A stretch of DNA of 35,098 bases from Clostridiaceae bacterium (GTDB lineage Bacteria; Bacillota; Clostridia; DSM-8532). The translations under genes and the position numbers were made by a program. Below the pieces are notes generated by a model. The model made no database searches, was not told where the DNA came from, and saw nothing but the letters and a program-made list of their open reading frames with translations. Below, one piece after another: positions 1 to 35,098 of the stretch. Position 1 is the stretch's first letter. Each line of letters begins with the position of its first letter. The stretch is from positions 1-35,098 of the forward strand of contig JAAYTU010000064.1 of the NCBI GenBank assembly GCA_012523705.1. Direction: 5' to 3'.

Positions 1-59
1 ATCTGTTGCCGTGTCTAATTTGATACAACATAACGGAGCGGAATTTCTATCCCTTAACG

Positions 60-83
60 ATGCACCCGCACAGGTGCATTTTT
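60..83 (+). terminator. Rho-independent terminator of a gene left of the window
   Basis: A 7-bp stem (60-66 with 73-79) closes a 6-base loop and is followed by a run of five T on the plus strand. Read on the minus strand there is no T run, so it most likely ends a plus-strand transcript entering from the left edge. A second, imperfect hairpin (96-104 with 110-118, one mismatch) follows without a T run. Confidence 0.6.
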
Positions 84-198
84 GCACACCCCTCATAACG
101 ATGCCGTATGCACCGTTACGGAGTGAGGTATTCGGTTTTATCGCTGCCTGTGCGTACATTACATTCTCCTCGTATAGCACTTCATAGAACCCGAATAA

Positions 199-879
199 TT
201 AGCCAATCACCTGGTATCGCAATCTTATATAGGAATCCTCCAAAGCAGTGCATTCGATCAACTTTAACACTCCCAAATTGGATAGTTCATTTTTAGATTC
301 CAAAGACTGTCCATCAATTAAAGTGGAAGTGTCTTTTCCACCAATCAGTATCGGAGCCACAACAATATCGACAAAGTCAAATAGCTTTTCACGTAGGAAC
401 AATCCATTTACAGTTCCTCCCGACTGTACCGTCAATCTGTCACAGCCATAATCTTTATTTAGAATTTCAAGAGCCTCTTTCAGCGAGATTTGCTCTTGAA
501 GAATAATATGTAGATTATCCTCTTTTACAGAAAAAGCCGGATGTTTCGGATTGGATGTTATAACCACCGTCTGCTTTGAACGTGCGCAGAAATACCTTAC
601 ACCATTTTCCGTCAGATGGTGATTATCCAACAAGACAAATGATACAGGCGTTTTTGATGGGAGTGGCTTTTCATTAACACCCATCTTAGCCTGTACGCGA
701 CCCGTGTTAAAAGACCATAAGTCCGTGGATTGTTCAATTTCATAGTATTGATGCAAGCCTTCCGCTACCCCGGTTATTTTAGGGAAGTCCTTATCTACAT
801 CCAATTCGTCCGAAGTACCCGTGCTGATTTTGCCGTCAACAGACATCAGCATGAATAAAGTTGTTATAGGTTTGCTCAT
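199..879 (-). CDS. RibD C-terminal/dihydrofolate reductase-like family protein
   Basis: This 226-residue protein looks like the stand-alone RibD-C (DHFR-fold) reductase family, NADPH-dependent enzymes related to the riboflavin-pathway pyrimidine reductase. Visible marks are the N-terminal TLFMLMSVDGKIS strand-loop and the C-terminal stretch around residues 150-185 (QSGGTVNGLFLREKLFDFVD, then APILIGGKDT), which corresponds to the usual EGG..LN..LL...LVDE and P.LLGG motifs. The usual EGG reads QSGG here. No deaminase domain and no other riboflavin gene is nearby, so a role in riboflavin synthesis is not implied and the substrate is unknown. The start has a good Shine-Dalgarno (AGGAAG, 7-8 bases upstream). 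It is the last gene of a minus-strand group, 15 bases after the preceding GNAT gene. Confidence 0.8.
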   Translation of the reverse strand: MSKPITTLFMLMSVDGKISTGTSDELDVDKDFPKITGVAEGLHQYYEIEQSTDLWSFNTGRVQAKMGVNEKPLPSKTPVSFVLLDNHHLTENGVRYFCARSKQTVVITSNPKHPAFSVKEDNLHIILQEQISLKEALEILNKDYGCDRLTVQSGGTVNGLFLREKLFDFVDIVVAPILIGGKDTSTLIDGQSLESKNELSNLGVLKLIECTALEDSYIRLRYQVIG

Positions 880-894
880 TATTCGTCTTCCTGT

Positions 895-1347
895 CTAAAG
901 TTTATATTGCATGAAATTCCCATTCTTTACGAATCCATAATCCGTATATAGAAGCACTCCCATATCAGACGCAGTTATCTGCACAGTTCCACATCCATAG
1001 GTTCTTGCCTCTTCCACGACTCTCGACAGAAGCTCTTTTGCAATCCCTTTGCGTCTGTAATCTGGATCTGTAAACATACTGGATAAGAATCCCATCTTGC
1101 CGCTCGGGCATCCAAAATATGGCGGCTTCTCCACAAATGACATACCGCTGGTTCCGACTATTTTCTCTCCATCCAGTGCAAGCCATGATACGAAAGTACC
1201 GTCAGCCATATGTCTTGTATAATAATCTTGAAGTGCCGGGACGAGGTCTATGTCCTCTTTGGCACCCTCCTCACGCAACTGTCGAATACGCATCTGTATA
1301 AAAGTGTCCAGTTCCTTCTCTGTAAGTTTTTTATAGCATATTTCCAT
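895..1347 (-). CDS. GNAT family N-acetyltransferase
   Basis: A 150-residue single-domain GNAT protein that would transfer an acetyl group from acetyl-CoA to an amine. The family signature is seen around residues 92-106 as a FTDPDYRRKGIAKELL strand-helix; the R-K-G-I-A part is the pyrophosphate-binding loop. The C-terminal LLYTDYGFVKNGNFM matches the usual end of the fold (Y..GF). The start is supported by a GTGAGG Shine-Dalgarno 7 bases upstream. It begins only 9 bases after the stop of the upstream GNAT gene, so the two are very probably cotranscribed. The substrate cannot be told from sequence; antibiotic, small-molecule or peptide amines are all possible. Confidence 0.85.
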   Translation of the reverse strand: MEICYKKLTEKELDTFIQMRIRQLREEGAKEDIDLVPALQDYYTRHMADGTFVSWLALDGEKIVGTSGMSFVEKPPYFGCPSGKMGFLSSMFTDPDYRRKGIAKELLSRVVEEARTYGCGTVQITASDMGVLLYTDYGFVKNGNFMQYKL

Positions 1348-1356
1348 TCAATCGCC

Positions 1357-1821
1357 TCACAATTCGCACACCATAATATATTCTTCGGCATTCTCATCGA
1401 CCGTCTTGAATCCGACATTCTTATACATCTTTACGGCGTAGTTTGCCTTTTGCACCGCCAAGGACACCTGTTCATATCCCTGCCATTTCAGCAGTTCGAG
1501 CATCTTCACCATAAGCTGTGAGCCGATGCCCTGACCGCGATATTCCTTATAAAGCGAAATAGCGAAGGACGGTGTCTCATCATCCACATGGCCGTAATCG
1601 TCCATAATCCTTGTCCAGACCGCTCCGACAACCTTGCCACCGAAATCAGCCACCAGGCAGTTATCGCCTTTCCGGGTACCGAAATCATCTGTGTACACAC
1701 GAAGTTCCGGCTTCTCGATGATGTCCCTCGCAGGCGGCTCCGCTCCCTTCGGTATGAAGATTGCTTCATACAAGAAGTCCTTCAGCAGATCGGTTTCACC
1801 TTTACGAAGGCTGCGGATCAC
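1357..1821 (-). CDS. GNAT family N-acetyltransferase
   Basis: A GNAT acetyltransferase with the acetyl-CoA loop YKEYRGQGIGSQLM, followed by QVSLAVQKANYAVKMYKNVGF, the usual last strand and helix. The open frame could begin at 1923, but its first ~34 codons overlap another frame that encodes a convincing small lipoprotein. The family homology seems to begin at about YVIRSLRKGETDLLKDFLYEA. I therefore take the GTG at 1821, four bases after the lipoprotein stop, as the start (about 154 residues). That GTG has no clear Shine-Dalgarno, so translational coupling to the lipoprotein frame is the likeliest initiation mode. The call as a GNAT is firm; the exact start is not. Confidence 0.75.
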   Translation of the reverse strand: MIRSLRKGETDLLKDFLYEAIFIPKGAEPPARDIIEKPELRVYTDDFGTRKGDNCLVADFGGKVVGAVWTRIMDDYGHVDDETPSFAISLYKEYRGQGIGSQLMVKMLELLKWQGYEQVSLAVQKANYAVKMYKNVGFKTVDENAEEYIMVCEL

Positions 1822-1825
1822 ATAT

Positions 1826-1993
1826 TTATTCTGGTATCTTGCTCGGGGTGGATTCAGTAGCCTGTGCTGTCGTTTCTGTGTATTCATGCTCTTCATCTGT
1901 ATACGCACCATCCTTTTCAACAATTCTTGTACATCCTGTGGAAGTTGAAAAGAGAATAATTAAAATAAATAATGAAATAAAGATTTTTCGCAT
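1826..1993 (-). CDS. Small putative lipoprotein (55 aa), possibly a truncated remnant
   Basis: A short frame reading MRKIFISLFILIILFSTSTG then Cys-21. It has a positively charged start, a hydrophobic core and a S-T-G-C lipobox, as in a type II signal peptide. After the cysteine come about 34 polar residues rich in Thr and Glu (EYTETTAQATESTPSKIPE), as in the flexible linker of clostridial lipoproteins, then TAA. A GAGGGA Shine-Dalgarno lies 5 bases before the ATG, better than any site for the overlapping GNAT frame. The mature part has no room for a folded domain. It may be a real small lipoprotein or the 5' end of a lipoprotein gene whose remainder was lost when the GNAT gene came to lie behind it. 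The function is unknown. Confidence 0.55.
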   Translation of the reverse strand: MRKIFISLFILIILFSTSTGCTRIVEKDGAYTDEEHEYTETTAQATESTPSKIPE

Positions 1994-2230
1994 TTTTCCC
2001 TCGCATTATTGAATTAATAATATTTATTAACCATAACATTTTTAGCCTAAAGCCCCTCTAACATATATTATTTGAGTTATGGTGTCTCTAGTATTATACT
2101 TTACAATTAACAAAAGCGAAAGTTTTGGACCACCTGTCTTTGAAAAGCATTGATGCAGCGTTGACAGAAAGCGTGGAGCGATTCGTCTCATTATAACTCA
2201 GGTGTTGAAATTAGTTTACGCAGCACTCTG

Positions 2231-3772
2231 TTATGGTGTACTTAACTGTGATTTATTAATGTGCTTTTCAAGCCCGATTGCGGCAATTATGAACATGGCT
2301 GGAAGTGACAAGTAACAATATCTGAGTTGTACTTCAACCAGGCAGTACGCAAAGAATGTCACCATAATGAACAGAGTTAATAGTATTTGTATCAGGTGGT
2401 TTTCATCTGATTTAAATGCAGAATACATACATATTATCCCGAAGAAGAAAATCAATATAAGAAACACGAAATCAATAGCAGTGAAAAAGTGGAAAACAAA
2501 GCCTAATGGAATAGTTATATCAAATATCTGAAATGTACTGTTAAAGTCAATATCTCTGAAGGAGCGGTACCATGATGGGTTAGTGGTCCACATGATTCGG
2601 GCTTTATTGATCATAAGGGTCCCTAATTTGAACGGACCAGCCGATATCCTTTCCTTAATGAGCCTCATGGCTTCTTCATCACGAAGATCCGGGTTATCAA
2701 TAAATGCCGGGTTGTGAAATAAGTAATCTGCGTCTTCTTGTGAATAAGAACCCGAGGTGCTATGATTCAAGCCAACAACAAATTTATATAACGGAAAATT
2801 ATTGGATAGTCCATGTGGGTTCAGGCCCGATGTGACAAAAAGCTGTGATATCACAGAAAAACAGATAAAGTAAGTCAAAACCGTGCAGCCAACGGGTAGA
2901 AATACTTCTTTCAGGCGCACTTTGAGATAGGTTAGATTCAGCTTGACTGTTGTAATAATCCCATAGCCGAGAAGAGATGCTATTATCAGTATAGCCTCGG
3001 GACGGCAGACATTACTTAATGAAAAAAGTATGCCGGCAAGTATAGATCTCTTCATGGTCAGCTTTTTGTTATAAATCAGTATATAAACTCCCAGATAGAG
3101 CAACATGGAAGCAAGATGCTGATTTGTATATATTGAGCTCAGATTCAGAACAAAGGGGAAAAATGCGTAAGCACAGGAAACAATTCTGGATGTTTTTTCG
3201 GTTAAGAACATTCGTAACAGAAGGTAAATAATAATATTCTTTACGGACATAAAGACACAATTAGTTATCAACAGAGGTATTATATTTATACCAAAGATCT
3301 TCATTATGGGTGACATCAAAGCGGGGAATCCTGCCTGGTATGCCCATAATGAGAAGTAACTCTCGCTCAAATATTTAGGCGTTTTTTTTGCGATATCAGC
3401 TGTGACCCAATAAAACAACTGAAAGTCTGAGAACTGTTTGGTGTTTACAGCAAAAATAAATATCAGTTTAATTATTAATGATACAAAAAACAGTATAAGT
3501 ATAAACGCCAGAGAATTATCTGATTTTAATGATTTTGAAGGCTTGAATTTTCTCAGGCAAATTATCAGTAAGGAAATAAGAGATAAAAGCAATAGAAATA
3601 AAAGCAAAAAACGCTTTTTATTATATATATTCAAAAATTCCTGCCATAAGCTTTTCAGAAAGATAGAAAAATCCAGAATGTTAATAATTAATAGTCCAGC
3701 AAAACAAACCATGACTAATATAAAGAGCAGCTTTTGTAACATACTGTTTTTAATCATATACACACTATCCAT
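2231..3772 (-). CDS. Multi-span membrane protein, GT39/ArnT-like glycosyltransferase
   Basis: A 513-residue integral membrane protein with roughly ten or more hydrophobic segments. The layout resembles the GT-C fold families (PMT/ArnT, GT39, DUF2029-like), which move sugars from polyprenyl-phosphate carriers outside the membrane. The first large extracytoplasmic loop after about residue 110 contains an FSDFQLFYWVTADI stretch, where these families carry their catalytic acidic residue; the LSNVCRPEAIL segment is also typical of this class. A soluble loop of about 80 residues around positions 320-400 is followed by three more spans. The start at 3772 has no good Shine-Dalgarno; a later Met (sixth residue) is possible. 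It stands alone between the lipoprotein/GNAT operon and the DHH gene, so its substrate is unknown. Confidence 0.6.
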   Translation of the reverse strand: MDSVYMIKNSMLQKLLFILVMVCFAGLLIINILDFSIFLKSLWQEFLNIYNKKRFLLLFLLLLSLISLLIICLRKFKPSKSLKSDNSLAFILILFFVSLIIKLIFIFAVNTKQFSDFQLFYWVTADIAKKTPKYLSESYFSLWAYQAGFPALMSPIMKIFGINIIPLLITNCVFMSVKNIIIYLLLRMFLTEKTSRIVSCAYAFFPFVLNLSSIYTNQHLASMLLYLGVYILIYNKKLTMKRSILAGILFSLSNVCRPEAILIIASLLGYGIITTVKLNLTYLKVRLKEVFLPVGCTVLTYFICFSVISQLFVTSGLNPHGLSNNFPLYKFVVGLNHSTSGSYSQEDADYLFHNPAFIDNPDLRDEEAMRLIKERISAGPFKLGTLMINKARIMWTTNPSWYRSFRDIDFNSTFQIFDITIPLGFVFHFFTAIDFVFLILIFFFGIICMYSAFKSDENHLIQILLTLFIMVTFFAYCLVEVQLRYCYLSLPAMFIIAAIGLEKHINKSQLSTP

Positions 3773-3910
3773 TCAGGACTTCAACTGAAAGCTAAACAGA
3801 TGTGTTATTAAAGAAGCCCTTAAGTTTTGTTATTGTAATTTTATATCATCAATTAATTAAATACAATTGGTATTTTTGTCATACAATAACCTACTTAATC
3901 AATAGGGCTT

Positions 3911-5410
3911 TCATTCGTCTACTCTTTCATATAACAGGTCAAAAATATCTTGAGTTACTATATAAATATCCTGTAGGTCATCATCACAAACTATTAAGTA
4001 GTCTCCGGGCTTTCCAAGCATATATGTATCTCTGTCCCATTGAGTAAAAACCTTAACAGTTTCAGTTAAAGCTTTGGCATATACATAAACATCGGCATTG
4101 GAAATACATTTTTTTGCGTATGGACGCAGGTCTACGATTTCACCTGTACGCTTGTTCCGTATATGGGGGAAGTATTCTGTGTCAAGCTCAAAAGAATCCC
4201 TTAGAAGCTCATATCTGTTGTCAAGCTTTTCTTTGGTTATAGGATTTACGTCTCCCTTAATACCAATTATTATATAAAGATTTTCATCCGATACCAAATC
4301 ATCCAGGTCACATCTAAGAGTTCTTAAGATTATGGGTGTTCCACTTTCGAAAACATCGGTACACTTCACATAACCCTGTTCTACAGACCGTTTTTTGTAC
4401 CGGCTCATAGAAGATATGTCGGACTTGTATGTCAAACAATCAATGACTTTAAAGCTTTCAAAGTATGTTAACAAGCGGTTTTCCAGATAAACATCGGTGC
4501 GGGTATCAGGATAGAGTCTGTTTAGCTCAGCGTTACTTATAAATCCTCCGGCCTTATCCCAATGTCCGCCGCCCGATCCTACGTTTTCAGCCAGATATTC
4601 TGCCAGCTCGTTTGCCATTACTTCTCTTATGCAGGTTCTTACTGAAAACTTAATTCCTATTGTCGTTTCATGATAGACAACGCTCACATCAATTGAATCT
4701 ACCTGTATAGCGAGGTCACTTATAAAACCGAGGATATTTGGATCACAGGGCTGTGTCTTCACCACGGTAAACCTGTATTGCGGATTATATGAGTTACCCA
4801 AAAGGGCAAAGCCCGCAATCTCCAGTTCTTCCATTGTAAGATTTGAGTTCTTTAACTTACGGATCAGATTAATATCGAAGGAAAGAGTATCCTTCATGTC
4901 TCTGTCGGTAGGATGACTGATCTCAGTAAAGCTCTTTGTATCGGTAAACAGACCGTAGTATAAGGCTGTAGAAACGTCCATATGCTCTGAAAAATTAAAG
5001 TCTTCATGGCAAAGCATTTGCCATACCAGTGTAGAACAACTTCCAAGGGAGCTTCTGATTTCGCAAAGCTCAATATCTTCAATCTCTTGCTGGTGATGAT
5101 CTATTACAGCTACATAGGGTGCTTCGAATTTTTCTACATTGCCGGCACCATACTGGCAATCCACAGTTAGCAACAACCCATCAGTTTTAATGTTATTTAC
5201 ATGCATTATTGGAATATCCAACTCGTTTACGAGGATAACCAAGTTTGGTTTAGATATTTCTGCTCGACCACCATATATGAGCTTTACATTCTTGCCCTTT
5301 TCATTAAAATAAGTGTATAGAGCGAATCCTGATGCAATTGAATCAGCGTCCGGGTTATCGTGGCATTGGATGGTTATGTCATCATATTTTAGCAAATCAC
5401 AAAGCTTCAT
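3911..5410 (-). CDS. DHH/DHHA1 phosphoesterase with additional C-terminal domain
   Basis: A 499-residue protein of the DHH superfamily, manganese-dependent phosphoesterases that cleave small oligonucleotides, pAp or cyclic dinucleotide products. The metal-site motifs are in order: DNPDADS at 18-24, VDCQYG at 83-88, the DHH at 104-106, FTDTKSF near 155-161, and the DHHA1 substrate loop GGGHWDKAGGF at 280-290. Residues from about 320 to 499 are an extra domain I do not recognise with certainty; it ends in KPGDYLIVCDDDLQDIYIV and DIFDLLYE. Stand-alone DHH/DHHA1 nanoRNases are normally about 320 residues. No N-terminal membrane or PAS segment of the GdpP type is present. The ATG at 5410 is preferred over an upstream TTG because GAGG and AGGA sites lie just before it. 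It is a single-gene unit on the minus strand. Confidence 0.85.
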   Translation of the reverse strand: MKLCDLLKYDDITIQCHDNPDADSIASGFALYTYFNEKGKNVKLIYGGRAEISKPNLVILVNELDIPIMHVNNIKTDGLLLTVDCQYGAGNVEKFEAPYVAVIDHHQQEIEDIELCEIRSSLGSCSTLVWQMLCHEDFNFSEHMDVSTALYYGLFTDTKSFTEISHPTDRDMKDTLSFDINLIRKLKNSNLTMEELEIAGFALLGNSYNPQYRFTVVKTQPCDPNILGFISDLAIQVDSIDVSVVYHETTIGIKFSVRTCIREVMANELAEYLAENVGSGGGHWDKAGGFISNAELNRLYPDTRTDVYLENRLLTYFESFKVIDCLTYKSDISSMSRYKKRSVEQGYVKCTDVFESGTPIILRTLRCDLDDLVSDENLYIIIGIKGDVNPITKEKLDNRYELLRDSFELDTEYFPHIRNKRTGEIVDLRPYAKKCISNADVYVYAKALTETVKVFTQWDRDTYMLGKPGDYLIVCDDDLQDIYIVTQDIFDLLYERVDE

Positions 5411-5598
5411 AATTCCTAACCTCAAAAAATGTACTATTGAATACTGATACCACTTTTAGACAAAAAATAACCAGAATGTATGGGGAAATCATTATTCGCT
5501 TGTTCTCCAGTAAATATTGATAAGCTCATAAAGAAAACTTGCTTTTTATACATAACTAAATTAACATAATGTCATAGGTAAGCCCCTGCCGGCAGTCG

Positions 5599-5621
5599 GA
5601 CAATTCTGATTGTCGGATTTT
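5599..5621 (+). terminator. Weak hairpin with T run upstream of the DMT-like gene
   Basis: GACAAT and ATTGTC (5599-5604 and 5609-5614) form a 6-bp stem with a four-base loop, followed by GGA and five T. It may be a terminator-like attenuator in the leader of the next gene. Just before it is the 10-base palindrome CTGCCGGCAG. The 5411-5682 gap otherwise shows nothing I can name. Confidence 0.35.
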
Positions 5622-5682
5622 TAATGTTAATATAAAGAATTGGCAGGTATCCTAGATATTTTAAGGAGTGGTTTTTAGGTCT

Positions 5683-6111
5683 ATGAGCTTTACTATGATT
5701 TGGCCCATTGTGCTGATTGTCCTTTCCAATATTTTTTACAATATTTGTTCAAAGGAAACCCCATCTTCGATTAATCCATTTGCAGCATTAACGGTAACAT
5801 ATACTATCGGAGCTGTAGTTTCAATTGTACTGTATTTTGCATTAAATAAAGGCGGCAATCTTATACAGGAATACAAGAATATCAATTGGAGCAGCTTTGT
5901 TCTTGGACTTGCAATTGTAGGACTAGAAGCCGGATCCATTTATATGTACAAAGCGGGATGGAACATAGGTAGCGGGCAGATTGTTCACAGCATATTGCTG
6001 GCAATATGTTTGGTTATTATAGGTGTTGTTTTTTATCGTGAATCCATCACAGCAACAAAAATTGCAGGCATATTGATTTGTATGTTCGGGTTGTACTTGA
6101 TAAATAAATGA
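5683..6111 (+). CDS. Small DMT/EamA-like membrane transporter
   Basis: About 142 residues with four hydrophobic segments: near residues 5-20, 33-55, 71-92 and 97-138, the last containing two spans. The pattern is that of a half-size drug/metabolite transporter (single EamA-type repeat, SMR-like size), which would act as a dimer in the membrane. The C-terminal AGILICMFGLYLIN span is typical of the superfamily. The substrate is unknown. A GTG at 5668 is in frame but overlaps the AAGGAG Shine-Dalgarno itself, so the ATG at 5683 (14 bases after it) is the better start. It is the first of two plus-strand genes in a mostly minus-strand area. Confidence 0.7.
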   Translation: MSFTMIWPIVLIVLSNIFYNICSKETPSSINPFAALTVTYTIGAVVSIVLYFALNKGGNLIQEYKNINWSSFVLGLAIVGLEAGSIYMYKAGWNIGSGQIVHSILLAICLVIIGVVFYRESITATKIAGILICMFGLYLINK

Positions 6112-6188
6112 AGAAATTTATTCCTGAAATGCTATAATTATAGATGGATATTATCAAAGTTTTTTTGTAGATAATGGGAGAAGCCGAG

Positions 6189-6626
6189 ATGGATTTTGTA
6201 ATTATAGTTTTTTCATTAGTATTTGGATTTATATTTGTTGTATCGCAATTGTTTCCGGACTTTAGATTTAAAACACCTATCCTGGGGAAAACATTCAAAG
6301 GAGTTATTTGTGATATTGATAAAGAATCGCAGATAATTACAATAGAGTATGAAAAATACGGAAGGAAACATAGAATCAGACATGATCCTAGATTCTCTAA
6401 TTCTGCTATTAAAATCGAGTTTAAGTGGCCTATAGGTACAGAAGTTAGTTTTACCTTAAGCGAAAAAGATGAAATCTCGTATTTAGCAATCCACAATAAG
6501 CCAGAAAGCAGTTTTGGTACTGAAAATAGGAAGCATAAGATATCATGGGGGTTATTGCTGCTTGGCGTACTGATGCTCGGGTATGGATTATACAGAACCA
6601 TTTCTTTTATTACGACTATTCGTTAA
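6189..6626 (+). CDS. Hypothetical two-span membrane protein
   Basis: A 145-residue protein not recognised by name. An N-terminal membrane span (about residues 2-20) is followed by a soluble, beta-rich middle of about 90 residues, then a C-terminal span (about 118-140: WGLLLLGVLMLGYGLY) with a short tail. The layout of span, OB-like strands with G.I.DID.....ITIEY, and glycine-rich span faintly resembles DUF3592-type proteins, but this is only an impression. The ATG at 6189 is chosen over one at 6174 because GGGAG sits 8 bases before it. It lies 77 bases after the DMT-like gene and could share its transcript. Confidence 0.6.
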   Translation: MDFVIIVFSLVFGFIFVVSQLFPDFRFKTPILGKTFKGVICDIDKESQIITIEYEKYGRKHRIRHDPRFSNSAIKIEFKWPIGTEVSFTLSEKDEISYLAIHNKPESSFGTENRKHKISWGLLLLGVLMLGYGLYRTISFITTIR

Positions 6627-6660
6627 CTATCTGAATATAAGATATCCAGGTGGACAATCC

Positions 6661-6703
6661 AAAGCGAAAACCTCCCGGCAAAAATACAAGTGGTCTTCGC
6701 TTT
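6661..6703. terminator. Possible bidirectional terminator hairpin
   Basis: Between the convergent hypothetical gene and cotJC, AAAGCGAAAACC (6661-6672) pairs with GGTCTTCGCTTT (6692-6703) with one mismatch, across a 19-base loop. T-rich bases follow on the plus strand only weakly, so terminator activity is a guess from position and structure. Confidence 0.4.
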
Positions 6704-6715
6704 GTGTTGTTAATG

Positions 6716-7309
6716 CTAACTTCTTGTCTTGTTATAGGAGAACCTCTTTTTATTCTCAAGATATTCCTGCACATATCGAAGAGCTTCACCAAACCGTTGG
6801 AAATGAACGATTTCTCTTTCTCTTAAAAATTTTAAGGGCTGTATTACATCAGGATCATCTGCTAAATTGAGAAGATATTCATAGGTAGATCTGGCCTTTT
6901 GCTCAGCTGCCAGATTTTCAAAAAGATCTGTTCTTGGATCTCCTTTAGATTGAAAATATGCGGCCGTGAAAGGCACGCCAGAGGCACTGGCGGCATATAC
7001 TCCTTTTCCATGATCTACATAATAGGGAGCAAATCCACCCTTTTCGATTTCTTCTATTGTAGCATTTTTCGTTAGCTGCTGGACCATGGCACCAACCATT
7101 TCTAAGTGTGCAAGCTCTTCAGTGCCTATGTCGAGCAATGTAGCCTTAGCCTGGGGCGTTATCATGGAAAAACGCTGGCTCAGGTATCTCAATGATGCGG
7201 CCATTTCTCCATCTGGACCGCCATATTGTGTGATTATGACACTTGCCATTTTAGGATCTGGCCTGCTGATTTTTATCGGGTATTCAAGCTTTTTATCATA
7301 AATCCACAT
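6716..7309 (-). CDS. cotJC: Spore coat protein CotJC (manganese catalase-like)
   Basis: About 197 residues, matching CotJC, the ferritin-like, manganese-catalase-related protein of the spore coat. It begins MWIYDKKLEYPIKI, the usual CotJC N-terminus, and continues QYGGPDGEMAASLRYLSQRF and GTEELAHLEMV. The E..H pair in the latter and the later E.KARSTYEYL and REREIVHFQRFGEAL helices supply the di-metal carboxylate/His ligands of the family. The frame can be extended by seven codons, but the ATG at 7309 has an AGGTG site 6 bases upstream and fits the family start. Its start overlaps the 3' end of cotJB by 14 bases, so the two are translationally linked in the cotJABC operon. CotJC would sit in the inner coat layers and is thought to protect against peroxide. 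Confidence 0.95.
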   Translation of the reverse strand: MWIYDKKLEYPIKISRPDPKMASVIITQYGGPDGEMAASLRYLSQRFSMITPQAKATLLDIGTEELAHLEMVGAMVQQLTKNATIEEIEKGGFAPYYVDHGKGVYAASASGVPFTAAYFQSKGDPRTDLFENLAAEQKARSTYEYLLNLADDPDVIQPLKFLREREIVHFQRFGEALRYVQEYLENKKRFSYNKTRS

Positions 7310-7577
7310 TACATTCACCTGCCAATTCAAAATTGAAATTTCTCTCCCATGGCCATGGATCTTCTATCCACTGCCATGGATAATCACTTGTTGTATTTGG
7401 TGTCAGCATTCCAAAGGACTTATGAAATTGCTCTCTAAGCTCGTTGGTTCGCTTAACAACGGTATTGTATTTTTGAATAGCTTCACGGTCGGTGGGGTGT
7501 GTATTAAGATATAATTGCAGGTCGATGGCAAAAAAGTCAAGGGCAGTAATAACCTTCAGCAGTTCATCTCTATTCAC
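7296..7577 (-). CDS. cotJB: Spore coat protein CotJB
   Basis: About 93 residues, the CotJB family: (V/M)NRDELLKVITALDFFAIDLQLYL, then THPTDREAIQKYN, and a C-terminal YPWQWIEDPWPWE, all family hallmarks. An in-frame ATG lies three codons upstream at 7586, but it directly abuts the GGGAGGGGAG Shine-Dalgarno. The GTG at 7577 has 9 bases of spacing and gives the usual M-N-R-(D/E)-E-L-L start, so I prefer it. It overlaps the cotJA stop by 8 bases and cotJC by 14, a tight operon. CotJB is a small coat component whose assembly depends on the other CotJ proteins. Confidence 0.93.
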   Translation of the reverse strand: MNRDELLKVITALDFFAIDLQLYLNTHPTDREAIQKYNTVVKRTNELREQFHKSFGMLTPNTTSDYPWQWIEDPWPWERNFNFELAGECNVDL

Positions 7578-7833
7578 ACAAATCATCTCCCCTCCCTAAC
7601 CTTTCCCAACCATAGGCGTTGTGCAATGGGGGAAATATCGTCCCCTTAATCAGCCCTTCAAGGGGTGAAAAGGTTTCACATAGCTTCTGGAAAGGAACAT
7701 ACGCGCGGGCAAGCTTAACATCAGTTATTTCTGTTTCTTGAGGAATACATTTTTTGTCTGGCGGAATATAGTGTTTCTCTTGAGGAACACGGCATGTCTC
7801 CTCTGCCTGTTTTCCAATAGTAGTAATATTCAT
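7570..7833 (-). CDS. cotJA: Spore coat associated protein CotJA
   Basis: About 87 residues. The CotJA signature is ARAYVPFQKLCETFSPLEGLIKGTIFPPL followed by a short hydrophilic tail; the preceding half is a low-complexity, Pro/Cys/Lys-rich leader. The ATG at 7833 has AAGGAG 7 bases upstream, so the longer in-frame extension to 7899 is not used. It is the first gene of cotJABC, and a sporulation-type -10 element lies upstream. CotJA is needed for normal incorporation of CotJC in the coat of Bacillus spores; the same role is inferred here. Confidence 0.92.
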   Translation of the reverse strand: MNITTIGKQAEETCRVPQEKHYIPPDKKCIPQETEITDVKLARAYVPFQKLCETFSPLEGLIKGTIFPPLHNAYGWERLGRGDDLCE

Positions 7834-7867
7834 AAAAATTCTCCTTTTTATTGGACTAGCTAATAAC

Positions 7868-7895
7868 ATAGTATGCTTGTCATAAAAACTTGTTC
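7868..7895 (-). promoter_or_regulatory. Sporulation (sigma-E/sigma-K-like) promoter for cotJABC
   Basis: Reading the minus strand, CATACTAT (7875-7868) agrees in 7 of 8 places with the sigma-E -10 element CATACANT. About 15 bases upstream is GCGAACA, which has the AC core of a sigma-K -35 but not the ATATT of sigma-E. The distance to cotJA is about 35 bases. The sigma assignment is uncertain. Confidence 0.4.
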
Positions 7896-8063
7896 GCATA
7901 TATTAGAGTGCTTTTGCATATCTATTATGAATAGTATAATTTAGTAAAGGATATGATAAAGCGTAGAAAAAGTTGCTATAAGTTGGCATGAATTGGGGCT
8001 GAAATGCTTTAATTGTAACAAAAGAGAATATGAAGAAAACGCAATGGTAATTTATACTATGGC

Positions 8064-8092
8064 TTGATATAGAACCTGATTATTGATATAAT
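8064..8092 (+). promoter_or_regulatory. Sigma-A promoter of the riboswitch-hydrolase unit
   Basis: TTGATA (8064-8069) and TATAAT (8087-8092) are separated by exactly 17 bases. Transcription should start around 8099, immediately before the 5' side of the riboswitch P1 stem at 8102. Confidence 0.8.
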
Positions 8093-8101
8093 TGACGCTA
8101 A

Positions 8102-8252
8102 CGGCTGGGACAAATATACATATACTAATAGTATAGACGAGAAGGCCTAATTATTCATAAGAATAAACGGGGGAACCAATTTACCGGGGCTTGTCCATTT
8201 TAAATGGTAGGGTTACCTCTTACCCGAGCCCGTCAGCTAACTCCGTAAGCCG
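8102..8252 (+). ncRNA. ydaO/yuaA-type cyclic di-AMP riboswitch
   Basis: The leader carries the conserved blocks of the ydaO family: GGGGGAACCA near 8170, GGGTTACCTCTTACCCGAGC near 8210-8229, then CCGTCAGCTAACTCCGTAAG ending at 8249. CGGCT (8102-8106) pairs with AGCCG (8248-8252) to close P1. The element binds c-di-AMP and is known as a genetic OFF switch for cell-wall hydrolases and osmolyte/K+ transporters. The AGGAGG of the hydrolase (8257-8262) lies five bases past P1. I see no separate terminator before the start codon, so control by access to the ribosome site is plausible. An open frame that runs back to an ATG at 8191 is only an accident of the aptamer sequence. Confidence 0.93.
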
Positions 8253-8268
8253 AAATAGGAGGAACATC

Positions 8269-9300
8269 ATGACAAGACCTAAACCAAAAAAGGTCAATAT
8301 ATCATTTGTGTTGTTGATATTACTTTTTACGCTTTCGCAAACAGCCTTTATACTCACTGCATCATTATCCTATGATAATGCGCAAGAGGCTGTGCAGGGT
8401 CAGAATATACAAAGTGAAGAATCTAACATATTATCAGTAGCATCCATATCATCTAATGTGGTGACACATATTACAGATAATGTTATGACATATTACGCCG
8501 AACCTGAAATGTATCTGAGTATGCCGAAGCTGGAAGCAGTAAATGCAGAGCTGACAGTTTACAATGATGTCGATACTGCTATTGCTGTTGTCGAGCCAGA
8601 GGAGCCTGCTCCTGCACCAATTAAATCAGTTGTTAAGCATGTTAATGCAAATAAGCTAAATGTCAGATCTGAGCCAACCTCATCAAGTGATCTGGTTACC
8701 TCTATAACAAGAGGGGACAAGGTCACATACTACGAAACAGTCGGTGAATGGGCAAGAATAATTACCTGGACTGATAAAAAGGGTTATGTATTGGCCAAAC
8801 ATCTGGTTGACAGTGCTAATAAGGTAGAACGAGTTGTTGTCCAGCAGCCTGCCACTCAGGAGCCAAAGGAAGATCCGGTTGTTGCGTCAAGATCTGAGCC
8901 TGAAGCAACTCCGATAAGTGCGGAGGGCCAAAACCTGGCCGATGAAATAGTTGCATATGCAAAAACCTTATTGGGGGTCCCATATAGATATGGTGGATAT
9001 TCCACTAAAGGGCTGGATTGCTCAGGCTTTACCAAGTATGTATTTGCTAAATTCGGGATTGACTTGCCTAGATCATCCTATTCATATGATGATGAAGGAA
9101 CAAAGGTTTCCAGATCAGATTTGCAAAAGGGAGATATACTGCTCTGGGACTCTAATAAAAATGGAACGATAGGGCATGTAGGTATTTACATTGGAGATGG
9201 GATGTTTATTCACGCTTCATCCTCCAAAGGAAAGGTGGTAACCAGGTCGGTTTCATCATATGGCGAGAAGTACATGGGAGCAAGAAGAGTATTAAAGTAG
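8269..9300 (+). CDS. SH3b-NlpC/P60 cell-wall hydrolase
   Basis: A 343-residue exported peptidoglycan hydrolase. Residues 1-8 are basic, and 10-35 form a signal peptide or membrane anchor. A low-complexity linker follows. Residues 123-181 are a bacterial SH3 domain (LNVRSEPTSSSDLVTSITRG, then GWARI-like and GYV.AKHLV ends) for wall binding. A second Pro/Glu linker leads to the NlpC/P60 catalytic domain at 222-343. Its catalytic Cys is C251 in GLDCSGFTKYVF; the His is H303 in GHVGIYIG, with H315 (MFIHASSS) as third polar residue. It would cut D-gamma-Glu-diamino-acid links in stem peptides. The ATG at 8269 is fixed by AGGAGG at 8257-8262; the frame upstream lies inside the riboswitch. c-di-AMP control ties wall remodelling to osmotic state or dormancy exit. 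Confidence 0.95.
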   Translation: MTRPKPKKVNISFVLLILLFTLSQTAFILTASLSYDNAQEAVQGQNIQSEESNILSVASISSNVVTHITDNVMTYYAEPEMYLSMPKLEAVNAELTVYNDVDTAIAVVEPEEPAPAPIKSVVKHVNANKLNVRSEPTSSSDLVTSITRGDKVTYYETVGEWARIITWTDKKGYVLAKHLVDSANKVERVVVQQPATQEPKEDPVVASRSEPEATPISAEGQNLADEIVAYAKTLLGVPYRYGGYSTKGLDCSGFTKYVFAKFGIDLPRSSYSYDDEGTKVSRSDLQKGDILLWDSNKNGTIGHVGIYIGDGMFIHASSSKGKVVTRSVSSYGEKYMGARRVLK

Positions 9301-9307
9301 AGATTTC

Positions 9308-9377
9308 AAGGTGGAGGTTTAACTCCACCTTTATTATAATGGATCAGGATCTAACTATAGATTCCTGTCCTTTTTTG
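9308..9377 (+). terminator. Two tandem terminator hairpins after the hydrolase gene
   Basis: The first is a perfect 9-bp stem (9308-9316 with 9323-9331) followed by only three T. The second (9341-9352 with 9358-9370, one bulge) is followed by six T at 9371-9376 and is the stronger candidate. Together they separate the hydrolase unit from the glycine cleavage genes. Confidence 0.8.
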
Positions 9378-9469
9378 TTTAGGAATGAATATTTGAGTGA
9401 CAAATGGCAAGGAAACTTGTTATTATATTTAATGTAGGAATAAAAAAACAGACAGGGGTTTAGTAGAAT

Positions 9470-10579
9470 ATGGTTAAACGAACACCACTATATAGCTTAC
9501 AAAAAGAATTGGGAGCAAAATTTACATCATTTGGAGGATGGGAGCTCCCAGTTTTGTATACTGACATATTAAAGGAGCATAATGCAGTAAGAAGCAACGC
9601 AGGCCTTTTTGATGTATCCCACATGGGTGAGATTCTTATCTCTGGAGAGGACGCTGTTCCATTTGTGAACAAGATTATTACCAATGATGTATCGGCCATT
9701 CCACAGAATAAAATTCTTTATTCTCCCATGTGTTACGAAGATGGAACAGTTGTGGACGATATTCTGATTTATAAGTTTTCTGAGGGAAAGCTTCTTCTGA
9801 TAGTAAATGCAGGAAACATTGAAAAGGATGAGGCATGGATAAATAAGCATATAACTGGGAATGTAAAGGTTGAAAACATATCGGATAGATTTGTCCTATT
9901 TGCATTACAGGGTCCGAAATCTGAAGAAATACTTAAAGATATACTGGACGAAGAGATTGAGCTTCCGAGCTTTTATTGGTTTATAGAAACCAAGATCCTT
10001 GGCATGAAGGTTCTTCTATCCCGGACAGGCTATACGGGAGAGGACGGTTTTGAGATATATTTATATCTTCCGAATTCTTGCGCTGACTATGAAAAACTTT
10101 GGAATGGAATACTTGATGCAGGTAAGGACTCAGGTCTGGTGCCGGCAGGCTTGGGAGCCAGGGATACACTTCGTCTTGAGGCAGCACTGCCTCTTTACGG
10201 CCATGAGCTTTCTGATTCTATATTACCTATTGAGGCAAGGCTCAGATCCTTTGTAAAGCTTGACAAAAAGGAAGACTTTGTTGGTAAGACTGCATTAAAC
10301 AATCAGTTGGAGCAGGGCCTTAAGCGTAAGCTCTATGGATTTGAGATGACAGACAGGGCTATTCCCAGAAATGGCTATGATGTGACGAAAGACGGGAAAA
10401 GAATTGGTTATGTCACCAGCGGCGGATTATTACCCACACTTGGAAAGAATGGTGGATTACTGCTTTCGGAGGATTTAACCCTTGAGAATGATGATGTAGT
10501 TGAGATAATAGTCAGACAAAGGGCTTGCAAGGCAAAAATTGTGCCCCTACCCTTTTATAAAAAGAAATACAAAAAATAA
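9470..10579 (+). CDS. gcvT: Glycine cleavage system T protein (aminomethyltransferase)
   Basis: 369 residues, normal length for GcvT. The enzyme takes the aminomethyl group from lipoyl-GcvH, releases ammonia and forms 5,10-methylene-tetrahydrofolate. Family marks: FGGWELPVLY at 21-30, FDVSHMGE at 47-54, DGTVVDDILIY around 91-101 with the conserved Asp pair, RTGYTGEDGFE at 185-195, and GARDTLRLEAALPLYGHEL for the folate pocket, with the GcvT C-terminal barrel following. The ATG at 9470 has AGGGG 11 bases upstream, a little far. It is the first gene of the gcvT-H-PA-PB cluster. No glycine riboswitch was found in 9378-9469. Confidence 0.97.
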   Translation: MVKRTPLYSLQKELGAKFTSFGGWELPVLYTDILKEHNAVRSNAGLFDVSHMGEILISGEDAVPFVNKIITNDVSAIPQNKILYSPMCYEDGTVVDDILIYKFSEGKLLLIVNAGNIEKDEAWINKHITGNVKVENISDRFVLFALQGPKSEEILKDILDEEIELPSFYWFIETKILGMKVLLSRTGYTGEDGFEIYLYLPNSCADYEKLWNGILDAGKDSGLVPAGLGARDTLRLEAALPLYGHELSDSILPIEARLRSFVKLDKKEDFVGKTALNNQLEQGLKRKLYGFEMTDRAIPRNGYDVTKDGKRIGYVTSGGLLPTLGKNGGLLLSEDLTLENDDVVEIIVRQRACKAKIVPLPFYKKKYKK

Positions 10580-10658
10580 GTGAAACGAATTGATTTATTA
10601 TATATATAAAATTATATTAATATAAGCATCACTATTATAATATCGTGGAGGTTTTGTC

Positions 10659-11039
10659 ATGGAAGTTAAACAAGGACTTTATTATTCAAAGGAACATGAA
10701 TGGGTAAGAGTTGAAGGAGATCAAGCATATATAGGAATTACAGACTATGCACAGGATTCTTTAGGCAGCATAGTTTATGTAGAGCTTCCCCAGGAGGGAA
10801 AAGCAATTTCCAGGGATGATGTTTTAGGAGTGGTTGAGTCGGTAAAAGCGGCGTCCGATATCTTTTCCCCTATTTCCGGAAAAGTTGTTGAAGCTAATGA
10901 AGCGTTACTTGACAGTCCTGAATTATTGAATGGAAACCCCTATGATAACTATATTGTCGTTTTGAGCATAGATAACCAAGACGAGCTAAAGGAACTGCTT
11001 AGTCCTGAACAATACGACGAATACACCAAGGGAGAGTGA
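10659..11039 (+). CDS. gcvH: Glycine cleavage system H protein
   Basis: 126 residues, the usual size of the lipoyl carrier of the glycine cleavage complex. The lipoyl lysine is K63 in VVESVKAASDIFSPISG; EHEWVRVEG near the N-terminus and NPYDNYIVVLSI near the end are typical. It shuttles the aminomethyl group between the P and T proteins and is reoxidised by dihydrolipoyl dehydrogenase, whose gene is not in this window. A GGAGG site precedes the ATG. The next gene's start codon lies two bases after the gcvH stop, and the SD for it is in the gcvH 3' end, so the pair is translationally linked. Confidence 0.97.
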   Translation: MEVKQGLYYSKEHEWVRVEGDQAYIGITDYAQDSLGSIVYVELPQEGKAISRDDVLGVVESVKAASDIFSPISGKVVEANEALLDSPELLNGNPYDNYIVVLSIDNQDELKELLSPEQYDEYTKGE

Positions 11040-11041
11040 AA

Positions 11042-12454
11042 ATGTTGAGATCGCCCTATATCCCCATGACAGGGGAAGAGCAGCAAAAGATACTGGATGT
11101 TGTTGGGGTTAAGTCTACAGAGGAACTTTTTTCAGCTATCCCCGAGGAACTCAGGCTAAAGGAAGACCTAAAGCTTGATGAGCCAATTTCCGAGTATGAG
11201 CTTAAAAAACAAATGCAAGGTCTGGTTGAACAGAACTTTGATCAAAGCTGGAGTACCTGCTTTTTAGGAGCAGGTGTTTATGATCATATAATACCCTCTA
11301 CAGTGAAGCATATCACATCAAGGCAGGAGTTTTACACCTCCTATACGCCATATCAGCCCGAGATTAGCCAGGGAGTTCTTCAGGCTACCTTTGAGTATCA
11401 AAGTATGATTTGTGAGCTAACGGGTATGGACGCTGCCAATGCATCTTTATATGATGGTGCAGTGGCTCTGTATGAGGCAGTCATATTAGCCAGCAGATAT
11501 ACAAATCGGAATGAGGTTTTGGTTGCAAGAAGTGTGAACCCTGAATATCGAAAGGTTCTTTCCTCCGGTTTGAAATATTCCGGAATTGAAATTAAAGAAT
11601 TCGGTTTTTATCATAAGGATAAGACAGATAATGATTCTGATTCAAGCAGGACCGGTATGATAAATCAAGAATCATTAGAGGAATTAATCAGCGAAAATAC
11701 CGCTGCTATTGTGGTACAGTCTCCCAACTTTTTTGGTATAGTTGAGGACATAAAGACAGTGGCTGAAAAAGCCAGGAATGCAGGTGCTTTGTCTATTGCG
11801 GTATGTGACCCGATTTCCCTTGCAATTTTAGAATCTCCGGGCTCTCTCGGGGCAGATATTGCTGTTGGAGAGGGACAACCCCTTGGCCTCCCCATGAGTT
11901 TTGGAGGACCTCTATTAGGCTATTTTGCAGTTAAAAAGCCTCTTATTCGCCGTATGCCGGGCAGAATTGTAGGAGAGACCGTTGATTCCGAGGGAAGAAG
12001 GGGATTCGTATTAACCTTACAGGCCCGGGAGCAGCACATCAGGCGAGAGAAGGCCACATCAAATGTTTGCACCAATCAGGCTCTTTGTGCCCTTGCTGCC
12101 TCTGTATATCTTTCGACTATGGGTAAAGAGGGCTTGAAAGAGGTGGCCACCCAATGTATAAACAAATCCTATTATGCGTATAAATCTCTTGTTGAGACGG
12201 GACAAGTCTCAAAGGTGTTTGATTCTCCTTTCTTCAGAGAGTTCGTTGTCAGGCCAGAAGTATCACCCCAGAAGCTTAATGAAGAGCTATTGCATGACAG
12301 TATCATTGGCGGCTATGATTTATCGGGGGAATATCCCGAGCTTGAGGGGTGCTGGCTTGTAGCAGTAACAGAGAAAAGAAGCATGGATGAAATAGATTTC
12401 TTCACCGGAAAAGTCCGGAATATTTGTCAGGGAGGGATATCGGTTGAAGAATAG
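11042..12454 (+). CDS. gcvPA: Glycine dehydrogenase (decarboxylating) subunit 1
   Basis: 470 residues, the alpha half of the two-subunit P-protein, which with GcvPB makes the PLP-dependent glycine decarboxylase. Clear marks are [54 protein letters not shown] and [15 protein letters not shown]. This subunit lacks the PLP lysine, which is in GcvPB. The in-frame GTG at 11036 abuts the GGGAG site; the ATG at 11042, 7 bases after it, is the better start. The 3' end overlaps the start of gcvPB by 11 bases. Split P-proteins are usual in Gram-positive anaerobes. Confidence 0.97.
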
Positions 12455-13901
12455 AGATGAAAGACTTATATTTGAAAAGTCAGTATCAGGTCGGATTGGA
12501 TATAGCCTTCCTAAAAATGATGTACCCGGAATTGAAATAGATTCTGTTTTTCCTAAAGAAATGTTAAGAAAGGCTGCACCTGAGCTTCCTGAGGTATCAG
12601 AGGTTGACGTAATTCGTCACTATACTAAATTATCACAGCAAAACTATGGTGTAGATTCAGGATTCTATCCTCTGGGCTCTTGCACAATGAAGTATAACCC
12701 AAAGATAAACGAGGATATTGCTTCGATGGATGGCTTTGCCCAAATGCATCCTTTGCAGAATCCAATCTGCTCTCAGGGAAGCCTGGAAATACTATACAAA
12801 ATGGATCAGTATCTTTCAGAGATACTTGGTATGGAAAAGGTGACATTACAGCCTGCGGCAGGTGCTCAGGGCGAAATGACCGGTCTTATGATAATAAAGG
12901 CCTATCATATGTCACGAAATGATGAAAAACGTGTCAAAATAATAGTTCCTGATTCGTCTCACGGAACTAACCCTGCATCGGCTGCCCTGGCCGGGTTTGA
13001 GGTGGTCCATGTTCCCTCAAGTGAGAGCGGATGTGTAGATATTAACGCTCTTAAGGAGGTTCTGGACCATACAGTAGCTGGACTTATGCTTACAAATCCT
13101 AATACCCTTGGGCTTTTTGAAGAGGACATCCTCAAAATTTCACAGATGGTTCATGATTGTGGTGGGTTACTCTATTATGATGGTGCCAACATGAATGCCA
13201 TTATGGGAATTGCCCGACCGGGGGATATGGGATTTGATATTGCCCACTTGAATCTGCATAAAACCTTTTCAACTCCCCATGGAGGCGGGGGTCCCGGATC
13301 AGGTCCGGTTGGAGTTGTAAAGAAGCTGATTCCATTTATTCCTGCACCGGTAGTTGAAAAGGAAGACGACTACTATGTTTTAGATTATGACAGACCTCTT
13401 TCCATAGGTAAGGTGAAGTCCTTCTACGGTAATTTTTCTGTGGTATTAAAAGCCTATTGTTATATAAGAATTATGGGAGCAAAAGGCCTTAAGGAGGCCT
13501 CTACGGCGGCAGTGCTTAATGCCAATTATATCAGGAAGATGCTTGAGGACTATTATGATATTCCTCAGAACAGAATTTGCATGCACGAGTTTGTTCTCTC
13601 TGCCAAAAAACAGGCTGAAAAGGGTGTAACAGCCCTAGATATAGCTAAAAATCTTTTGGACAGGGGATATCATCCACCTACAATTTATTTCCCGCTGATT
13701 GTTAATGAGGCCATGATGATAGAGCCTACCGAGACAGAAAACCTCGAGACCTTAGATGCCTTTATCGATGCTATGATTGACATAGCTATAAGGGCCGGGG
13801 AAGATCCCCAGGGCTTGAAGAATGCACCTAAAACCACATATGTCTCGCGTTTGGACGAAGTAAAGGCTGCCCGGTCACCAAAGCTGGCCTGGGGAAGGTA
13901 A
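12444..13901 (+). CDS. gcvPB: Glycine dehydrogenase (decarboxylating) subunit 2
   Basis: 485 residues, the beta half of the glycine decarboxylase. The PLP-binding lysine is K273 in [17 protein letters not shown]; the [11 protein letters not shown] stretch at 170-180 and DGANMNAI at 246-253 line the active site. It decarboxylates glycine and loads the aminomethyl group onto GcvH. Initiation is at a TTG (12444) with GGAGGG seven bases upstream, inside the 3' end of gcvPA, so coupled translation with a 1:1 subunit ratio is likely. It is the last gene of the cluster. Confidence 0.97.
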
Positions 13902-13925
13902 TAGACTAGTCACACAAGGGGGAAA

Positions 13926-14036
13926 CACAAGGGGACGGTTCTTGCGTGCGTGGCCACAAGGAAACGCACGACCGCACGTAAGAACTGTCCCCTTGTGCTC
14001 ATATGGATATAAACACAGAAGAACCGTCCCCTTTTA
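13926..14036. repeat. REP-like long hairpin plus an extra partial arm
   Basis: The left arm at 13926-13950 and the right arm at 13973-13997 are 25 bases each and complementary in 23 places, the two others being G-T type changes. A 22-base loop separates them and itself carries short inverted bits (GTGCGT, ACGCAC). A further partial copy of the right arm, GAACCGTCCCCTT, lies at 14020-14033, and CACAAGGGGG just before the left arm starts another. The GGGGACGGTTCTT core is a dispersed repeat I know from other Clostridia and relatives, often compared with REP/BIME elements mobilised by Y1 (RAYT) transposases. No transposase is in this window. It may also serve as a terminator for gcvPB although there is no T run. 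Confidence 0.75.
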
Positions 14037-14108
14037 TTAATTAATAATGAACCAAAGTCTGGCAACCTCGTCTATAGGGTGTAGGGACTTATTGTGACGG
14101 TTTTGTAA

Positions 14109-14138
14109 TTGAATAATGATGGTAATTTATGTTATAAC
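14109..14138 (+). promoter_or_regulatory. Possible sigma-A promoter of lplA
   Basis: TTGAAT (14109-14114) and TATAAC (14133-14138) are 18 bases apart and about 70 bases before the lplA start codon. The region 14040-14207 holds no other gene. A small hairpin-capable stretch (AGAGGA, TCCTTCT near 14141-14160) lies in the resulting leader. Confidence 0.4.
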
Positions 14139-14207
14139 GAGAGAGGAGGCAGTCCTTCTCTTGAGTTTTCAACAACAACTACTACTAATGACAAGCAGGA
14201 GCAACAA

Positions 14208-15242
14208 ATGACTAAAAAAGTTCAAATAATTACTACTGACATTAACAATCCTTGGATAAATTTAGCACTTGAGGAGCACTATCTGGTTAATCAATCTAAA
14301 GACGGAGCGACACTATTTCTTTGGCAGAATAAAGAAACCGTAGTTATTGGAAGAAATCAGAACCCCTGGACAGAATGCAATCTTACCCTTATGGCTGAAG
14401 ATGATATACGTCTTGCGCGAAGGATAACAGGAGGTGGGGCCGTTTTTCATGACATGGGGAATCTTAATTTTTCCTTTATCATGAGCAGGAGCATATACAA
14501 TGTTGATAGACAGTGTGATGTAATTATTAAAGCCCTTGAAAGCCTGGGGATAAAGGCTGAAAAAAGCGGACGGAACGATATTACAGTTGAAGGCAAAAAG
14601 TTTTCGGGGAATGCTTTTTGTTTTAGAGAAAATAATGCTCTTCATCACGGCACAATTCTTATAGGTGCGGATAAAGAGAAGATGTCCCATTACCTTAATG
14701 TATCACAGGACAAAATAAAATCTAAGGGCATTACCTCTGTAAAAAGCAGAGTAACGAATTTAGCTGATATAATTCCCGATTTAACGGTTGAAGATGTTAA
14801 AGAAGCTATTATAGAGGCATTTATTAAAGAATATAGCATAGATTCACAAGTCCCTCGCATTGAAGTCAAAACCGGGCATAATTGGCCTGAGGACGAAAAG
14901 TTCCGAAGCAATGTGGCTCGAAACAGCTCATGGGCCTGGTGCTACGGCGAATCCCCGGATTTTGATATTTGCTTAAAGAACAGATTTTCATGGGGTGGAA
15001 TTGAGCTATACTTTAAGCTAGATGAAGGAATCATAACAAGTGCTGAGGTCTTCTCAGACTCTCTGTACGAGGAAATAATAAGTCAGCTTCCCAAGATCTT
15101 TATTGGCACAAGGCTTATAGGAAGCGAGTTATCCGGGAAAATCAGAAATGGTGTTAAAGCAATTTTTGACCTGGCTAAGGATGAAGACAAGATAGAGATA
15201 GTTATGAAGGATATAGCAGAGTGGCTGGACAAAGAAGTATAA
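14208..15242 (+). CDS. lplA: Lipoate-protein ligase A family protein
   Basis: 344 residues. It would attach free lipoate, through lipoyl-AMP, to the lysine of carrier domains such as K63 of the GcvH encoded upstream. Seen in sequence: NLALEEHYL near 18-26, the nucleotide/lipoate loop RRITGGGAVFHDMGNLN at 71-87, the conserved lysine in VEGKKFSGNAF (about 130-131), and a C-terminal accessory domain from about 255 on. The frame extends back to 14109, but the ATG at 14208 has CAGGAG six bases upstream and gives the usual N-terminus. It is separated from gcvPB by the REP-like hairpin and probably has its own promoter. An octanoyl or lipoyl transferase of the same fold is an alternative, but the C-terminal domain favours a ligase. 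Confidence 0.92.
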   Translation: MTKKVQIITTDINNPWINLALEEHYLVNQSKDGATLFLWQNKETVVIGRNQNPWTECNLTLMAEDDIRLARRITGGGAVFHDMGNLNFSFIMSRSIYNVDRQCDVIIKALESLGIKAEKSGRNDITVEGKKFSGNAFCFRENNALHHGTILIGADKEKMSHYLNVSQDKIKSKGITSVKSRVTNLADIIPDLTVEDVKEAIIEAFIKEYSIDSQVPRIEVKTGHNWPEDEKFRSNVARNSSWAWCYGESPDFDICLKNRFSWGGIELYFKLDEGIITSAEVFSDSLYEEIISQLPKIFIGTRLIGSELSGKIRNGVKAIFDLAKDEDKIEIVMKDIAEWLDKEV

Positions 15243-15293
15243 TAGTGTAATAGTTTAGCGCATATCTTATAGAGATTAGGCAGGGGGATACAT

Positions 15294-16013
15294 ATGTCTG
15301 TAATTATTACTCTAAATGATGTCTATAGGGCCTATAGGATGGGACCTGAAAGAATAATGGCTGTTGACGGTGTCAGCTTAGAAATAGAAGAGGGCGAGAT
15401 TTGTTGTCTGAAGGGGCCTTCCGGCTCAGGGAAATCTACGCTGCTTCATCTCATGGCTGGCCTGGATAGACCATCTAAAGGATCCATCTATATTGGCAAG
15501 ACAAGGATTGATAAATTAAGCGAAAATCAACTGGCCGTTTTCAGGCAACGATATGTAGGCTTCATTTTTCAGAGCTATTATCTGATACCCACTTTGACAG
15601 CTCTTGAAAATGTGGCGTTACCTCTTACCTTTTGTGGCATTTCAAAAAACAAGAGAATAATGAAAGCCAAAGAATTATTGGAAAGTGTAGGACTAAAGGA
15701 CAGAATGGGGCACAAACCTTCTCAAATGAGTGGTGGCCAGCAGCAGCGTGTCAGTATTGCGAGGTCCTTTGTTAATAGCCCTAAGGTCGTGTTTGCCGAC
15801 GAGCCCACAGGAAACTTAGATACTGCCACTACATATGAAATGATGGATTTGATGACTAATTTGGCCAAAGAATCCAATCAGACCTTGGTTATAGTAACCC
15901 ATGACAATGAAATTTCAGGCTATGCATCACGAATTATAAATATCCGAGATGGTAAAATTGAAAAAATTCAGAATGGAAGGAAAATGCATCATGAAAAGAT
16001 TAATGCCCGCTAA
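15294..16013 (+). CDS. ABC transporter ATP-binding protein (MacB/LolD type)
   Basis: 239 residues. Walker A is GPSGSGKST at 41-49, the Q-loop is Q93, the signature is SGGQQQR at 146-152, Walker B is VVFADEPTGNLD at 165-176, and the switch His is H203. It belongs to the LolD/MacB/FtsE-like family, whose members drive type VII (mechanotransmission) ABC systems rather than classical pore transporters. The AGGGGG site before the ATG is good. The next gene starts inside its 3' end (23-base overlap), and the third gene is a matching MacB/FtsX permease, so the three are one operon and presumably one complex. Confidence 0.95.
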   Translation: MSVIITLNDVYRAYRMGPERIMAVDGVSLEIEEGEICCLKGPSGSGKSTLLHLMAGLDRPSKGSIYIGKTRIDKLSENQLAVFRQRYVGFIFQSYYLIPTLTALENVALPLTFCGISKNKRIMKAKELLESVGLKDRMGHKPSQMSGGQQQRVSIARSFVNSPKVVFADEPTGNLDTATTYEMMDLMTNLAKESNQTLVIVTHDNEISGYASRIINIRDGKIEKIQNGRKMHHEKINAR

Positions 16014-18132
16014 AATCAGTGTTTGGTGTATGGTTATTGTTTTTATATTTGTATCATTATTGAGTTCGGGTGCCCTCAAAGTTTTGGCAAATGATTCAGT
16101 ATTATTAAGCGGTCAGCAGGATTCCAGCCTGCTTGTTACTGCTGATGAGAATATTGAATTATTTGCCGGGAGTACAAATACTATCAAGCTGACTCTAAAA
16201 AATGTTACAAATTCAACTACTGTGAGAAATATAGTATTTCCGTCTCAATATTTGGAGAACTCTGCTTTTGTATCAATTAAGCCTATTACTGAAATGCCCA
16301 TAAAAAGCCTAAATTCGGGCGGGAGCTCTAATTCCTCGGTGGAGATGGAGTTGGAGGTGGAGGTTGACAGATTTGCAGAGAGCGGCACTCAAGCTCTGAC
16401 ATTTAAACTGCTGCACACTGATACAACTGTTGAGTATAACCCTTCATATGGGATAAATATTATTGAAACAAAGGAAACAACAACCCATACGGTTTATGTT
16501 AAAGTAATTAATTTAAAGAACAACGGTAGGCTGACTATTGAAACACCTGAGGGAATCAGTGCAACTGCAGGTAGTGCCTTTGATCTTCCTCTAACAGTTA
16601 AAAATATAGGAGATTTTGCGGCAAAGGACGTAAAGATTAACATATCAGGCTTAGCTCAGGATGGTTTTACCCTGATTTCCGGAACAGGAGGAAATGATCT
16701 TGGCCAAATTGCTGGAGGTAGGTCTCAAACTCTTACATATTCTCTAAGGGCTTCATCCTCCTTAAAAAGTGGAAGCTACCCTGTTAATTTTACTCTGGAA
16801 TATAAGGATGAAAAGGGAAGGCCTGCAGAATCAAGTCCCCAGGAGATTGAGGTTTGGATTCCCGTAGCCGGTAGTGGCAGCGTAGGATCTATCATAGAGG
16901 TTACAGACTTAAAAGCCGGGAAAGCCACAGTAAAACCCGGGGAGACCTTTGATGTGGTTATGAATATTAAGAATAGCGGAGAGTTTGATACAGGTCAGAT
17001 AAAGATTTTTGCGAATGTAACAGAAGCCCTTTTGCCTGTAACACAAAATATGCAAATTATCCAAGGCCTTAAGAAGGGTGAGAGTAAGAGCATCACCTTT
17101 AGTTTCCAACCCCAACCTCAGGCCGAAAGGGGTAGTGTGCCCATTACGATTAAGGTAGAGCCTGTTAATGACCAGGATGGTGTTTCTATTTCCCAGGCAA
17201 TATCAGTGTTCATAGACTCTGATTCTTCCGGTACTCCCGAGCCTGGCAAGAATATTCCTAAAATAATTATAAAGAGCTATTCTTCAGAGCCTACCCTTGT
17301 AAATGCAGGCGAGACTTTTAATCTGACGATGCAATTTTTGAACACCCATTCCTCTAGGGAAGTAAGGAATATAAAAGGAAGTTTTTCGGTGAGCGATAGC
17401 TCCAGTGAGACCGGAAATGTTTTTACTCCGGTTGGAAGCAGTAACACCTTCTACATCGATAAAATAAATCCCCAGAGCACTGCTGACTGGGATGTGACCT
17501 TGTATACCATACCTGACGCAAAATCCAAGACCTATACCATGAGTATATCCTTTGAATATGAGGATGATCTGGGAACACAGCATTCTGCAACTGAGATTAT
17601 TGGGATACCTGTGTATCAGCCATCAAGGTTCGAGGTTTCGGATTTTATTGTGCCTAGCGAGGCTAGTTTAGGTGTTCCAATTTATCTCTTCTTTGAAATG
17701 TATAACTTAGGGAAAACGGATATATACAATGTAAAGCTCAATGTTGAGGGAGATTTTGAGGCACAACCCAGCAGCAACTATTTTGGCAATTTCGAATCAG
17801 GAAGGGTTGAATACTTTGAGCTTAATATAGTTCCAACCATGCCTGGTGAAGCAAAGGGTAGGATTGTTTTCCAATACGAGAATGCCAGTGGGGAGGTCCA
17901 GGAGACAGTGAAGGACATTTCCATGAATGTTATCGAAGAGTACTACCCGCCTGAAGGGGAATTCCCTGTGGATGGATTTCCCATGGATCCCGGCTTGGAA
18001 GAACCCAACCAGAGTTTTTTCAGCAGTGTATGGTTTTACATTATCATTGGTGTAGTGGTTGTTGCAGGAGTAGTAACTGCAATAATACTTATTAAGCGTA
18101 AGAAGAAGAAAAAAGAGGAGTTTGAATTTTAA
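15991..18132 (+). CDS. Membrane-anchored extracellular CARDB/NEW3-repeat protein
   Basis: 713 residues. A signal peptide (KISVWCMVIVFIFVSLLSSG) leads to about 640 extracellular residues, then a C-terminal membrane span (WFYIIIGVVVVAGVVTAIIL) and a short Lys-rich tail facing the cytoplasm. The ectodomain reads as four to six Ig-like repeats of the CARDB/NEW3 (COG1361, S-layer-like) kind, each with a L.V.N.G...A..V.I core: around IETPEGISATAGSAFDLPLTVKN-type starts at 16530, and similar ones near 16900, 17290 and 17640. No catalytic motif is visible. The ATG at 15991 is chosen because it begins the signal peptide; an earlier in-frame ATG lies deep in the ATPase gene. It overlaps the permease start by one base. 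It may act as the adaptor or wall-facing part of the ABC complex, in the place where MacA stands in Gram-negatives. Confidence 0.85.
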   Translation: MKRLMPAKISVWCMVIVFIFVSLLSSGALKVLANDSVLLSGQQDSSLLVTADENIELFAGSTNTIKLTLKNVTNSTTVRNIVFPSQYLENSAFVSIKPITEMPIKSLNSGGSSNSSVEMELEVEVDRFAESGTQALTFKLLHTDTTVEYNPSYGINIIETKETTTHTVYVKVINLKNNGRLTIETPEGISATAGSAFDLPLTVKNIGDFAAKDVKINISGLAQDGFTLISGTGGNDLGQIAGGRSQTLTYSLRASSSLKSGSYPVNFTLEYKDEKGRPAESSPQEIEVWIPVAGSGSVGSIIEVTDLKAGKATVKPGETFDVVMNIKNSGEFDTGQIKIFANVTEALLPVTQNMQIIQGLKKGESKSITFSFQPQPQAERGSVPITIKVEPVNDQDGVSISQAISVFIDSDSSGTPEPGKNIPKIIIKSYSSEPTLVNAGETFNLTMQFLNTHSSREVRNIKGSFSVSDSSSETGNVFTPVGSSNTFYIDKINPQSTADWDVTLYTIPDAKSKTYTMSISFEYEDDLGTQHSATEIIGIPVYQPSRFEVSDFIVPSEASLGVPIYLFFEMYNLGKTDIYNVKLNVEGDFEAQPSSNYFGNFESGRVEYFELNIVPTMPGEAKGRIVFQYENASGEVQETVKDISMNVIEEYYPPEGEFPVDGFPMDPGLEEPNQSFFSSVWFYIIIGVVVVAGVVTAIILIKRKKKKKEEFEF

Positions 18133-19493
18133 TGAGGCTAGTAGATTCACTTTCTTTAAGTATTAAGAATCTGTGGCGCCGCAAGCTCCGTACTATTCTG
18201 ACCGTTTTGGGAGTAGCTATTGGATGTTGTGCCATAGTAATCATGCTTTCCTTGGGAATAGCCATGGAGCGTAATTTCATGGCACAAGTAAGCCAGATGG
18301 GTAACATCATGCAGATACAGGTATACAACTATAATCAAGGTGGTGTTACCCCTGATGGCAAAGAAATTCCGCCTCTGGACGATAATATGATAGCCAGATT
18401 TGAAAAGATGAAGGGCGTCCAGGGTGCAACTCCTGTGATGAATATATATGTAAAAATGATGGCCGGTAAGTATGTGGGCTATGTTAGTATTTTGGGCATC
18501 AGAGCCGATATGTTCAGCCTCCTTGACATCCCCCTAGAAGAGGGACGTCCTTTAGAGGATGGTGATACAAATCATATGGTGATCGGGCAATATGTTCCAC
18601 AGAATTTTTACAACCCAAAAGTATCAAGGTATAGCTGGGAGCCCATGCCGGAGGATTTTAATTTCATGGATGAAAAGCTCACCATCAGCTGGGATATGAA
18701 TTATGGAGAATCATATCCGGGAATGACTCAACCTAAGGTAAAGGCAAAGCCTGTTAAGGTGCAGGTGGTTGGAAAAGTTGGGCAAAGCGGTTCCGAATAT
18801 GATTGGTCTATAATAATGCCCTTTGATACGGTAAAAAAATATCAGAAGGAAATAGACAAGTGGAACAGGCAAAACAGCGGTTCCGGTGGAGGAATGTATC
18901 CGGTCTCAAGTGGCAGTACCGATCAAGGCTATCAGCAGGTTATAGTTAAAGCAGACGATATAAATGAAGTAGTCAACATAATGGACCAGATAAGCGAGCT
19001 GGGTTATGGATGCTACAGCCCCATACAAATTCTTGAGGATATGCAGCAGCAATCTGCAGGACTTCGCCAGATTCTTTTAGGCATAGGGATCATGTCCTTT
19101 ATTATTGCGGCAATTGGTATAGCCAATACTATGTTTATGTCAATATATGAACGCACCCGTGAGATTGGGATCATAAAGGTTATAGGTGCGAAGTTAAAGG
19201 ATATAAAACGTATTTTCCTGATGGAAGCCTGGTGGATTGGCTTGTTCGGTGGATTATTGGGGATAGGGCTCAGTTATCTTCTTTCCTTCCTGCTGAACAA
19301 GTTTAATGTAAACCTTGGATCTTCAACAATTTGGACTCCTGAGGGAGAAATGACATTGGACTCCTCATATATACCTATTTGGCTGTCAGCAGTGGCCCTG
19401 GCCTTTGCGCCGGTTGCAAGCCTGTTGGCAGGGATATTCCCCTCAAGAAGAGCAATGAAGCTTAACGTTATGGCCGCATTAAGACAGGATTAG
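18132..19493 (+). CDS. MacB/FtsX-type ABC transporter permease
   Basis: 453 residues. One N-terminal span (about 22-42, TVLGVAIGCCAIVIMLSLGIA) is followed by a MacB periplasmic-core-like extracellular domain of about 270 residues and then three spans (about 315-340, 365-390 and 410-437) forming the FtsX domain, with NTMFMSIYERTREIGIIKVIGA, the classical coupling helix, between the first two. The C-terminus PSRRAMKLNVMAALRQD is typical. The start codon overlaps the previous stop (TAATG). With the ATPase it should make a MacB-like dimer that moves substrates or pulls on a partner from outside the membrane. Substrate unknown; lipoproteins, peptides, antibiotics or wall-enzyme control are the usual roles. 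Confidence 0.94.
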   Translation: MRLVDSLSLSIKNLWRRKLRTILTVLGVAIGCCAIVIMLSLGIAMERNFMAQVSQMGNIMQIQVYNYNQGGVTPDGKEIPPLDDNMIARFEKMKGVQGATPVMNIYVKMMAGKYVGYVSILGIRADMFSLLDIPLEEGRPLEDGDTNHMVIGQYVPQNFYNPKVSRYSWEPMPEDFNFMDEKLTISWDMNYGESYPGMTQPKVKAKPVKVQVVGKVGQSGSEYDWSIIMPFDTVKKYQKEIDKWNRQNSGSGGGMYPVSSGSTDQGYQQVIVKADDINEVVNIMDQISELGYGCYSPIQILEDMQQQSAGLRQILLGIGIMSFIIAAIGIANTMFMSIYERTREIGIIKVIGAKLKDIKRIFLMEAWWIGLFGGLLGIGLSYLLSFLLNKFNVNLGSSTIWTPEGEMTLDSSYIPIWLSAVALAFAPVASLLAGIFPSRRAMKLNVMAALRQD

Positions 19494-19501
19494 CACCAGG
19501 G

Positions 19502-19604
19502 GATTGTTGTCATGGAAGGTAGTAAGGAGCTTGGGCATTGAGGTGCAAGAGACAGTTGCACCATTAGATAAAAGATTGTTGTCGTGAAAGGTAGTAAGGA
19601 GCTT
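19502..19604 (+). repeat. Direct repeats in the gap before the M-box
   Basis: A 31-base unit at 19502-19532 (beginning GATTGTTGTC) recurs at 19574-19604 with two mismatches, 72 bases apart. Between them is a perfect 7-bp hairpin (19542-19548 with 19556-19562). A second, shorter repeat pair GTACT(C/A)GTTTGAGGGAT occurs near 19615 and 19673. Neither codes for a recognisable protein; stops occur in all frames. The origin is unknown. Confidence 0.7.
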
Positions 19605-19758
19605 CGCATCAAGGTACTCGTTTGAGGGATTATCGGCAACCCTGCTATCTTTCGGCGGTTATTTGATTTAAGTACTAGTTTGAGGGATCACCAAGTGATT
19701 GTTATCAGGGAAAGCAGGATAGCATTATTTCTGGAAACCCTAGAGTTTTCTGTTAGTG

Positions 19759-19787
19759 TTGACGATATCATTAATTATGTCTATAAT
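19759..19787 (+). promoter_or_regulatory. Sigma-A promoter of the M-box-corA unit
   Basis: TTGACG (19759-19764) and TATAAT (19782-19787) have exactly 17 bases between them. The transcript would begin near 19794, about 20 bases before the M-box aptamer. Confidence 0.82.
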
Positions 19788-19810
19788 TAAGAAGTAGTTT
19801 AAGAAATGAA

Positions 19811-19970
19811 TATTCTCTATTAGGTGAGGCTCCTATGCGGAAAAACGCTGCTGCCCGGAAACGTCGAGAGACGCCAATGGGTGAACAGACATTGCCGAAT
19901 TAAGGTTTTGTTTAATGTAGCTGGTGAAGACCTAAGCCGCATAGTGCCAAAACTCAATGACGGGAGTGTT
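19811..19970 (+). ncRNA. M-box (ykoK) magnesium riboswitch
   Basis: The leader has the conserved M-box blocks in order: TTAGGTGAGGCTCCTATGCG near 19820-19839, ACGCTGCTGCCC at 19844-19856, GACGCCAATGGGTGAACAGA near 19873-19892, AATGTAGCTGG near 19913-19923, and GCCGCATAGTGCCAAAACTC near 19936-19955. It folds with bound Mg2+ and usually stops transcription or translation of Mg2+ transporter genes when Mg2+ is ample. The gene after it is a CorA-type transporter, as expected. An open frame across 19824-20054 is an accident of the aptamer. Confidence 0.95.
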
Positions 19971-19972
19971 TA

Positions 19973-20065
19973 TCATTATTTAATTAATAATGATGATGTA
20001 GTTCGCTCCGGCGGACTTTTTTATTACGAAATAATAAGGTCCTTTTATTGTTAAGCTGCCGGAGC
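19973..20065 (+). terminator. Expression platform of the M-box: nested hairpins and terminators
   Basis: Four structures follow the aptamer. An AT-rich stem (19973-19980 with 19986-19993) is first. Then comes a compact terminator, GTTCGC (20001-20006) with GCGGAC (20011-20016), followed by six T. A longer hairpin runs from 20013 to 20042 and is followed by TTTTATTG. Finally GCTCCGGC (20005-20012) can pair perfectly with GCCGGAGC (20058-20065). The last pairing and the compact terminator share bases and exclude one another, as in an attenuator. Which state Mg2+ favours cannot be read directly. Confidence 0.7.
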
Positions 20066-20193
20066 TTAATCAGCCACACTTCAAAGACTATAGAAGCTCA
20101 ATAGAGGATAGCATATCGCGCGGTTTCCCAACTGCTGATCTGCGTATTTTTTAGACCATTTCAAGAACTTTACATAGAAAGCTGGTGAGTTAC

Positions 20194-21150
20194 ATGATTG
20201 AGATTTACAAGACACAAGCGGGGACGGAGTTATTACATCGTCATGAATTGTTAAAACTGGATTCCATGGAAAAGGGTTGCTGGATTAATCTTGTGAGCCC
20301 TACTGAAGAGGAAATTGAGTTAGTGGTTAATAGTATTGATGTTAATCAGGATTTTATAAGGGATGCACTTGATGATGAAGAGAAGCCCCGTATTGATGTA
20401 GAAGATGGCCAGACCCTTATAATTATTGATATTCCGTATGTCTATGAGGATAACAAAACAATTAAGTTTGAGACATTACCTATGGGCTTCCTTACTGTAA
20501 GGGACGACTATATTATTACCATCAGCAGCAGACAGACTACGGTTCTGGAAAGGTTCAGAAATGCACAGATAAAGGATTTCTATACCTATAAGAAGACTAG
20601 ATTTATTCTGCAGATTTTGTATCATGTGTCAACTGAGTACTTGAAATATCTGAAGCATATTGATAAGAAGAGTGAGTTTATTGAAAAGTCACTGCATAAG
20701 TCTATGCGTAACAAGGAGCTTTATAAGCTGTTGGATTTGAGTAAGAGCTTAGTTTATTTCAATACTTCTTTAAAATCGAATGAAACAGTTTTAGAGAGGC
20801 TATTAACCGGGAAGTTTATTAAGCTGTATGAAGAAGATGCTGACCTTTTGGAGGATACAATTATTGAGAACAAGCAGGCCATTGAAATGGCGACTATATA
20901 CAGCTCAATCTTAAGTGGGACAATGGATGCCTTTGCCTCGATAATATCTAACAATCAGAATGAAGTAATGAAGTTCTTAGCGGCAATGACCATTGTTTTG
21001 TCCATCCCCAATATGGTTTATAGCTTCTTTGGTCAGAACTTTCCATTGCCATTGGGGGAGAATCCGCTCATGTGGCTTTATGTGCTTGCAGGCTCTGTAG
21101 TAATATGCTTAATAATGAGCTTTATTCTGTGGAAACGTGATATGTTTTAG
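20194..21150 (+). CDS. corA: CorA-family divalent cation transporter with GQN in place of GMN
   Basis: 318 residues, the normal CorA size: an N-terminal alpha/beta cytoplasmic domain, a long stalk helix from about 145 to 255, and two C-terminal spans (about 262-280 and 292-312) ending in the basic KRDMF tail. CorA forms a pentameric Mg2+ channel whose selectivity loop after the first span reads GMN. Here that loop is FGQNFPLPLGENP, so residue 281 is Gln (codon CAG) instead of Met. The frame can start at a GTG (20185) or the ATG at 20194; neither has a strong Shine-Dalgarno (GGTGAG is nearest the ATG). The M-box and a sigma-A promoter lie upstream, so expression should answer to Mg2+. Mg2+ is the likely ion; the altered motif leaves Co2+, Ni2+ or Zn2+ open. 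Confidence 0.9.
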   Translation: MIEIYKTQAGTELLHRHELLKLDSMEKGCWINLVSPTEEEIELVVNSIDVNQDFIRDALDDEEKPRIDVEDGQTLIIIDIPYVYEDNKTIKFETLPMGFLTVRDDYIITISSRQTTVLERFRNAQIKDFYTYKKTRFILQILYHVSTEYLKYLKHIDKKSEFIEKSLHKSMRNKELYKLLDLSKSLVYFNTSLKSNETVLERLLTGKFIKLYEEDADLLEDTIIENKQAIEMATIYSSILSGTMDAFASIISNNQNEVMKFLAAMTIVLSIPNMVYSFFGQNFPLPLGENPLMWLYVLAGSVVICLIMSFILWKRDMF

Positions 21151-21196
21151 GCTAAGAGGAGAAAATCAGGGGTTTTAATTATCCATAAAGGAACTA

Positions 21197-21225
21197 TTGA
21201 TTTTTCCCGATGTTTGTATTATTAT
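21197..21225 (+). promoter_or_regulatory. Promoter of the tRNA-Arg gene
   Basis: TTGATT (21197-21202) and TATTAT (21220-21225) are 17 bases apart, about 30 bases before the tRNA. Confidence 0.55.
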
Positions 21226-21255
21226 ATAACATGCACCTTAAAAGTGCTCAAATAT

Positions 21256-21332
21256 GCGCCCATAGCTCAACTGGATAGAGCGTCTGGCTACGGACCAGAA
21301 GGTTGTGGATTCGATCTCTGCTGGGCGCGCCA
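21256..21332 (+). tRNA. tRNA-Arg (anticodon ACG)
   Basis: A 77-base cloverleaf with the CCA end encoded. Acceptor arms GCGCCCA and TGGGCGC pair fully; the D arm is GCTC/GAGC; the anticodon stem TCTGG/CCAGA holds the loop CTACGGA with anticodon ACG at the usual places; the T loop is TTCGATC. The T stem contains G-T pairs. The A of ACG would normally be edited to inosine by TadA to read CGU, CGC and CGA. A terminator follows at once, so it is a single-gene unit. Confidence 0.95.
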
Positions 21333-21363
21333 AGGACTTCAAGATTTCTTGAAGTCCTTTTTT
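21333..21363 (+). terminator. Terminator of tRNA-Arg
   Basis: AGGACTTCAAG (21333-21343) pairs perfectly with CTTGAAGTCCT (21348-21358) across a four-base loop, followed by a run of T. It starts directly at the end of the CCA. Confidence 0.92.
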
Positions 21364-21557
21364 GTGTATGTTTCTAGTCTCCATCCTACTGCAACACACG
21401 GTTTGGCATCTTTATATCCAACAACCTATATCTACATGCTTCGCTTTTTATCAATAGTGGTAGTATTTTCTATAGAGGGGATAAAAATTAAAAAATGAAC
21501 CATTCTTCATCTAAGACAGTCAAATAAGTAAAAGATATAAAAGTGAGGTATAAGTAA

Positions 21558-22745
21558 ATGATTATGAGCAGATTAAAAAAACAGAGCTCTTTTAAGAAAC
21601 TAGCCTTAGTCACATCCTTATTACTGATTCTCTCTTTTTTAGCTACAGCATGTAGTTCTTCGCATGATCAAAATGCAAATACTGGGGCCGCTGCTCCAAA
21701 TTACGATTATAGTCCGAAGGAGCAAAGCTGGGATTCGCCGCCAGAAGCTCAAGATCCCGGATCAGGTCTGGGGGAAGGAGGCTATGGTGATTCGGGCAGT
21801 CAGGTTGGCGCGGGCGCGAAAGATGTAATGAGCCAGCGAAAAATCATTATGGATGGGGAAGTATCCTTAGAAACAACGTATTTTGATGACTCAATTGCAG
21901 CAATGGATCAGCTGATAAATGATTTTGGGGGTTTTGCAGAGGTCAGAAATGTAGTAGGAAAGAGTCAATACTCTACCAACAGAAGAAGGGCTACATATAT
22001 TATTCGTGTTCCTGCAGAAAGGTATGAACAGGCCCTGAAGAGCATGGGGAATATCGGAACTGTATTAGAATCTGACTCAAAGGGAACAGATATCACCGAC
22101 ACATATTATGATACAGAGGCAAGAATCAAGGCTTTAAAGATTCAGGAGGAAACACTTCTGGATATCTTGGCTAAATCAGTAAATCTTGATGATGTTATTA
22201 CCTTAGAAAGCCGTATTTCACAAGTTCGCTATGAGATTGAAAGCCTGGAGAATACTATAAGAAATTATGATCGTCTGGTGGCCTTTAGCAGAATAACAGT
22301 ATATATTCAGGAGGTAACTGACAGAACCGAAACCAAGCCGACACCTGAAACATTGGGTGAAAGAGTGTCAAGATCATTCAACGAAGCCCTGGAGAACTTC
22401 AAAATAGGTTGCGAAGACTTTATAGTATGGTTAGCCGGTGCATGGATTGGGCTTCTTATCTGGATAATAATAATTGTTGTCATACTTCGTATTTTTAAAT
22501 CTATTAAGAGAAGGAAGAAAAACAAAGGGGTGCAAGCTGTTGCAGCCGAAAAGCATCGGGCCGGCACAAAGTTCTTTTCGAAAAAAACAAAGGAACAGCT
22601 AGTAGAGGACAAGGTAAGCGACAAATTTTCAGACAAATCTTCCGAAATACCTTCCGGTGAAAAGACAAGCGAAAAGTCTGAGAAGGCAAATATAGAAGCA
22701 ATGGAAAAGCCGGATGATAAAAAGGAAGATAAACCCCAAAAATAA
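21558..22745 (+). CDS. DUF4349 domain lipoprotein
   Basis: 395 residues. A lipoprotein signal peptide ends in FLATAC, giving a lipidated Cys at about residue 32, followed by a Gly/Ser/Pro-rich linker. The DUF4349 domain (about 95-260) is shown by KIIMDGEVSLETT, GTDITDTYYDTEARI, a coiled-coil stretch with LLDILAKSVNLDDVITLESR, and VAFSRITVYIQEVT at its end. A single span (WLAGAWIGLLIWIIIIVVIL, about 292-313) is followed by about 80 residues of highly charged Lys/Glu/Asp/Ser repeats in the cytoplasm. Lipid anchor and span together place the domain outside the cell. The function of DUF4349 is not established. GTGAGG lies 8-9 bases before the ATG. Confidence 0.9.
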   Translation: MIMSRLKKQSSFKKLALVTSLLLILSFLATACSSSHDQNANTGAAAPNYDYSPKEQSWDSPPEAQDPGSGLGEGGYGDSGSQVGAGAKDVMSQRKIIMDGEVSLETTYFDDSIAAMDQLINDFGGFAEVRNVVGKSQYSTNRRRATYIIRVPAERYEQALKSMGNIGTVLESDSKGTDITDTYYDTEARIKALKIQEETLLDILAKSVNLDDVITLESRISQVRYEIESLENTIRNYDRLVAFSRITVYIQEVTDRTETKPTPETLGERVSRSFNEALENFKIGCEDFIVWLAGAWIGLLIWIIIIVVILRIFKSIKRRKKNKGVQAVAAEKHRAGTKFFSKKTKEQLVEDKVSDKFSDKSSEIPSGEKTSEKSEKANIEAMEKPDDKKEDKPQK

Positions 22746-22865
22746 AGTAATATTATAAAAAATCAATAATCATAGCATATTTTGTAAAAGATTTTGTTTT
22801 AAAGTCCTCCTGTTGGGTATAAATATACGAGTGATTTCGATTTATATCTTAATAGGGGGACTTTC

Positions 22866-25800
22866 ATGCGGCTGTTTGGGAGGGAGATTAATCGCCCGGG
22901 AAGGTATATAATAGCCATAGTGTTGATAGTTTTAGCAAGCACAATTGTCATTATTTTCACAAACAACTATTTAAACAGGATGACAGAAGAGTCATTAGTG
23001 GAAATATCAAAACAGGGTGCTAAAACAGTCGAGAACAAAATTGCCTGGTCATTTGACAAGTTGGAGGCTATTTCACGCCTAAAAACCATGAGAGGATCTA
23101 CTGATATTGATGATAAACTCCTGTTATTAAAAGATATTGATGAATGGGACGATACATATGATTTTGGGTTTATAGATACTTCCGGACAATTTCATATAGC
23201 CTATGGAGATTCCTATAATGTAAAAAATGAATATTTCTTTTCACGTGCAATGGCTGGAGAAAAAACCATGGAAACTGTTGAAGTTAAACAGTTTGGTGAT
23301 TATCCCGCTATTGCATTTTCTGTGCCTGTATATGACTTTGATGGTACAAGTATCATTGGCGTCGTTTGTATAGTGTATTCGGCGGAACAGTTTTGCCAAT
23401 TGGTTGAAGATACAGCCTTCGGAGATGAAGGCATCGGGTGTCTCGTTGATTATTCAGGCCTTATTATAGCTCATCCGGATAGAAGTATAGTAAAAGAAAA
23501 GAAGGATTGGCTTCTGGAGACAATTAATAATCCTGAATTGGATGAGCTCTCGGATCTTGGGCAAAGGATGATACGAGGGGAAATAGGTGCTGGAAAATTT
23601 ATTATTAATGGGAACCGTAAAATTATGGGCTTTAGCCCCATAAACGATACTAAATGGTCATTTCTTGCTATATCACCGGCTAACGATTCTTTTAACGATA
23701 TAACTCCTATGCTTGCACTTGTATCAGTTATTATGGGTCTGTTTCTCGTAGCATATATACGAGTAAATTATTATTTTACATCTCTTAATCAAAAAATCCA
23801 AAAGGAGGAGAGATCCCTTAAAACAGCTGTTGAAACAGGTAAGCTGATAGTCATTTCCTTCCTTAGTGACGGAACAATTATAGAATTCAACACAAATGCC
23901 GAGGAATCCCTCGGATATTTACAAGAGGATGTAGTTAAAGTCTTCCGAATATTTGATTTTCTTAATTTCTATGAACAAGATAAGCTAAGAAAAATCATGG
24001 ATGAATGCTTAAAGAATGAGAATGTAGAAATTGAAAACTCTGAAATCAGTCTTTCATGTAGCACAGGCGAAACAGAGCATTTGCTCTATAATTTGAATCT
24101 GTTGAACAGACAATCGGCTACCCCGGTTTTTGAGTTGATTGGATTTGGTATTACAGATAGAGTTAATTATGAAATTCAACTGATTGAAAAGCATGAAGAA
24201 CTATCGGCTGTTTATGAACAGCTGGCAGCCTCGGAACAGGAATTAAAAAATCAGCTTGATGAGCTCATTGAACAAAGGCAAAAGCTTCTCGAAAAGGATC
24301 AAAGATATAATCTTGTTGTTGAGGCATCAAATATTGGTATTTGGGAGTGGGATGTGGAAAGCGATACATATTTCTACTCAGATAAGTGGTATGAGATTTT
24401 TGAAATAGATGAGTCTGAAATAGAGGGCAGCATACATAAAAAAAGAGGTTTTCAGGAAGAAATCATTTTTGAAGAGGATCTGGATAATTTCGTTGAAGCA
24501 TACCTCAATCACTTAAAGAACAAGACTGATTTCTATGAATGTGAGTACAGAATCAAAACCCCCAAGGGCAATGTTAAGTGGATTCATACTGTTGGTAAGG
24601 CTTTGTTTGATGATAATGGCAATCCATTAATAATGGCAGGGTCAAATACAGACATCACTTCTAAGAAAGAGTCAGAGAAAAAAATACATAAGCTCGCGTA
24701 CTATGACAGCCTCACTGGCCTTGCAAACAGAAGCAGTTTCAATGTATGCTTTGATGAGCTTGTTGCACAAGACACCCGGAATATCGCTATTGCTATTATT
24801 GACATCTATAATTTTAAGTTAATAAATGATTCCTATGGCCATGATGTGGGGGATCTGCTTTTAATAGAGGTGGCTAAACGCTTGCAGAACAAGCAGACCG
24901 ACAGAATGCATCTGTGCAGAATCGGCGGTGACGATTATGCAATAATGCTATATGATTATTCCGATGTAGAAGAGCTTGGGAATATAGTAGAAGAAATTAT
25001 AGACTATTTGGATGTCACTATAAAAATTGATATTTACGAAGTCAATTTATCTGTTAATGCGGGTATAGCTATGTATCCCAAGGATGGAAAGAACTTCGAG
25101 GATTTATTGAAAAATGCCGATACCGCTAAGTACAGAGCCTATGAGCAAAGATCAAAATATGTATATTTTGATGCAAAGATGAATGACGTTCTTGTTGAAA
25201 AGCTAAGCCTCATGAACAGCCTTAAGGTGGCATTGGATAACGATGAATTTATCATCTACTATCAGCCTCAATATAGCTTGCCTGACAGAAGAATTATGGG
25301 TTTCGAGGCCTTGATAAGATGGAATAGTCCCGTGCTTGGAATGGTATCCCCGGGGAGATTTATACCTATAGCAGAGGAATCGGGTGCCATTATTCCTCTT
25401 GGATCTTGGATATTGGAGGAATCCATTAAATTCATTAAAAGAATACATGAGCTTGGACATGACGATTTAATCATATCTGTTAATACCTCTGTAATTCAGT
25501 TTACTCAGGAGAAATTCGCACAGGAGGTAATGCAGTTGCTGGATAAATATGATCTATCCCCTGAAATGCTTGAGCTGGAAATTACGGAATCAATTATGAT
25601 GGATAATGTTGAAACTGTAATGAACAACCTGGCAACAGTAGAGGAGGCTGGAATCTCCCTAGCCTTGGATGACTTCGGAACAGGATACTCATCGTTGAAC
25701 TACCTGACAAAACTGCCCATCAAGACCTTAAAAATTGACAAGAGCTTTATAGATACAATTGGTAGTGACACAGAAAAGGATATACTTCTGGATAATATTA

Positions 25801-25982
25801 TAGATATTGGTCATGGCCTCGGCCTCAGCATTGTGGCTGAGGGAGTTGAGACAGGGAATCAGTACATGTACCTAGAAAAAATGGATTGCGAAAGGGTTCA
25901 GGGATACTATTTCAGCAGGCCAGTTCCCGAGGAGCAGATAATTGATATGTTAGAGGAGCAGACAAGTAAATTACATAAATAA
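22866..25982 (+). CDS. dCache-PAS-PAS-GGDEF-EAL protein, probable c-di-GMP phosphodiesterase
   Basis: 1038 residues. Span 1 (about 14-35) and span 2 (about 281-299) flank a double-Cache-like sensor (36-280). A PAS-like domain (about 315-430), a coiled coil (435-475) and a second PAS with PAC (480-600, KWIHTVGKALFDDNGNP) follow. GGDEF spans 605-770 and EAL 780-1035. The GGDEF motif reads GGDDY (687-691), the usual DxD is DIYNFK (646-651), and no RxxD I-site precedes it, so cyclase activity is doubtful. The EAL domain keeps EAL (814-816), EITES (905-909), DDFGTGYSS (935-943) and AEGVET (991-996), as in active enzymes that hydrolyse c-di-GMP to pGpG. AGGGGGA lies before the ATG. It stands alone; the sensed ligand is unknown. 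Confidence 0.93.
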   Translation: MRLFGREINRPGRYIIAIVLIVLASTIVIIFTNNYLNRMTEESLVEISKQGAKTVENKIAWSFDKLEAISRLKTMRGSTDIDDKLLLLKDIDEWDDTYDFGFIDTSGQFHIAYGDSYNVKNEYFFSRAMAGEKTMETVEVKQFGDYPAIAFSVPVYDFDGTSIIGVVCIVYSAEQFCQLVEDTAFGDEGIGCLVDYSGLIIAHPDRSIVKEKKDWLLETINNPELDELSDLGQRMIRGEIGAGKFIINGNRKIMGFSPINDTKWSFLAISPANDSFNDITPMLALVSVIMGLFLVAYIRVNYYFTSLNQKIQKEERSLKTAVETGKLIVISFLSDGTIIEFNTNAEESLGYLQEDVVKVFRIFDFLNFYEQDKLRKIMDECLKNENVEIENSEISLSCSTGETEHLLYNLNLLNRQSATPVFELIGFGITDRVNYEIQLIEKHEELSAVYEQLAASEQELKNQLDELIEQRQKLLEKDQRYNLVVEASNIGIWEWDVESDTYFYSDKWYEIFEIDESEIEGSIHKKRGFQEEIIFEEDLDNFVEAYLNHLKNKTDFYECEYRIKTPKGNVKWIHTVGKALFDDNGNPLIMAGSNTDITSKKESEKKIHKLAYYDSLTGLANRSSFNVCFDELVAQDTRNIAIAIIDIYNFKLINDSYGHDVGDLLLIEVAKRLQNKQTDRMHLCRIGGDDYAIMLYDYSDVEELGNIVEEIIDYLDVTIKIDIYEVNLSVNAGIAMYPKDGKNFEDLLKNADTAKYRAYEQRSKYVYFDAKMNDVLVEKLSLMNSLKVALDNDEFIIYYQPQYSLPDRRIMGFEALIRWNSPVLGMVSPGRFIPIAEESGAIIPLGSWILEESIKFIKRIHELGHDDLIISVNTSVIQFTQEKFAQEVMQLLDKYDLSPEMLELEITESIMMDNVETVMNNLATVEEAGISLALDDFGTGYSSLNYLTKLPIKTLKIDKSFIDTIGSDTEKDILLDNIIDIGHGLGLSIVAEGVETGNQYMYLEKMDCERVQGYYFSRPVPEEQIIDMLEEQTSKLHK

Positions 25983-26019
25983 TAGGCGTCTTGAAGAATT
26001 CTTAACCGAGAAATCTTAT

Positions 26020-26049
26020 TTGACAGTCTTATTCAAATTATGATATAGT
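26020..26049 (+). promoter_or_regulatory. Sigma-A promoter of rpsR
   Basis: A consensus TTGACA (26020-26025) and TATAGT (26044-26049) are 18 bases apart, about 110 bases before the rpsR start. It shows rpsR is expressed from its own promoter. Confidence 0.78.
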
Positions 26050-26156
26050 TATTGCACTATTAATTAGCAAAACGGATATATAGATAGAAAAAATGCGTAA
26101 TGCGTGTAGTGTAAAGAAAAAATGATATTGTATCTTGGAAGGAGGCATTTTTCGAA

Positions 26157-26432
26157 ATGGCCGAAGCAAAAAGAGATAGAGCTCCCAGATCCGGCGGACG
26201 CGATGGCAGACGCGGGATGAGAAGAGCAAGGCGTAAAATATGCCAGTTTTGTGTAGATAAGGTTGATTCAATTGACTATAAGGATCTAATGAAAACTAGA
26301 AAATATTTATCAGAGAAAGGGAAAATTCTTCCAAGAAGAATTTCCGGATGTTGCGCAAAGCATCAGCGTCAGCTGACAGTGGCAATCAAGAGAGCCAGAC
26401 ATATTGCGTTACTGCCTTATACAACAGACTAA
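26157..26432 (+). CDS. rpsR: 30S ribosomal protein bS18
   Basis: 91 residues with a basic N-terminal extension ([16 protein letters not shown]). The zinc-type cysteines are present: CQFC at about 30-33 and [10 protein letters not shown] at about 65-74. Body motifs are [26 protein letters not shown] and [19 protein letters not shown] precedes the ATG. bS18 binds the platform of the small subunit with bS6. In most Firmicutes rpsR follows rpsF and ssb; here neither is upstream and the gene has its own promoter. Confidence 0.97.
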
Positions 26433-26441
26433 GTAAAATTA

Positions 26442-26470
26442 ACAGCCTATAGATTTTATCTATAGGCTGT
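26442..26470 (+). terminator. Perfect 13-bp hairpin after rpsR
   Basis: ACAGCCTATAGAT (26442-26454) pairs fully with ATCTATAGGCTGT (26458-26470) over a three-base loop. Only ATT follows, not a T run, so it may be a weak terminator or an mRNA-protecting end. Confidence 0.55.
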
Positions 26471-26652
26471 ATTAAACTAATGGTTAGTTGCAGCGAGACC
26501 AAGCTCTTCTAATGTTTCATTGGAAACTAGGCTGTGTATAATTAGAGATTAGATGCAGCTATCATGTGTTTAGCCTGTATTTCTGGGAAATTGGAACTTA
26601 CACCCCGAGCGATGCTATAATTATTCTGACAAACAGGGGTGGAAGTGATAGA

Positions 26653-26991
26653 ATGAATATTAAAGGAATGGATATTACTAAAAACTTAAGGCTGATTGAA
26701 AGCCTTAAGGCAGATTTGCTTCTGGCGATATCACAGCTTTACAGCGAGATGAGCGATGAAAAGTGTGATGACTTGCGCGGAGTTACTCTCGATACATTGT
26801 CTGATTCCATAATAATATGTTATCTTCTTGCCAGAAGGATGGGGATTGATTATTCACTTATTGACCGGCAGATTTCAACCAAGATAAGACTTGGACTTTT
26901 ACAGGAGCATGATGCGGAGAAATATTTTGGGGATTTATCGGCCTTATACCGTACCAGAAACAATCCTTGTACAAGTGACATGAAGAACTAG
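26653..26991 (+). CDS. MazG-like family protein
   Basis: 112 residues resembling the short MazG-like family found beside rpsR/rplI in Clostridia. The N-terminal part is a helix (IKGMDITKNLRLIESLKADLLLAISQLY) followed by a second pair of helices with LSDSIIICYLLARRMGIDY. The EExxE...D metal cluster of true MazG nucleotide pyrophosphohydrolases is not obvious, so catalysis is uncertain. The frame extends back to 26566, but the ATG at 26653 begins the helical fold and has GGAAG-type bases before it. A TATAAT-like box near 26616 may be its promoter, without a good -35. Confidence 0.7.
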   Translation: MNIKGMDITKNLRLIESLKADLLLAISQLYSEMSDEKCDDLRGVTLDTLSDSIIICYLLARRMGIDYSLIDRQISTKIRLGLLQEHDAEKYFGDLSALYRTRNNPCTSDMKN

Positions 26992-27023
26992 ATAAGACTA
27001 TAATTATTTGATTTTATTTGTAG

Positions 27024-27048
27024 GAAGTAGGATTTTTTATCCCACTTC
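27024..27048 (+). other. Hairpin in the leader of rplI
   Basis: GAAGTAGGAT (27024-27033) and ATCCCACTTC (27039-27048) form a ten-base stem with one mismatch and a loop of five T. It lies 29 bases before the rplI start. Role unknown; a terminator for the MazG-like gene is unlikely without a T run. Confidence 0.45.
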
Positions 27049-27076
27049 TAATATCTATATAAGGGGGATGTTGCCC

Positions 27077-27532
27077 ATGAAGGTAATTTTAACGCAGGAT
27101 GTTAAATCATTAGGAAAGAAGGATCAAGTGGTTGAGGTTAGTGATGGCTATGCCAGGAATTATCTCATTCCACGAGGTTTGGCTGTAGAAGCAACCTCTG
27201 CAGCTCTAAATGAGGCAAATGCAAAGAATGCGGCTAAACAACACCGCAAGGAAAATGAGTTGTCTGATGCAAAAAACCTGGCTAAAAAGATGTCTGGCTT
27301 GACTGTTGTTGTTAATTCAAAGGCAGGAGCTAACGGAAAGCTTTTTGGTTCTATTACAAGTAAAGATATTGTAGATCAGCTTAAAAAACAGCATAAGTAT
27401 TCAATAGATAAAAAGATGTTAAATCTCCCCGAGGCAATTAAAACCCTAGGTGAGACAGAAGTAGAAATTAAGCTTTATGCCGGAGTAACAACCAGGATAA
27501 AGGTTCAAGTGGTAGGAGAGCAGGAAGGCTAA
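27077..27532 (+). CDS. rplI: 50S ribosomal protein bL9
   Basis: 151 residues, the usual L9 length. The N-domain begins MKVILTQDVKSLGKKDQVVEVSDGYARNYLIPRG with the RNA-binding Y-A-R-N-Y-L-I-P signature. A long helix (about 40-75) leads to the C-domain (GKLFGSITSKDIVDQL, VEIKLYAGVTTRIKVQVV). L9 binds near the L1 stalk of 23S rRNA. The frame extends upstream to 27008 but the family start and an AGGGGG site fix the ATG at 27077. It is followed at once by dnaB, as is usual in Firmicutes. Confidence 0.97.
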   Translation: MKVILTQDVKSLGKKDQVVEVSDGYARNYLIPRGLAVEATSAALNEANAKNAAKQHRKENELSDAKNLAKKMSGLTVVVNSKAGANGKLFGSITSKDIVDQLKKQHKYSIDKKMLNLPEAIKTLGETEVEIKLYAGVTTRIKVQVVGEQEG

Positions 27533-27550
27533 TTATCTGGGGGGAACAAG

Positions 27551-28903
27551 GTGGAGGAACAATTAACAAGAATTCCGCCCCATAATATTGAGGCGGAGCA
27601 ATCAATTCTCGGGGCTCTTCTTATTGACAAGGAAGCCCTTTCCGAAGTCTGTGGAAGGCTAAAGTCAGATGATTTTTATTTAGAAAAGCATAAGGAAATA
27701 TATGAGGCCATATCATCTCTCTATTTAGATAGTGAACCTGTTGATATTGTTACGGTTTCTGACATGCTTTCAAAAAGGGGCACCCTTGAAAAGGTCGGGG
27801 ATATGGAATATATTGCTCAACTGGCTTCAAGTGTAGTTACTACTGCCAATGTAACTCACTATGTCTCTATTGTGCAGGACAAATCCCTGTTAAGGCGGCT
27901 TATCAGTGCTTCTGGGAAAATTGTTGATCTCGGATACAAAGGTTCCATGGAGGGGACAGAGGTACTTAGTGAAGCGGAGAAAAGCATTTTTAATATTTCC
28001 CAGGGTTTAAACCGCACTGGACTAGAGCATATTAATACACTGTTAGAAAGCACATTCTCCCAATTAGAAGAACTATGTACCAAAACGGGCGATTTGACAG
28101 GAGTGCCCAGCGGTTTTATAGATTTGGACAGAAAAACCGCAGGCTTCCAGAAATCAGACCTGATTTTAGTGGCTGCCCGACCGGCAATGGGTAAGACCTC
28201 ATTTGTTCTGAATACAGCTGTCAATGCAGCATTGCGGGGCTTTTCTGTGGCAATTTTCAGTCTGGAGATGTCTAAAATTCAGCTGGCTAACAGAATTCTG
28301 GCATTAGAATCCATGGTTGAGCTAGAAAAAATGAGAACAGGCCGCCTCGAGGCAGAAGATTGGGAAAAAATCGGATACTCCCTAGGTCCCTTATCGAAAT
28401 CCCCGATTTACATAGATGATAATGCCAGTGCCAATACTGTAGAAATGTTGTCAAAGCTCCGTAAGCTAAAGCTTGAAAGGCGCTTAGACCTTGTAATTAT
28501 CGACTATTTGCAGCTTATGGAGGGAAGGCGGAAATCCGATAACAGACAACAGGAGATTTCTGAAATATCCCGTTCACTAAAAATAATGGCAAAGGAACTG
28601 AATGTTCCTGTTATAGCTCTGTCACAGCTTAGCCGTGCGCCAGAGCAGAGGGCAGATCATCGGCCTATCCTTAGTGACATGAGAGAGTCGGGAGCCATTG
28701 AGCAGGATGCCGACATGGTAATCTTTTTATACAGAGATGACTACTATAACGAAGAAACAGACAAGAAAAATGTGGTTGAGGTAATAATTGCAAAGCATAG
28801 AAATGGTTCAACCGGAACGGTTGAATTGGCTTGGCTCCCGGAATTCACAAAATTCGGGAACCGGATGTACGATGATAGAACAAACAATACGCCACCAGGA
28901 TAA
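27551..28903 (+). CDS. dnaB: Replicative DNA helicase DnaB
   Basis: 450 residues, the normal size of the hexameric replicative helicase (DnaC in Bacillus). The N-domain opens with RIPPHNIEAEQSILGALL. Walker A is RPAMGKT at 210-216, Walker B is VIIDYLQLM, and the H3/H4 motifs are ALSQLSRAPEQRADHRP and LSDMRESGAIEQDADMV, followed by IAKHRNGSTG with the arginine finger region. It unwinds DNA ahead of the replisome. Initiation is at a GTG with a GGGGGG site about 6 bases upstream, 18 bases after rplI. It is followed after 5 bases by tilS. Confidence 0.97.
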   Translation: MEEQLTRIPPHNIEAEQSILGALLIDKEALSEVCGRLKSDDFYLEKHKEIYEAISSLYLDSEPVDIVTVSDMLSKRGTLEKVGDMEYIAQLASSVVTTANVTHYVSIVQDKSLLRRLISASGKIVDLGYKGSMEGTEVLSEAEKSIFNISQGLNRTGLEHINTLLESTFSQLEELCTKTGDLTGVPSGFIDLDRKTAGFQKSDLILVAARPAMGKTSFVLNTAVNAALRGFSVAIFSLEMSKIQLANRILALESMVELEKMRTGRLEAEDWEKIGYSLGPLSKSPIYIDDNASANTVEMLSKLRKLKLERRLDLVIIDYLQLMEGRRKSDNRQQEISEISRSLKIMAKELNVPVIALSQLSRAPEQRADHRPILSDMRESGAIEQDADMVIFLYRDDYYNEETDKKNVVEVIIAKHRNGSTGTVELAWLPEFTKFGNRMYDDRTNNTPPG

Positions 28904-28908
28904 TGTAG

Positions 28909-30363
28909 ATGGAAAACAGTTTGCTTAATAAGGTGAGAAAGGATATCGAAGACAATAATTTGCTGAATCCAGGTTCTAAGGTAGTAATAGGGGTATCTGG
29001 AGGAGCCGATTCGGTATGCCTTCTAAAGGTGCTGATTGAGCTTAGGCAAGAATATGATCTTAAACTCTTTGTGGTTCATGTAAACCATGGTCTTAGAGGA
29101 ATTGAAGCAGATAAGGATCAAGCTTATGTAATGGAGATTTGCAGGGATTGGGGAATAAATACCAAAGCCTGCTTTGTTAATATTAAAAACTTAAGTAAGA
29201 AGCTTGGAGTTTCTGAGGAGGAAGCAGGGCGGGAAGCCAGATACAGGGTTTTCAGCAAGGTATTAGATAATTTATCCTATGATTACATTGCTGTTGCTCA
29301 CAATCGTGATGACAGAGCAGAGACAGTCATGTTAAATATTATAAGGGGTGCTGGTCTTGATGGGCTTTGTGGTATGCCTATTAAGCAAGGAAGGATAATA
29401 AGGCCTCTTTTTAATGTTTCCCGAAGTGAAATTGAGGAATATTTAAAACTTAATAATATCCCTTATTGTATTGACAGTACAAATAATGAAAATGAATATA
29501 CCAGAAACCGCATAAGAAATATGCTCTTTCCCAAAATAAAAGAATGGTTTGATGCAGATCCTGCAAATCAGCTCATTAGATTGTCAGAACTGGTCATTCC
29601 TGAAAGAAATTATCTGGATAAAGAAACAAAAAAGTATTATAATATTGCATTAATTAAAGAGGCTTTATCGGGCTCGGATAATGATGAGATAATTTTCTCT
29701 GCACAAAGTTTGGCTTCTTTATCGATTGCTATCAGTAAAAGGATAATAAGGCTTGCTTGGGAAAGAATAAACGGTGACCGTAAGAACCTTGAAGCCGTAC
29801 ATGTTGACCAAATTTTAAGCTTATGCTTAAATAGTCGTACAGGGAAAAATGTTTCCTTACCAAATGGGATAGATGCAATAATCTCTTATGAGAGATTAAT
29901 TTTTTCTAGGAGAGTTAAAAAGAAGGTAAAGTCTTTTTCCTATTCCATCGACAAAGAGGGTATTACCGAGGTTATAGAAATAGGTGGAGCCTTAAAAAGC
30001 AGAGTAATAGACCAGAAAGAGTACAGGAAGCTTTGTGCCGATAAAAAAAATAGCGAAAGGGATTTAACTCAGTTTTTCGACCTCGACCTTATTAATGGAG
30101 AAATCCTGATCAGATCCCGGTTGGATGGAGACAGAATAAGGCCTTACAATTCAGCGGGAGAGAAAAAACTAAAGGATTTCTTTATTGATCAGAAGGTGCC
30201 GAGGGATCAAAGAACTGTAATTCCCTTGATTGCCCAGGGCCAGAGAATCGCCTGGATCATTGGAATGAGAACATCAGAGGACTTTCGAGCGCGGGAGGAT
30301 AGTAAAAGGATTTGGATGCTCTCGTGGAGTTTTTCAGACAACGGAGGAGAAGAAGATGCCTAA
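28909..30363 (+). CDS. tilS: tRNA(Ile)-lysidine synthetase TilS
   Basis: 484 residues, the long form of TilS. The PP-loop ATP pyrophosphatase motif SGGADS is at 30-35, HVNHGLRG follows at about 57-64, and HNRDDRAETVMLNIIRGAG supplies the usual HxxxDxxET signature. The C-terminal domains are present: LLNPP-like TilS core followed by the substrate-binding C-domain with GDRIRPYNSAGEKKLKDFFID and IPLIAQGQRIAWI. It attaches lysine to C34 of tRNA-Ile (CAU), turning it into an AUA reader. The AGGA site is 8 bases upstream of the ATG, inside dnaB's end. Its 3' end overlaps hpt by 8 bases. The tilS-hpt-ftsH order is classical for Firmicutes. Confidence 0.96.
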   Translation: MENSLLNKVRKDIEDNNLLNPGSKVVIGVSGGADSVCLLKVLIELRQEYDLKLFVVHVNHGLRGIEADKDQAYVMEICRDWGINTKACFVNIKNLSKKLGVSEEEAGREARYRVFSKVLDNLSYDYIAVAHNRDDRAETVMLNIIRGAGLDGLCGMPIKQGRIIRPLFNVSRSEIEEYLKLNNIPYCIDSTNNENEYTRNRIRNMLFPKIKEWFDADPANQLIRLSELVIPERNYLDKETKKYYNIALIKEALSGSDNDEIIFSAQSLASLSIAISKRIIRLAWERINGDRKNLEAVHVDQILSLCLNSRTGKNVSLPNGIDAIISYERLIFSRRVKKKVKSFSYSIDKEGITEVIEIGGALKSRVIDQKEYRKLCADKKNSERDLTQFFDLDLINGEILIRSRLDGDRIRPYNSAGEKKLKDFFIDQKVPRDQRTVIPLIAQGQRIAWIIGMRTSEDFRAREDSKRIWMLSWSFSDNGGEEDA

Positions 30364-30877
30364 AATGAGTGTATTAGTATCAAGAGAAGAGCTTCAAGCC
30401 AAAACAGAGGAACTTGCTAAAAGGATTTCTAAGGATTATGAGGGTAAGGATTTATTGTTGGTGGGTGTTCTGAAGGGTGGATTTATGTTTTTGTCCGATC
30501 TTTGCAGAGCATTGACCATAGATGTAAGCGTAGATTTTATTTCAGTAAGCAGCTATGGGAATCAAACAGTATCATCAGGGGTTGTTAGGATTCTTAAGGA
30601 CATTGATTACGATATTACAGGGAAGCATGTGCTGATTGTTGAGGATTTAATAGACACAGGGCTGACCCTTACATATCTTAAGGATTTATTCACTGCTAAG
30701 CATTGTGCCAGCGTTAAGATATGTACAATTTTGGATAAGCCATCAAGGAGAAAGGTTCCCCTTGATGTGGATTATCAGGGAATAATTATTCCGGACAAGT
30801 TTGTTATTGGCTACGGCCTCGATTATGCCGAGCGTTACAGAAACTTGCCCGATGTATGTGTAATGGAAGAATTATGA
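30356..30877 (+). CDS. hpt: Hypoxanthine phosphoribosyltransferase
   Basis: 173 residues, the normal length. The PRPP-binding loop is VLIVEDLIDTGLTL, about 92-105, and GVLKGGFMFLSDL at 38-50 carries the pyrophosphate-binding segment; PDKFVIGYGLDYAERYRNLP at the C-terminus is the base-binding and hood part. It converts hypoxanthine (and guanine) plus PRPP to IMP (GMP), salvaging purines. GGAGGAGAAG directly precedes the ATG. In Bacillus, Hpt also interacts with FtsH; the adjacency is conserved here. Confidence 0.96.
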   Translation: MPKMSVLVSREELQAKTEELAKRISKDYEGKDLLLVGVLKGGFMFLSDLCRALTIDVSVDFISVSSYGNQTVSSGVVRILKDIDYDITGKHVLIVEDLIDTGLTLTYLKDLFTAKHCASVKICTILDKPSRRKVPLDVDYQGIIIPDKFVIGYGLDYAERYRNLPDVCVMEEL

Positions 30878-30990
30878 CCGTTATTTTTATTGTATTTTAA
30901 TAGTTGGTATGGTAACATTATATAAGTCTAAAATAGATGTAAGTGTAAGTATATATACCCTTTGGGGATATACAGGAGGTTGATTATAAC

Positions 30991-33015
30991 TTGAAAAGAT
31001 TTAGGGGCGCTAGCTTTCCTATCATTATATTCGTGATTATTGCCCTTGTTATTATGGTGTATGGAAATTTAAACAGTCCTACTGTAATGAAATATTCAGA
31101 TTTTAGAAAAGAATTGGATGAAGGTAATGTTAAGAATATAATTGTTAAGACACTCGATGCAGATGTTATTTTAGAAAAAGCATCGGGTAAATTTTTAGCA
31201 GATTATCGATATAACATCAGTTTTCTTTCTCAGGAGTCTTTTATTAATTTATTAGATAAGGCCTTTGACGAGGGGAAAATATCAGACTATACCATAGAGA
31301 AAAAGTCTACTCCACCGTGGTGGCTGGAATTGTTCCCAGTATTCGCCATGGTAATTCTCTTTGTCTTCTTCTGGGTGTTTTTCATCCAGCAATCCCAGGG
31401 AGGAAGCGGAAACCGTGTCATGTCCTTCGGTAAAAGCCGGGCTCGTATGGCCAACGAGGATAAGATGAAGAAACGATTCAGTGATGTGGCGGGTGCAGAT
31501 GAAGAGAAGGAAGAACTTGAAGAAATTGTTGAGTTCTTAAAGGAACCAAAAAAGTATGTTGAACTGGGAGCACGTATTCCCAAGGGTGTGTTGTTAGTTG
31601 GACCACCCGGTACAGGAAAGACCTTGCTTGCTAAAGCAGTGGCAGGAGAAGCGGGGACACCATTTTTCTCAATAAGTGGATCCGACTTTGTGGAGATGTT
31701 TGTCGGTGTAGGTGCATCCAGAGTACGTGACCTTTTTGAGCAGGCAAAGAAGAATGCACCATCAATTGTTTTTATAGATGAGATTGACGCCGTAGGCCGT
31801 CATAGAGGAGCGGGCTTAGGTGGAGGCCATGACGAGAGAGAGCAGACTCTGAACCAGCTCTTAGTCGAGATGGATGGCTTTGGAGTTAATGAAGGCGTTA
31901 TCATTTTAGCCGCCACCAACAGACCAGACATTCTTGACCCGGCATTGATGCGTCCTGGACGTTTTGACAGACAGATTGTAGTGAATTACCCTGATATTAA
32001 AGGCCGTGAAGAGATTTTGATGGTTCACTCAAAGAATAAGCCTCTAAGCGATGATGTAGATTTAAAAGACGTTGCAAAAACAACTCCTGGATTTACCGGA
32101 GCCGATCTTGAGAATCTGCTTAATGAAGCGGCGTTGTTAGCAGCCCGCAGAAATCTCAAGGAAATTACAATGGCTGAAATAAAGGAAGCAAATTACAAGG
32201 TTGTAATGGGTCCAGAAAAGAAGAGCCGCGTTATCAGCGACAAGGAAAAGAAGCTTACAGCCTACCATGAGGCAGGACACGCTATTACAATCAGAGTTAT
32301 CTCAAGCACCGATAAGGTTGACCGTGTTACGATCATTCCTTCAGGAAGAGGAGCAGGGGGCTTCACTTCATATAAGCCTGATGAAGACAGACACTACACA
32401 ACCAAAGGCCAGCTAATAGAGCAGATAGTGGTTAGCTTAGGAGGAAGAGCTGCAGAAGAACTGATGCTTGGTGAAATCAGTACAGGAGCGTTTTCAGACT
32501 TGAAAAAGGCTAATACTACTGCTAGAAACATGATTACCAAATACGGTATGAGTGACAATCTTTCCAACCTGGTATTCGGTGATGAAAATGATGAGGTATT
32601 CATTGGAAAGAGCTACGCCCATGCACGCAATTACAGCGAAGAGGTGTCGGCTAAGATAGATGCTGAGGTTAAGGAAATCATAGAGAGCTGTTACAATAAG
32701 GCAAAAGAAATCCTTACAGAGCATAAAGACAAGCTTGAGGATGTTACAAGGGCTCTGCTTGAGAAAGAGCGTATTGAAGCCGATGAATTCGAAGACATTT
32801 TCAAAAATGGCTACAATCCTTCAGCAGATGAGATTCCATCAGAGGAAAATCCAGCCGGGGACAAACCGTCAGAAGACGCTCTGGAAGGTGACAGTTCCGC
32901 AGAGAACAAACCGGCAGAGGACACTCCAACTGGGGAAATTCCGGCAGAGGACACTCAGTTAGAGGAAACTCCATCAGAGGAAACTCCATCAGAGGAAACT
33001 CCATCAGAGGAGTAG
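30991..33015 (+). CDS. ftsH: ATP-dependent zinc metalloprotease FtsH with acidic repeat tail
   Basis: 674 residues. Spans near 7-25 and 110-133 flank a small extracytoplasmic domain. The AAA module has Walker A GPPGTGKT (204-211), Walker B FIDEID (261-266) and the SRH with [19 protein letters not shown] (308-326). The zinc site is HEAGH (426-430), with D503 in FSDLKKA as third ligand. It degrades misfolded or regulated membrane and cytosolic proteins. Residues from about 608 to the end are an unusual Pro/Ser/Thr/Glu-rich acidic tail ending in three PSEET units, longer and more repetitive than I would expect. Initiation is at a TTG, 11 bases after AGGAGG, a slightly long spacing; no nearer in-frame start fits. 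Confidence 0.97.
32961..33005 (+). repeat. Three perfect 15-base tandem repeats in ftsH
   Basis: The unit AGAGGAAACTCCATC occurs three times in register (32961, 32976, 32991), with a fourth start AGAGGAG before the stop. It encodes the E-E-T-P-S units of the FtsH tail. Such slippage-prone units may vary in number between strains. Confidence 0.9.
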
Positions 33016-33049
33016 GCATTATAGGCATTAATAACGTGTATCGAATAGT

Positions 33050-33077
33050 AAGGCGCTTAATCTAAGCGCCTTATTTG
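33050..33077 (+). terminator. Terminator of the ftsH operon
   Basis: AAGGCGCTTA (33050-33059) pairs perfectly with TAAGCGCCTT (33063-33072) over a three-base loop, followed by a short T-rich ATTTG stretch. Confidence 0.8.
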
Positions 33078-33116
33078 CATAATGATATACATTGTAATTG
33101 TTCTGGGTAGCTTAAT

Positions 33117-33788
33117 ATGATAAAATATGAGAAAAATTGCATGGAAGAATGCAAAGAGGCAATTGCAGTGGATGAAATAAGGATAATTAAAAATATAAAA
33201 CCTTCCTATAATAAAAACCTCATATATTCCAGACTGGGCTATAGTAAAATACGTACGGAGCTTTCCCCTGATCTGGCCGGGGATATAGAGAGAGTGATTG
33301 AAAAGGCTGAAAATTCACTGGAGATCACAGTTGCCTACCGGATTATGAAAATAGAAGGAGTTGATTCTCCGAATGTCAGACTGGCCGATGATACTGTTCT
33401 ATCGGGCCGAGGGTTGTCCGGATTATTGGAAAATTGCAGCGAGGCTTTAATTATGGCCGCTACAGGTGGCCATAATATAATGGCTTTAATAGATAGGCTT
33501 CAGAAGGAAGATAAAATGAGTGAGGCTGTAATCGTAGATGCAGCCGCCTCGGTAATAACTGATGCCGCCTTAGATTTTACAATGGATATGGTAAATCAGC
33601 AGCTGAGGTCAAAAGGAAGGCTATTAACAAAAATGCGCTTTAGTCCCGGCTATGGAGATTTTGATATTTCCCTGCAGAAAGACTTTTATAGATTACTTAA
33701 AGGTGAAAGCCTTGGACTTACATTAAACGATGCATATATGCTTATCCCTGAAAAATCTGTTTTTGCCGTGGCCGGTATCTCGGGCTAA
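33117..33788 (+). CDS. Methionine synthase reactivation (Met_synt_B12) domain protein
   Basis: 223 residues matching the activation domain of cobalamin-dependent methionine synthase, here as a separate protein. The signature near the end is RFSPGYGDFDISLQKDF and LTLNDAYMLIPEKSVFAV, corresponding to the AdoMet-binding RxxPGYG and M.P..S motifs; EAVIVDAAASVITDAALDF lies in the middle. In MetH it binds AdoMet and remethylates cob(II)alamin after oxidation. The next gene encodes the catalytic part of MetH, so the two must work together, as in Thermotoga where the domains are also on separate genes. The start is uncertain: the ATG at 33117 lacks a good Shine-Dalgarno and sits on a possible -10 (TATGAT, 33116-33121, behind TTGTAA at 33092); the ATG at 33141 is an alternative. 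Confidence 0.88.
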   Translation: MIKYEKNCMEECKEAIAVDEIRIIKNIKPSYNKNLIYSRLGYSKIRTELSPDLAGDIERVIEKAENSLEITVAYRIMKIEGVDSPNVRLADDTVLSGRGLSGLLENCSEALIMAATGGHNIMALIDRLQKEDKMSEAVIVDAAASVITDAALDFTMDMVNQQLRSKGRLLTKMRFSPGYGDFDISLQKDFYRLLKGESLGLTLNDAYMLIPEKSVFAVAGISG

Positions 33789-33808
33789 TAAACTAAAAGG
33801 TGGATTTC

Positions 33809-35098
33809 ATGACCAAAAAGGAATTTCGTAAATTATTTGAGGATAGAATAGTAATTTTGGACGGAGCAATGGGTACCCTACTTCAGCAATCAGGTATGCC
33901 CGGTGGCCTTTGTCCTGAAAAATGGGCTGCTTTAAACAGCGGGCTTGTTGAGGAAATTCAAAGATTATATGTTGAAGCAGGTGCTGATATTATTTACACA
34001 TTTACATTCGGCGCAAACCCTATAAAGCTGGGCGAGTTTGGGCTGTCGGAGGAAGCATATGAGCTGAATAAGGCTCTTGCTCAAACAGCTCGAAGAGCTG
34101 CAGGCGATACATGCCTTGTAGCAGGGGATATTTCATCCTGTGGAAGCCTTCTTCAGCCCTTTGGCTCAATAGACTTTGAACAGGCTGTAGAGAGCTTTAA
34201 ATCCCAGGTTAAAGGCTTGATTGACGGTGGAGTAGACCTGTTTGTTATTGAGACCATGATGGATGTCCAGGAGGCACGGGCCGCCCTTATAGCAATAAAG
34301 GAGATGTGCGACAAACCCGTCATGGTTACACTAACCTATGAGGGAGACAAGACCCTTATGGGAAATGATCCTGTAAGCTCCTTGATCACACTGCAATCTT
34401 TGGGTGCAGATGCTGTAGGATGCAACTGTTCAAGTGGTCCTGCCGAAATGGTGGCTTTAATTCGACAAATGAAGCCCTACGCGAAGGTTCCCCTTATAGC
34501 CAAGGCTAATGCGGGCAAGCCCCATCTCGAAAATGGAAAGACAGTCTTTAATATGGACCCTGAAGGGTTTAGTGTGTATGTTGAGGATCTTGTTGAAGCA
34601 GGAGCCAATGCCATAGGGGGCTGCTGCGGAACAAGCCCTGAGTTTATAAAGGCTTTAAAGAATAAAGCCGCAGCATATATGCCGGTACAGGTGGAAGAAA
34701 GAAAATGTGGCATTGCTTCTTCTAACAGAGGTACGGTGCAGATTAATTCTTCTATGCCATTTACAATAATAGGAGAAAGGCTTAATCCCACCGGAAAGAA
34801 AGCCTTGAAGGAGGCTTTGCTAAGCGGCAATATGGATGTGGTTTCTAAACTTGCAAGGGAGCAGGAAGAAGCAGGAGCTGTATTGCTTGATGTTAATGCA
34901 GGGGTGCCTGGCATAGATGAAACTGAGACTCTGAAAAGGATGGTTAATGCTGTAACCAATAGCGTTTCAACGCCTCTTTTGATTGACACATCAAATCCTG
35001 ATGCCTTGGAGGCCGCATTAAGAATCTATCCTGGTAGAGCAATAATAAATTCCATATCAGCAGAAAAGGAAAAACTAAACAGGATGCTTCCCATAGCA
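33809..35098 (+). CDS. metH: Cobalamin-dependent methionine synthase MetH, 5' part (partial)
   Basis: The first 430 codons of a frame that leaves the window at the right edge. Homocysteine S-methyltransferase domain: ILDGAMGTLLQ near 16-26, IYTFTFGANP, and the zinc ligands in GCNCSSGP and GGCCGTSP. A pterin-binding (methyltetrahydrofolate) domain begins with FTIIGERLNPTGKKALKEAL and continues GAVLLDVNAGVPGIDE and LLIDTSNPDALEAAL. It transfers methyl from methyl-tetrahydrofolate to homocysteine through cobalamin; the cobalamin-binding domain should follow beyond the window. AAGGTGG precedes the ATG, 20 bases after the gene for the separate reactivation domain, so the pair forms an operon. Confidence 0.94.
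   Translation, partial: MTKKEFRKLFEDRIVILDGAMGTLLQQSGMPGGLCPEKWAALNSGLVEEIQRLYVEAGADIIYTFTFGANPIKLGEFGLSEEAYELNKALAQTARRAAGDTCLVAGDISSCGSLLQPFGSIDFEQAVESFKSQVKGLIDGGVDLFVIETMMDVQEARAALIAIKEMCDKPVMVTLTYEGDKTLMGNDPVSSLITLQSLGADAVGCNCSSGPAEMVALIRQMKPYAKVPLIAKANAGKPHLENGKTVFNMDPEGFSVYVEDLVEAGANAIGGCCGTSPEFIKALKNKAAAYMPVQVEERKCGIASSNRGTVQINSSMPFTIIGERLNPTGKKALKEALLSGNMDVVSKLAREQEEAGAVLLDVNAGVPGIDETETLKRMVNAVTNSVSTPLLIDTSNPDALEAALRIYPGRAIINSISAEKEKLNRMLPIA

Follow-up and report, generated by a model that had tools for sequence, protein, structure and literature searches.

The corA gene and its upstream region

The window, by which we mean the whole analysed stretch of 35,098 nucleotides, contains a corA gene that lies behind a Mg2+ riboswitch and is followed by a tRNA gene. 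The features of this locus are:

19759–19787, + strand: promoter-like site TTGACG-17-TATAAT, 11 of 12 consensus matches
19809–19972, + strand: M-box (Mg2+ riboswitch) aptamer, full length (RF00380, 151.5 bits, model positions 1–169 of 169)
20000–20024, + strand: intrinsic terminator with a 7-pair stem (20000–20017) followed by a T run, from the terminator-like site scan and folding
20184–20189, + strand: ribosome-binding-like GGTGAG, 4 nt ahead of the ATG, read from the sequence
20194–21150, + strand: corA, 318 aa, 2-TM-GxN channel subunit with GQN, from the ORF, Pfam, AF2, and PDB fold matches
20956–20958, + strand: codon 255, Gln; T. maritima position 287 by ungapped count; Leu in the nearest GMN relatives
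20980–20982, + strand: codon 263, Ala; T. maritima Thr295 by ungapped count; M. jannaschii Thr261 of TMVTT
21010–21012, + strand: codon 273, Asn; T. maritima Thr305 by ungapped count from the signature
21031–21039, + strand: GQN signature, residues 280–282 (GGT CAG AAC)
21256–21332, + strand: tRNA-Arg (ACG), 3' of corA, adjoining corA genes of either signature (GQN or GMN) in the family

The corA reading frame extends from the ATG at 20194 to the stop codon at 21148–21150. Its product matches the Pfam CorA profile PF01544 over residues 27–312 with 167.8 bits (curated cut-off 27). In the single-chain AF2 model (pLDDT 84.4, about 66 in the loop), helices at residues 213–280 and 293–314 form a long stalk helix leading into TM1, a short outer loop, and a C-terminal TM2, with the signature at residues 280–282. 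The predicted fold is that of CorA: the top PDB fold match is the M. jannaschii protein (MjCorA, 4ev6, E 2.7e-17), and all 50 PDB fold matches listed for the model are CorA.

The end of TM1 reads YSFFGQNF, and GQN thus stands in place of the strict GMN signature. The middle residue, Gln281, is encoded by CAG at 21034–21036, two bases away from ATG, exactly as claimed in the preliminary description of this DNA. GMN has been called universally conserved (PMC3629940), and a review allows only Met, Val, or Ile in the middle of GxN (PMC9276622); the window CorA keeps the Gly and Asn, but its Gln lies outside this set. With the NCBIfam equivalog model TIGR00383 (corA), the protein scored 103.6 bits and thus below the cut-off of 200.75. 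As three GMN relatives scored equally low (102–117 bits), this shortfall marks the branch and not the GQN. The ZntB model NF007092 gave no match to the window CorA at E 0.001, and no GQN-specific family was found in PDB or NCBIfam.

The position of corA behind an M-box, which had also been described before, was borne out by the full-length aptamer, whose score far exceeds the RF00380 gathering score of 44 bits. Promoter-like site, M-box, and terminator before corA represent the usual M-box layout. The number of promoter-like sites in the upstream stretch was not above the shuffle mean, and the site at 19759–19787 is therefore to be read as a consensus match only. Terminator-like sites were more frequent than in shuffled sequences (5 versus 0.9), and the region 19955–20025 folded with a z-score of -3.05; the terminator at 20000–20024 is likely the expression platform of the M-box. 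In a search of the contigs of the window's genome, we found one M-box and one CorA, both in the window, and one MgtE on another contig.

Distribution and origins of GQN

We considered whether GQN is private to the window's genome, which was rejected, as it was found in many other genomes. Among 33 searched genomes of the window's order, 24 have this CorA, with GQN in 17 and GMN in 7. The GQN genomes belong to the genera g1 (11), g7 (5), and g3 (1), the GMN genomes to g2, g4, g5, and another family. Within the window's family, GQN occurs in the majority of the genomes of two genera, and it is a stable inherited lineage trait; an alignment with relatives had been suggested before to see whether this is the case. 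The close relatives with names are uncultured Clostridiaceae metagenome-assembled genomes; the scan that found them yielded 80 loci, 6 with GQN (L032–L037) and 74 with GMN. As the relatives that carry names are metagenome-assembled genomes, an error of sequencing or assembly at the codon could have been suspected, but 52 distinct GQN proteins (48 with CAG, 4 with CAA) from many separate assemblies and several families refute this, and such an error can practically be dismissed. The unusual codon is real.

The corA frame is open in all 17 GQN genomes of the order, and two close pairs indicated purifying selection (dN 0.042 with dS 0.791, and dN 0.016 with dS 0.652), the remaining pairs being mostly too diverged for dS. 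The tRNA-Arg (ACG) gene adjoins the GQN corA genes L018, L020, and L029 as well as the GMN corA genes L010, L011, L016, L024, and L131. This shared neighbor indicates that GQN and GMN genes are orthologous and occupy a single locus, so that GMN most likely changed to GQN in place. The GMN orthologues of the same family (L010, L011, L014, L016, L024, and L131) are 58–62% identical to the window CorA; five of the six are found at the tRNA-Arg locus, the flank of L014 being without the tRNA, and three have an M-box. They carry Leu255, Thr263, and Thr273, whereas the window CorA has Gln, Ala, and Asn at these positions.

A second group of GQN proteins was recognized beyond the order. The DNA pattern MK..P..GQN matched in 27 of 391 genomes of the class, of which 21 contained a GQN CorA (13 in the own family, 6 in f43, 2 in f85) and 6 were chance matches; without the proline, the pattern yielded no additional CorA in the same 391 genomes. 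In 398 genomes of the phylum, it matched the window and two chance loci without a GQN CorA, and no GQN CorA was found among the 383 of them that belong to other classes. Both patterns require Met-Lys in TM1, and the survey thus covers CorA proteins with Met-Lys in the phylum of the window. E. coli-type CorA is not known to have Met-Lys in TM1. In the order of one f43 genome, 39 of 118 genomes have a close CorA (>340 bits), which carries GQN in 36 (f43, f85, and f217) and GMN in 3 (G811, G827, and G817). The members read of family f25 of the same order have GMN.

Altogether, we obtained 166 distinct CorA ORFs, a set that is enriched for GQN by the mode of gathering and comprises 113 GMN, 52 GQN, and 1 SMN. 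Outside the two GQN groups, all sampled M. jannaschii-like relatives have GMN, and at residue 281, where a two-base change is needed, no intermediate between Met and Gln codons was seen. One GMN relative, L112, is carried by a viral contig.

For phylogenetic trees, 18 of the 166 ORFs were left out as too distant or too short, and the removal of near-duplicates at 85% resulted in 108 rows, or 107 after L224 with its very long branch had been left out. A second, more careful tree of 54 rows was thinned at 82% and had hand-picked GMN outgroups; the four trait columns were excluded from all trees. In the 54-row tree, the GQN clade of the own family (98/99) is nested in a clade of the own order that includes GMN (100/97), and the GQN rows of f43, f85, and f217 (91/80) are separate from it. 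This tree implies two changes from GMN to GQN, and a single change was obtained in 0 of 200 bootstrap trees. GQN alone as one clade was rejected on both trees.

The f85 proteins L198, L199, and L201, which are GMN CorA with Ala263, stand beside the f85 GQN rows and may have either kept the ancestral state or reverted from GQN. Enforcing GQN and these three as one clade was rejected with the 54-row tree (p 0.019). With the 107-row quick tree, one clade made up of GQN, L198, and L199 could not be rejected (p 0.55); the enforced tree even scored slightly better. As one tree rejects one origin and the other does not, two origins of GQN appear likely but not certain.

Probable M-box control and Mg2+ transporter families

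Published data show that the M-box marks true Mg2+ transporters, even those of an unexpected family such as NrmT (PMC4072509). Among 61 relatives, we found 24 M-boxes, of which 14 precede a GQN corA, 3 a GMN corA, and 5 mgtE, and 2 are at contig ends. All 22 placeable M-boxes thus precede CorA or MgtE, in agreement with the published pattern (PMC4072509). Of the order's 17 GQN genomes, 15 have an M-box upstream of the GQN corA, which is of full length in 14 and cut by a contig end in G008; the M-box of G021 was confirmed in a second look. The two genomes without a match are G030, in which the upstream DNA is cut by a contig end, and G013, in which none was found.

No CorA besides the GQN protein was found in 15 of these 17 genomes, whereas G008 and G021 have a second CorA with GMN. 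MgtE was not found in 14 of the 17, and in 12 the GQN protein is the sole CorA/MgtE. MgtA exceeded its curated cut-off in 1 of 32 genomes of the family (G015, which is not a GQN genome) and in none of the 17. A designation as the only importer would cover CorA, MgtE, and MgtA, which are the families searched for. As the genome of the window has an MgtE, the GQN channel is not the sole candidate importer there. In G010 (C62:26845-28486), which belongs to the same genus and is without a CorA match, the M-box precedes mgtE, and different importers of this genus thus seem to have come under M-box control in turn.

In the second group, an M-box was detected at 4 of 36 GQN loci (L163, L189, L190, and L192), all of genus g210, and no MgtE match was found in the genomes of these four. 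The examined flanks of the other 32 loci contained no M-box, and MgtE is present in most f43 genomes of the group.

These data also bear on the idea of a degenerating or non-transporting CorA. Single GMN mutants have been reported to lose transport (PMC4613352), which would fit such a decay, but purifying selection is strong, all 17 frames are open, the M-box is retained, and 12 GQN genomes have neither a second CorA nor MgtE, which makes a decaying channel very unlikely.

The pore and the probable function of GQN channels

M. jannaschii CorA (PDB 4EV6 and 4CY4), which is the best fold match, is also the best PDB sequence match of the window CorA (97.5 bits). Both proteins have the TM1 proline at the same place, and neither has MPEL after the signature. 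They differ in that M. jannaschii CorA has GMN and the pore sequence TMVTT, whereas the window CorA has GQN and AAMTI, with residue 263 aligning to the first Thr (261) of TMVTT. T. maritima CorA shares the fold and has GMN, Thr295, and Thr305 where the window CorA has GQN, Ala, and Asn. We further take T. maritima Asn288, Met291, and Leu294 to correspond to Asn256, Met259, and Leu262 of the window CorA.

Natural departures from GMN have been described in other 2-TM-GxN proteins. The zinc transporter ZntB, which is less than 20% identical to CorA, also has a changed middle residue, but this is Val (PMC5670123), and rice has OsMRS2-4 and OsMRS2-5 with AMN and OsMRS2-8 with GIN (PMC4613352). The rice variants are plant paralogues that exist beside GMN members, whereas the GQN gene stands alone as CorA in nearly all GQN genomes of the order. 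In the open-access literature searched, we found neither a description of GQN as a natural CorA form nor a common, characterized GQN subfamily, which the preliminary description had named as a finding that would speak against its view. The CorA family, the M-box, and their pairing are already known (PMC4072509), and it is the GQN variant that is new. Our analysis goes beyond the earlier description in that GQN occurs in further families, probably has two origins, and is accompanied by differences at other places of the pore helix.

At these places, Asn256 and Thr266 are invariant across all 107 tree rows, and residue 273 is Thr, Asn, or Asp in GQN CorA. In the same rows, Asp273 was found in 8 of 32 with GQN and in 0 of 75 with GMN, one of which (L208) has Glu. 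Within f43, the GQN proteins L157–L160, L162, L171, L173, L178, L180, and L183–L186 have Asp273, often together with GQNC, and this Asp possibly forms a charged ring inside the pore. An initial comparison of 15 GQN with 11 GMN rows had indicated four fully coupled pore substitutions, which was weakened by wider sampling: Gln255 and Asn273 also occur with GMN, and GQN also occurs without them (L134 and L136). Of the coupled positions, only Ala263 stays with GQN, being present in 51 of 52 GQN proteins (the exception, L183, has Thr) versus 28 of 113 GMN proteins. As the independent-pairs test comprised only two or three pairs, which put significance out of reach, this association has no statistical weight.

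As it was in principle possible that the changed filter and the changed polar rings below it altered the ion choice, we considered a channel that mainly carries another divalent ion. In ZntB, the exchange of Met for Val goes along with a wider filter (about 4.5 versus 3.5–4.0 A) and the binding of Zn2+ rather than Mg2+ (PMC5670123). In T. maritima CorA, Thr295 and Thr305 affect Co2+ selection, as Co2+ transport is stopped by T305S and also by T299S, and T295S lowers the Co2+ preference (PMC3629940), and the aligned places in GQN proteins have Ala with the single exception and Thr, Asn, or Asp, respectively. However, M-box control in two lineages, the lack of MgtE matches in most GQN genomes of the order, and the interchange of CorA and MgtE behind the M-box in one genus all argue against such a change, which we regard as improbable.

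Our favored explanation, of which we are fairly confident, is that the protein belongs to the M. jannaschii-like branch and works as a CorA-type Mg2+ channel, its GMN having been replaced by a still functional GQN. The earlier suggestion of a working Mg2+ transporter therefore holds as the best reading of the genomic context, with transport itself being inferred. The reported loss of Mg2+ transport upon single substitutions in GMN (PMC4613352) counts against it and, as laboratory swaps at this residue reportedly break the channel, makes GQN as a stable trait surprising.

In mechanistic terms, low Mg2+ would cause the M-box to let transcription pass the terminator, and the channel, presumably a pentamer, would be made. 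Structures of CorA show that the Mg2+ ligands in GMN are the Gly carbonyl and the side chain of Asn (PMC4579555, PMC3629940), and an ion between these groups has also been described for the CorA family in PMC10404273. The ring of Gly carbonyls and the ring of Asn side chains that hold the hydrated Mg2+ at the mouth would thus be kept in GQN channels. Gln, which is about as long as Met and likewise unbranched, would replace Met between them. The loop Met numbered Met311, which we take to be that of the GMN motif, contributes to the loop's hydrophobic interior (PMC3629940), and Gln281 may have taken over this packing place. Its amide group may also point to the mouth and influence ion selection. 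The TMVTT region of the M. jannaschii CorA structure contains hydrated Mg2+ (PMC4579555), and further changes of the pore helix, namely Ala for Thr263 and, in the window's family, Gln for Leu255 and Asn for Thr273, may help to tolerate the Gln.

It is also quite possible, if somewhat short of an even chance, that GQN and GMN channels of this branch do not differ at all in how they carry Mg2+, the change having arisen by neutral drift without special meaning. This would be the ordinary half of our favored explanation and is compatible with it. The ion-contacting Gly and Asn are kept in all 52 GQN proteins, and GMN and GQN orthologues have locus and M-box in common, as expected for such drift. 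On the other hand, GMN prevails in the collected ORFs and in all sampled M. jannaschii-like relatives outside the two groups, the two-base change has no visible intermediate, and Ala263 goes with GQN, albeit with the few independent events mentioned above.

A further-reaching interpretation, which we put forward only tentatively and would not bet on, is that GQN is a polar second CorA filter that arose twice from GMN and is the main Mg2+ entry of whole lineages. Together with the changed lower rings (Ala at the Thr295 place and Asn or Asp at the Thr305 place), it would then have an ion order or affinity unlike that of every studied CorA. In any case, natural GQN channels that lie behind a Mg2+ riboswitch in genomes lacking MgtE and any further CorA offer a ready test of the role of the middle residue and of which pore changes make Gln tolerable, and the GMN orthologues at the same locus serve as natural controls.

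The window contains further features of interest:

8134–8266, + strand: c-di-AMP riboswitch (RF00379, 83.4 bits), directly preceding the ORF of an NlpC/P60 SH3-domain hydrolase (8191–9300)
21558–22745, + strand: DUF4349 protein (184.5 bits), downstream of corA
22866–25982, + strand: dCache-PAS-GGDEF-EAL protein, downstream of corA

DUF4349 is also found in the corA flanks of L018, L020, and L033, two of which (L018 and L033) represent one locus.
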